A stretch of 55,735 nt of DNA from assembly GCA_013202975.1 (NCBI GenBank), contig JABMQY010000054.1, positions 1 to 55,735 on the forward strand, in the 5' to 3' direction. The notes beneath the pieces are model-generated. The model did no database searches. It worked only from the letters and a program-made list of their open reading frames with translations, and was not told the origin of the DNA. Numbering within the stretch: the stretch's first letter is position 1; every line of letters begins with the position of its first letter. Below are positions 1 to 55,735 of this stretch, piece after piece. This DNA is from Candidatus Saganbacteria bacterium. GTDB taxonomy: Bacteria; Margulisbacteria; WOR-1; XYC2-FULL-46-14. The translations under genes and the position numbers were made by a program.

Positions 1-77
1 ATTTTCTTTGTACCATCACGAAATTGATTTGTGGATAGACTTTTTCCTAACCCCTAACCCCTAACCCCTAAAAAAGG

Positions 78-108
78 TGAAATTTCCCATTTTTCTTCAC
101 GATATATA
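78..108 (+). promoter_or_regulatory. sigma-28-like promoter copy 1: TGAAATTTC ... CGATATATA
   Basis: TGAAATTT at 78, GATA at 101 (23 nt start to start); same spacing as five other copies. Confidence 0.65.
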
Positions 109-126
109 TATATAGAGGTGATTTAT

Positions 127-1515
127 ATGCAAACGCAAAGAGTAGGTTTAGGATTATTGGGTTTTGGAAGAATGGGGGAGGGGATTGCAAATCGTTGTAT
201 TAGAAATGGTGTTAAGGTTGTAGCTTATGATCCCGGTAAAATTCAATCCGGAGAATTACAGCCAAAAGAGGGTTTGTCGGTTGCTTCCTCAGTTCAAGAA
301 TTAGTACAGCAATTACCAGCGGGTCAGCCAAGAATTGCCTGGGTAATGGTTCCGGCAGGAGAGATTACCAATAATGCAGTTGCCGGATTAGAGCAGGCAA
401 TGGATCCAGGGGATATCATAATTGAGGGTGGAAATTCAAAATGGCTTGAAACAGAAAAACTTGCTTTGGCATTGGCCGATACTGGCGTCAATTTCTTATC
501 TTCTGGTACTTCTGGAGGGGTAGAGGGCGAGCAGGTAGGTTATTGTCTTATGTTAGGTGGAAAGCGATCTGTTTTTGAACAGGTTGATAGCTTAGGAATC
601 TTTTCTTCAATTGCAGCGCCAAATGGATATGCCCATGTTTCTGAATTTCCAGAAGGGGCGGATTTAGTAAAGTCTAATCACAATGGAATCGAGTATGTTG
701 AAGAGAGCGCTTTGGGTGAAGCTTTTTCTGTTTTATATTATTTGTTCAATAAAAATTTACCTCGCTTAGCTGATCTTGCAGGAGTTTGGTCTAATGATCC
801 AGTTGCTGGTGGTTATTTAGTAGAGTTGGCACAAAGGGCTTTTCAAGATCAAAAGCACTTTAAAACAATTGGAGCAAAGATTGGAGGGGGGGCCACCGGA
901 AATTGGACCAAAGAATCCGCTAAAAAGGCAAATATTGCTTCTCCAGTGCTTTTGATATCAAGTTTGCTGCAAAGAGAATTGTCTAGCATGGAGGATGATT
1001 ATTTTAGAAACAGGGTTGTTTCTGCTTTGCGCTGGCAGTTTGGACGGCACCCTTATGAAGAGCGTTTAGTAAAAGATACTGCTCCAGAAGTTTCCTATGT
1101 TGAGGAAGAGATTGAGTTAATGAAAATTAGAAATGCCTGTTTGGCGGCAAGGGCTTATGCTATAGCAGAAGGGTTAACTATCTTGAATGCATATAGAGAT
1201 CGCTATCAGCTTGATTTAGCTCAAATTACTAAACTTTGGGGACATGGTTCAATTATCAGAAGTGCCTTAATGCAGAAATTTGCAGATGTTTTGGAAGAGG
1301 ATGGAAAATTAGAACTTGACGCAGATATTGTTGAACCAAAGCTTGAATCCTTGTCTTCAGATCTTTTCTATTTCTTGCGTATTAATTTCCCAGAGTTAGA
1401 ACTTGGCGAAATTCAGAATTTCATTCATAACTTCTCTCACGTGAACATTTCAACTTGCAGGGGTGGGTTTGCTTATTTGCTGATCTCTTCGGTTTTTGGG
1501 AAGATAGAGCTGTAA
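127..1515 (+). CDS. 6-phosphogluconate dehydrogenase family protein (divergent)
   Basis: Rossmann GLLGFGRMGEG near N-terminus, EGGNSKW, SGTSGGVEG, KSNHNGIEY (cf. KMVHNGIEY of 6PGDH), GATGNW. ATG at 127 preceded by GAGGTG. Confidence 0.88.
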   Translation: MQTQRVGLGLLGFGRMGEGIANRCIRNGVKVVAYDPGKIQSGELQPKEGLSVASSVQELVQQLPAGQPRIAWVMVPAGEITNNAVAGLEQAMDPGDIIIEGGNSKWLETEKLALALADTGVNFLSSGTSGGVEGEQVGYCLMLGGKRSVFEQVDSLGIFSSIAAPNGYAHVSEFPEGADLVKSNHNGIEYVEESALGEAFSVLYYLFNKNLPRLADLAGVWSNDPVAGGYLVELAQRAFQDQKHFKTIGAKIGGGATGNWTKESAKKANIASPVLLISSLLQRELSSMEDDYFRNRVVSALRWQFGRHPYEERLVKDTAPEVSYVEEEIELMKIRNACLAARAYAIAEGLTILNAYRDRYQLDLAQITKLWGHGSIIRSALMQKFADVLEEDGKLELDADIVEPKLESLSSDLFYFLRINFPELELGEIQNFIHNFSHVNISTCRGGFAYLLISSVFGKIEL

Positions 1516-1600
1516 GTAGAAGCTGGAAAAATAATCTTGAAGCTGGAAATCCCCGGTTTTCCTATCCCCTATAACCTAAACCCTATAACCTAAAACAAGC

Positions 1601-1630
1601 TGAAATTTTCTCCATAATATAGCGATAAAA
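1601..1630 (+). promoter_or_regulatory. sigma-28-like promoter copy 2: TGAAATTTTC ... CGATAAAA
   Basis: TGAAATTT at 1601, GATA at 1624 (23 nt). Confidence 0.65.
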
Positions 1631-1634
1631 ACAC

Positions 1635-3161
1635 ATGAGAATAGCGCAAATGCAGCAATTTGCCCAGCTTTTTAAAAGAGGGGATATTGCCAGGGGTTTT
1701 AGCCAAAATGTTTTGGGTAAAACTGTACACGATACTTTAGCCTTCAGTGAATATGCCGGACGCTTTGTTAATCTTTTGGGTTTAAGAGGAAGTGAAGGTA
1801 ATTGTGCGGATGTTGGCTGTGGTCCGGGACATATTGGAATTGCTGTCTCGAACGAGATGGATGGTGGAAAAATGTTTCTCTTGGATCTTTCCTCTCAAAT
1901 GGTTGAATTGACAGAAGAAAATATTCAGGCGGGCGGGTGGAACAACAATGTTCGTCATGAAACCCTTGTTGCGGATGGTCAGGATATTAGGGAGGCCCTT
2001 GGTGGGATTGAGCTGGATGCGGTTTTTTCTCGCCACGTAGTTCAGTTTATGCAGGAGCCGCACCTCTTTTTTAGCGGAGCCTATAATCTCCTTAAGCCCT
2101 TTGGAAAAATGGCATTTAGTTTGATTGGGTTTTCGACTTTTAATTTTTCAGATAACAATCTCTCAAATAGTTTGTTGCAAAACCAGTTTCACGCACGACT
2201 GCTTTGGGCTGCTCTGCAGGAATTACCAGATATATTAAGCCAACTTCCATCTTCTGCAATTAATGATCTGATTTATCAGGGGATTCTTGTAAAGGAGTAC
2301 AACGGAATTTTTGTTTCTCCAAAAGCTATCCTTCCCAAAATGGATAAGATTAGTATGTTTGCCGAATTGAGAAAGGCCGGAATTCCACAAAGTGCAATTA
2401 CTTATCTTGTAATGGGAGAGATCCACACCGTTGGTTTTAAACGGTCTTTTTCTGAGCGAGTAGGGAGTATCCCGATTCCCGGGATCTGGAATATTTTTGA
2501 CCGGATGGATTATGCTTCTCGTGTACTTGCAGTAAAAAGAATTTATGAGCGGGCCTTTGGCCGCGATCTGAACCGGCCGATTTATACCGAAGATCCTCTA
2601 TTTGTAATTACCAAAGAGGCCCCCGGATTTGGCTCTTTTGTAGATATGGAACAGATGGAGTTTGCTCCGATCGGATTAGTTAGACCGGAGTCAACTGAGG
2701 TTGTAGAAGGTGTTTCTCAAATAAGAATTGTAAAGGAGAGTTTTGATCAGAGTTCCGAGCAAATAGCTGCACTTGCTCTGCAGTACGGTTATGACGCTTG
2801 GCGGGTCAGGGGTTTTGATATCCAGCATGCTTCGGCACATCTGGTTAATCCTCCCAAAGAATTTTTGCCAATGAATTTTGCAACTTTAATTATGCAGGGG
2901 AATAGATATACCTTTACCTCATCAGAAAAACCTTCTTTGGCGGATCAAGAGGCCAGAATAGTAACTCCCTATAGCATAGTTTTGGATAAAGGGGAGGGAT
3001 TGCCGCGCGAAGGGCAGCTTTTTTATGAGGGGCGGCCCCTTTCTGATTTTGAAAAATTCAGATTAATAGAAATAATGTTTGAGCCATCTCCCTGGTATTT
3101 TGCATTTAAGGATACACAGGGGAATCCGGTCCCAAAATATCTTATTGTAAACCCGTATTAA
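1635..3161 (+). CDS. SAM-dependent class I methyltransferase domain plus uncharacterised middle region; ends at TAA immediately before a radical-SAM CxxxCxxC motif in the same frame
   Basis: ADVGCGPGHIGIAVS SAM-binding motif I; ends ...PKYLIVNPY*. Confidence 0.75.
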   Translation: MRIAQMQQFAQLFKRGDIARGFSQNVLGKTVHDTLAFSEYAGRFVNLLGLRGSEGNCADVGCGPGHIGIAVSNEMDGGKMFLLDLSSQMVELTEENIQAGGWNNNVRHETLVADGQDIREALGGIELDAVFSRHVVQFMQEPHLFFSGAYNLLKPFGKMAFSLIGFSTFNFSDNNLSNSLLQNQFHARLLWAALQELPDILSQLPSSAINDLIYQGILVKEYNGIFVSPKAILPKMDKISMFAELRKAGIPQSAITYLVMGEIHTVGFKRSFSERVGSIPIPGIWNIFDRMDYASRVLAVKRIYERAFGRDLNRPIYTEDPLFVITKEAPGFGSFVDMEQMEFAPIGLVRPESTEVVEGVSQIRIVKESFDQSSEQIAALALQYGYDAWRVRGFDIQHASAHLVNPPKEFLPMNFATLIMQGNRYTFTSSEKPSLADQEARIVTPYSIVLDKGEGLPREGQLFYEGRPLSDFEKFRLIEIMFEPSPWYFAFKDTQGNPVPKYLIVNPY

Positions 3162-3884
3162 GATTGTGCTTTTCGATGTAAGCCCTGTTCAAGAATTCCA
3201 TTCTTTTCTAATCCCAAACAAGGTTATATGAATAACACAGATCAGATAATTGCCGAAGTATTAAAAACTATTGAGGATCCAAACGAGGTTCACTTTATCA
3301 ATATGATTACCGGAAGTCAGGCGGATGAGCAGAAAGATTTTCAGATGTTTTCTGATATTATCAATCGATTCAGGCAATCGGGCTTTACTGGCGCCGAGTT
3401 CGGTCTTTATTCTCAGCATATTTCTGACCCTAAAATGATGCAGGCCCTCTCTGATTTAGGGGTAGTCACTTTTTGCGTAACAATGGAAATTACATCAGAT
3501 GAACAAAGGTCAAAGCTTTATGGGAGAAAGGGAAAGGGGAGAAGGTCTTTTAACGATTATATGGAGATGCTTAAAAAGGCTGAATCACTGTTTCCCTATG
3601 TAAGCATTAGTTTGGTTTTAGGGCATGAGGATTCAAGTGAGATGAAGGCCAATTTAGATCGTATGGCGGGGGATACCGGGGCATTTATTAATCACTTTAT
3701 TCCGCGCATCTTTTTACCTCGACAGCATGAGATCCTTCACCCTGAGGCGCTTGGTCGGGGATTGGCCTATTATGTTGAACTATGCCGCCATATAGAAGAT
3801 ATCAATGCAGGACGAAATACTTTTGGTAATTTTTTTGATGAGAGATTTAATATTAAAAAGTTTGAAGCGAGGTTTAGGTCTTAA
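3162..3884 (+). pseudogene. Radical SAM domain segment (CAFRCKPC) in frame with the upstream methyltransferase; the ORF caller starts only at ATG 3228, after the cluster motif
   Basis: Manual translation of 3162-3230 gives DCAFRCKPCSRIPFFSNPKQGYM, a CxxxCxxC motif, leading into ORF 3228..3884; no stop between 3162 and 3884. Confidence 0.6.
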
Positions 3885-6800
3885 ATGCCAACCGTAGTAG
3901 GAAAATACGGAAAATTAGCATTTGGACCAAAAGGGATTGGCGTACTCGACAAGCATGGGATTAGACATACTTTTCACCCCCAGGTAGAAAAAGATGCTAC
4001 GGAAATCAGAATTCCCAAAGAACAAATACAGAGTCGTGATAAGGTTCGGGGCTATAGCATCGATTCTGCTGGAGCCGATGTGCGCGATGATGCAATTTGG
4101 GTTGAGCCGAATGAGCTAGGCTGGCGTGCCCTGGTCTCTATTGCCGATGTTACCGAATTATTCAAATTTGGTTCAATGATAGACATTGAGGCAAAAGAGC
4201 GAACTTCAAATATTTATCACTCCTATGATGTAATTCCCATGCTGCCGGATCCGTTGGCGGCTTTAGCCAGTCTGGAAGAGGGAGAAGAGCGGCTGACGAT
4301 TACAATGGATATGCAGTTTGATCACAATGGTAAATTAGTAAGCTATGAACCGCGCAAAACCTATTTAGAAAATGAAAGAGCGATGTCCTATCATGATGCC
4401 GATACAATTAGGACATCAGATGACAGCGATATTGGGACTAATGTTAATTCTGCACTTAATTTGGCCCTAAAACGTTTAGAGCATCGAGCTGAGCGAAGTT
4501 GTGTCTTTTTTGATCAAGAAAAGGGGCTCTATACCGGAGAGGATGGAATTGTTAAAAAGGTTCATGATTATGAGAAGTTCTTTCCGTTTTTAGTTGTGCA
4601 GGAGCTGGCAATTGCGGCTAACTGTGCAGCTGGTAGATTTATTAGTCAGCCCAGTGTTGCGGCAATCTATCGCTGCCTGGATGCCAAAGATGGGATTGCG
4701 GTTAATTTGCTTGGGACCGAGCGTTATCTTTTTAAGGAAGAATCTTTTACAGCTAGAGGGGCTATTTATTCACGTAATAATGTTGGACATCATTCGTTAG
4801 GATACTCTCGTTATGTTCATTTTACCTCTCCAATTAGAAGGTATGTTGACACAATTGTGCATAGAATATTAAAAGCGAGTATGGCGGGCAAATCTTTTAA
4901 TCCAGGATTAGATCCAATTGCAGAAAGATGTAGTTTTTACCCTGTTTATGCCAGACGAATGATTACCCAGGCCCGTTTAGAAGATGGACAGATAAAAGAA
5001 GAGGGGCTGGTCAAAATAGCTAAGAAGAGGTTTGGGTTTCTTTTGGATCGGGCCTTGCAATCAGAAGATGCTGATTTAGACCTTATACTGGATGCGCTAG
5101 AACAAAGGGAGATTACACCTCAAAATCTTTTGACGCTAATTACCTCTCATCAAAACGGTCGGGTAAATGAAATTTTGTCAGATTTTTTCTATATGTACAG
5201 AACAAAATTTGACTATGTAAGAATATTAAAAGTGATTGCCGGTGATATGGGATGGGACCCGCCTGCATTTATGACAAAGACAAACCGCTTTGGACGAGAT
5301 CCGGAATATGCTTATGTTATTTCTGTAAATGGCAAAGAATATGCTACTGATTATCCCAAGAGCAGTAAATTTGTTCCAAAAAACCAGGCTGCTTATCTGT
5401 TTTTAAAGGATTATTGTTCCGGTACCTTGGTTCGCTTTTCTGATCCGGGATTCAGGGTGTTTAAGAACAAGGTTAAATACTATGAGAAATTAGATTTTAA
5501 GCCCTTCATGCAGGCATTAAACCGAGCACTAAGAGATGATTCTGATGAATTAGACCAAATATTACTGGCGCTAAAAAGGAAAAAACTTAGCTCAGATAGG
5601 CTTTTGGTATTATTTAGATATAAAGATAACGTGAAAGCAAGAAAGCTTCTAATGGATCATTTTCAATCAATGCAAGAAGATATTTATTATGAAAGGCTAT
5701 TAAAGCAAGTTGCACAGAGGGAAAGAATTAGAAAGCTTAAGCTTGTAGCAAGGAAAAGTGGTGGAAAACAAGAAGGGTGTGAGTTTTGTTATATGGGAGT
5801 TGTTGAAGGGGCAGAGGTATGTAGTTCAAAGTGGAGCCGAGATGAAAAAAACAAGGAGAGAAGATCAGCTTATCGTTTTTTGCGAGATCTTTTACAAGAT
5901 AATCTTAAGTCATTTTCTCCTTTAGGGGGAAAGACAGTCGACTTAGAGACGGTAGTAGCGCGAGAAAGGTTGCAAAGAATAAAGGCGTCACAGTTTGAAG
6001 GGGAACTTAATGCTGCTATTAAATCAGGCTCAGAGGATCTAGATCTTCTACTTGAAGTAGCCCCCAAAAGTCTTTCTGAGAGGACCATTGCTCTGCTCAT
6101 TTTAAATATGGAGGATAAAAGTGAAAGGATTAAGCCGGTTTTAGACAGATTCTTTGAGTCATTTAAAAAGGGATTTTCATATGAAAGGGTTATGAATTGT
6201 ATGGCCTCCGAATTAAGATGGAGCCCGCCGGCATTAAATTCTAGAATGAATGGAGATGTCCGCGAATATCGTCTGGCGGTAACTGTTGATGGGGATTTTC
6301 TTAGCAGCGAAAATTATTCTGTAGTTTTTGAAAAGAAGAAGAAACGTGAAGCGGCGGCCTATGTCTTTTTAAAAGATTATTTGGAGGGGAAATTGAGAGT
6401 CTTTTTGCAGACTGAGTTGACCCAAGAGATTGGAGTAGAAAATGAACCCTTTGCTAGTGAGGGGAGTCTTGTTTTTCAAAAGATTCTTGCCGCTCTTTTA
6501 GAAGAAGAGCAGGAGGCTAAAGAGGATCCGATGGGATGGTTCAGGTTTTTTTGTGCTAAAAATACAAATTTTAATGCCCAAATTAGCTATAATGAAGATG
6601 CTGATGGCTGGAGGGTTATGATTACAACAGGGCCCGGAAAGCCAAGAAGGAGTTTTGTTGCAAAAGATCCGGATGCAACTGTTGCAGAAAAAAAGGTGGC
6701 TTTGAGCTTCTTTTCTTGGTATAAGCCGCATAAATTGGTTTCGAATATTTCAAAGCTTACACCTTCCGATTTGTTTTCTTTAGTTGGCAGGTTAAAAGAG

Positions 6801-7076
6801 GATCCGGCAGTTGTTTCTTTTGTATCAGCGTTTTTTAAGGAATTCAGGATTAGATTTAATTATTCTGTGGCCTTAGAGATATTGTCAGAACAAATGGGCT
6901 GGGGAGAGCCAAAATACTCTGATTCGCAGTGTAAATGTGAAATAGGAGGGAAGATAATGACTTCAAGATTAACGGCGGAAGATGACTCCCCGATTAGGGC
7001 GCAAAAGTTATCTGCCTATTATTTTATTATTGATTACCTGCGTGGTGATTTAACTGAAAAAGGAGTAAAACAATGA
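3885..7076 (+). CDS. RNase II/R (RNB) family exoribonuclease with tandem C-terminal dsRBM-like repeats
   Basis: GYSIDSAGADVRDDAIWVE...SIADVTE, YSRYVHFTSPIRRYVDTIVHRIL (RNB signatures); repeated segments such as WDPPAFMTKTNRFGRDPEYAYVISVNGKEY...KNQAAYLFLKDYCSG. Confidence 0.8.
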   Translation: MPTVVGKYGKLAFGPKGIGVLDKHGIRHTFHPQVEKDATEIRIPKEQIQSRDKVRGYSIDSAGADVRDDAIWVEPNELGWRALVSIADVTELFKFGSMIDIEAKERTSNIYHSYDVIPMLPDPLAALASLEEGEERLTITMDMQFDHNGKLVSYEPRKTYLENERAMSYHDADTIRTSDDSDIGTNVNSALNLALKRLEHRAERSCVFFDQEKGLYTGEDGIVKKVHDYEKFFPFLVVQELAIAANCAAGRFISQPSVAAIYRCLDAKDGIAVNLLGTERYLFKEESFTARGAIYSRNNVGHHSLGYSRYVHFTSPIRRYVDTIVHRILKASMAGKSFNPGLDPIAERCSFYPVYARRMITQARLEDGQIKEEGLVKIAKKRFGFLLDRALQSEDADLDLILDALEQREITPQNLLTLITSHQNGRVNEILSDFFYMYRTKFDYVRILKVIAGDMGWDPPAFMTKTNRFGRDPEYAYVISVNGKEYATDYPKSSKFVPKNQAAYLFLKDYCSGTLVRFSDPGFRVFKNKVKYYEKLDFKPFMQALNRALRDDSDELDQILLALKRKKLSSDRLLVLFRYKDNVKARKLLMDHFQSMQEDIYYERLLKQVAQRERIRKLKLVARKSGGKQEGCEFCYMGVVEGAEVCSSKWSRDEKNKERRSAYRFLRDLLQDNLKSFSPLGGKTVDLETVVARERLQRIKASQFEGELNAAIKSGSEDLDLLLEVAPKSLSERTIALLILNMEDKSERIKPVLDRFFESFKKGFSYERVMNCMASELRWSPPALNSRMNGDVREYRLAVTVDGDFLSSENYSVVFEKKKKREAAAYVFLKDYLEGKLRVFLQTELTQEIGVENEPFASEGSLVFQKILAALLEEEQEAKEDPMGWFRFFCAKNTNFNAQISYNEDADGWRVMITTGPGKPRRSFVAKDPDATVAEKKVALSFFSWYKPHKLVSNISKLTPSDLFSLVGRLKEDPAVVSFVSAFFKEFRIRFNYSVALEILSEQMGWGEPKYSDSQCKCEIGGKIMTSRLTAEDDSPIRAQKLSAYYFIIDYLRGDLTEKGVKQ

Positions 7077-7870
7077 ATATATCAAACGCATATACAAGTC
7101 GTCGATCCGGTCCCATTATTGCCCCTGCAATGGTTGTTAGAACCGATCAGTTTGCAAATGAAAGACGAACAAAATTTGCAAAATCTCCTGCCTATATCCA
7201 GGCAAAGGTGAGAGAGGCTGCCCATGTTCTTGCCCCGCATGTTTCTGCCCTTCACTTTGATATCAATTGCAGTAGCTATGTTAAAGGCCAGCCGCCAAAC
7301 GTCCAGGTCTTCACTCCCAAATTTCTGATGGGACTAAAACAAGAACTTGGCAGGGCAGGGCACGCTCCTCTTTTTGATATCCATATTCTGGGGCAGAACA
7401 TATTGATTTTTGCAGGGTTGTATCTAAAAGCTGCAGACCATATCTCTTTTGAAATGGAGGTAGTGGATCAGGATGCGCAGTCTTTTCGCAGAGTTCTAGC
7501 TATGCTTGCAAAAAATAGTGTTTCAGTAGGAGTGATTGGGAGCAGCTCCAGTTTGATCCAGGATTATTTTCCGTATTTGGATAATGTTGATATTTTAGGA
7601 ATAACTGCAGGAAAAACGGCAGGAAGAAGCGAGGGGCCAATTGACATAAGTTTTGCAGCCCAAAAAGCCAGGGCGTTGATAGAGAATGTCGGTTTTGCCG
7701 GCAGTATAATTTTTCAGATGGGGGTAACAGAAGATTCTATCCCCCAAATTGTTGATTCCGGAGCAAATATTTTGGTTTGTGGAACAAATATTTTTAAAGA
7801 AAGCAAAGAGACCTTTCGTGATGCTGCGGGGATTAAGGCTGCAATTCAAGGATTAGTTGAAATAAGGTGA
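7073..7870 (+). CDS. Ribulose-phosphate 3-epimerase-like TIM-barrel protein with altered active site
   Basis: IIAPAM, LHFDIN, FDIHI, HISFEMEV, GANILVCGTNIF arranged as in RPE; ATG overlaps TGA of the upstream gene. Confidence 0.65.
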   Translation: MNISNAYTSRRSGPIIAPAMVVRTDQFANERRTKFAKSPAYIQAKVREAAHVLAPHVSALHFDINCSSYVKGQPPNVQVFTPKFLMGLKQELGRAGHAPLFDIHILGQNILIFAGLYLKAADHISFEMEVVDQDAQSFRRVLAMLAKNSVSVGVIGSSSSLIQDYFPYLDNVDILGITAGKTAGRSEGPIDISFAAQKARALIENVGFAGSIIFQMGVTEDSIPQIVDSGANILVCGTNIFKESKETFRDAAGIKAAIQGLVEIR

Positions 7871-7900
7871 AATTTCCTGTAAATATGCCAGATATATATG
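7869..7900 (+). promoter_or_regulatory. sigma-28-like promoter copy 3: TGAAATTTC ... AGATATATA
   Basis: TGAAATTT at 7869, GATA at 7892 (23 nt). Confidence 0.6.
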
Positions 7901-7915
7901 AGTAATGGTGCGAAG

Positions 7916-7943
7916 GAACCGAGACGTTTAGTCTCAGGTTCCG
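7916..7943 (+). promoter_or_regulatory. 5' leader hairpin GGAACCGAGAC-gttta-GTCTCaGGTTCC
   Basis: 11-bp stem with a single bulged A, between promoter copy 3 and the ATG at 7989. Confidence 0.6.
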
Positions 7944-7988
7944 AAGCTGAGCTTTATTCGAAAGAACCAAAGGTCCAGGGAGTAATAG

Positions 7989-10900
7989 ATGAGCAAAGTT
8001 AGTCCAATAAGAATACCTTTTAGGCCAGATGGAAAAGGCTTCAAAGCCGATCTGATTCCACAAAGAGGACAGGCCTTATTTGCAAAAAATGTTGCAGAGA
8101 CTATGGATCTCTTTCGCGGCCAGATCCAGGGTTTTCAATCTGATCTGTCAAAAATGGTTCAGAAATCTTCAATCGATCGGTCGCTTCAGGCAATTGGTAA
8201 TGTGCTTGGGACAAAAGTTGCGACTTTTGAAGATATTTATCAGGGGGATTGGAGAAAATCACCGTTTAAGAGTCTGACCCGCTTTGATTTATCAATGTTT
8301 AGTCTGCTTGAAAATCCCGAGGATGCTTTTCGCGCTATTGCCAATCGTCCGCATCGTTTTCCAGTTTATGTTAGCTGGAGCCTGTGCCCCGATTCAAGTA
8401 ACGAAGAAGAGCTGCGGGTATCACTGCTTTTTTCAAAAAGGATGAGCATTGAGGTTGGAGAGCCGGATGACATCAATGGTTCGCGCTCTTTTCCATTACG
8501 AAAAGATGTAAATAGTGCTTTTGCCAAAACCCGAAAACGAGTCGCTCCCTTGCTTGCAATGAATATGAATCCTGCCGGAGACCTGTTGGTTCCTCCTAAG
8601 AAAGAGAGTGTTGCTCAAGGTCTGGTTTCTGAGGCTCTTAATCTGGAGAATATTATTCTACAGGGGTCAAAACTTGAAGTATTACTTGATGACTGCAGTG
8701 AAAGGATCTGGTACGCCAACCATAATACTTACCTTAGTCCGCAGGAGGTGAGGGTTTTGCTTGAGCGGGTTTTTATGGTGAAGAGGTGGTCTAAGGGAGA
8801 TTTGGTTAAGGGGGCAGATCGAATGGCGACAAATTTAGTTGCCCGAACCAAATACCTTTTTGTCGGGTTTGACCAGGTTGTATTGTATGACGGCAATCGC
8901 AGGAGTATTTGTGAAATAAAACTTGATAGCGAAGAAAAAGACAGAATTTTGGGCCTTGTGATAAAAAAGCCTGATCGGCCAAGGGGTGAAGAGGCTGAGC
9001 TGCGCGAGGTTATGGAAGCAGATTTTTCTGGCCGATCTGCTGATAAATACAGCAACTATGTAATGCGTCTTTTAATAAATGATTTGCATCAAAGGAGTGA
9101 AGGGGAAAAGAAGCATAAGCACTTTTCTGTTTTTGACCGGCTAACGGAAAAAATTTCCAAAGAATATGGCAAAGAGGTAGTCTTTCGTTTTTCAGAAAAC
9201 CAGGTTTTTGCTCTGCCTTATACCGGAGAAGTAAAGGATCCCCACCAGCCCGAGTATCTCTTTGTTGTAGAGAGGATTCTGTCAGGCCTGCCCAAGTGGT
9301 TGTTGAATGTTTTGCCGCAAAAAGTCGTTGTTTCGGGGCCGCTTTTTAACTATGCCACTTATGACAAAAGGCGCGGGAAAGAAACTTATGAAATTGTAAT
9401 CAGCCAGCGGCAGGATGTATCCTTTTTACATGACGGGGAAATATTCATTGATAGCAGGCATGGGAGCCTGGAGTTTCCTCAGGAATTTATTTTTGCGTTG
9501 TATAGAAAAGAGAATCGGACCGAAACCCTGACCCATCTTTCTGAAAATTTGTCTGAGTATTATTATCGTCAAATTATGACAGCAGCAGAGAGAAGGGCCT
9601 ATTTTAATTTAGTCCGGGGAAATCACGGGTTACTTTCTTATGAATTAAACATGAATTTAAGGTCAGTGGGTGATATTTTTCATGAGGATTCAAGGGTGCC
9701 CGGGCAGTATAGAGAGCTGATGGAGCGTAATTTTGAGGTTGGTTTTGGCCGATTTATTCAGGGGCAGCTGCCGGATGATGATCCCCGCCATCCATTTTTT
9801 AAAAGAATAGCAGAGAGAGAGACAGTAGCTCTAAAAAAGAAAAAAATATTAAAGCAAAGAGCCCCTAAGCATACAGACGACAGACGATTGACCCTGTTTA
9901 ATACTCTTGAACATCTGGATCCATATGATCATTTGTGGCATGATCCTAAGACATTTCAAAAAATCAAGGTTTCTCCCCAGGCCGCACGATACATGGTTAC
10001 CAAGGGCCTGGAGGCTTTATCAAAAGATCAGGTTGATCAGCGTTATGCTGCCAGGGTTTCTCAAAATCTTTTTGAATTACTAAAGGAATTTGGTGGGGAA
10101 GAATTTGCTTACTTCCTGACAACTTATCAGGCAGAATTTAAAAAGGTTTTGGGGAATGTTTCAGATTTAGGTTTAATTACAATTCTGCCCTCGGTTTTAG
10201 CATCAGTTGATGACGCAAATATTAAGGCCATTTTTGAGAACGAGATTATTCCAATTAGGGCGCTGGTCTTTATTCTTAAGCAGAATCCAGAGTATAGATC
10301 CTACTTATCTGATCAGAGTTTTTGTTTGAGGACATTAGAACTTACCCCGGATGTGAACCTTGATGGCTTTAATTTACAATTACCTATTAAAACAGAGGTG
10401 TCGGAGCGTCCTTTAGTAGAAGAAGAAATACCTTCCTATGAAACAGAAGAAGAATCCCTTTTCAGGCAAGCCTATCAAGAATTAGGTGAGATTCATACGC
10501 TAGATTCAAAAGCTCAACAAAACAAAATCTATTCAAAATTATGGCGGGGCTTAGAGGGTGCACGAGATCAGATTATTGCACGAATTAACCAATGGCAAAA
10601 TAGCTTGACTGCGACACTTGACAGGATTGAGAGCGACCAGATTGTGGCGAGTATTATTTTGAATAATAATTGGTTCTTTTACTTTAGAAGGGGGGGGTCA
10701 TTTTTTAGATCGGTGCGAAGTGAAAATTTAAAAAGAATCATTTTTGAGCTGGCGCCGGATCAATATCTTAAATATTATACATCTTTAGGCTTCCCTTATC
10801 TTGCCGATTTGTCTGTATCTGATGCTGTCAGTTGGCAGTTTGCTCTGGCTGAGAGAGGAATTGACGTTGAAAAGTCTGTCAGAAAGTATTTATTATTAAA

Positions 10901-11522
10901 ATCCGGGGCTGTAAATGTTCAAGCTGCTTTTATAAAAAGATGGAATAAATCTAAGGGGACCCGCTTTTTAGAGATTCTGCGGAAAGCCGGTTATCTTGAT
11001 CAGGATTTTTCAGTTTTGCCGACGTTTGCGAATGTGGGTGATACCGAAAGTTGCTATTCCCTGGCTGCTGATCTTTCTACTGATGACAGAAAAGAGATCG
11101 GTGCGCTTATAAAAGGAGAAATAGGGAGAGAGGATATAAGGCATTTTGATGATGATGAATATGCCCGGGAAATTAAAAAACGAAAAAGGGCAGCATTAAA
11201 AAGAGATTATCTGGAAAATGGATCCAGAACTGTTGAAAGGCTAAGTCTTAATTTTGACAGGGAAGTTGAGGCTCTTGCGATAAGCGAGTTTCTGGGGCAG
11301 AGCTTAGACGAGTCAATTCCTTCGGTTTCGCATCCTGTCGCTTGTAGTATTTTGGGGATTGACAGCCTAACCCCGATTCCTTTGGCTAAAAAAGTGTATA
11401 TTGAGCTGGCGAGGTTGTTTCATCCTGATTCAAGCCAGGATGACGATAACTTAGTGCTTTATAAGAAGATAGAAAAAGCCTGGCAAACCTTCCGAAAGAC
11501 CAGAATTAAATTCAGTACTTAA
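7989..11522 (+). CDS. Large uncharacterised protein with C-terminal J-domain
   Basis: C-terminus ILGIDSLTPIPLAKKVYIELARLFHPDSSQDDDNLVLYKKIEKAWQTF has the HPD tripeptide and J-domain spacing; rest not recognised. Confidence 0.75.
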   Translation: MSKVSPIRIPFRPDGKGFKADLIPQRGQALFAKNVAETMDLFRGQIQGFQSDLSKMVQKSSIDRSLQAIGNVLGTKVATFEDIYQGDWRKSPFKSLTRFDLSMFSLLENPEDAFRAIANRPHRFPVYVSWSLCPDSSNEEELRVSLLFSKRMSIEVGEPDDINGSRSFPLRKDVNSAFAKTRKRVAPLLAMNMNPAGDLLVPPKKESVAQGLVSEALNLENIILQGSKLEVLLDDCSERIWYANHNTYLSPQEVRVLLERVFMVKRWSKGDLVKGADRMATNLVARTKYLFVGFDQVVLYDGNRRSICEIKLDSEEKDRILGLVIKKPDRPRGEEAELREVMEADFSGRSADKYSNYVMRLLINDLHQRSEGEKKHKHFSVFDRLTEKISKEYGKEVVFRFSENQVFALPYTGEVKDPHQPEYLFVVERILSGLPKWLLNVLPQKVVVSGPLFNYATYDKRRGKETYEIVISQRQDVSFLHDGEIFIDSRHGSLEFPQEFIFALYRKENRTETLTHLSENLSEYYYRQIMTAAERRAYFNLVRGNHGLLSYELNMNLRSVGDIFHEDSRVPGQYRELMERNFEVGFGRFIQGQLPDDDPRHPFFKRIAERETVALKKKKILKQRAPKHTDDRRLTLFNTLEHLDPYDHLWHDPKTFQKIKVSPQAARYMVTKGLEALSKDQVDQRYAARVSQNLFELLKEFGGEEFAYFLTTYQAEFKKVLGNVSDLGLITILPSVLASVDDANIKAIFENEIIPIRALVFILKQNPEYRSYLSDQSFCLRTLELTPDVNLDGFNLQLPIKTEVSERPLVEEEIPSYETEEESLFRQAYQELGEIHTLDSKAQQNKIYSKLWRGLEGARDQIIARINQWQNSLTATLDRIESDQIVASIILNNNWFFYFRRGGSFFRSVRSENLKRIIFELAPDQYLKYYTSLGFPYLADLSVSDAVSWQFALAERGIDVEKSVRKYLLLKSGAVNVQAAFIKRWNKSKGTRFLEILRKAGYLDQDFSVLPTFANVGDTESCYSLAADLSTDDRKEIGALIKGEIGREDIRHFDDDEYAREIKKRKRAALKRDYLENGSRTVERLSLNFDREVEALAISEFLGQSLDESIPSVSHPVACSILGIDSLTPIPLAKKVYIELARLFHPDSSQDDDNLVLYKKIEKAWQTFRKTRIKFST

Positions 11523-12280
11523 TATTCGTTGTCTTCTTCGTCCCCTTCTTCTTCAAGGTCTCCAAGTTCGTCTCCATGTTCTGCGAAAAAGGCTGCGGCA
11601 GCATCAAGTTGTTCCTCTGATCCTTTATACTGGCTTACGGTGCTTGCAACGGCAGATCCTTTTTTGAGTGCGGTTATCTCGGAATCAAATTTGTCCTTTT
11701 TAGTTCCTGCAGGAAGTTTTGAAAATGCGATATTTATTTTAGATAGCGCTGCCTTGGTTTCTGGTGCAACAAAGCCAGTAGCTTGAGAGCCACCCATCTC
11801 TTCGTCCTCAGCCTTAGCCTTTGCAATCTCGGCTTCCCCGATAAAAGAGAGGAATTCTCCTATAACAAAGCTGCCAACCGCTCTGTCTTCAACAGAGAGC
11901 ATCTCAATCAAACCGGCCAGTTGTCCTTCGTCACTTAAAATTCCGGCAAAGATATTAACAGATAAAAGATCCTGATTTTGTTCTATAATCAACCCTTCAC
12001 TCAGTGGCTGGTTTTCTGCTAGAACTACGAATTCCCTTCCATTGGTTTCAAATCTCCTGAGCGGTTTTTGGATTAGGCTTGAAAAAACCTCCGCCACACT
12101 TTCAACGGATGAGCCAAGATCGGTTTTGATTCTGCCCTTTACCTGAGCAAGCAGTGTTGGTGCGCCTCCTCTGGTTAGCAGGGGCAGGGTGTCATTTAAA
12201 TAGCGCCTGAGTCTTTGTCCCTCACTCGTCCTTGGCCTTGAAATATTACCGGATCCCATTCCACTTATACCTGATACCAT
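11519..12280 (-). CDS. Hypothetical protein with acidic C-terminal tail
   Basis: 253-aa ORF; C-terminus GDLEEEGDEEDNEY; downstream of 12304..13368 in the same orientation. Confidence 0.7.
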   Translation of the reverse strand: MVSGISGMGSGNISRPRTSEGQRLRRYLNDTLPLLTRGGAPTLLAQVKGRIKTDLGSSVESVAEVFSSLIQKPLRRFETNGREFVVLAENQPLSEGLIIEQNQDLLSVNIFAGILSDEGQLAGLIEMLSVEDRAVGSFVIGEFLSFIGEAEIAKAKAEDEEMGGSQATGFVAPETKAALSKINIAFSKLPAGTKKDKFDSEITALKKGSAVASTVSQYKGSEEQLDAAAAFFAEHGDELGDLEEEGDEEDNEY

Positions 12281-12303
12281 GATTTATTCCTCCTTGCGAT
12301 TTT

Positions 12304-13368
12304 TTATTCCCACTCATCCACTGTATCTTCTGGTTCTGCCTCTTCTTTTGCTTCTTGTTCTTCTGCGTGTGCAATTGTTGCCTCTCTAGCTTCCTTTTCT
12401 CTTGTGGCTGCTTCTGCTGTGTCTTCTGGTCCAATAAGATCAATAACCTGATCTGTTCCTACTCCTCTTTCTGCTCCTCTTTCTGCAGCTGCTGCTTCAT
12501 CTGCTGCAGTAGGTTCCTCTACCTCGCTGTCCTCTCCTGCCTGACTGGCAGCTAATATTTGTTGGGAGAAGGTGGCTTCATCCATTTCTTCTACATAGCC
12601 CCTGATTTCCCCACTATTATCCAGCAGGTGTACGGATTTTAAAAACGATTCCAGCAAATCTTGACAAATAGGATCATTTGAACCTCGCAGTAGAACGATC
12701 ATTTTTGCAACGGTTTTGCCGCTTAGTTCAAGATCTCTCATAATTACTACCGGGGTAATTGTATGGGCAGTTGATAAATTTGAAATTGTTTCATCTAATA
12801 GCATATTTAATGTATTGTATAAGAATATTCTTTCTGATCCATAATCTGAAACGTCGGAATTATCAATGACCCCTTTTAGATAATCTCCTAATATATTATT
12901 ACCCGTACTATATGACATGTTGCGAAGGATCCCGGCATAGGTTTGAACAAGATCAAACATCTGTGCGGTTTGAGGTTGTCCTGAAACAGTAAAATTAACT
13001 ACTTTATCTGCATCGATTCTATCCAGGTACACTTTATCAGACAGACCTTCAAAAAAGTTGTCCCTTATGGCGGTAAAAAGAAGTGTCCCGCTTTCCGGAT
13101 CAGTCGAAACCATTGTTGCAGCAACCAGATCTTCTAAGTCTTGATCGAGGATTGGATTGCCGATGGTTTCATCTGGGGCAGCTTGTTGGATTTTGGCAAT
13201 TGTATGTGATGTAAAGAGATCCTGCATTGCCAGCGCTCCCTGATCACCTACCAGATTTTTCATGGCTTCCAGTGTTTGTTCTCGACTTGCCAGAGCTTTT
13301 TTGAAATCATGTCTCTTAACGATTTGTCTTGTACCGTATGTTGCATTTCCTAAACCTACATTTGCCAT
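12304..13368 (-). CDS. Hypothetical protein with acidic/Ala-rich C-terminal tail
   Basis: 354-aa ORF preceded by promoter copy 4; tail EEQEAKEEAEPEDTVDEWE. Confidence 0.75.
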   Translation of the reverse strand: MANVGLGNATYGTRQIVKRHDFKKALASREQTLEAMKNLVGDQGALAMQDLFTSHTIAKIQQAAPDETIGNPILDQDLEDLVAATMVSTDPESGTLLFTAIRDNFFEGLSDKVYLDRIDADKVVNFTVSGQPQTAQMFDLVQTYAGILRNMSYSTGNNILGDYLKGVIDNSDVSDYGSERIFLYNTLNMLLDETISNLSTAHTITPVVIMRDLELSGKTVAKMIVLLRGSNDPICQDLLESFLKSVHLLDNSGEIRGYVEEMDEATFSQQILAASQAGEDSEVEEPTAADEAAAAERGAERGVGTDQVIDLIGPEDTAEAATREKEAREATIAHAEEQEAKEEAEPEDTVDEWE

Positions 13369-13403
13369 TCTTGTTCCCCCTTAATTTATTTTAATTTTAC
13401 CTG

Positions 13404-13436
13404 TATTTATATCGTACCCTTTTCTAGAAAATTTCA
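13404..13436 (-). promoter_or_regulatory. sigma-28-like promoter copy 4 (minus strand): TGAAATTTTC ... CGATATAAATA
   Basis: Reverse complement: T of TGAAATTT at 13436, G of GATA at 13413 (23 nt). Confidence 0.65.
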
Positions 13437-13500
13437 CTCTATTTTTATTTTTCAACTTTTTGGGGCAAAATCGTCTTTTTGTGGGGATTTCAAATTTTAG

Positions 13501-13533
13501 TGAAATTTCTGGATTTACCGCTCGATAAAAATA
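13501..13533 (+). promoter_or_regulatory. sigma-28-like promoter copy 5: TGAAATTTC ... CGATAAAAATA
   Basis: TGAAATTT at 13501, GATA at 13524 (23 nt). Confidence 0.65.
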
Positions 13534-13534
13534 T

Positions 13535-14620
13535 ATGGGAATAATTAAACCCTGTTATTATAGAAGTGAGCCACCTAAGGATATGCCCCGGGATTGGTAT
13601 CTTTGGCCAAAAAATCAAAAGAGCTGTAAAAAGAAAAGTAAATCTTGTGCTCCTCCTCTTCCCGCTCCCCTTACAACAATAAAAGAGATCAGGGCTTTTG
13701 CAAAAAGGGCGAGAGTGAAAAGTACATTAAAACGACTACCTAACGATAAGAAGGTGCTAAAAAAAATTTTTAAAGAAGCTGCTGCCAAAGGAAGGATTGC
13801 TTGGTTGGGTACTAAGGGTTTGAGTTATAGGGTCAGTGTTTTAGTGGAAAAGGAAATAGCTAGTGCAGCTTCTAATCAGGATGTTTTTGTTGTTATTGGA
13901 ACAGCGCATGGGTTGCCCCGGCAGACAAAATTAGTAAATAGAATTCTAAAATACAGGAAAAAAGTAATCTTAGGGCTTGAGCGTGATAAAAAAACCTGCT
14001 GGAATACCGACCGACAGGCTTTTTGGGATAATTATATATTAACAAAACAAAACAAACCGGTGGTAGTTTCAAAAATGCATAATGGAGTTAGTATTCTTCC
14101 GGCAAAAGAAGTAAGAATAATGAACCAAAGACCCCAAATTGTTTATAACAGATGCCACAACGTAGTTTTGACAGATATCCCCTGCAAGCAGAAGGAGAAA
14201 ATGAGGAGAAGTTTGGATGAATCTGACTATTTATCCGCAAGGGATAATTTTGCTGTGCGCGCCCTTATGCAAAAAAAATCTCCTAACAAAAGGGATGTTG
14301 TTTTTGTAGAATGCGGTGCAACCCATGCAGAGAATCGAAGGCTCCCGGCCTATATCAAACACTTTAATCCTCAGGCAAAGATTGTTTCGGTTATTATTAC
14401 AGGTGGTACAACTGTTACAGCCTTAACTTCTAATGTTGCAATCAAGGAGCTGGGTTGGAATAATAAGAATTTTGTCTTATTTTTAAAAGATTATGAAAAA
14501 AAGGGAGACCGCTTTGTTTCTGGCGATATAATAGTATATATAGCTGCCGGTGAACGGGAAAAGACTGAGGGTGTTAGATCTGGAGTGATCCAGCCGCTGG
14601 TTGCGCCCCTCACTTATTAG
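13535..14620 (+). CDS. Possible ChaN/EreA/TIKI-superfamily-like protein
   Basis: VFVVIGTAHGLPRQTKLVNRIL...VILGLE and SARDNFAVRALMQ...VVFVECGATHAENRRLPAYIKH resemble the H/E...RD...GxxH layout of that superfamily. Confidence 0.4.
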   Translation: MGIIKPCYYRSEPPKDMPRDWYLWPKNQKSCKKKSKSCAPPLPAPLTTIKEIRAFAKRARVKSTLKRLPNDKKVLKKIFKEAAAKGRIAWLGTKGLSYRVSVLVEKEIASAASNQDVFVVIGTAHGLPRQTKLVNRILKYRKKVILGLERDKKTCWNTDRQAFWDNYILTKQNKPVVVSKMHNGVSILPAKEVRIMNQRPQIVYNRCHNVVLTDIPCKQKEKMRRSLDESDYLSARDNFAVRALMQKKSPNKRDVVFVECGATHAENRRLPAYIKHFNPQAKIVSVIITGGTTVTALTSNVAIKELGWNNKNFVLFLKDYEKKGDRFVSGDIIVYIAAGEREKTEGVRSGVIQPLVAPLTY

Positions 14621-15687
14621 ACTAGAGTTATATCCATCTTTATAGAATATGCTTTGCCATTTTTAGGCGGATCAATTTTAATTTTTTGCCTAAGTGTATG
14701 TTCTAATTCAATAGCCAGCTTAGTTTTTACTGCGGCTAATCTTATTTTGTTTGCATCCGGCTCCTCAGCATAAATTCCTTTGGTTTTTGTCAGGTCAGGA
14801 TTAACCAATATGGTTCCATTTCTATCCACATTTAACTCAATTGTAATAACTCCTGTGATTTTATCTCCGATTTTACCCTGCAGGTAATTATAGAGAGGGC
14901 CTTGGGTCAATGCTTCTTTTACAACATCTTGTATTTTTTGCATTTTTTCATTTCGGGTAAGTTGAGGTACAACCGAGACGCCAAATTTGATCCGGGAAAT
15001 TATTGTCTCTAATGGTTTTTCGGCGTAGGTCTTTTTATTAGAAAACTCGGTGGAAACCTCTTTTGGACCTACAATTCGTTGCGCCAGTGATCCGATGCTT
15101 GTTGCTTTTCCTGATTGTGGGCCGGCAATAAGATCTTTGAGAGAGCTATACTCTTTTTCAATCGCACTATCAGAAGCCCCTTGCCAGCCCTTTGCTAGTT
15201 TAACAGAATCAATATAGTCCTTAGTAGCAGATACTAAAGCGGCTTCTCCCTCATCTATTGCAACAGCTTTTAGGGCAGCCATTTTTCCTTGAACTTCTTT
15301 TGGGATATTTGATCCTTTTTTGCTGGAAACCTCTTTATAGCGTTCAATTAATTTTACTGACAGCTCAATTGACTCAGACGAGGTCTTTTCTTTTTTTGCT
15401 ACGATAGCTTTCTTTCCTTGGGCTATTTTGATTTCTTGTCTTAAATCTCGAGCATGTTTTGCAACCAGATATTCATTTTTAGTGTCAAATTCCAGGGCAT
15501 CGTCTAATGTATCTATCGCGGCCTGTAGCTTCTCTGATTTATCAAATGAGAGAGTGTCTGCATTAATCAGCTCTTTTGCTTTGGTTATTGTTTCATCTGC
15601 CCTTTTTATATAAGCGGGCCTTACATCTTCTCTTTTCTCGTCAGATATGTGCTTGTCGCCTTGAGTCGAATTAATAATGTTTGTCAT
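14617..15687 (-). CDS. Hypothetical protein with TonB-C-like C-terminal region, no obvious TM segment
   Basis: KITGVITIELNVDRNGTILVNPDLTKTKG...AAVKTKLAIELEHTL; GGAGG Shine-Dalgarno and promoter copy 6 upstream. Confidence 0.6.
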   Translation of the reverse strand: MTNIINSTQGDKHISDEKREDVRPAYIKRADETITKAKELINADTLSFDKSEKLQAAIDTLDDALEFDTKNEYLVAKHARDLRQEIKIAQGKKAIVAKKEKTSSESIELSVKLIERYKEVSSKKGSNIPKEVQGKMAALKAVAIDEGEAALVSATKDYIDSVKLAKGWQGASDSAIEKEYSSLKDLIAGPQSGKATSIGSLAQRIVGPKEVSTEFSNKKTYAEKPLETIISRIKFGVSVVPQLTRNEKMQKIQDVVKEALTQGPLYNYLQGKIGDKITGVITIELNVDRNGTILVNPDLTKTKGIYAEEPDANKIRLAAVKTKLAIELEHTLRQKIKIDPPKNGKAYSIKMDITLV

Positions 15688-15710
15688 ATTATATTCCTCC
15701 TATTTTATCT

Positions 15711-15744
15711 ATATATATATCGTCAAAGGAAACCAAAAATTTCA
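15711..15744 (-). promoter_or_regulatory. sigma-28-like promoter copy 6 (minus strand): TGAAATTTTT ... CGATATATATATA
   Basis: Reverse complement: T of TGAAATTT at 15744, G of GATA at 15721 (23 nt). Confidence 0.65.
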
Positions 15745-15777
15745 CATCATTTAAAATAATTGTTGTATAATCATTTT

Positions 15778-18645
15778 ATGCCTATTTTGGAAGAAACCGC
15801 TAACGAGCTGAATCCGGAGCAAAAAAAGGCTGTTATTTTTGACAAGGGGCCGCTTCTAATTATTGCCGGGGCAGGCACGGGTAAAACTACCGTGATTGCC
15901 CGTCGGATTGCTCACCTGATTGCGTCAAAAAAAGCCAAGCCTTCAGAAATTCTAGCCCTAACTTTTACCGACAAAGCTGCCGATGAGATGGAGACCCGCG
16001 TTGATAAACTGGTTCCGTATGGGTATGTTGATGTTTCTATTTCTACTTTTCATGCTTTTGGGGATCGTGTACTCAGGGATTATGCCCTGGATTTAGGGCT
16101 GCGGCCGGACTATCGGGTTCTTTCTTCCGCCGAACAGGCTGTTTTTATGCGTGAACATATTTTTGAGCTTCCGCTTAAACATTATATTTCACTAGGGGAT
16201 CCGATTAAACATGTCGATGCCCTGTTGCGGGTTATTTCTAGGGCGAAAGACGAAGATATTACCCCGGAGAGATGGATTAAAAATGAGGGCGAAGAAAAAG
16301 AGCTGGAGGTTGCAAAGGTTTACAAAAAGTATCAGGAGTTAAAATATAAGAACGGCTTTTTGGATTTTGGGGATCAGGTAAGTTTGACCCTCAATTTATT
16401 TCGCAAACATCCGTCAATACTAAGAAAGTTTCAAAAACAATATAAGTATGTTTTGGTTGATGAATTTCAGGATACAAACTATGCCCAGTTTGAGTTATTA
16501 AAACTTTTGGTCAAGAAGCATAAAAATATTACAGTTGTTGGAGACGATGACCAGTCGATCTATAAATTCCGCGGGGCAGCGATTTCAAATATTTTGAGCT
16601 TTGAAAAAACATATAAAAAAACAAAAAAGGTTGTCTTAACCAAAAACTACCGGTCCAGCCAGATTATTTTAGATGCGGCCTATCGGTTGATCCAGCATAA
16701 TAATCCGGACCGTCTGGAGGTTAGGAGTAAAATTGACAAGAAGCTCATTGCGGCTAATCCGCCCAAAGAAACAAAGACAGAAAACAAAAACTTCGATTCG
16801 ATCTATTCCGAAGCAGACTGGGTTGCGCAGACGATTAAAGAAAAATATGAATCCGGAAAATTTAAGCTTTCTGACTTTGCAATTTTAATTCGCTCCAATG
16901 CTCAGGCCGAACCCTTTCAACAGTCTTTAAATATGGCCGGCCTTGCAAATCAGTCCGGGGGCGGGGGAGGGCTTTATCAGCTTCCCGAAGTCAGGATGGC
17001 CATTTCCTTCTTACGGGTAATCGGTGATTTAGCAGATAGTGTCAGTTTATATGATTTAGCCTGTTCCGAGCTATATAGTCTGGATGCGCTGGAGCTGCAA
17101 AAATTAAATACTTTTGCCAGCCGCAGAAATTATACCCTCCATCATGTTTTTACCCATCTGGAAGATCCATCGGAAGAATACAAGGTGTTAGCAGATATAA
17201 AAGTTGAAACTCGTGAAACAATAAAGAACATTATGATCGATATTGCCGAATATATTAATTATGCCAAGGATCATTCAACCGGAGAGGTACTTTATCTCTT
17301 TTTTAAAAAGACCGGATATCTGAAGCGTCTCAATGAAATCAATGACCCTGAATCAGAGGATAAAATAAAAAACCTGGCGCAGTTCTTTGAAAAGATCAGG
17401 GAATTTCATGAAGTGGCAAAGGTTGATAAAGTAGCGGAATTTGTAAAGTATCTGAATATATTACGAGAATCGGGTGATGATCCTGCCTCAAGCCGGCCCG
17501 ATTTTGATCAGGATGTGGTTAATATCTTAACAGTGCATAAGGCTAAGGGGCTTGAATTTCCGGTTGTTTTTGTAACTTGTTTGGTGGCAGATAAGTTTCC
17601 AGCTAGAAAAAGAAAAGATCCGATTGAGCTGCCAGAAAAGCTAATAAAGGATAGCTTGCCTAAAGGCGATTTTCATCTTCAGGAAGAGCGCCGTCTGTTC
17701 TATGTCGCAATGACCCGGGCAAAGTCAGAATTATATCTGACCTCTTCCCTTAATTACGGAGGCAAACGGACCTGCAAGGTCTCTCAATTTGTTTTAGAAG
17801 CGCTTGATATGCCAAAGGCCGATGTTGAAACGATCAAGCGTTCTGCAATGGAACAAATTGAGCTTTTTGCGCCGCTTCCCCGCAATCTTTCTAGAAAGAA
17901 AAGGAAAGAAGGGGTAATGAGTCTAAGTTTTTATCATATTAATGATTATCTTTCCTGTCCGCTTAAATATAAATATGTCCATATTTTACGGGTCCCGCTT
18001 TTGCCAAATCATCAGATAATTTACGGATCAGCCCTGCATAAGGCTGTACAGGCTTATCTGGTTTCAAAGAAAAATCATCAAAAATTCAGCGCCAAAGACT
18101 TAGAACAGGTTTTCCTTAATAATTGGAGCTCGGAAGGATTTATCTCAAGAGAACATGAGGAGCGTCGGCTTGAATCGGGTAAAAAAGCATTAGCCGGTTT
18201 TTATAAACGAGAAGAAAAGTTGGGGCATGTTCCGTTTTATGTTGAGGAGGGGTTTTCAATTAATCAGGACAATATCCGAGTTCGCGGCAGGTTTGACCGG
18301 GTAGACAAGCGTGATGGAAAAGTATTTATTATTGATTTCAAATCATCAGATGTGCGTGATCAGGAAAAGGCCGATAAGAAAGCAAAAGAGAATATGCAGC
18401 TTTCAATTTATGCTCTGGCATGGCAGCATATGTTCTCCAAAATTCCCGATCGGGTAGAGCTCCATTTTCTTGATACCGGACTTATTGGTTCAGTGGAAAA
18501 AAAGCAAAAAAATCTGGATAAAACCTGGGAGAAAGTCCAAAAAGTTGCAGAGGGGCTTCGCTCCGAAAACTACAAAGCTGCTCCTTCTTCTTTTACCTGC
18601 CAGTATTGTGCTTATTCAGAAGTCTGTCCGGAATCGATGGCCTAA
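15778..18645 (+). CDS. UvrD/PcrA-type superfamily I helicase fused to RecB-family PD-(D/E)XK nuclease with Cys cluster
   Basis: GAGTGKTTVIARRI (Walker A), LTFTDKAADEM, VDEFQDTN, GDDDQSIYKFRGA, VAMTRAK; C-terminal FIIDFKSS and CQYCAYSEVCP. Confidence 0.9.
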   Translation: MPILEETANELNPEQKKAVIFDKGPLLIIAGAGTGKTTVIARRIAHLIASKKAKPSEILALTFTDKAADEMETRVDKLVPYGYVDVSISTFHAFGDRVLRDYALDLGLRPDYRVLSSAEQAVFMREHIFELPLKHYISLGDPIKHVDALLRVISRAKDEDITPERWIKNEGEEKELEVAKVYKKYQELKYKNGFLDFGDQVSLTLNLFRKHPSILRKFQKQYKYVLVDEFQDTNYAQFELLKLLVKKHKNITVVGDDDQSIYKFRGAAISNILSFEKTYKKTKKVVLTKNYRSSQIILDAAYRLIQHNNPDRLEVRSKIDKKLIAANPPKETKTENKNFDSIYSEADWVAQTIKEKYESGKFKLSDFAILIRSNAQAEPFQQSLNMAGLANQSGGGGGLYQLPEVRMAISFLRVIGDLADSVSLYDLACSELYSLDALELQKLNTFASRRNYTLHHVFTHLEDPSEEYKVLADIKVETRETIKNIMIDIAEYINYAKDHSTGEVLYLFFKKTGYLKRLNEINDPESEDKIKNLAQFFEKIREFHEVAKVDKVAEFVKYLNILRESGDDPASSRPDFDQDVVNILTVHKAKGLEFPVVFVTCLVADKFPARKRKDPIELPEKLIKDSLPKGDFHLQEERRLFYVAMTRAKSELYLTSSLNYGGKRTCKVSQFVLEALDMPKADVETIKRSAMEQIELFAPLPRNLSRKKRKEGVMSLSFYHINDYLSCPLKYKYVHILRVPLLPNHQIIYGSALHKAVQAYLVSKKNHQKFSAKDLEQVFLNNWSSEGFISREHEERRLESGKKALAGFYKREEKLGHVPFYVEEGFSINQDNIRVRGRFDRVDKRDGKVFIIDFKSSDVRDQEKADKKAKENMQLSIYALAWQHMFSKIPDRVELHFLDTGLIGSVEKKQKNLDKTWEKVQKVAEGLRSENYKAAPSSFTCQYCAYSEVCPESMA

Positions 18646-18657
18646 AAAGGAGAAAAT

Positions 18658-19734
18658 ATGAAAAAAAGAGCATTGGCAATTATAGTTGTTTTTTTTGTTT
18701 TTTGTTTTTTTGTGGATTTGGCTTTGGCTTTTAAGGTTGGCCAAACTGGAGTGGTGAACGGACTTCCTTATACTATCTATAATTCAACCTATGGTTTGTA
18801 TTATGGAGTGATAGGGAAGGGGGAGAATCTTTTGGGACGTGAAGAATCGTTAACCCTTTCGGCCTGGCTTATTACAAATGGGGGGAAAGGAACCTCTTTC
18901 ATATTTTCCCTTCCTGATAGCAGCTCCCGCCACGGAAAAATGTACCCTCTGGCTTTTGACCTTAACGGGATGATCGCAAAAACAATTTTTGAAAGATATT
19001 ATGGTCTTGGAAGTGAAAGCATAAAAACCGGGTATACGACTTTTGATAATGAGCATAATAAATTGTCTTTCCAGTTTTCAAGGCCTATAAGCCGCAAACT
19101 TCTTGGCGAGGTTGATCTTTTTTATGCCACCAATAGTTATTCAAATATCGTTCAGGGGAACAGTCCTTTGACCCAGGCGATCCAGGATGTTGCTCGAGAG
19201 TATGCCGGTGCCAGCGTTAAATTGACGGTTGATGGCCGGGATCAGGTGGTTAATCCCCATAATGGCATATATATGATTGGAAACTTTGATTTTTCTTTGC
19301 GGAATTGCAATTATGTTAAGGGAGGAATTGATCTGCGTTCATACAGCACTCCGTTTAATTCGGATCAAATTTTTGCTTCAAGGCTTATGCTGCAACAAGC
19401 GGCCGGTGATTCAGTTCCGATATATGAACTTCCTTTTTTAGGAGGGAACGACACTATGCGTGGTTACACTATGAATCGCTGGCGCGATAGGGCATCGGCT
19501 TTAGTTAATTTAGAATACCGTTTTCCGCTCTTTCAAAAATGGATACAGATTGTAACCTTTTTAGAAGCGGGGAAAGTAGGCAGCATGCTGTCTGATATCG
19601 GTTTAAATAATTGGGTTTCAGATTATGGCCTAGGACTCCATCTTAATCTTGGAGGGAGCATAATCGTACGTGGAGATCTTGGTTATGGAAAAGAAGGGTC
19701 GAATATGTACTTCTTCTACAACCAGGCTTTCTAA
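18658..19734 (+). CDS. Omp85/D15 surface antigen family outer-membrane barrel
   Basis: N-terminal signal-like segment; LGGNDTMRGYTMNRWRDRASALVNLEYRFPL; aromatic C-terminus. Confidence 0.75.
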   Translation: MKKRALAIIVVFFVFCFFVDLALAFKVGQTGVVNGLPYTIYNSTYGLYYGVIGKGENLLGREESLTLSAWLITNGGKGTSFIFSLPDSSSRHGKMYPLAFDLNGMIAKTIFERYYGLGSESIKTGYTTFDNEHNKLSFQFSRPISRKLLGEVDLFYATNSYSNIVQGNSPLTQAIQDVAREYAGASVKLTVDGRDQVVNPHNGIYMIGNFDFSLRNCNYVKGGIDLRSYSTPFNSDQIFASRLMLQQAAGDSVPIYELPFLGGNDTMRGYTMNRWRDRASALVNLEYRFPLFQKWIQIVTFLEAGKVGSMLSDIGLNNWVSDYGLGLHLNLGGSIIVRGDLGYGKEGSNMYFFYNQAF

Positions 19735-19741
19735 CCGGTTT

Positions 19742-20167
19742 TTATTTTATTCCTAAACCGATAGAAAATTTTACCGTATTAAAATTATTGGCTTCGTTAG
19801 ATTCTGCGATCTTATCTTTATAATCGGCGGTAACCTTTATGTTGTAATTGCCCTTCTCAACTAAAGGATAGCTGATTTCGGTTGTATAACTAGAGTTTGG
19901 CGGTAGGGAGGGGATATCTTTTTTGATTGATTTCCCTAAATCTTTTCCTTCTTTTGATAGGATGTTAATAAAAGCTTCGGATTGGTTTGCGGCGGCTTTT
20001 CCCTGATTCTTTACCACGTATGTTATCTTTACGTTCTTCCCTTGTTTTACCGGTTCGATATTAAGCGTTTCAATTATCAGATCCGGACGGGGGGCCATTT
20101 GATTCCAGGCTATTATTCCCAGAACTATTGTTGCTGCCACCAGGATAATTATTAATACTTTTTTCAT
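19742..20167 (-). CDS. CARDB-domain protein with N-terminal TM/signal anchor
   Basis: PDLIIETLNIEP...KITYVVKNQGKAAANQSEAFINI. Confidence 0.75.
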   Translation of the reverse strand: MKKVLIIILVAATIVLGIIAWNQMAPRPDLIIETLNIEPVKQGKNVKITYVVKNQGKAAANQSEAFINILSKEGKDLGKSIKKDIPSLPPNSSYTTEISYPLVEKGNYNIKVTADYKDKIAESNEANNFNTVKFSIGLGIK

Positions 20168-20179
20168 GTTTTTTTCTCC

Positions 20180-20410
20180 TTATAAAAGACCATTGGTCAT
20201 ATTGATTATTGTATTCTTTTTCCTTTCGATCGGCAAGGCTTTTGTTGGTGCTCCCGCTTGCAGGTTTAGTTTCTTAAGGTCAATAGATCTTAATGTTATA
20301 TCATCGTAGGACCTGTAAAAGCTGTCAATCCCGAGGAAGCCGTATTTTGAGGTCTTTAGTTTGATGCTGTATCCCCATCGGGATTACTCACACTGCTTTT
20401 CTCATGACAT
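20180..20410 (-). pseudogene. Degenerate ORF upstream of the CARDB gene
   Basis: Minus strand has AAGGAG then ATG AGA AAA GCA GTG TGA; in a different frame GYSIKLKTSKYGFLGIDSFYRSYDDITLRSIDLKKLNLQAGAPTKALPIERKKNTIINMTNGLL* stays open. Confidence 0.4.
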
Positions 20411-20514
20411 CTCCTTATTTATATAATTGAGGATTATAATATAGGGTCATGTAGCAGGGGTCAAGGGGATGGGAAGAGGGGAATAGTTTAAAATTAAAAA
20501 GTTAAAATTAAAAA

Positions 20515-20546
20515 TTAATGTATGCTGTGCATATTGTATTTCAGTT
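20515..20546 (+). repeat. 32-bp direct repeat copy 1 (TTAATGTATGCTGTGCATATTGTATTTCAGTT)
   Basis: Identical to 21131..21162. Confidence 0.95.
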
Positions 20547-20643
20547 TTGACTTTTAAACTGTACTTTTAAACTTTTACTTCTCAGCTTTAACTTAATTGT
20601 GCCTATAGTGAAGTTTGTCCTTAATCAATGGCGTGAAACGCTA

Positions 20644-20922
20644 CTAGTCGTTCCCGCCAGTTGAACATGCAGTAGTTGCCTCTCCGCCATTAGCCGTACA
20701 GGCAACAGTTGCAGCTGCTCCCGTGGTATCGCATAGATTACCACCTGCAGCTCCTCCCGTGTTATCACAGTCTGCTCCACCGCTAGCACTGATGCCAGAA
20801 TCACATACAAGAGTATCGGAGTTCCCGGCGACACAAAGCCCATAATTTGCCAAATTCTGAAAATGAATTAACGAAGGAGATGAATAATTAATTTTTTTAG
20901 TTTCTTTTATCATATTTTTCAT
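20644..20922 (-). CDS. Cys/Gly-repeat small protein, candidate RiPP precursor
   Basis: Leader-like KKINYSSPSLIHFQNLANYG then Cys-spaced Gly/Ala/Thr repeats CDSGISASGGADCDNTGGAAGGNLCDTTGAAATVACTANGGEATTACSTGGND. Confidence 0.5.
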   Translation of the reverse strand: MKNMIKETKKINYSSPSLIHFQNLANYGLCVAGNSDTLVCDSGISASGGADCDNTGGAAGGNLCDTTGAAATVACTANGGEATTACSTGGND

Positions 20923-20964
20923 GTTTTACAGTACACTATTATATATATATGCAAGGGGGATCTT

Positions 20965-21062
20965 TAACCCTCACCCTCATTCCCTGCCGGCAGGCAGGCC
21001 TCTCCCACAGGGAGAGGGATGTTGAAATAAGATGGGTGAAGGTCAATTTAAGGTGAGGGTTA
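20965..21062. repeat. 98-bp MITE/REP-like palindromic intergenic element
   Basis: 11-bp perfect terminal inverted repeats TAACCCTCACC/GGTGAGGGTTA; internal palindrome CCTGCCGGCAGG and hairpin CCTCTCCC-aca-GGGAGAGG. Confidence 0.75.
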
Positions 21063-21130
21063 GTTTTGTGCCTATTCTTAAGTTTGTCCGGGAGCAGAAT
21101 AATTTAAAATTTAAAAGTTAAAGGTAAAAG

Positions 21131-21162
21131 TTAATGTATGCTGTGCATATTGTATTTCAGTT
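21131..21162 (+). repeat. 32-bp direct repeat copy 2
   Basis: Identical to 20515..20546. Confidence 0.95.
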
Positions 21163-21186
21163 AAGTTTTTACTTCTCAGTTTTAAC

Positions 21187-21558
21187 TTATTTGTACAGCA
21201 GCATCGCTACTCCGCCGCAGATTATCAGTGTTCCTATTACATTATATATGGTCAGTGGCTCGCCAAGAAAGAAACCGGCCATAAATACGGTAAAAATAAA
21301 GGTCATTGACGAAAGAGGAAAGGCAACGCTTAATTTAAACATCGAGAGGATATAAAACCAGACCAGAAACGAAAGTCCCATCATAATGATTCCAAGCATA
21401 ATAGGAAAACTGTGCAAAGAGCGCCAAATAATTGGAAAAAGGTCTCCCAATTCCCTAAAGCGCAATCCTCCCAGGTGGTTTATTCCGAGTTTTAAAATTA
21501 CCTGGCTGGAGCCCAGTAATAGGGAGTAGGCGATTATTAAGGTGATTAATGTTTTCAT
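21187..21558 (-). CDS. EamA/SMR-like four-TM membrane protein
   Basis: 123 aa, four hydrophobic segments, FFLGEPLTIYNVIGTLIICGGVAML typical of EamA/SMR C-terminal helix. Confidence 0.7.
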   Translation of the reverse strand: MKTLITLIIAYSLLLGSSQVILKLGINHLGGLRFRELGDLFPIIWRSLHSFPIMLGIIMMGLSFLVWFYILSMFKLSVAFPLSSMTFIFTVFMAGFFLGEPLTIYNVIGTLIICGGVAMLLYK

Positions 21559-21608
21559 TGAGGGTAATTATAATACAAAAATAGGGAATAGGGAATAGGA
21601 ATTAGGGA

Positions 21609-22703
21609 TTAGTTGATGGGGAGAGACTGAGTCTCTTTTTCCTCAAGTGATTCCAGTTTATCTCCAAAACGACCTAATCGTTTGTCGGTATTTTCATAGG
21701 CAGCATTAAGGTTTTTGATGTGGGTGCCGACTTTTCCAAAATCATCGGCAATTTTACTAAAATCCCCCCCCAATCTGGCCAGGTTCTTTAAAATATCCTG
21801 GGCCTGTGCTTCGATCTTCATTCCGCGAAGTCCCAATAGTATTGTTTGAAGATAGGCATAGAACGAATTTGGAGAGACCGGCAGGACTTTCTTTGAGATT
21901 GCATACTGGAACAGCCCTTTTTCTTCGTCAAGATTCTCGTCTTTTATGATGGTTTCATAATAAACATTCTCAGCCGGAATATACATTAGGGCAAAATCAA
22001 ACGTTCCTTCATCAGGAAGAATATATTTGTTTCGGATTGCATCAATATGTTTTTTTACGTCACGAATAAACTGTTTTTTAGCGGTTGATTTTTTTGCATC
22101 GTCATCAGCTCCCATAATCTTTTTGAAGTTTTCTAAAGGAAATTTTGAATCAACCGGAACCATCCCTTCGCGCAAAATAATAACCGCATCAACCGCTTCC
22201 CGGCTTTTGAAATAGTGCTGTAGTTTATAATGAGCGGAAGGGAGAACCTGTTTTAGAAGGTCGGATAAAAATAATTCTCCCATGCCGCCGCGGATTTTTG
22301 GAGCCCGTAAGATTTCCTGAAGAGAGGAAATGTCTTTCCCTACTTCCTGAACCTGCTTAGAAGTTTCGTGGACCTCACCTAGCTTGCGGTGGACATCAGA
22401 GATAACCTTGGCGGCATTATCCAGACGGCTGTTAATATTTTTATTAACGCCGGTTAGTGTCTGGGTCATGTCGGTATTTACTTTTTGCAAAATATTCTGA
22501 TTATCAGAATATAGTTTGTTTACCTGTTCGGTAATTTGTCCCAGCTGGGTGACAAATTGGCTGCGAAGTCCTTCCACCTGCTGCTGAATCATTTTGGATG
22601 AATTGTCATCTTTTGGTTTTTGCAGCAGAGTGTTGAGTTTGAAAAATAACAATCCAATTCCGGATAGTATTATTAGGGACACAAGAATTAGGATGATTTC
22701 CAT
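21609..22703 (-). CDS. rmuC: DNA recombination protein RmuC
   Basis: N-terminal TM, coiled coil, LRAPKIRGGMGELFLSDLLKQVLP, VPVDSKFPLENF. Confidence 0.9.
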   Translation of the reverse strand: MEIILILVSLIILSGIGLLFFKLNTLLQKPKDDNSSKMIQQQVEGLRSQFVTQLGQITEQVNKLYSDNQNILQKVNTDMTQTLTGVNKNINSRLDNAAKVISDVHRKLGEVHETSKQVQEVGKDISSLQEILRAPKIRGGMGELFLSDLLKQVLPSAHYKLQHYFKSREAVDAVIILREGMVPVDSKFPLENFKKIMGADDDAKKSTAKKQFIRDVKKHIDAIRNKYILPDEGTFDFALMYIPAENVYYETIIKDENLDEEKGLFQYAISKKVLPVSPNSFYAYLQTILLGLRGMKIEAQAQDILKNLARLGGDFSKIADDFGKVGTHIKNLNAAYENTDKRLGRFGDKLESLEEKETQSLPIN

Positions 22704-22801
22704 GATTGTTTATTATAGCAGATTTTCTAAAAATCTTCATTGAGTGCAAGTTCCCGCTTATCAAATACGATATAATACATATATAATGTAATAGGGAGCG
22801 T

Positions 22802-24889
22802 ATGAATTCACTAAAAAAGGCTGTATTATTTACTTTTGTTTTTATTATTATCAGTTTATTGATTACTTCGTGCGGAGTTAATAATAATGTTGATTCCACA
22901 TCTGTAAGTAATGAAACAAATCCGACAACACCAGCGGCAAATTATGTTCTTACTTCATTAACTTTGTCGTCCGGATCTTTAAGTCCCGCTTTTTTAGCAA
23001 CAACACCCGCATATAGCGTTTCAGTGTCAAATTCAGTAAGCAGTATCACAGTAACTCCAACCGCAAGCGGATCTGCAGGAAGCATTGTTGTTAACGGTAC
23101 GGCAGTTACTTCCGGAAGCCCTTCCGGATCAACTTCTCTTAGTGTTGGAACCAATACAATAAATGTTGTGGTTACCCCGACTGGAGGAAGTTCCACAACC
23201 TATACAATAAGTATAACCAGGCAGGCTGATGCTTCTTCTCCCGGTAGTCCGGATTTTGTTTTATCTGCCGTTGTTCTTTCATCAGGATCACTGAATCCGG
23301 CTTTTGACAGTTCAGTTGCAAGTTACACCGCATCGGTTGCAAATTTGGTAAGTTCAATTACGCTGACTCCAACGGCTGTGGGGAGCGGGGGAAATATAAC
23401 GGTAAATGGATCAAGCGTATCTTCGGGCAATGTCTCGGGTTCAATCTCCCTTAGTGTTGGAACAAATACAATTACAGTGGTAGTTACAAAAGCTGATTCA
23501 ACGTCTACAACTTATACAATAACACTTACCAGGGTAGGGAGTTATTCTCTTTCTGGCCTTGCTATATCTTCTGGAACATTAAGTCCCGTTTTTGAAAGCG
23601 GGACAACCAGTTATGCTGCTTCAATTGCTTATTCGGTAAGTTCAATTACAGTAACACCAACTGCAAATGGCTCTGGCGGAACTATTACTGTTAATGGATC
23701 AGCTGTTTCATCGGGAGATACCTCAAGTGCTATTGCCCAAAGTGTCGGCTCAAACACAATCACTATTGTTGTTACTCCTTCTGGCGGCGGAACTTCTACA
23801 ACCTATACTGTTACTCTTACCCGGGCTGCAGCTAGTTATTCATTAACTGCATTGTCTTTATCATCGGGAACATTGAGTCCAAGTTTTAGCAGTGGAACAA
23901 CCAGTTATACGGCATCAGTTGCTAATTCTGCAAGTTCAATTACAGTTACCCCAACTGCAGCAGGCGACGAAGGAATAGTAACTGTAAATGGATCGAGCGT
24001 ATCTTCTGGAAATGCTTCTAATTCAATTTCTCTTTCTGTTGGAGCAAATACTATTACTGTAGTAATTACTCCAACCGGTGGAAGCGCAACGACTTATACT
24101 ATTATTGTCACCAGGGCTGCTGCTGCCCAAACAATAAATACTAATCCTCCGGCTTCAACGGTCAGGCTGGTTTTTATTCATCATTCTTCCGGAGGAAATT
24201 GGCTCAAGACCAGCGGAGACTTTTATGGAGCGTTGGGAACCGCTTTAAATAGTAATAAATACTATGTTACGGAAACCGATTATGATTGGGATGCAGAGGC
24301 AAATGATAATTTGGGAGATACAACAGATACTACTGACTGGCTCAGCTGGTTTAATGATACAAAAATGCCATATGTTTATTCAAACAGTAATCATTCTTAT
24401 TACTCCAATACTATTAGCGATCCCGGCGGCCAAAATGAAATTATTATGTTTAAATCCTGTTATCCGATGAGCGAAGTAGGCGGGAGCATTGCTGATGAAA
24501 AAGCTATTTATAATGGGCTGCTCACTTATTTTGCAGCGCATACTGATAAGCTGTTTATTTTAATAATTCCTCCGGCACCGATTACAACGTCTTCATATGT
24601 TTTAACCAAACAACTAAATGATTGGCTGGTAGATGAAAGCAACGGTTGGTTGAAAAATTATTCTCACAATAATGTGGCGGTATTTGATTATTACTGCGTT
24701 TTATCTGAAACAGATTCTCATCATCGGGTTAATGGCGGGGCGGTGCAGCACTCCTATTCAGGCTCCTATGACGGGACCTCTCCCTATCATGATGGAGATG
24801 ATCATCCAAATTCTTCCGGCAACCAAAAAGCTGTAACTGAGTTTTTACCTCTTTTGAACTATTATTATAATAGTTGGAAGGGACTTTGA
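22802..24889 (+). CDS. Lipoprotein with four cadherin-like beta-sandwich repeats and C-terminal SGNH-hydrolase-like region
   Basis: Lipobox-like LLITSCG; four ~95-aa repeats LS.L.LSSGTLSP.F...T.SYTASV.NSVSSITVTPTA...TYTI.LTR; C-terminal LVFIHHSSGGNWL. Confidence 0.75.
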   Translation: MNSLKKAVLFTFVFIIISLLITSCGVNNNVDSTSVSNETNPTTPAANYVLTSLTLSSGSLSPAFLATTPAYSVSVSNSVSSITVTPTASGSAGSIVVNGTAVTSGSPSGSTSLSVGTNTINVVVTPTGGSSTTYTISITRQADASSPGSPDFVLSAVVLSSGSLNPAFDSSVASYTASVANLVSSITLTPTAVGSGGNITVNGSSVSSGNVSGSISLSVGTNTITVVVTKADSTSTTYTITLTRVGSYSLSGLAISSGTLSPVFESGTTSYAASIAYSVSSITVTPTANGSGGTITVNGSAVSSGDTSSAIAQSVGSNTITIVVTPSGGGTSTTYTVTLTRAAASYSLTALSLSSGTLSPSFSSGTTSYTASVANSASSITVTPTAAGDEGIVTVNGSSVSSGNASNSISLSVGANTITVVITPTGGSATTYTIIVTRAAAAQTINTNPPASTVRLVFIHHSSGGNWLKTSGDFYGALGTALNSNKYYVTETDYDWDAEANDNLGDTTDTTDWLSWFNDTKMPYVYSNSNHSYYSNTISDPGGQNEIIMFKSCYPMSEVGGSIADEKAIYNGLLTYFAAHTDKLFILIIPPAPITTSSYVLTKQLNDWLVDESNGWLKNYSHNNVAVFDYYCVLSETDSHHRVNGGAVQHSYSGSYDGTSPYHDGDDHPNSSGNQKAVTEFLPLLNYYYNSWKGL
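22943..24121 (+). repeat. Four tandem ~290-bp coding repeats (cadherin-like domains)
   Basis: Four consecutive units in the translation starting YVLTSL, FVLSAV, YSLSGL and YSLTAL. Confidence 0.85.
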
Positions 24890-24910
24890 TATTTAAGCTA
24901 TAGAAACCTC

Positions 24911-24939
24911 TTGACACTTCATTATATATAGTGTAATAT
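24911..24939 (+). promoter_or_regulatory. Sigma-70-type promoter of rpmG-trnW-secE-nusG operon
   Basis: TTGACA - 17 nt - TAATAT. Confidence 0.7.
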
Positions 24940-25016
24940 AATAAAACGGTTATCAAATAATTGTTTTGTTCGATAATCTTCCTTTTTCCAGAATGAATAT
25001 TTTTGGAGGGGGAAGT

Positions 25017-25049
25017 ATGTTGTTTTTTTGGGGGTTTTTCTTTTTATGA
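25017..25049 (+). CDS. Possible 10-aa leader peptide [10 protein letters not shown] overlapping rpmG start
   Basis: Strong SD GGAGGGGG at ~25006; stop TGA overlaps rpmG ATG (ATGA); no SD directly before rpmG. Confidence 0.4.
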
Positions 25050-25198
25050 GAGATATAGTTAGATTGGAGTGTACAGAGTGCAAAGAGAGAAACTATACTA
25101 CTACCAAAGATAAAAAGAAAACACCGAAACGATTAGAATTTTCAAAGTATTGCAGAAAATGCAGGAAGCATACAAAGCATAAAGAAGGTAAGAAGTAA
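25046..25198 (+). CDS. rpmG: 50S ribosomal protein L33 (zinc-binding type)
   Basis: [50 protein letters not shown]; missing from the supplied ORF track. Confidence 0.95.
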
Positions 25199-25215
25199 TC
25201 TGGTTTGAGTTGAGA

Positions 25216-25292
25216 GGGCGAGTAGCTCAAATGGCTAGAGCACCGGTCTCCAAAACCGGGGGTTAGGGGTTCAACTCCTCTCTCGCCCGCCA
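25216..25292 (+). tRNA. tRNA-Trp (CCA anticodon), 3' CCA encoded
   Basis: GGGCGAG/CTCGCCC acceptor stem, CACCGGTCTCCAAAACCGGGG anticodon arm, GGTTCAACTCC T-arm. Confidence 0.95.
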
Positions 25293-25303
25293 TGTACTAA
25301 AAA

Positions 25304-25501
25304 ATGAATAAGATAACAAGTTATTTAAAAGAGACTCGGATAGAGATTAAGAAGGTAGCATGGCCGGATTGGGGATATGTTCGTAACGCAACGGTAATAA
25401 TAATAGTTGTAAGTTTGTTGATTGGATTTTTTGTAATGTTTTTAGATCTTATTTTTGCTAGAGCTATAATGGCTTTAAATTCAATAGATTTGGTGTTTTA
25501 A
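25304..25501 (+). CDS. secE: Preprotein translocase SecE
   Basis: YLKETRIEIKKVAWPDW plus one TM; upstream of nusG. Confidence 0.95.
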   Translation: MNKITSYLKETRIEIKKVAWPDWGYVRNATVIIIVVSLLIGFFVMFLDLIFARAIMALNSIDLVF

Positions 25502-26308
25502 ATGGAAGATGATAACAAGAAACTTGAAAACGAAATAAATAAAGAAAAGGTGGGGCAGGACACTGTTCTGCCAGTACAAGAAAAAGCTGCTGCTTCCGAT
25601 GAGGTTAAGAAAGAAAATCCTCCTCAAGAAGAAAAAACAGTAGAGCAGAACGAGCCTGTACAGGATCAGGAGAAAGCTGCTGAAGAGGTAGAAGCGGAGA
25701 AGCCGGTTGAGGCAGTAGTTGAAGAGACAGCAAAAGAACCAGAACAAGAAATCAAGCAAGAAGTAAAAAAGACGATTAAGGGTGAAAAGAGATGGTATGT
25801 AATCCAAACTTATTCCGGGCAGGAAGAAAAAGTTCAGGAAGCGCTGATGCAGACAATCGATATGCTGCACTTACAGGAAGTTGTTGCACAGATTTTGATT
25901 CCGGAAGAAGAAATTGTAGAGCTGAAGGGCAGAAAGCGAATTGAGAAAAAGAGAAAGATGTTTCCGGGGTATGTTTTTCTGGAAATGATTCTGACGGAAG
26001 AAACCTGGTACGCAATTCGTCAGACCCCGGGTGTTTCCCGATTCATCGGGACCAAGGTTAAGCCGACGCCTGTTTCTGACCGGGAAATGCAGAGGGTCTT
26101 AAAGCAAATTGGAGCAAAAGAAGAAAAGCTTGAAATTGCTTTTAAGAAAGGTGAGACTGTACGGATAATCTCCGGTCCTTTTAGGGGATATACCGGGATA
26201 ATAGATGAAATTAATCCGGATAAGGAAAAGTTAAAGGTTTTAATTAATATTTTTGGACGAGATACGCCGGTTGAAGTTAATTTTGAACACGCGGAGAAAA
26301 TAGTATAA
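25502..26308 (+). CDS. nusG: Transcription termination/antitermination protein NusG with ~95-aa acidic N-terminal extension
   Basis: [16 protein letters not shown]...FPGYVFLEM...[21 protein letters not shown]. Confidence 0.97.
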
Positions 26309-26310
26309 AG

Positions 26311-26754
26311 ATGCCACCAAAAAAGAAGAAAAAGAAAAAAGTTGTTATTACAAAGATAAAACTGCAGATTCCTGCCGGAAAGGCTAATCCTGCACCCCCA
26401 ATTGGTCCTGCTTTGGGTCAGCACGGAATCAATATTATGGAATTCTGTAAGGCATACAATGCTGCAACCAAAGAAAAAGGAGATATGATAATCCCGGTTG
26501 AAATCTCCGTTTTCAAGGATCGTTCCTTTGATTTTATTTTAAAGACCCCTCCTGCTGCAGCCTTAATCCGTAAAGCTGCTAAAATCGAGAAAGGATCTGG
26601 TGTCCCCAATAAAGAAAAAGTCGGTAAAATCACCAAGAAACAACTTAAGGAGATTGCCGAGATAAAGCTCCCTGACCTCAATGCTTATGATGTTGATGCA
26701 GCAATGAAAATTGTTGCAGGTACTGCACGAAATATGGGAGTGACTGTAGAATAA
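26311..26754 (+). CDS. rplK: 50S ribosomal protein L11
   Basis: [34 protein letters not shown]. Confidence 0.98.
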
Positions 26755-27443
26755 TGGGTAAAAAAATTGAGGAAAAGAAAAAAATGGTAGATAGTTTAAA
26801 AAGCTATAAACCGGCTGATGCGATCAAGCTTTTAAAAGAGGTTTCGTGGGCAAAGTTTGATGAGGGTATTGATGTTGCCTTAAAACTTAATGTTTCCCTT
26901 AAGAAGGGCTCTGCTCCTGTAAGAGGGGTGGTTGATCTTCCTCACGGCACAGGAAAAACAATCAAAATTGCTGTAATTACCAGCGGGGTAAATCTAGCAG
27001 AAGCTACTGAGGCCGGAGCGGACGAAGTTGGTGAAGATGATCTGATCAAGAAGATCGAAAAGGGGTTTTTGGGTTTTGATATTTTAATTGCTTCACCGGA
27101 TATGATGGCAAAAGTTGGTAAATTAGGCAAAGTTTTAGGCAAGCGCGGTTTGATGCCTAATCCAAAAAGCCAGACCGTTACAAAAGATATTAAAGAAACT
27201 GTTGCTGGTTTTAAAAAAGGTAAGGCTGAATTCAAGATGGATAAGGGGGGAGCCGTTCATTTGTTGATAGGAAGAAAATCCTTTGAGGATAGTGCCATTG
27301 AAGAAAATTTGCGTTTGGCCGTAAATGCTGTCCAGCAGGCAAGGCCGTCAAGTGTTAAGGGTGTTTTTATTAAAAGAATTACGATGTCCTCGACTATGGG
27401 TCCGGGGATAAGGCTTGATTCTCAAGCCATTGTGGAGTTATAA
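26754..27443 (+). CDS. rplA: 50S ribosomal protein L1
   Basis: VDLPHGTGKTIKIAV, GKLGKVLGKRGLMPNPKSQTVT. Confidence 0.98.
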   Translation: MGKKIEEKKKMVDSLKSYKPADAIKLLKEVSWAKFDEGIDVALKLNVSLKKGSAPVRGVVDLPHGTGKTIKIAVITSGVNLAEATEAGADEVGEDDLIKKIEKGFLGFDILIASPDMMAKVGKLGKVLGKRGLMPNPKSQTVTKDIKETVAGFKKGKAEFKMDKGGAVHLLIGRKSFEDSAIEENLRLAVNAVQQARPSSVKGVFIKRITMSSTMGPGIRLDSQAIVEL

Positions 27444-27444
27444 A

Positions 27445-27990
27445 ATGCCAGGCAGAACAATTGTTCGTCCAGAAAAAATAAAGTCAGTTGAAGCAATGAA
27501 AGAGCTGGCCGATAAGAGCTCAACCATTATTATTACTAATTATAAAGGTATGACAGTAAAGCAGTTAACTCAATTGCGTTGCTCTCTTCGATCATGTGGT
27601 GCTCAATATAAAATTGTTAAGAATAGTGTGTCTGTACGGGCTCTTCCCAAACAAAATGAAATACTTATTAAAAGTATTGATGAATCAATTGCAATTGTTT
27701 TTGGCCATGAAGATGTGGTTGGGCCAACTAAGCAGCTGGTTGATTTTATTGCCGAAAACGAGAAACCAGAAATTTTATGCGGAACGCTTGATAATGAGTT
27801 TATGACTAAGGAAGCGATTATTCAGTTATCAAAACTTCCTTCGAAAAACGAGTTAATTGCCAAGATGCTTCAGTGTTTAAATGGTCCTGTTTACGGGTTT
27901 GTCAATGTGTTGGCTGGAACAATGCGTAAATTACTATACGCATTAAATGCAGTAAAAGAAAAACAAGAAAGTAAAGGAGGTGAATCGTAA
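27445..27990 (+). CDS. rplJ: 50S ribosomal protein L10
   Basis: L10 family N-terminal region, gene order. Confidence 0.95.
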
Positions 27991-28358
27991 TGGCAAAGAT
28001 TGAGGATATTATTACACAGGTTGGAGAATTGTCTGTTCTGGAACTGGCTGATTTAGTTAAGAAACTGGAAGAAAAATTTGGAGTTTCTGCCGCAGCTCCG
28101 GTTATGGCCGCAGCTGGTGGGGGAGCCGCCGCCGAAGAAGAGGTCCAGGACGAATTTGATGTTGTCTTAACATCTGCCGGAGCAAAGAAGATCCAGGTAT
28201 TAAAGATTGTACGCGAATTAACCGGACTTGGTTTGAAAGAAGCAAAAGGACTGGTTGACTCTGCTCCCAAACCGGTAAAAGAAAAAGTTAAAAAAGAAGA
28301 AGCAGAAGAAGCAAAGAAGAAGTTAGAAGCCGAAGGGGCAAAAGTGGAGATTAAATAA
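27990..28358 (+). CDS. rplL: 50S ribosomal protein L7/L12
   Basis: [20 protein letters not shown]...[32 protein letters not shown]. Confidence 0.98.
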
Positions 28359-28360
28359 TA

Positions 28361-31300
28361 ATGGGCAAAAGACAAAATTTATTTAAGGATAATAGAAAAA
28401 AGACTTTTTCACCGCCTGATTTTTTGGAGATGCAGCTTAACTCATTTGAGTGGTTTAGGCAAATTGGACTTAAGGAAGAGTTAAAGGCAGTTTCTCCCAT
28501 AAAAAGTTACGACGGTAAATTTGAGCTTTATTTTACTGGCAAGGTAAACTTTGTTAAGCCCAAGTATAATGTGAGAGATTGTTTGGTCAGAGAAATCACC
28601 TATGCTTCTCCAATTAATGTGGAGATTAAGCTGGTGAACAAAGAGACTAAAGAAATCAAAATGCAGGAAGTTTTTCTCTGCGATTTGCCGATAATGACCG
28701 ATCGCGGAACCTTTATAATCAACGGAGCTGAGCGCGTAATTGTAAGTCAGCTAACGCGTTCTCCCGGAGTCTATTTTAAAGAAAGCAAACGTCTTGAAAA
28801 GCTAAACCGTACTCTTTATTATGCTACTATTATTCCAGACAGAGGCGCCTGGTTAGAGGTTGAAACAGATGCCCACCTGTCTATTTTTGCCCGGATCAAT
28901 AAAACCCGCAAGATTGGAATTATCACTTTTCTCTGTGCGATTGGAACTACTGAGAAGGAAATTTTAAATGCACTTTCTGAGGGGGAGTTTAGAAAACGCT
29001 CTCTAAAAGAGAGCCCAATTATTTCAAAAGAAGATGCCCTGATAGAGATTTATAAAAAAATGCGTCCCGGTGACCCGGCTACTTACGAGGGGGCGCGCCT
29101 TTATTTGAACAATCTTTTTTTCAATGCGAGGCGTTATGATTTGTCCCGGGTCGGCCGTTATAAAATGAATCGCAAGCTGGGTGTCAATGTTGATTTAGAT
29201 GCTCAGGTTTTGACAAAGCAGGACATCTTGGGAATTGTAAAATATTTAGTCGATCTTCATTCAGGAGAAGGATTAACTGATGATATCGATCATCTGGGCA
29301 ATCGGCGTATTCGTTCTGTTGGAGAGCTTTTGACCCGATCTTTTAGGATTGGTCTGACCCGTATTGAGCGTTTAGTAAAAGAGGCCATGTTGACAAAGGG
29401 CACCCCCGGAGTTACTCCTCAGGCTTTAATCAATGTTCGTCCTATGGCAGCAGTGATTAAAGAGTTTTTTGGTTCTTCCCAGCTTTCTCAATTTATGGAT
29501 CAAACCAATCCTCTGGCTGAACTAACTCACAAACGCAGGCTTTCAGCTTTGGGGCCTGGCGGATTAACTCGCGAGAGAGCCGGATTTGAAGTAAGGGATA
29601 TTCATCCCAGCCATTATGGCAGGGTTTGTCCCATTGAAACTCCCGAAGGACCTAATGCCGGATTAATTGCTTCACTTGCAACTTATGGAAAAGTAAATGA
29701 ATTTGGTTTTATTGAAACCCCATATTTTAAAGTAAACAACGGCAAGGTTTCAACAAAGGTAGACCATCTGACTGCCGATATTGAGGATCTTTATAAAATT
29801 GCTTCTTGTGATACCAGAATTAATAAGAATCGGGAAATTGTTGAAAAACAGGTTCCGGTTCGTTATAAAAGAAAATTTATTTTTTCTCCGGCTAAGGAAA
29901 CTGATTATATCAGTGTGGTTCCGGAACAGGTAATTGGTGTTTCTACTTCCATGATCCCTTTTATTGAGCATGACGACGCTAACCGGGCTTTAATGGGAGC
30001 CAACATGCAGCGTCAGTCCGTCCCGCTTATGAAACCGGAAGCTCCTTTTGTTGGAACTGGATTAGAAAAAAAGGTGGCTGATGATTCTCGTACCCTGATA
30101 AAAGCGCTCCATCCTGGAACGGTATCCCGCGTAACGGCGGAAGAAATTGTTGTTTCAACCAGCAGCGGCAAAAAAGACGTTTTTGAATTGGTGAAATTTT
30201 CACGCAGCAATCAGAATACCTTAATTCATGAACGGCCGAGGGTAAAGGTTGGAGCAAAGGTGAAAAAGGATGATTTATTGGCGGATGGTTCTGCAACAGA
30301 CATGGGTGAATTGGCTCTTGGAAAAAACATTCTGATTGCAATGATGCCGTGGGAAGGCTATAACTTTGAAGACGCGATTCTTCTCTCGGAGAGATTGGTT
30401 TATGATGATGTTTTTACTTCGGCGCATATTGAGCGCTACGAGGTGGAAGTGCGGTCTACTAAACTAGGAATGGAAGAAATTACCCGTGAGATTCCAAATA
30501 TCGGAGAAGAGGCCCTTAGAAATCTGGATGAGAGAGGAATTATTCGCTCTGGTACAGAGGTTGAACCAGGAGATGTTTTGGTCGGAAAGGTAACTCCAAA
30601 AGGAGAGACCGAACTCCCTGCTGAAGAAAAACTTTTACGTGCAATTTTTGGAGATAAGGCTCGTGATATGAGAGATACTTCCTTAAAAGTTCCACCTGGA
30701 GAAAGAGGGAAGGTTATTAATGTTCGTGTGTTTTCCCGAGAGAAGGGGGATGAACTTTCTCCCGGAGTTCACGAACTGGTAAGGGTATATATTGCTCAGC
30801 TTAGAAAGGTAAGTATTGGAGATAAGCTGGCAGGACGCCACGGTAACAAAGGGGTCGTCGCAAAAATATTAAAGGAAGAAGATATGCCTTATCTGCCGGA
30901 TGGAACGCCGGTAGATGTAGTTTTGAATCCGCTGGGTGTTCCTTCAAGAATGAATATTGGGCAGATTTTTGAATTGCTGCTCGGATTTTGTGCGCATGAA
31001 TTGAATACCTATTATGAAGTCCCTCCCTTTGATGAGGTATGCAGCAGTGAATCGTCCGAAGAATTTGTAGCAAGACAGTTAAAAATGGTTCCTCATTCAT
31101 GGTGTGACGAGAGCGGAAAAATTGAGCTGCGTGACGGAAGAACCGGCCAGGCATTTGAAAGAAAAGTTGCTGTTGGCTACAGTTATCTCATGAAATTGAT
31201 CCATTTAGTTGATGATAAGATGCATGCTCGTTCCACCGGACCTTATTCTTTAATAACACAACAACCGCTGGGTGGAAAGGCTCAGTTCGGAGGCCAGCGT

Positions 31301-31591
31301 TTTGGAGAAATGGAAGTGTGGGCGTTAGAAGCATATGGCGCTGCCCATACTCTGCAGGAATTATTAACGGTGAAATCAGATGATGTTGTTGGGCGTTCTA
31401 AAGTTTATGAGGCAATTATTAAGGGTAAACCGATGGAGCGGCCGGGAGTTCCGGAGTCATTTAAGGTTTTGATTAAAGAACTGCGAAGTTTGGGTCTGGA
31501 TGTTCGGGCATTAACTGCAAAAGGAAAAGAAATAAGTCTTGATGAAGAAACCAAGAAGAAACGCCCTTCAGGGATAAGGCGCAAGAGGTGA
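28361..31591 (+). CDS. rpoB: DNA-directed RNA polymerase beta subunit
   Basis: [49 protein letters not shown]. Confidence 0.99.
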
Positions 31592-31595
31592 TAAA

Positions 31596-34500
31596 ATGAG
31601 TCCATTTATGAAAGAAATAGAAATAGCAGATTTTGAGCGATTGAAGATCGGTCTGGCATCGCCAGAAGGAATTCTTGAATGGTCTTATGGCGAGGTTGAA
31701 AAACCAGAGACAATAAATTATCGTACCTTTAAGCCGGAGCGGCGCGGATTGTTTTGTGAAAAGATTTTTGGACCGGTAAAAGATTGGGAATGTCATTGCG
31801 GCAAATACAAACGAGTGCGTTACAGAGGAATTGTCTGCGAGCGCTGCGGAGTTGAAGTCACTACTTCAAGGGTTCGTCGCGAACGCATGGGGCATATTAA
31901 GCTTGCTGTTTCGGTTGCTCATATTTGGTTTCTCCGGTCTGTTCCCGGTTATATGGCTCTTCTTCTGGATATTCCAAGCAGGGCATTAGAAGAGGTTATT
32001 TATTATGATGCCTATATTGTGACTGAGGTAGAGGATGATCTTGGAAAAACCAATATCAAGGTTGGATCTGTACTGCGTGAAAATGATTATGCCGAGGCAG
32101 TAGAAAATTATGGGGACAAGTTTAAGGCAGAGAGCGGAGCAAAGGGAGTTCGTGAATTATTATCTAAAATAGATATGTCTGCTTTAGTCCAAAAATTACG
32201 CAGGAATCTTAAAATCTCAGAAGGACAAAAACGTTTAAAAATAATAAAACGCCTTCGTGTTGCGGAGGCTTTTAATTCATCTACTAATCGTCCGGAATGG
32301 ATGATAATGGATGTTATTCCTGTAATTCCGCCTGATTTGAGACCGATGGTTCAATTGGAAGGCGGACGTTTTGCAACATCAGATTTAAATGATCTCTATA
32401 GAAGAGTGCTTAACCGCAATAACCGGTTAAAGAAAATGATCAACATGGGTGCGCCTGACATGATCATCCGAAACGAAAAACGTATGCTGCAGGAAGCAGT
32501 CGATGTCTTAATTGATAATCGCAGAAGAAAACGGTCCGTAGTCGGTTCAAACGGGCGTCCATTGCGGTCATTGACTGATATTATTGAAGGAAAACAAGGG
32601 CGTTTTCGTCAAAACCTTTTAGGAAAACGAGTTGATTATTCCGGCCGATCAGTTATTGTAGTTGGTCCGACTCTAAAACTACATCAATGCGGTCTGCCAA
32701 AGAAGATGGCATTAGAACTTTTTAAACCACTGGTAATAAGAAAATTAGTTGAACGCGGGTATTCTCAAAATGTTAAATCAGCCAAACGTCAGATTGAGCG
32801 TCAAGAAATTATTGTCTGGGATGTTTTGGAGGAAGTAATTAAGGGGCATCCGGTTTTATTAAATCGTGCTCCCACACTTCATCGTTTGGGGGTTCAGGCT
32901 TTTGAGCCGATCCTGGTAGAAGGAAAGGCAATTCAAATTCATCCTTTAGTCTGTTCATCTTTCAATGCCGACTTTGACGGAGATCAGATGGCAGTGCATG
33001 TTCCTTTGTTGACCGAAGCAAAAGTGGAATCCAGTTTGCTAATGCTTTCTTCAAATAATATTCTTTCCCCTGCATCCGGACGTCCGGTTATTACGCCTAC
33101 TCAGGATATGATATTGGGAACATATTACATGACCGTACTGGATGAACGTCAAAAATTAGGGGCAGGCAAAGTCTTTTCTGGTGATTGGGAAGCAATGCTT
33201 GCCCATGATTTGGACAAGGTTCATCTGCACTCAAAAATAAAAGTTTTTCGAGATGGTAAATTTGTTGAGACAACCGTCGGCCGAATCAAATTCAATTATA
33301 CGATTAATCGTGCAGTTAAACTGGTTGTTCCTGAAGGCGGCTTTGAATACTTTAATAAGGTTTTTAGCAAAAAGGATGTTGAAAAACTTATCCTGGAGTG
33401 CAATTCGCGTTTTGGTGCTCCCGCAACTGCTGCGATAGCTGATGAGATCAAACGGCTTGGCTTTAAATATGCAACTATTGCCGGTGTTTCAATTGCGATT
33501 GATGATTTAAAAGTTCCGGCAAATAAAGGTGCAATAATTGCGAAAGCAGAAGAACAAGTTCTAAATTTAGAAAGGCAGTGTAAAGATAAAATAATTTCTG
33601 AGAAAGAAAAACTGATCCGCAGTCTGGACATCTGGAGTTCTGTTACTGAAGATGTAACCAGTGAAATGCTAAAAGGGTATGATATATTAAATTCTGTCTA
33701 CATTATGGCTTTTTCTGGAGCGCGTGGAAATGTCCAGCAGGTAAGACAGTTGGCAGGAATAAGAGGATTAATGGCAGATCCTTCCGGAAATATTATCGAC
33801 ATTCCGATTAAAACTAATTTTAAAGAGGGCTTAAACGTCACCGAATATTTTATTTCGTCATATGGCGCACGAAAAGGACTGGTAGATACTGCTCTGCGTA
33901 CCGCCGATTCCGGGTACTTAACTCGGCGTCTGGTTGATGTTTCTCAGGATGTCATGATTGTTGAAGATGATTGCAGTACTAAGGAAGGAATTAGCTTAAA
34001 ATCAGTGCGTGAGGGATACGAAGAAGTTATTCCGCTTGATCAGCGTTTGGTTGACCGCTTTCCTGTTGCAAATGTAATTGATCCTCTGACCTCAAAGGTT
34101 ATTGTAAAGGCGGGGCATGAAATTAATGAAGAAATTGCCCTAGCCATTAGAGAGGCGGGAATTGAAGAGGTTAAGGTTCGTTCTGCAATAAGCTGCGAGT
34201 TAAAGAAAGGAATATGCGCTGCCTGTTATGGAAAAGATTTGTCTTCCGGCAGAAGGGTAAATTTGGGAGAAGCGGTCGGAATTATTGCCGCTCAAAGTAT
34301 TGGTGAGCCCGGAACGCAGCTTACTATGCGTACCTTTCATATTGGAGGAGTAGCTGTGCATAAGGGCGCCCGCATATTAATAAAGAGTAAGCATAACGGC
34401 AAGGTTTCTATGGGAGAAGTACTTGAGCAAAAGAAGACCGAAGATGAAAAAGGCAAGAAAATTGCCATGATAACCCGTCAGGGTAATTTGGTTTTAAAAA

Positions 34501-35729
34501 TTAAGAACAAACACGAAAATTATATTCTTCCTGTGGGAGCAATTTTAAAAGTTAAAGATGGTGACAGTATTAATTCTGGTGATGTGCTAGCGGAATATGA
34601 TCCTACTTATGAGTATGTCATTTCAAGTGCTCATGGTAAAGTTCGCTTTTTTGGAATTGAACCAGTCAGGCGTAAACGAGAATATATCAGCCAAAAAGAC
34701 GGGTCATTATTTGTTTATAACCCAAAGGTTCAGAAGGAATATAAGATTAGCAAGGGCGGAAAAGTTTTTGTAAAAGAAGGAGACAGGGTTGTTTCCGGCG
34801 ATGAATTGTCTACTTCGGTTACCAGTAAAACAACCGGAACTATTCTTGAGGTTTCAAAAAATGCAGTTGTAGTTGCCCCTGGTGAGTCTTATGTTCTGAT
34901 TGCCGGGTCCAAACTTTTTGTTGAAGAAGGCGATAATGTATCTGCCTACGACATGCTTGCGAAGGTAGAAAGTATCCGCCGTGACCCGGGTAAAACTCGG
35001 GATATTATTCAGGGTCTTCCTAAAGTAGAAGAGTTGTTTGAAGCCAGGCGTCCTAGTAAATCGGCAATTCTAACGGAGATTGATGGTCAGGTGACTATAT
35101 CAGATAAAGAAGGATTGCGTTTAATTAGGATCGATGGATCGAAGGGGGAAGTTAAGGAATATTCTGCTTCCTATGAAACCCGATTAAAAGTAACCAGTGG
35201 AGATAAGGTTCATAAAGGAACGGCTTTAACTGAAGGTTCAAAAAACCCGCATGATATTCTGCGGATCTTGGGGATATTGGCGGTACAGGCCCACTTGGTT
35301 GATGAAATACAAAAAATTTATCGTTCGCAGGGTGTTACAATTAACGATAAACACATCGAAGCAATTGTTCGTCAGATGACCAAGCGGGTAAGAATTTTAA
35401 AGCCCGGAAACACTACTCTTCTGCCGGGAGAATTGATTGATAAGCTTACGCTTGAGCGAATAAATAAGGAGTCAAAGAAAGAAAAAGCAGAAGGTGAAGA
35501 TGTATTGTTGGGAATTACAAAAGCATCTTTGACAACTGAAAGTTTTATTTCTGCTGCTTCTTTTCAAGAGACTGCGAGAATTTTAACTGAAGCTGCAATC
35601 AAGGGTAAAGAAGACCAGATGTATGGATTGAAAGAAAATGTTATAATAGGTAAGTTGATTCCTGCCGGGACCGGTTTTACAACCTACCGTAATCTTGAGC
35701 TTGTGACAACTTCAACGGAGAAAGAATAA
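31596..35729 (+). CDS. rpoC: DNA-directed RNA polymerase beta' subunit
   Basis: [34 protein letters not shown]. Confidence 0.99.
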
Positions 35730-36106
35730 TGCCGACAAAAAACCAACTTATTCGAAAGGGTAGAACAACGAAGAAGAGCAAAAGCAAAGCTCCAGCTCTG
35801 GAAGGAAATCCGCTAAAGCGCGGAGTCTGTGTTAGGGTTTATACTACTACTCCTAAAAAACCAAATTCAGCTTTAAGAAAAGTTGCTCGTGTGCGGCTGA
35901 CCGGAGGGCTGGAAGTTTCAGCTTATATTCCCGGGGTCGGCCATAATTTGCAGGAGCATTCTGTTGTACTTGTTCGCGGCGGTCGTGTAAAAGATCTGCC
36001 TGGTGTCAGATATCATATTGTGCGGGGAGTTTTGGATACCAGCGGGGTAGAAGGAAGAAGACAGAGCCGATCGCTTTATGGCGCAAAAAAACCAAAAGAT
36101 GCTTAG
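35729..36106 (+). CDS. rpsL: 30S ribosomal protein S12
   Basis: [28 protein letters not shown]. Confidence 0.99.
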
Positions 36107-36119
36107 TTAAGGAGAGAAT

Positions 36120-36590
36120 ATGCCAAGATACCGAAAAGTAGTAAAGAATAGGGTTATGAATGATGCTGTTCACGGAAGTGCAGTGCTGCAGAAATTTATT
36201 AATAAGATTATGTGGGACGGAAAAAAGAGCATTGCTGAGCGAATTGTCTATCAGGCGCTTGAACTGGCGTCTCAAAAACTAAAGAAAGAACCATTGATAG
36301 TGTTTGAAGCTGCAATTAAAAATACAACTCCAATGATGGAAGTTAAGGCTAGACGAGTTGGTGGCGCGACTTATCAGGTTCCGGTTGAGGTTTCCAGGAA
36401 ACGGGGAATTCTTTTGGCAATGTCCTGGCTGCGCGATGCCGCAAGAAAGCGGCCCGGCAAAGGTATGGCGGATAAATTGTCTCAAGAATTTATTGGTGCT
36501 TTTAATAATGTTGGCGGTGCAGCTAAGAGTCGAGAGGATATGCACAAAACGGCAGAAGCAAATAAGGCTTTTGCTCATTTTAGGTGGTAA
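36120..36590 (+). CDS. rpsG: 30S ribosomal protein S7
   Basis: PRYRKVVKNRVMNDAVHGSAVLQKFINKIMWDGKK. Confidence 0.98.
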   Translation: MPRYRKVVKNRVMNDAVHGSAVLQKFINKIMWDGKKSIAERIVYQALELASQKLKKEPLIVFEAAIKNTTPMMEVKARRVGGATYQVPVEVSRKRGILLAMSWLRDAARKRPGKGMADKLSQEFIGAFNNVGGAAKSREDMHKTAEANKAFAHFRW

Positions 36591-36595
36591 GGTAA

Positions 36596-38674
36596 ATGAC
36601 TAGGTCTCATGAAATGAAAAAATATAGGAATATTGGTTTTGCAGCGCATATTGATGCGGGTAAAACTACTACAACAGAGAGGGTTCTTTTCTACTCTGGG
36701 AAGGTCCATAAATTAGGCAGTGTAGATGATGGTACTGCGACTATGGATTGGATGGACCAGGAGAGGGAGCGTGGTATTACGATTACATCTGCGGCAACTA
36801 CTACTACCTGGAAGGATTATAGGATTAATATTATTGATACTCCGGGACATGTGGATTTTACCGTAGAAGTTGAACGATCGATGCGGGTTTTAGACGGCGT
36901 TGTAATTATTTTTTGTGCGGTGGGCGGTGTCCAGCCTCAGTCAGAAACTGTTTGGCGTCAGGCAGATAAATATAAAGTTCCCCGCATGGTATTTATTAAT
37001 AAGATGGATCGGGTTGGAGCTGATTTTTTCAGGGTTGTAAATCAAATCGGAGACAGAATGCTAATTAAGCCTGTTCCGCTCCAGATTCCGATCGGGGCAG
37101 AGGATAAATTCTTAGGGTTGGTGGATCTTATTACAATGAAGGCGATAATTTACGATGATGAATTAGGTCTAGAATTCAGGGTGACTGATATTCCAGCAGA
37201 TCTTTTGGCGACTGCGGAAAAATATCGCGAACAACTGGTTGAAACTGCCGCCGAAAGTGATGATGCTCTGCTCGAAAAATATTTAGAGAAGCATCAATTG
37301 AGTGAGGATGAGATTCGGGCGGCTATTCGCAAACAAACCATTGACGCAAAAATAATTCCGGTTGCCTGCGGATCGGCATTTAAAAATAAAGGGGTTCAGC
37401 CATTGCTTGATATAATAATAGATTTTCTTCCGTCTCCGGAAGATGTTCCTCCTGTTCCCGGAATTAATCCTAAAACCGGAGCAGACGAGGTACGGATTGC
37501 ATCTGATAATGAGCCTTTTTCTGCCTTGGCTTTTAAAATAATGACAGATCCATTTGTCGGAAAACTAACATTCTTTAGGGTGTATTCCGGAAAGCTGGAA
37601 ACCGGATCGTATTTACAGAATATTTCAAAAGACAAAAAAGAGAGGATTGGCCGGGTTTTACAAATGCATTCTGATAAACGTGAAGAAGTAAAAGAGGTTT
37701 ATGCCGGAGATATTGCGGCTGCAGTAGGTTTAAAATTTACTTCTACCGGAGATACTCTCTGTTATGCTGATAAACCAATTATATTGGAATCAATTGTTTT
37801 CCCTGAACCGGTTATCTTTGTGGCAATTGAGCCAAAAACAAAAGTTGATCAGGAAAGACTGGGAATTTCTCTTTCAAAACTTGCAGAAGAAGATCCGACT
37901 TTTAGAGTTAAAACTGATGTTGAAACCGGGCAGACAATTATTTCTGGTATGGGAGAACTTCATCTTGAAATCATTGTTGATCGGTTGTTGCGAGAATTTA
38001 AGGTGGATGCAAATGTAGGGAAGCCGCAGGTTGCGTATAAAGAAACTATTCGTGGATTTGGGGATGCTGAGGCAAAATTTATTCGTCAGACCGGTGGACG
38101 CGGACAATATGGTCATGTTTATATTAAGATGGAGCCTCTTGAATCTGGAAAAGGTTTTGAATTTGTTAATGAAGTTGTTGGCGGAGCAATACCAAGGGAA
38201 TATATCCCGGCAGTTGAGGCCGGAATCAAGGAAGCAAAAAATACCGGGGTTTTAGCAGGTTACCCGGTTATTGATTTTAAGGTTGTGTTGTACGATGGGT
38301 CTTACCATGATGTGGACTCTTCTGAAATTGCTTTTAAAATTGCCGGTTCAATGGCCTTTAAGGCTTGCTCTAAAAAAAGTAAGCCGGTACTGCTCGAACC
38401 CTTGATGAAAGTTGAAGTCATTGTGCCCGAGCAATATATGGGTGACGTAATAGGAGACCTAAGTAGCCGTCGCGGCAGGATTGAGGGGATGGAGTCTCAT
38501 AATGGTATCCAAACCATAAAGACCAAGGTTCCTTTGGCAAAGATGTTCGGATATTCCACCGATCTTCGCTCAAAAACTCAGGGAAGGGGTAATTATTCCA
38601 TGGAGTTTTGTGAGTATACCGAAGTTCCAAAAAATATTGCAGAAGAAATAATTACCAAAGCGCAGGGGAAATAA
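36596..38674 (+). CDS. fusA: Elongation factor G
   Basis: [40 protein letters not shown]. Confidence 0.98.
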
Positions 38675-38675
38675 G

Positions 38676-38990
38676 ATGTCAAAAAGATCTCGAATAAGAA
38701 TAAGGTTAAAAAGTTACGATCATAGGATTCTGGATCAGTCGGCCGTAAAGATTGTGGAGACAGTAAAAAGGGTCGGGGCACATGTTTCTGGTCCTATTCC
38801 CTTGCCAACGGATAGGGAAGTACATTGTGTGCTGCGATCACCTCACGTTGACAAAAAATCACGCGAGCATTTTGAGATTCGCACCCACAAGCGTTTAATC
38901 GATATCCTGGATCCGCCCAAAGAGACAGTCGACGCGCTAATGCAACTCGATCTGCCTGCCGGTGTCGATGTTGAGATAAAGTTGAAATAA
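38676..38990 (+). CDS. rpsJ: 30S ribosomal protein S10
   Basis: [26 protein letters not shown]. Confidence 0.98.
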
Positions 38991-39006
38991 ATAATTGAGG
39001 GGAAAA

Positions 39007-39732
39007 ATGAGGCAAGGATTAATAGGAAGAAAAATCGGGATGACTCAGGTTTATGACCAGAATGGTTGCGTTGTTCCTGTAACCGTTTTGGAAGTAGGTC
39101 CTTGTGTAGTTACACAATTAAAAGAGGAAAAAAAGGACGGCTATTGTGCTATTCAGCTGGGTTTTGGCGAGAGGAAGAAGATGGGGAAAACTTTTGCCGG
39201 GCATTTTAAGGGAATCAGCCCCTATCCTAAGTATTTAAAGGAATTCAGATTGGATAAGGTTGAAGGAATAAGCCGGGGACAAGTTATTCGTGCCGATATT
39301 TTTTCTGCTGGTGAAGTTGTTGTTATTTCAGGGACTTCAATTGGAAAAGGGACCGCAGGTACTATAAAACGTTGGAATTTTTCGCGCGGCGATATGGGGC
39401 ACGGATCAAAAAGTCATCGTCTTCCCGGTTCAATTGGCGGAGGTACGACTCCAGGACGCGTTTTTAAAGGACAAAAAATGGCCGGCCGGATGGGAAATGA
39501 AAAAGTGACCCAAAAAAATATTTTGGTGGTTGATGTCGATGTAAAAAAGAATGTAATTCTTGTTAAGGGGGCGGTTCCTGGTTCAGAGAAGGGAATTATT
39601 TCCATTTTTAAAACAGGGAAAAAGGTTTCGAATTTTAAACCAATTGTTTCGGCCAATGCTAAAGAAGAGAAAGCTGTAGGGCAGAATGATGTACAAGAAA
39701 AGGATAAAGAAAAAGTGGAGGCTAAGGGTTAG
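39007..39732 (+). CDS. rplC: 50S ribosomal protein L3 with C-terminal extension
   Basis: [45 protein letters not shown]. Confidence 0.98.
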
Positions 39733-39734
39733 AA

Positions 39735-40364
39735 ATGGTTAATTTAAAAGTATTTACTAAGGATGGAAAAGAAAAAGGGGAAATATCTGCCGAGGCAAAA
39801 GTTTTCTCTGCAGTGTATAAGGATGCGTTGATCCACATGGCTCTGCGTTGTCACCGAGCTGGATTAAGGCGGGGAACCCAGTCTACTTTAAGTAAAGCCG
39901 AGGTCCGGGGTGGGGGCAGGAAGCCCTGGAAGCAAAAAGGGACAGGACGAGCCCGGGTTGGGTCTATTAGATCTCCTTTGTGGAGAGGCGGCGGAGTCAT
40001 TTTTGCTCCTAAACCGAGGGATCATTCTTTTAATATGCCCAAGAAAATGAGAAAGGCGGCCTTAAGGGCAGTTATTTCTAATCGTATGAAAGAGGGTCGC
40101 GTAAAGGTGATTGAGGACCTTAGCGTCTCCGGACCAAAGACAAAGCAGATGATTAATATAATTAAAGGGTTAGATCTTTTTGACCGGAAGATTCTTATGC
40201 TTGTTAATGATGAAGACAAAAATTTAATACTTTCAGGAAGGAATATTGAAAAGCTGGTTATGCTCAAAACTGAAGAGGTCAATATTTTTGACCTTTTGAA
40301 CTGCGAATGGTTGGTTTTGCAGAAAGAAATATTACCAAAACTTACAGAGGCGCTAGTAAAATGA
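39735..40364 (+). CDS. rplD: 50S ribosomal protein L4
   Basis: RRGTQSTLSKAEVRGGGRKPWKQKGTGRARVGSIRSPLWRGGGV. Confidence 0.98.
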   Translation: MVNLKVFTKDGKEKGEISAEAKVFSAVYKDALIHMALRCHRAGLRRGTQSTLSKAEVRGGGRKPWKQKGTGRARVGSIRSPLWRGGGVIFAPKPRDHSFNMPKKMRKAALRAVISNRMKEGRVKVIEDLSVSGPKTKQMINIIKGLDLFDRKILMLVNDEDKNLILSGRNIEKLVMLKTEEVNIFDLLNCEWLVLQKEILPKLTEALVK

Positions 40365-40645
40365 ATAATAATGATGCAGTAATTTTGTCACCTATTGTTA
40401 CAGAAAAGGGCTTTAGTGTGGCGGCTCAGAATAAGTACGTTTTTCGTGTTCATCCAAAAGCAAATAAAATCGAAATAAGAAAGGCGGTTGAAGAACTCTA
40501 TCAGGTGAAGGTGGTCTCGATAAATACATTGAAAGTTAGAGGAAAAGAACGCCGAACGGGGCATACAAAGGGTCGAACCTCATCCCATAAAAAGGCTTAT
40601 GTAACACTTAAAGAGGGATCTCAAATAGAGGAGTTAAAGGCATAA
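40361..40645 (+). CDS. rplW: 50S ribosomal protein L23
   Basis: [44 protein letters not shown]. Confidence 0.97.
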
Positions 40646-41475
40646 TGGGACTAAGAAGAAAAAGACCACTTACCCCGGGACAGCGTTTTCAGATAGTTGA
40701 TGATTATTCTGATATAACAAAAGATAAACCGGAAAAGTCCCTGCTTAAATTATTAAAGAAAACTGGTGGTCGTGGTTTTAATGGCAGGATTTCTTCCCGC
40801 CATCGCGGCGGTGGAAATAAAAAGAAGTATCGAATCATTGACTTTAAACGTGATAAAGATGATATTCCCGCAGTTGTTGATGCAATTGAGTATGATCCCA
40901 ACCGAAATGCCAGAATTGCGTTACTTAAATATCAAGATGAAGAGCTGCGCTATATTATTGCCCCGCTTGGACTTTCTGTCGGCCAGTCTGTCATGTCGGG
41001 TGAGAGCGCAGAAGTTGAGGTTGGCAACTGTTTGCCTTTGCGCATTATTCCTGTCGGTACAATAATCCATAATGTTGAATTGCAGCCCGGTAAAGGCGGG
41101 CAATTGGCTCGTGGTGCCGGGGTAGGTGTTATGCTCTTAGCCAAAGAGGCTGGTTATGCGATCGTAAAAATGCCTTCCGGTGAACAGAGAATGATACATT
41201 TAAACTGCAGGGCCAGTATTGGGCAGGTTGGGAATGTTGATGCTAAGAATGTAAGATTAGGAAAAGCCGGAAAATCGCGATATCTTGGAATTAGGCCTCG
41301 AGTTCGTGGTGTGGCTATGAATCCTTGTGACCACCCTCATGGTGGAGGAGAAGGTAAGGCTCCAATAGGACGTCCAGGACCGGTATCTCCTTGGGGCAAA
41401 CCGACCCTGGGTTATAAAACGCGCAGAGGAAAACGCTCATCTGACAGATTTATTTTATCGAGGAGGCCTTCATAA
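40645..41475 (+). CDS. rplB: 50S ribosomal protein L2
   Basis: [53 protein letters not shown]. Confidence 0.99.
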
Positions 41476-41762
41476 TGGGAAGATCACTTAAAAAAGGACC
41501 TTTTGTTGACGGACATCTTTTGCAAAAGATAGAGAGAATGGAGAAAAGCGGTAATAGACAGGTGATTAAAACCTGGTCAAGGCGTTCTACTATTATCCCC
41601 GAGATGGTAGGCTATACAATTGCGGTTCACAATGGCAGAAAACATATTCCTGTTTACATCAACGAAAATATGGTTGGGCATAAATTGGGAGAGTTTTCGC
41701 ACACAAGAATTTTTAAAGGACATAGTGGAGTTGGCGCAAAAGCGGTCTCTTCGACCACATAA
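41475..41762 (+). CDS. rpsS: 30S ribosomal protein S19
   Basis: [47 protein letters not shown]. Confidence 0.98.
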
Positions 41763-41771
41763 TAATTTAAT

Positions 41772-42131
41772 ATGGCAAAACAAGTTAAAGCAAGATTTAC
41801 TTTTATTCGGATTTCGCCGCTAAAGCTGCGGCGGATTGCAAATTTGGTTCGCAGAAAGGATTGTAATTTTTCTTTGGCACTGCTGCGTTCGCTGCCAAAT
41901 AAAGGGGCTCGTATTGTTGAGAAAATAATTCTCTCGGCAATGGCAAACGCAAAAAAGAACCACCAGATGGAAGATTCAAATCTGTTGATTAATGAAATTT
42001 ATGTAGATGGTGCCGGTATGCTAAAGCGTTTTAGGGCTCAGTCGCGCGGAAGGGCGGCGCCGATAAAAAAGAGAATGTCGCATTTGACAATAAATATAGG
42101 AGAATTAAATGGGTCAGAAAGTACATCCTAG
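41772..42131 (+). CDS. rplV: 50S ribosomal protein L22
   Basis: [36 protein letters not shown]. Confidence 0.98.
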
Positions 42132-42818
42132 GGGATTTAGGTTAGGGGTTATTGGTGATTGGGATGCAAGGTGGTATTCCGAAAATAACTATGCCGAGTT
42201 ATTAAAGGAAGATCTTGTGATAAGAAAGTACCTTAAGGAGCATCTCTATCGTGCCGGGGTATCGAGGATGGTGATTTCCCGCAGGGCAAATCAGGTCAGT
42301 GTTGATTTGTTTACTGCAAAACCGGGATTAATAATTGGGAGAGGCGGAAGGATGTGGCAGTGGTAAGGGATGCCTTGATAAAGAAAGTAAATAAACAGGT
42401 TCAATTAAACATTCATGAAGAGAAAAATTCGGAAATCAATGCCCAATTAGTGGCAGAAAATGTTGCAAACCAGCTTGAGCGAAGGATTTCTTTTAGACGC
42501 GCCATGAAGCAGACTGTATCAAAAGTTCTACGCGCACATGCTAAGGGTATAAAGATAAAATGCAGCGGTCGTCTGGGGGGAGCAGAAATTGCACGTAAAG
42601 AATGGTATCGAATGGGTCGTGTTCCATTGCACACACTAAGGGCAAAAATAGATTATGGTTTTGCAGAAGCAACAACTATGTATGGCATTATTGGAGTTAA
42701 GGTTTGGATCTGTACCGGTGAAGTTCTCCCTCAGGTTTCAGAAGAGAAAAAGCAGCAAAAAGTAGATGCTAATCCGGCAGCTGCGAAAGGAAAAGAAATA
42801 AGTGGCACTAACACCTAA
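42109..42818 (+). CDS. rpsC: 30S ribosomal protein S3, interrupted by an apparent 1-nt deletion near 42346-42352
   Basis: [15 protein letters not shown]...[10 protein letters not shown] in frame 1 and [54 protein letters not shown] in frame 3. Confidence 0.95.
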
Positions 42819-43212
42819 AAAAACTAAGTTTAGAAAGTCTCAACGCCGTCGTTTGAGGGGTAATGCAACCCGCGGCAATACGGTTCTTTTTGGTGAATAT
42901 GGTTTGATGATCATGGAAATCGGATATTTAAAGACAAATCAGGTTGAGGCCGGCAGAAAGGCCTTGGCTCATTATATGAAGCGGGGCGGAAAGGTTTGGG
43001 TTAGGGGTTGTGCCGATAAACCTGTTACTGCCCGGGCGGCCGAAACCCGCATGGGGGGAGGAAAGGGTGCTCCGGTTGGATTCGTTTTGCCTGTGCGCAG
43101 AGGACATATCCTTTATGAAATTACCGGTCTTTCCAGAAAAAATGCTGAAGAAGCTTTTCGCAGGGCGGCTTTTAAACTGCCCCTAAAAGCAAGGTTGGTT
43201 GAGAGATTATGA
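42802..43212 (+). CDS. rplP: 50S ribosomal protein L16
   Basis: GTG start; [36 protein letters not shown]. Confidence 0.97.
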
Positions 43213-43397
43213 ATGCTGAAGAATTAAGAAAATTAAATGAAGTAGATCTTAGTAAAAAATTGGCTGATTTGCAAAAGAAGCAGCGGGAACTAAGATTTAG
43301 CAAAGCAAGAGGCGAACTAAAGAACCCTCTGGAAAAGAGAGCGGTTAAGCGGAGTATTGCACGGATTTTAACCATCATAAGGGAGAGTAAGGTATGA
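43209..43397 (+). CDS. rpmC: 50S ribosomal protein L29
   Basis: [20 protein letters not shown]...[13 protein letters not shown]. Confidence 0.96.
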
Positions 43398-43753
43398 GCG
43401 ATAAACGTGGAAATGCAAAAAGAAGAAAAGGAATAGTTGTATCTGATAAGATGGACAAGACCGTTGTTGTTCAGGTTGAGCGGGTCTTCAGTCATCCGGT
43501 CTTTGGCAAGACTGTTAAATCATACAAAAGATTTAAAGCCCATGACCAGGAAAATAAATGCAAAACGGGGGATCAGGTACAGATTGAAGAGACCAGACCA
43601 CTGTCAAAAGATAAGCGCTGGAGAGTTATTGAAATCATTGGTTTTAAAAAGGTCACAGAAAAAGATAGGCCCGGTCCATTGCATAAGGAAGCTCAGGAAG
43701 AAGAAAAAACTGTAGGGCAGGTCATTGATCAGCCGGAAACTAAGAAGGAGTAA
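43394..43753 (+). CDS. rpsQ: 30S ribosomal protein S17 with acidic C-terminal extension
   Basis: [66 protein letters not shown]. Confidence 0.97.
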
Positions 43754-43756
43754 ACA

Positions 43757-44125
43757 GTGATACAGGTAGAGACTAGATTAGCTGTAGCGGATAATTCTGG
43801 GGCAAAGGAGATCCTTTGTATCAGAATTTTAGGTGAATCACGTTGCCGTTATGCAACGGTTGGGGATATCATTGTCGGGGTGGTTAAGGTAGCGCAGCCG
43901 CATGGTATTGTAAAGAATGCAGAAGTAATCAAAGCGGTGGTCGTTCGAACCGTTAAAAAGTTGAGGCGGGATGACGGGTCTTATGTTTGTTTTAGCCAGA
44001 ATGCTGCTGTAGTTATAGATAAGGACGGGAATCCTAGAGGGACACGAATTTTTGGGCCGGTCGCAAGAGAGTTGCGAGTGAAGAAGTTTATGAAAATTAT
44101 TTCTCTGGCTCCAGAGGTAGTATAA
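43757..44125 (+). CDS. rplN: 50S ribosomal protein L14
   Basis: [41 protein letters not shown] start. Confidence 0.98.
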
Positions 44126-44126
44126 T

Positions 44127-44447
44127 ATGCAAAAGCTAAAAATTAAAAAAGGCGATAAGGTAGTTGTCCTTTCAGGGAAGGATAAAGATAAAAAAGGTAA
44201 GGTATTAAGGGTTTATTCTGCGGACAGAAAGGCTGTTGTTGAAAGTGTTAACATTGTAAAAAAACATCAACGGCCTACCCAGGGTTTTCAGGGGGGAATT
44301 ATTGATCGGCCGATGGCTCTAAAGATTTCCAAACTGATGCTGGTTTGTCCCCGTTGCAATAAACCGGTTAGGGTCGGTCGTAAACTTGTGGATGAAAAAA
44401 ATGTTCGTGTTTGCAGAAAATGCAAGGAAGTTATAGATAAACAATGA
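44127..44447 (+). CDS. rplX: 50S ribosomal protein L24
   Basis: [25 protein letters not shown]. Confidence 0.98.
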
Positions 44448-44992
44448 AAAAAGAAATAGCATTAAAAGAAAAGTACGAGAATATAATTGTTCCTGCTCTG
44501 GTTAAACAGTTTGGCTATTCCAATAAAATGGCAGTGCCCAAAGTAAAAAAAGTAGTTCTTTCCTGCGGAGTATCGGAAGGGACTGTTAATGCAAAGGCAA
44601 CCCAGATTGCGCTGGAGGAGTTGAAACAGATTACGGGACAAGCCGCTGCAATCCGTTATGCCAAAAAGGCTATTGCCGGATTTAAGCTTAAAAAGAACGA
44701 TCCTATCGGAGGAATGGTTACTCTGCGCGGTGAAAAAATGTATCTGTTTTTAAACAAGCTGATAGGCATCTGTCTTCCGCGGGTGCGTGATTTTAGGGGT
44801 TTAAACCCTAAATCTTTTGATGGAAGAGGGAGTTACTCTTTTGGAATTAAGGAGCAGTTGATCTTCCCAGAAATTGATTATGATCGTGTTGATAAGACTA
44901 GAGGGATGAATATTACCATCGTTACCAGTGCAAATACCGATAAGGAAGCAAGGGCATTGTTTGAAGCTATGGGCATTCCATTTATAAAATGA
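44444..44992 (+). CDS. rplE: 50S ribosomal protein L5
   Basis: [46 protein letters not shown]. Confidence 0.98.
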
Positions 44993-45004
44993 GGAAGGAC
45001 TAGA

Positions 45005-45190
45005 ATGGCAAAAAAAGCATGGTTAGAGAGAAAGAGAAAGGGGCCCAAGTTTGAAGTAAGAAGAAAGAATCGTTGTAATATTTGCGGCCGGGCCCGAAGC
45101 TATATCCGAAGGTTTGGTGTTTGCAGAATTTGTTTTAGAAGATTAGCACATGAGGGGCAATTGCCCGGAGTTAGGAAGGCGAGCTGGTAA
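45005..45190 (+). CDS. rpsZ: 30S ribosomal protein S14 type Z
   Basis: 61 aa, [41 protein letters not shown]. Confidence 0.98.
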
Positions 45191-45208
45191 ATAATAAGGA
45201 GAAAATTA

Positions 45209-45622
45209 ATGGGAATGACTGATCCGGTTTCCGATATGATTGTAAGAATAAAAGCGGCACTTCTGCGAAAACAAGAATTAGTTGACATGCCTGGATCAAA
45301 ATTCAAGGCTGCAATTGCTTCTGTGCTTAAAGAGGAAGGTTTCTTGTCTAATTTTGAAGAATTAACCAAAGGCAAGAAAAAGTTTTTGCGTCTCCGATTT
45401 AAATGGGGAAGGGATGAATACGGAAAACTTAAATACAGCAGTATTAGAAACATAAAAAGGGTAAGTTCGCCCGGATGCCGGGTTTATAAGCCGGCTGACA
45501 AGCTGCATCGATTATATAGTGGATTTGGAACATATGTCATTTCGACATCTAAAGGTCTCAAGACTGATAATCAGGCCCGCGCAGAAAAACTGGGCGGAGA
45601 AGTCTTGTTGATGGTTTCTTAG
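45209..45622 (+). CDS. rpsH: 30S ribosomal protein S8
   Basis: TDPVSDMIVRIKAALLRK; RVSSPGCRVY; GEVLLMVS. Confidence 0.97.
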   Translation: MGMTDPVSDMIVRIKAALLRKQELVDMPGSKFKAAIASVLKEEGFLSNFEELTKGKKKFLRLRFKWGRDEYGKLKYSSIRNIKRVSSPGCRVYKPADKLHRLYSGFGTYVISTSKGLKTDNQARAEKLGGEVLLMVS

Positions 45623-45630
45623 GAGGATTT

Positions 45631-46188
45631 ATGTCAAGAGTTGGACGTGCTCCGGTGGAAATTACCAAGGGAGTGCAGGTAAAAATAGAGGGAAATAAAA
45701 TCGTAGTCAAGGGGGGCAAAGGCACCCTTGAGCAGGATTTTGACAGTTCGGTTATTAATTTTGAGGTAAAAGATAACCAGGTTATAGTTTCTCGTCTTAG
45801 GGAATCGGCACCGGTTAAGGCTAAACATGGATTGTACCGTGCCCTTCTGGCAAATATGATTAAGGGGGTTTCGGTTGGATTTGAGAAATCCCTCCAGTTG
45901 GTTGGTGTTGGATATAGGGCGCAAAAACAAGGGAATAAATTAATTTTGTCTTTAGGTTATTCCCATCCGATAGAGATGGATCCTCCTCCGGGCATTAGTT
46001 TTGAGGTTGAGGGTGTAACCAAAGTAAAGGTTGTGGGGTTTGATAAACAGCTGGTAGGTCAGGTTGCTCAAAATATCCGTTATTCCAGGCCGGTTGAACC
46101 CTACAAAGGTAAGGGAGTTCATTATGTGGGTGAGACAATCAGGCGTAAAGCTGGAAAAGCGGCAAAATCTGCAGGAGGGGCGAAATAA
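45631..46188 (+). CDS. rplF: 50S ribosomal protein L6
   Basis: [41 protein letters not shown]. Confidence 0.98.
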
Positions 46189-46508
46189 TGAGAAGAAGAA
46201 GAAAAAAACGAAAGATCATCGGAACTTCTGATCGACCGCGCCTTTCTGTTTTTAAGGCAAATAAACATATTTATGCCCAGGTGATTGATGATTTAAATTC
46301 CAAGACTTTGGCTGCGGCAGGAACTTTGAAAAAGGGTGCTAAAAACACTTCAAACATAAAGGCAGCTTCAAAAGTAGGAGAAGAGATTGCACAAAAAGCT
46401 AAGGAGAAAGGAGTTACTAAGGTTGTATTTGATCGGGGAGTATTTATATATCATGGCCGGATAAAAGCCTTGGCAGAATCGGCTCGAAAAGGAGGATTGG
46501 TATTCTAA
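46188..46508 (+). CDS. rplR: 50S ribosomal protein L18
   Basis: [44 protein letters not shown]. Confidence 0.97.
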
Positions 46509-46509
46509 A

Positions 46510-47034
46510 ATGGGAAAATTTAATCGACCGCGGGAGCCTAAAGAATTTGAAGAGAGGGTAGTGCAGGTTCGTCGCGTTTGCAAAGTTGTGTCCGGAGGAA
46601 AACGCCTTGGGTTTCGTGTCCTGGCTATTGTAGGGGACAAAAAGGGAAGGGTAGGTATAGGCTTGGCCAGGGCTTCTGAAGTTGTGGCTTCTATTCGCAA
46701 ATCTATGGAGGATGCAAAAAAGAATCTGGTTACAATTCCGATGATCGGGGGGACTATTGCCCACCGGGTGCAGGGAGATTTGGGAGCCAGTTCGGTAATT
46801 ATCCGTCCGGCCCCTCCTGGAACCGGAGTAATTGCCGGAGGATCGGTTCGAATTGTTTTGGAATTGCTTGGAATCAGGGATGCTGTGGCAAAATCGGTTG
46901 GTTCTGCTAATGCTGTAAATGTAGCCAAAGCAACAGTTGAGGCTTTGTTAAATATTCAAGAACAAGAAAAAATAGAGGCCTTGCGCGGAAAAAAGATAAA
47001 AGTTAAATATGTTCAGGAGCCAAGCAATGCTTGA
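46510..47034 (+). CDS. rpsE: 30S ribosomal protein S5
   Basis: [37 protein letters not shown]. Confidence 0.98.
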
Positions 47035-47434
47035 TTTAAGTAATTTAAAAAATAAAAGGAAGAAATTTAAACGGGTTGGCCGCGGAACCGGTTCTGGTCA
47101 TGGAAAGACCTGCTGCCGCGGGCACAAAGGACAAAAGAGCCGCTCTGGTGGAACCAAGGGGAGACATTTTGAGGGAGGTCAAACCCCTCTTTATCGCAGA
47201 CTTCCCAAAAAACGAGGTTTCAAAAATTTACTATTTAAAAAAGAATATGCAGTAGTAAATCTTTTTGATCTGGAAAAGCATGAAAAAGAGATTTCTTTTG
47301 CCAAGGCCAAGCAGCCGGTAAAAGTATTGGGTAATGGAGAGATTTCGAAAGCAATTAAGGTTACTGCTGCTGCATTCAGCAAATCAGCAAAGGCTAAAAT
47401 AGAAAAAGCCGGAGGATCAGTTGTCGTATGTTGA
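47027..47434 (+). CDS. rplO: 50S ribosomal protein L15
   Basis: [28 protein letters not shown]; follows rpsE directly. Confidence 0.97.
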
Positions 47435-48690
47435 ACGTTTTTAGGGCATTTTTTACTATTCCCGATCTAAAGAAAAAAATTATTTTTTCTATTGCCATGG
47501 TTATTATCTTTAGATTGGGTTCACACATCCCGGTAGCCGGGATTGACCATATAAAATTGGCTGCTCTATTTTCAAAAGGAAGTTTAGTCGGATTCCTTGA
47601 CATGTTTACCGGAGGAGCGCTGATGCGCTTTTCTGTTTTTGCAATGGGTATAATTCCATTTATTAATGCATCTATTATAATGCAGCTTCTAACTGTAGTT
47701 ATTCCTCAATTAGAGCAGCTCTCAAAAGAGGGAACTGCAGGAAGAAAACAAATATCCCAGTATACTCGTTATCTTGCTGTTGGGTTGTCTACTTTTCAAT
47801 CATTTGGAATGGCCTTTTGGATGAGAAATGTTCTTTTGGATGGTTTTAGTTTTCCTCTGTTCGTATTTTTAACAATAGTTTCTTTAACAGCCGGATCAAC
47901 TTTAGTTATGTGGTTAGGCGAACTTATTACGGAGAGGGGGTTGGGTAACGGGGCTTCTATGATTATTTTTATTGGTATTATTTCCAGGATACCATCTTAT
48001 ATCGGCAATACGATTACCTTGGTAGCTACCGGTGCAAGTATTATTGGAGTGATTTTATTATTACTATCATTCGTTGTTCTTATTATTGGGATAGTATTTA
48101 TTCAAGAAGGGCAGCGCAAGGTTCCGGTGCAGTATGCAAAGCGGGTGGTTGGCCGCAAGATGATGGGCGGGGGAAATACCTATATTCCGTTGCGAATTAA
48201 TCAGGGGGGGGTAATCCCGATTATCTTTGCTTCTTCTGTATTGCTTTTTCCGGCAACCATTGCACAATTTGTTCCTTTGCCTTTTATGCAAAGTGTTGCC
48301 AGCTTTTTGCAGCCGGGAAAAATATTTTATATGCTTCTGTACTTTGTCCTGATTTTCTTTTTTACTTATTTTTATACTGCACTAACTTTTAATCCGGTAG
48401 AGCTGGCAAACAATATTAAGCGCTACGGCGGATTTGTTTTAGGCATCCGTCCCGGAAAACCGACGGCAGAGTTTTTGGAATTTACCATTAGCCGTTTAAC
48501 TTTTGTGGGAGCCTTATTTTTGGCTACCATTGCTTTGGTTCCATCTATTGTTGAGAAATTAACCGGGATTACCAGTTTTCAGGGTTTGGGAGGGACGGCT
48601 TTATTGATTATGGTTGGAGTAGCATTAGATCTGGTTCGTCAGGTTGAAACACATTTAGTAACCAGACAATATGAGGGGTTATTGGCATGA
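47428..48690 (+). CDS. secY: Preprotein translocase SecY
   Basis: [30 protein letters not shown]; multi-TM. Confidence 0.98.
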
Positions 48691-49328
48691 TAATTATTTT
48701 AATGGGACCGCCCGGATCAGGAAAAGGGACGCAGGCAGTCAGGTTAGCAGAAAAGACTGATCTGCCTCACATAGCAGTTGGAGATATGCTCCGAGAAGCT
48801 GTTGACTCAAAATCAAAATTAGGTAAAAAAGCAGCGGAATTTATGAGCTCAGGGAGTTTGGTTCCGGATGAACTTACCATCGATTTGGTAAAAGAGAGAT
48901 TGAGCCGCCTGGATTGCGACAAGGGATTTATTTTGGACGGCTTTCCCCGTTCACAGATCCAAGCTGATGCACTGGAAGAAATTTTGGATGAGATGGAATA
49001 TAAAGTTGTTTATATTGATATCCCTTTAGAGGAAGTAATTAAGAGGAATTCAAAAAGAGTCAGTTGCCGCAGCTGCCGGACGGTTTATAATATAGATAAT
49101 AATCCTACAACAAAAGAAGGGGTTTGTGATCAGTGCGGAGGAGGACTCTATCAGAGGGATGATGATAAGCCTGATGTAATTAAGCATCGCTTTGGGGTTT
49201 ATGTGGAAAAGACTAAGCCTTTGGTTGATTTTTATTCAGATAAAGATAAGCTTTTGCAGGTTTCCGGGTTAGGCGGTATGGATGCGGTTTTTGAGGCATT
49301 ATTAGGAGTATTGGAGATAGCTCCTTAA
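48687..49328 (+). CDS. adk: Adenylate kinase with zinc-finger LID
   Basis: LMGPPGSGKGTQA; LDGFPRS; CRSC...CDQC. Confidence 0.98.
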   Translation: MIIILMGPPGSGKGTQAVRLAEKTDLPHIAVGDMLREAVDSKSKLGKKAAEFMSSGSLVPDELTIDLVKERLSRLDCDKGFILDGFPRSQIQADALEEILDEMEYKVVYIDIPLEEVIKRNSKRVSCRSCRTVYNIDNNPTTKEGVCDQCGGGLYQRDDDKPDVIKHRFGVYVEKTKPLVDFYSDKDKLLQVSGLGGMDAVFEALLGVLEIAP

Positions 49329-49333
49329 TTTGC

Positions 49334-50080
49334 ATGATTCCGATAAAGTCAGAAGAAGAGATTGCTAAGATTAACAAGGGTGGAAAGATCTTAGCTGAGA
49401 TTTTTAGGGAAATTGGTAAGTTAATCCAGCCGGGAATTGACACGGCAGAAATTGATAAAGGAACTGAAGCATTGATCCTGAAAAAGGGAGTTATTCCTGC
49501 TTTCAAGGGGTACCGCGGATATAAACATGTTAGCTGTATTTCTGTTAACGATGAAATAGTCCACGGGATTCCGGGTCGGCGCTGCTTGCAGGAAGGTGAC
49601 ATTGTAGGAGTGGATGTCGGTGTAATTGTAGAAGATTATTATGCCGATATGGCTCAGACATACCCGGTAGGAAAGGTCAGCAAGAAAGCTAAGAAATTAA
49701 TTGCTGCAACTAAGCAGGCTTTAAGGACAGCGATTAAGCAGGCCAGAACAGGGAATCATTTGGGTGATATTGGAGCTGCAGTTGATGCATATGCAAAGAG
49801 AGCCGGTTTTGTTGTAGTTCGTGATTTGTTTGGGCATGGTGTTGGCAAGGCGTTGCACGAGGATCCGCTGATTCCCAATTATGGCAATTGGGGAGAGGGG
49901 ATTGAGCTTAAATCAGGTATGGTTTTTGCAATCGAGCCGATGTTAAATGAGGGTAGCCATGAGATTAAAACTCTTGATGACGGATGGACCATTGTAACAG
50001 TTGATCATGGATTATCGGCTCATTTTGAACATACGATTGTAATCAAAGAAGGAGCCGCGGAGGTTTTAACAAGTGTCTAA
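49334..50080 (+). CDS. map: Methionine aminopeptidase type I
   Basis: [17 protein letters not shown]...[21 protein letters not shown]. Confidence 0.97.
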
Positions 50081-50288
50081 AGATGTAATAGAAATGGAAG
50101 GAAAGGTTACAGAGGCTTTGCCTAATGCAAATTTTCGGGTCCAGCTTGAAACAGGCCAGATGATATTGGCTCACGTATCCGGAAAAATTCGTAAACATTT
50201 TATACGGATTTTACCAGGTGATCGTGTAAAGGTTGACATATCTCCCTATGATTTGACTAAGGGGAGAATAACTTACAGGATGAAATAA
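50073..50288 (+). CDS. infA: Translation initiation factor IF-1
   Basis: [64 protein letters not shown] start. Confidence 0.98.
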
Positions 50289-50289
50289 T

Positions 50290-50403
50290 ATGAAAGTAAG
50301 ATCGTCAGTAAAAAAAATGTGTGATAATTGCAAAATAATCCGTCGAAACAGGCGTGTCCGGGTTATTTGCACAAATCCAAAACATAAACAAAGACAGGGT
50401 TAG
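50290..50403 (+). CDS. rpmJ: 50S ribosomal protein L36
   Basis: [37 protein letters not shown]; missing from the supplied ORF track. Confidence 0.98.
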
Positions 50404-50423
50404 AGACATGCCATGGCATGTCT
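50404..50423. promoter_or_regulatory. Perfect 20-bp palindrome AGACATGCCATGGCATGTCT between rpmJ and rpsM
   Basis: Each half is the exact reverse complement of the other. Confidence 0.6.
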
Positions 50424-50444
50424 ATACAAGGAGGAAGTTTTAAT

Positions 50445-50828
50445 ATGGCGCGAATATCGGGAATTGATTTACCGGCTAATAAAAAGATTTTGATTGCTTT
50501 AACCTATATTTTTGGAATTGGACTTGCGTTGTCGGGTAAAATTCTAAATGATATCGGGGTCGATCCTGTTACAAAGGTTAAAGATTTGACCGAGGCCCAG
50601 GTTGTTGCTTTGCGGGAGGCCATAAAGGGAATTGATGTTGAAGGGGATTTAAGAAGAAACATTCATCAAAATGTGAAACGTTTAATTGATTTGGGTACCT
50701 ATCGCGGTCAGCGACACAGAAAGAATCTGCCGGTACACGGACAACGCACCAAAACAAATGCCCGTACCCGACGTGGAACGAGAAAAACTGTCGGTGGCGG
50801 CAAGAAGAAAGAGGAGGCAAAAGTATAA
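50445..50828 (+). CDS. rpsM: 30S ribosomal protein S13
   Basis: [50 protein letters not shown]. Confidence 0.98.
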
Positions 50829-50829
50829 A

Positions 50830-51216
50830 ATGGCTGAAGCAAAAATTGTAAAAAAGAAAAAATTCAAGGGGATTACTCGAGGATTGGCTCTAATAAAGGC
50901 AACTTTTAACAATACTATAATATCTATTTGTGATACAAATGGTAATGTATTAGTTAATTCGTCTGCCGGAGCGGTTGGTTTTAAGGGAACAAAGAAGGGG
51001 ACTCCCTTTGCAGCTCAATCAGCAGCAGAAGCTGCCGGACGCCGGGCTGTTGAAGGTGGATTAAGGGAAGTTGATGTTTTAGTAAAGGGGCCGGGAAGTG
51101 GCAGAGAGACTGCAATTCGAGCGCTGCAGGGTGCCGGTCTGGATATCTTATCGATAAAGGATGTAACGCCGATTCCTCATAATGGTTGTCGGCCCAAAAA
51201 ACGGAGGAGGGTATAA
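50830..51216 (+). CDS. rpsK: 30S ribosomal protein S11
   Basis: [33 protein letters not shown]. Confidence 0.98.
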
Positions 51217-51825
51217 ATGGGAAGGCAGATAGCGCAATGTAAGATGTGCCGAAGAGAAAAAGAAAAGCTTTTTCTTAAGGGTGAAAAATGTTTTGGAGCA
51301 AAATGTCCGGTGGAGAAGCGCAAATATCCTCCGGGACAGCATGGAGCTAAAGTTATGCGTCTTACTGAGTATGCAAAACGTCTCAGGGAAAAACAAAAGG
51401 CCCGCCGTATTTATGGGCTAAACGAGAGGCAATTTGAAAGTTATTTTGACAAGGCTGATATAATGAAGGGTGATACTGGTCAGAACCTTTTAATTCTTTT
51501 GGAGCGGCGTTTAGATAATGTGGTTTATAAGCTTGGTTTTGCAGCCTCTCGAGCTGCGGCAAGACAAATTGTTACTCACGGACACATTAAGGTCAATAAC
51601 CGCAAAGTTAATATCCCGTCATATCAACTAAGGGAGAATGAGGAGATTATTCTCAGTGATAAATTACTGACCCTTTTGCGTGAAAAACTGGCAGAACATA
51701 CGCCTCCTGCATGGCTTGTGCTGGAAGAAGAATCGTTCAAGGGCAGGGTTGTGCATTTGCCAACGTCGGACGATACCGAAAAAATGATTATGGTTCCGTT
51801 GATTGTTGAGTATTATTCAAGATAA
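51217..51825 (+). CDS. rpsD: 30S ribosomal protein S4
   Basis: YPPGQHG; LERRLDNVVYKLGFAASRAAARQIVTHGHIKVNNRKVNIPSY. Confidence 0.98.
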   Translation: MGRQIAQCKMCRREKEKLFLKGEKCFGAKCPVEKRKYPPGQHGAKVMRLTEYAKRLREKQKARRIYGLNERQFESYFDKADIMKGDTGQNLLILLERRLDNVVYKLGFAASRAAARQIVTHGHIKVNNRKVNIPSYQLRENEEIILSDKLLTLLREKLAEHTPPAWLVLEEESFKGRVVHLPTSDDTEKMIMVPLIVEYYSR

Positions 51826-51844
51826 TTAGAAAATAAGGAGGGAA

Positions 51845-52798
51845 ATGATGATTAGATTAGGTGAAAAGCCCTGGGTGAGATATGAGGAAGAGAGTCCAAC
51901 TTACGGTCGGTTTGTGCTGGAGCCCTTAGAGCGGGGCTATGCTGCTACATTAGGAAATTCGATGCGCCGTGTATTACTGTCTTCTCTGCCGGGCGCTGCG
52001 ATAACTTCTATTAAAATCGATGGTGTAACCCATGAATTTTCTACTATTCCCGGAGTAGTGGAAGATGTTTTGCAGATAATAATGAATCTCAAAAAAGTAG
52101 TAATTAAGTCTTATTCCGAAACCCCCAAAGTGGTAACTCTATCGGCCAAGAAGAAGGGTGTGCTCACTGCCGGTGACATAGAGCATGATTCTGAAATTGA
52201 AATAATAAATAAAGATAATGTAATTGCGACCCTTGATTCAGGCGGAAAAATTGACCTGGAGATGATTGTAGAGAAAGGCAGGGGCTATGTAACAGGTGAG
52301 GCGAACAAAAAATCAAGTCTTTCTGTCGGAGCTATTCCGATCGATTCAATTTTTACCCCGGTCTTAAAGGTAAATCTTGCGGTCGACGAAATCCGGGTAG
52401 GTCAGGAGATTAACTATGACCGTTTAGTTTTGCATGTCTGGACAAACGGTTCAATAAAGTGTGATGAAGCGGTAAAAGAGAGTGCAAAAATTCTTTCATC
52501 CCATGTTAATATGTTTATTCATCTGGGGCATCCGGCCGAAGTATTTGCCGGACCGGTAGAAAGAAAAGCAGAAGTTGAATCGACAGTTTTGGAGATGAAC
52601 CTTGATGACCTTGAGCTTTCTGCCCGGTCCCTGAATTGCCTAAAAAAGGCTCAGGTAAACAGTGTAAAAGAGCTGGTTAGCTATAGTGCAGCAGAACTTA
52701 TGAAATTCAAAAACTTTGGGCTTAAATCGCTTAAAGAAATAAGGGCAAAGCTCGGAGAATATAAATTAGCACTTAAAGATGAGGGGGAAGAGGAATGA
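51845..52798 (+). CDS. rpoA: DNA-directed RNA polymerase alpha subunit
   Basis: LEPLERGYAATLGNSMRRVLLSSLPGAAIT; FKNFGLKSLKEIRAKL. Confidence 0.98.
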   Translation: MMIRLGEKPWVRYEEESPTYGRFVLEPLERGYAATLGNSMRRVLLSSLPGAAITSIKIDGVTHEFSTIPGVVEDVLQIIMNLKKVVIKSYSETPKVVTLSAKKKGVLTAGDIEHDSEIEIINKDNVIATLDSGGKIDLEMIVEKGRGYVTGEANKKSSLSVGAIPIDSIFTPVLKVNLAVDEIRVGQEINYDRLVLHVWTNGSIKCDEAVKESAKILSSHVNMFIHLGHPAEVFAGPVERKAEVESTVLEMNLDDLELSARSLNCLKKAQVNSVKELVSYSAAELMKFKNFGLKSLKEIRAKLGEYKLALKDEGEEE

Positions 52799-53142
52799 GG
52801 CACGGCTTAAGATATAAAAAGTTAGGTAAAAAATCAACCGCCCGCATGAGTATGCTGATTGCTCAGGTTGAGGCTTTGATTGAGAGAGGAAAGATTAAAA
52901 TTCCTTTAGTGCGTGCCAAGCAGGTGCGCCGAATTGCAGAAAAATTAATAACAAAATCAAAAAAGGATACAGTTGCCAGTCGCAGAAATATTGGTTCTAA
53001 ATTAATTAATCGAAATAAAATCAAACTAGTCATGGAAGCAGGTAAGCGCTATGCGGATCGTCCAGGAGGTTTTACGCGAATAATAAAGCTGGGTTTGCGC
53101 AAGGGTGATGCGGCCAAAATGGCTATGCTTGAATTAGTTTGA
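52795..53142 (+). CDS. rplQ: 50S ribosomal protein L17
   Basis: MRHGLRYKKLGKKSTARMSML. Confidence 0.97.
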   Translation: MRHGLRYKKLGKKSTARMSMLIAQVEALIERGKIKIPLVRAKQVRRIAEKLITKSKKDTVASRRNIGSKLINRNKIKLVMEAGKRYADRPGGFTRIIKLGLRKGDAAKMAMLELV

Positions 53143-53155
53143 AAGGAAGGTATTG

Positions 53156-53578
53156 ATGAAAAGAAATATAACATTTTCAATTAAGCAGTCTGAGATCAAT
53201 AAGAAGTGGCGTCTGATTGATGCAAAAGATAAGATTTTGGGGCGTCTTGCTGGTGAACTTGCCCTCATTTTGCGGGGTAAGGATAAACCAACATTTTCTC
53301 CGCACATGGATTGCGGTGATTATGTGGTTGTTATTAATGCCGGCAGTGTCAGGTTGAGCGGCAAGAAACATAAATTAAAAATGTACTTTAGACATTCCGG
53401 ATATCCCGGCGGAGACAAACTTTTTACATTTGAAGAGATGATGAAGCGTGATCCTCGCAAGGTAATTGTGCAGGCCGTGGCCGGAATGCTGCCAAAAGGA
53501 AGATTGGGGCGAGCCATAATTCGGAATATGAAGGTGTTTGTTGACGATAAACATACATATGCGAATAAGTTAAAATAG
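53156..53578 (+). CDS. rplM: 50S ribosomal protein L13
   Basis: WRLIDAKDKILGRLAGELALILRGKDKPTFSPHMDCGDYVVVINA. Confidence 0.98.
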   Translation: MKRNITFSIKQSEINKKWRLIDAKDKILGRLAGELALILRGKDKPTFSPHMDCGDYVVVINAGSVRLSGKKHKLKMYFRHSGYPGGDKLFTFEEMMKRDPRKVIVQAVAGMLPKGRLGRAIIRNMKVFVDDKHTYANKLK

Positions 53579-53586
53579 GAGGCGAC

Positions 53587-54039
53587 ATGGAAGCGACGAT
53601 TGAAAAAAAGAAAACTAAGACGAAATCAAAAGTAAATAAGTATAAGAAGAAGGAAAATGTTTTTTATGGCACCGGACGCAGAAAAACTGCCACGGCAAAG
53701 GTCTGGTTAACTCCCGGCTCCGGAAAACGAACAGTAAATGGAAAGGATGCAAAAGTGTATTTTTGTAAACGAGCTGTTTTGTTGGCGGGGTTTGAGGTTC
53801 CCTTTAATACGGTTGATGCACCCCCACTCGATCTTAGGGCGGAGGTTTTTGGCGGCGGAGTACCGGCTCAGTCCGATGCGATAAGAATGGGGGTTGCCCG
53901 CGCATTGGTTGAATTTGATTCTAAGTATCGTAAACTTTTACGGTCAAAAGATCTGCTAATGCGAGATCCTCGTGAAAAAGAGCGTAAGAAAGCCGGGCTT
54001 AAACGTGCCAGAAAAGCGTTCCAGTACACAAAGAGGTAG
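53587..54039 (+). CDS. rpsI: 30S ribosomal protein S9 with basic N-terminal extension
   Basis: YGTGRRKTATAKVWLTPGSGKRTVNGK; C-terminal KKAGLKRARKAFQYTKR. Confidence 0.98.
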   Translation: MEATIEKKKTKTKSKVNKYKKKENVFYGTGRRKTATAKVWLTPGSGKRTVNGKDAKVYFCKRAVLLAGFEVPFNTVDAPPLDLRAEVFGGGVPAQSDAIRMGVARALVEFDSKYRKLLRSKDLLMRDPREKERKKAGLKRARKAFQYTKR

Positions 54040-54044
54040 TATTT

Positions 54045-54392
54045 ATGCCAAGAAGTGCATTTGGTAGAGAAAAGGGTGTAAGGTTTGAGCAGTCTAGGAA
54101 TAGTAAGATTGAAGAAGGCGGCTTGGTTAAACTTTCCGGTGCATTTCTGGTTGATCATAAGGATGAAATTCTTAATCTCATAAATCACGAAGGCCGTCTG
54201 GCAAAAGAGCGCAGCAAACACGGTCATATTTCAAAAATTGATAAAGCTAACGGCGGCATTACAGTTGAAACCACTGATCACAACCTCGCTTTGCGAATTG
54301 GAAAAGCCTTATCCCGCGCTTATAAGGGTGAGCATAACTACAAATTTTTAAAAGGCGAGAAGTTTGTGGAAGTTGAGTGGAGACGGGACTAA
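54045..54392 (+). CDS. Small protein resembling the C-terminal half of BCAM0308-type proteins
   Basis: LSGAFLVDHKDEILNLIN...HISKIDKANGGITVETTDHNLALRIGKALSRAYKGE..Y.....FVEVEWRRD; lacks the CxxC zinc ribbon recalled for that family. Confidence 0.5.
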   Translation: MPRSAFGREKGVRFEQSRNSKIEEGGLVKLSGAFLVDHKDEILNLINHEGRLAKERSKHGHISKIDKANGGITVETTDHNLALRIGKALSRAYKGEHNYKFLKGEKFVEVEWRRD

Positions 54393-54411
54393 TTAAAAAA
54401 GGAGAATTTAT

Positions 54412-55566
54412 ATGGCGCCATTAAAACAGTTTCTAATGATCCCAGGACCGACCCCGATTCCGACCGAGATTTTGGCAGCGATGAACCACGAGATGATCGG
54501 ACACCGGGGCCCCGGATTTTCCAAAATTTTAGGAGAGGTAATAGACGGCCTAAAATGGGCTTATCAGACCAAAAATGACATTATGGTCTATCCATGCTCC
54601 GGAACCGGGGGGATGGAGACCGCAGTTGTAAATACTCTTTCTTCCGGAGACAAAGCTTTGTTTGTAAATATCGGAAACTTTGGCGACCGCTGGGTTAAAA
54701 TTGCAAAGGCCTACGGGGTAGCTGTCATCGATTTGAAATTCGAACCTGGAAAAGCGGCTGATCCTAAAGTCCTTGAGGCAGAATTAGCAAAGGACAGTAA
54801 TAAAGAGATTAAAGCCATTTTTATGCAGCAGAACGAGACCTCTACCGGTGTTATAAATGATGTTAAGGCATTAGCCGAAGTAGCTCATAAATCTCATCCT
54901 GAGGCCTTAGTTTTAGTTGATGCAGTATCTGGTCTCTTGGCTGCGGATCTAAAGACCGATGCCTGGGGGCTTGATGTGGTTGTTTCCGGCTCTCAAAAGG
55001 CCTTTATGGTACCTCCTGGGATTGCTGCCGTCTCTATGTCAAAAAAGGCCTGGAGTTTTTATGAAAAATCCACCCTTCCAAAGCATTACTGGGATATTAA
55101 GAATCAAAAGAAATTTGCCGATAAAGGACAGACTTATACTACCCCTCCGGAGCCTTTGATTTTTGGTATGCATAAATCTATTGAGATACTAAAGAAAGAG
55201 GGATTGGAAAATATTTTTAAACGTCATGAGCTGAACAAGCTAATTGTTCGAGCAGCTTTTAAAGCGCTTGGTCTGCGCATGTTGGCGGATGATGCTGGTG
55301 CATCTCCTGCTGTTACTGCGGTCTTTCCACCGGAAGGTATTGATGCAGAAAAAGTCCGTTCTGAAATCAGAAACCGTTTTGGAGTAGAACTTGCTCCAGG
55401 ACAGGGTGAGTTTAAGGGTAAATTATTCAGAATTGGACATTTAGGTTATGTTGATAAACTTGAACTAGTTGCCACAATTGGGGCATTGGAGCTTATCTTT
55501 TCTCAAATGGGGGCAAAGATTGAGATAGGGAAGGGAGTTAAAGCTGCGTTAGAGCAGATCAAGTAA
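54412..55566 (+). CDS. Class V aminotransferase (alanine/serine-glyoxylate aminotransferase-like)
   Basis: LMIPGPTPIPTEILAAMNHEMIGHRGP; GTGGMETAVVN; VSGSQKAFMVPPGIAAVSMS (PLP lysine). Confidence 0.9.
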   Translation: MAPLKQFLMIPGPTPIPTEILAAMNHEMIGHRGPGFSKILGEVIDGLKWAYQTKNDIMVYPCSGTGGMETAVVNTLSSGDKALFVNIGNFGDRWVKIAKAYGVAVIDLKFEPGKAADPKVLEAELAKDSNKEIKAIFMQQNETSTGVINDVKALAEVAHKSHPEALVLVDAVSGLLAADLKTDAWGLDVVVSGSQKAFMVPPGIAAVSMSKKAWSFYEKSTLPKHYWDIKNQKKFADKGQTYTTPPEPLIFGMHKSIEILKKEGLENIFKRHELNKLIVRAAFKALGLRMLADDAGASPAVTAVFPPEGIDAEKVRSEIRNRFGVELAPGQGEFKGKLFRIGHLGYVDKLELVATIGALELIFSQMGAKIEIGKGVKAALEQIK

Positions 55567-55651
55567 AAGTACCCTTTAATCCCATAATCTCTAATTTTAT
55601 CACGAACAGTGATTGTTTCTTATCTCACGAATATGCTATATTAATAGAACT

Positions 55652-55735
55652 ATGTCAAACGAGAACAAGTTAAACCAACTACTCAAAGAAATCGATCAAA
55701 AGAAGGCAAAGATTGATCAGGCCAGGCCTTTGCCG
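55652..55735 (+). CDS. 5' end of truncated ORF, possibly a Fic-family N-terminus
   Basis: MSNENKLNQLLKEIDQKKAKIDQARPLP runs off the window end; pattern recalls IDxxKxxIDxxRPLP seen at Fic protein N-termini. Confidence 0.3.
   Translation, partial: MSNENKLNQLLKEIDQKKAKIDQARPLP

What the first reader, a model, noticed from the sequence alone, without database searches (positions are those of the whole stretch)
78..15744. Six copies of one strictly spaced promoter-like motif define a candidate alternative-sigma regulon of mostly unknown genes
Seen directly: TGAAATTT followed exactly 23 nt later (start to start) by GATA, usually CGATAWAWATA, occurs at 78/101, 1601/1624, 7869/7892 and 13501/13524 (plus strand) and 13436/13413 and 15744/15721 (minus strand). 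Every copy is just upstream of a gene start in the right orientation. I found no good copy in the ribosomal half. Knowledge: sigma-28 (FliA/SigD/WhiG) promoters read TAAA-N15-GCCGATAW. Aligning GAAA of the motif to TAAA gives the same spacing to CGATA. Inference: the 6PGDH-like gene, MTase/rSAM-RNB-RPE operon, J-domain protein, two acidic proteins, ChaN-like protein and 14617-15687 gene are co-expressed by a sigma-28-type factor as one undescribed system.
Basis: partly seen in the sequence, partly recalled or inferred. Interest (0 to 1): 0.8.

Follow-up and report, generated by a model that had tools for sequence, protein, structure and literature searches.

The report
Flagellar-type sigma factor's genome-wide regulon
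The six repeated DNA motifs are promoters of a flagellar-type (sigma-28-like) transcription switch that controls roughly 280 sites in this uncultured Saganbacteria genome; the switch is encoded inside a flagellum-like export machine without filament or motor, so many of the unknown genes it controls may encode proteins that the machine secretes.

Summary
The motif is real: all six copies are exact (one coordinate off by one). They are a corner of a genome-wide system: 203 exact copies against 1 for the reversed pattern, about 280 by weight matrix, with an invariant spacer, just upstream of starts; about a quarter are placed for leaderless mRNAs. Core and n11 gap match sigma-28 promoters. The organism is Candidatus Saganbacteria (WOR-1, Margulisbacteria). 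The likely reader is a diverged FliA/WhiG-like sigma encoded between flgJ-like and flgB genes. Of 31 class genomes, 30 keep this sigma, 30 rod genes, 30 FlhA; flagellin, MotB and FlgM are found in none: a filament-less, stator-less flagellar export apparatus. Regulon proteins are mostly lineage-specific unknowns, plus kinases, LRR and C-type-lectin-like proteins; one N-terminal module is joined to different C-terminal domains; N-termini are Arg-rich. rpoD carries the promoter in 14/14 class genomes tested, so some members are cytosolic. Export of much of the regulon is inferred (about 45%); no transcript or secretion data exist.

The parts
78..104 (+). Promoter copy 1, TGAAATTT-N15-GATA, before the 6PGDH-like gene (ATG 127, Shine-Dalgarno present)
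   Evidence: exact match; sequence; matrix score 42
127..1515 (+). 6-phosphogluconate dehydrogenase-like protein
   Evidence: Pfam NAD_binding_2 and 6PGD
1601..1627 (+). Promoter copy 2; start codon exactly 7 nt after GATA, predicted leaderless
1635..7870 (+). Putative operon: methyltransferase (1635-3161), radical-SAM-like with a match just under the Pfam cut-off (3228-3884), RNB exonuclease-domain protein (3885-7076), ribulose-phosphate-epimerase-like (7073-7870)
   Evidence: ORFs, Pfam; operon inferred from spacing
7868..7894 (+). Promoter copy 3, overlapping the stop of the epimerase-like gene, 94 nt before the next start
7989..11522 (+). 1177-aa protein without Pfam family; J-domain-like C-terminus by reading only
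13410..13436 (-). Promoter copy 4 (minus strand)
   Evidence: matrix score 46
11519..13368 (-). Two acidic proteins without Pfam family (13368-12304 and 12280-11519), putative operon
13501..13527 (+). Promoter copy 5; start codon exactly 7 nt after GATA, predicted leaderless
13535..14620 (+).
15718..15744 (-). Promoter copy 6 (minus strand)
14617..15687 (-). 356-aa protein without Pfam family

Best explanation
The motif is the promoter of a diverged sigma-28 (FliA/WhiG-like) factor: a -35 element GAAATTTY, an invariant 11-nt gap to the -10 element naCGATAw, and an AAAAT element just upstream. The factor is encoded between flgJ-like and flgB genes in a flagellar cluster on another contig. It drives about 280 promoters in this genome, while canonical sigma-70 promoters serve other genes. 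About a quarter of the sites place the start codon where the transcript should begin, giving leaderless mRNAs. rpoD is a constant target in the class, so the factor also feeds the housekeeping sigma. Shown: motif, spacing, placement, conservation, the sigma gene and its neighbourhood, absence of flagellin, MotB and FlgM. Inferred: that this sigma reads the motif. Held separately and less surely (about 0.45): as with late flagellar genes, much of the regulon encodes substrates exported through the filament-less flagellar type III apparatus in which the sigma gene sits.
For: 203 exact sites against 1 control; fixed spacer; 36-bit motif, 122 sites against 1 for the reversed matrix; 116/122 before starts, 27 starts at exactly +7 without Shine-Dalgarno; n11 gap and CGATA core as in sigma-28 promoters (PMC2859248); FliA/WhiG-like sigma in flgI-flgJ-sigma-flgB-flgC and in 30/31 class genomes; only two other sigma-70-family genes, RpoD and an ECF factor; sigma clade with constant DNA-reading segments distinct from true FliA; sigma-70-like promoters enriched before other genes, not before regulon genes; motif before rpoD in 14/14 class genomes. 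For export: rod 30/31, FlhA 30/31, flagellin 0/31, MotB 0/31; complete export gate in G001; lineage-specific products; shared N-terminal module with swapped C-terminal domains; Arg-rich N-termini; kinases and other domains behind N-terminal extensions.
Against: No transcript, binding or secretion data. The sigma scores below the FliA_WhiG cut-off (137 against 189.6 bits). The -35 and extended -10 differ from the classical consensus. The apparatus genes lack the motif, so the link from sigma to apparatus is by gene location only. The one class genome without a detected FliA-like sigma (G024, 79% complete) still has 26 copies of the motif. rpoD, HisG and sugar enzymes are not plausible export substrates, and a few members have Sec- or Tat-like N-termini. 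The N-terminal signal is strong in G010 but weaker in G000 with stricter controls.
Confidence: 0.8

Rival explanations
1. The sigma-28-like factor reads the motif, but it is a general growth-phase or stress regulator detached from export. The regulon is a mixed cytosolic and envelope set and the position of the sigma gene in a flagellar cluster is a relic.
For: rpoD is a constant member; HisG, starch-synthase-like proteins, glutamate-dehydrogenase domain, response regulator and RNA-binding protein are members; the apparatus cluster is not under the motif.
Against: Strong enrichment of lineage-specific proteins, Arg-rich N-termini confined to about the first 40 residues, shared N-terminal module with swapped C-terminal domains; sigma and apparatus genes kept together while filament and stator are lost.
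Confidence: 0.4
2. The motif is read by RpoD or by the ECF factor, not by the FliA-like sigma.
For: No biochemical assignment exists; one class genome (G024) has the motif without a detected FliA-like sigma, though it is 79% complete and also lacks the rod genes found in the same cluster.
Against: Core and gap are those of sigma-28 promoters; upstream regions of other genes carry sigma-70-like promoters and those of the regulon do not; phylum genomes with RpoD but with true flagella have almost no copies.
Confidence: 0.1
3. The motif is not a promoter but a binding site of a transcription factor, or a dispersed repeat.
For: Unusually high information content with few intermediate sites; about 10% of sites are preceded by CCCTA-type repeats.
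Against: Only the blocks are conserved while the spacer is free, so it is not a copied repeat; placement against start codons, with 27 starts at exactly +7, fits transcription initiation; regulon upstream regions lack another recognisable promoter.
Confidence: 0.05

Closest known systems
sigma-28 (FliA / SigD / WhiG) with late flagellar promoters
   Same: n11 gap, CGATA core, AAA and TTT of the -35; sigma related to FliA/WhiG and encoded among flagellar genes
   Different: -35 is GAAATTTY, extended -10 GCC not kept, extra AAAAT element; diverged sigma clade; no flagellin, no FlgM; about 280 promoters including rpoD; many leaderless
Campylobacter jejuni flagellar co-expressed determinants (Feds)
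   Same: sigma-28-dependent genes not needed for motility, linked to host interaction (PMC9856085)
   Different: four genes in a motile organism against about 280 promoters in a class without filament genes; export here not shown
Buchnera basal bodies without filaments
   Same: basal body and flagellar type III export genes kept in the absence of a flagellum (PMC8109811, abstract)
   Different: here a free sigma-28-type factor and a large regulon come with it, in a 2.2 Mb genome
Non-flagellar type III secretion systems (injectisomes)
   Same: export gate and ATPase of common origin (PMC3459982, abstract); possible diverse substrates
   Different: parts are flagellar (rod proteins, P-ring FlgI, FliE, FliK-like); secretin and needle were not searched for

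Membership tests
sigma-28 promoter (TAAAGTTT-n11-GCCGATAA) | 11-nt gap between 8-nt -35 and 8-nt -10 elements | tested here: met
   GAAATTTY and naCGATAw are 11 nt apart with no variation
sigma-28 promoter (TAAAGTTT-n11-GCCGATAA) | core -10 CGATA | tested here: met
   C 80%, G 100%, A 100%, T 84%, A 94%
sigma-28 promoter (TAAAGTTT-n11-GCCGATAA) | -35 TAAAGTTT and GC of the extended -10 | tested here: not met
   GAAATTTY; positions before CGATA are G 40%, A 48%
FliA/WhiG sigma factor (TIGR02479) | curated score cut-off 189.6 bits | tested here: not met
   137 bits, yet its best family of NCBIfam; true FliA of the phylum score 207-237
FliA/WhiG sigma factor (TIGR02479) | gene among flagellar genes | tested here: met
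   flgI - flgJ-like - sigma - flgB - flgC
FliA/WhiG sigma factor (TIGR02479) | FlgM anti-sigma | tested here: not met
   PF04316 in 0/31 class genomes, found in most flagellated genomes of the phylum
motile bacterial flagellum | flagellin | tested here: not met
   PF00669 in 0/31 class genomes
motile bacterial flagellum | stator (MotB) and torque-bearing FliG C-terminus | tested here: not met
   MotB_plug in 0/31; FliG of G000 is 171 aa with only N and middle-domain matches
motile bacterial flagellum | MS ring, rod, P ring, export gate and ATPase | tested here: met
   FliF, FliE, FlgB, FlgC, FlgI, FliH, FliI, FliJ in G000; FliP/Q/R, FlhB, FlhA in G001
injectisome (non-flagellar type III secretion) | outer-membrane secretin and needle | not tested
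   not searched
type III substrate | export dependent on the apparatus | not testable with these tools
   only sequence features: Arg-rich N-termini, shared N-terminal module

The most novel reading that the evidence does not exclude
In Saganbacteria, and perhaps most of Margulisbacteria, the flagellum has become a dedicated protein-export machine whose own sigma-28-type factor, freed of flagellin and FlgM, runs a regulon of about 200-300 promoters whose products are largely fast-evolving exported proteins (kinases, LRR and C-type-lectin-like binding proteins, enzymes behind N-terminal extensions).
Probability: 0.45. Interest if true: 0.92.

Novelty: new variant of a known kind. Interest (0 to 1): 0.8.

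Why it matters
A 36-bit promoter with fixed spacing makes the regulon of an uncultured candidate class readable from sequence alone. If the export reading holds, it gives a ready list of hundreds of candidate substrates of a filament-less flagellum in a lineage near the Cyanobacteria, and makes testable what basal bodies without filaments are for. Even without it, it shows a sigma-28-type factor grown to a global regulator with rpoD as a class-wide target and with leaderless starts built into many of its promoters.

Tried and rejected
Loose pattern with 2 mismatches in the window: no excess over shuffles. 'Motif restricted to the class': suggested but rejected, which finds it in many other families of the phylum, in f19 mostly with a spacer one base longer. 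'All regulon members are exported': rejected because of rpoD, HisG and others. N-terminal signal as a uniform feature: strong in G010, weaker in G000 against lineage-specific controls without hydrophobic N-termini (Arg p=3.5e-5, acidic p=0.06). Motif before apparatus genes: not found. Literature on flagella, secretion or sigma-28 in Saganbacteria or Margulisbacteria: nothing on point in the held library. 'ChaN-like' for 13535-14620: no Pfam match. Structure prediction of unknown regulon proteins was not run, for lack of homologues.
Full report
OBSERVATION. The six sites are real and exact: 78, 1601, 7868 (reader: 7869) and 13501 on the plus strand, 13436 and 15744 on the minus strand. A genome-derived weight matrix finds these six and no other site in the 55.7 kb window, so the ribosomal half is indeed free of them. 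With two mismatches allowed the window shows no excess over shuffles; the signal lies in the exact motif. In the whole genome (2.2 Mb, 139 contigs) TGAAATTT-N15-GATA occurs 203 times against 1 for the pattern read backwards.

ANATOMY. In a 654 kb sample the motif reads AAAAT(A)RVS-TGAAATTT-YY-N12-CGATAtAtAtA, 36 bits in all; 122 sites score 12 or more against 1 for the reversed matrix, with almost nothing between strong sites and background. From the 203 exact sites and the ratio 122/88 this is about 280 promoters in the genome; the sampled stretches were partly chosen for having sites, so the sampled density itself is not used. The spacer does not vary: AAATTT-N14-CGATA 73 times, 0-2 times at any other spacer from 8 to 22 (one search shows the same on the whole genome). 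116 of 122 sites have a start codon within 250 nt downstream (random positions 25%), and 12 of 122 lie inside genes (random 90%). In 27 of 116 the start codon begins exactly 7 nt after GATA, with little Shine-Dalgarno signal; the next most common single distance has 5. Transcripts from sigma-28 promoters begin about there (general knowledge), so these are predicted leaderless; in the window this applies to the genes at 1635 and 13535.

WHAT READS IT. Shifted by one base the motif is GAAATTTY-n11-naCGATAw; the published sigma-28 consensus is TAAAGTTT-n11-GCCGATAA (PMC2859248). The genome has three sigma-70-family genes: RpoD (348 aa), an ECF factor (162 aa) and a FliA/WhiG-like factor. The last is best matched by FliA_WhiG (137 bits, below the cut-off of 189.6) and by the solved WhiG and FliA structures. 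Its gene lies in flgI - flgJ-like - sigma - flgB - flgC. 30 of 31 class genomes have it; the exception, G024, is 79% complete, its best match is RpoD, and it also lacks the rod genes of the same cluster. In a tree the class sigma forms a clade apart from the true FliA of the phylum, with constant DNA-reading segments VPYR(V/I)QVM and LS(R/K)(P/S)KV, which fits a constant but altered motif. Upstream regions of other genes carry sigma-70-like promoters (29 of 110, shuffled 7), those of regulon genes do not (4 of 84, shuffled 9): two promoter classes.

ORGANISM AND SPREAD. Relatives of the sigma name the class as Candidatus Saganbacteria / candidate division WOR-1, phylum Margulisbacteria. The exact motif is in 31/31 class genomes, 12 to 203 copies. 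Beyond the class it occurs in many families of the phylum, in f19 mostly with a spacer one base longer, and is rare in f10-f14, which include the genomes with true flagella. The gene most constantly under it is rpoD: 14 of 14 class genomes tested carry the full motif just upstream (18-40 nt in the 13 where the start was placed); none of 5 outgroup genomes has it there at the class spacing, G042 having the one-base-longer form.

THE APPARATUS. The sigma's cluster in this genome holds FliJ, FliI, FliH, a FliG of only 171 aa, FliF, FliE, FlgC, FlgB, the sigma, a FlgJ-like protein, FlgI, FlgH, FlgA, two FlgF/FlgG-like proteins, an FlhB C-terminal-domain protein and a FliK-like protein (FlgA, FlgH and FlgJ-like by reading only). 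A second cluster, read in G001, has FliK-like, FlgE/F/G-like, FliM, FliN, FliP, FliQ, FliR, FlhB and FlhA. Over the class: rod 30/31, FlhA 30/31, FliM/FliN-type domain 27/31; flagellin 0/31, MotB 0/31, FlgM 0/31. The same searches find these genes in flagellated members of the phylum, which carry two FlhA genes. So the class keeps a basal body with export gate, without filament or stator. The apparatus genes themselves do not carry the motif, as expected if RpoD makes the apparatus and the sigma serves later genes.

THE REGULON. Of 30 random regulon proteins 16 pass a Pfam cut-off, of 20 controls 17 (Fisher p=0.03). Only 7% have a homologue in the sample of the nearest genome against 27% of controls (p=8e-5). 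Of 196 regulon entries from three genomes 144 are singletons. Domains seen include LRR, FGE-sulfatase (C-type-lectin-like), methyltransferases, MutS_V in a 1433-aa protein, and in G010 two adjacent protein kinases whose kinase domain starts at residues 34 and 38 behind a basic stretch, RelA/SpoT with HD, and a UDP-sugar enzyme with a 267-aa extension. About 16 proteins share an N-terminal module of about 70 residues (K-[LI]-[IV]-S-F ... G-x-P-x-A-x-x-L-I) followed by different C-termini. Residues 2-31 of regulon proteins are richer in Arg (G010 0.133 against 0.045, p=1e-14; G000 p=2e-8; G001 p=3e-6), and in G010 clearly poorer in acidic and aliphatic residues, the effect fading after about residue 40. 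Against lineage-specific controls without hydrophobic N-termini the Arg excess holds in all three genomes, the rest mainly in G010. Start calls were mechanical, which adds noise.

HOW IT MOST LIKELY WORKS. Shown: the motif and its distribution, the sigma gene and its place, the make-up of the apparatus. Inferred with good support (0.8): the FliA-like sigma reads the motif. Inferred with moderate support (0.45): by the logic of late flagellar genes, whose products leave through the flagellar export gate, much of this regulon is exported. Campylobacter Feds are a small precedent for sigma-28-dependent non-motility genes (PMC9856085). Clear exceptions are cytosolic members such as rpoD, HisG and probably the window's 6PGDH-like gene. 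How the sigma is held back without FlgM is unknown.

NOVELTY. No paper in the held library describes flagella, type III secretion or sigma-28 in this class; most subscription journals and preprints are not covered. The sigma and promoter are a diverged sigma-28 type and the apparatus is a reduced flagellum. Scale, loss of filament, stator and FlgM, rpoD as target, and leaderless starts make it a new variant of a known kind.

Noticed in passing
window 46-71 and 1567-1594; also L037, L041, L046, L094, L103 upstream of sites: Short CCCTA-type tandem repeats (e.g. CCTAACC x3.7) stand directly upstream of about 10% of the sites (12 of 122 against 2 at an offset control).
   Followed up: partly
L034, L039, L041, L048, L094, L096, L098, L101, L103 (G000), L108, L109 (G001): A paralogous family with a shared N-terminal module (K-[LI]-[IV]-S-F) and swapped LRR, FGE-sulfatase or membrane C-termini; possible diversity-generating targets, not tested.
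   Followed up: partly
G034, G037, G065-G068 and other flagellated phylum members: Genomes with true flagella carry a second FlhA and a second sigma near rod genes, suggesting a separate flagellum-like export system across the phylum.
   Followed up: no
G042-G044 (family f19): The same promoter occurs mostly with a spacer one base longer, a natural case of sigma and promoter spacing shifting together.
   Followed up: no
L033:486-1719: The only ECF sigma gene is followed by a small unknown gene and a CpxP/Spy-like periplasmic protein gene by reading; looks like an ordinary envelope-stress set.
   Followed up: no
L037, L099, L098, L102: Four starch-synthase-related proteins, mutually similar and very different in length, lie under the motif.
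   Followed up: no
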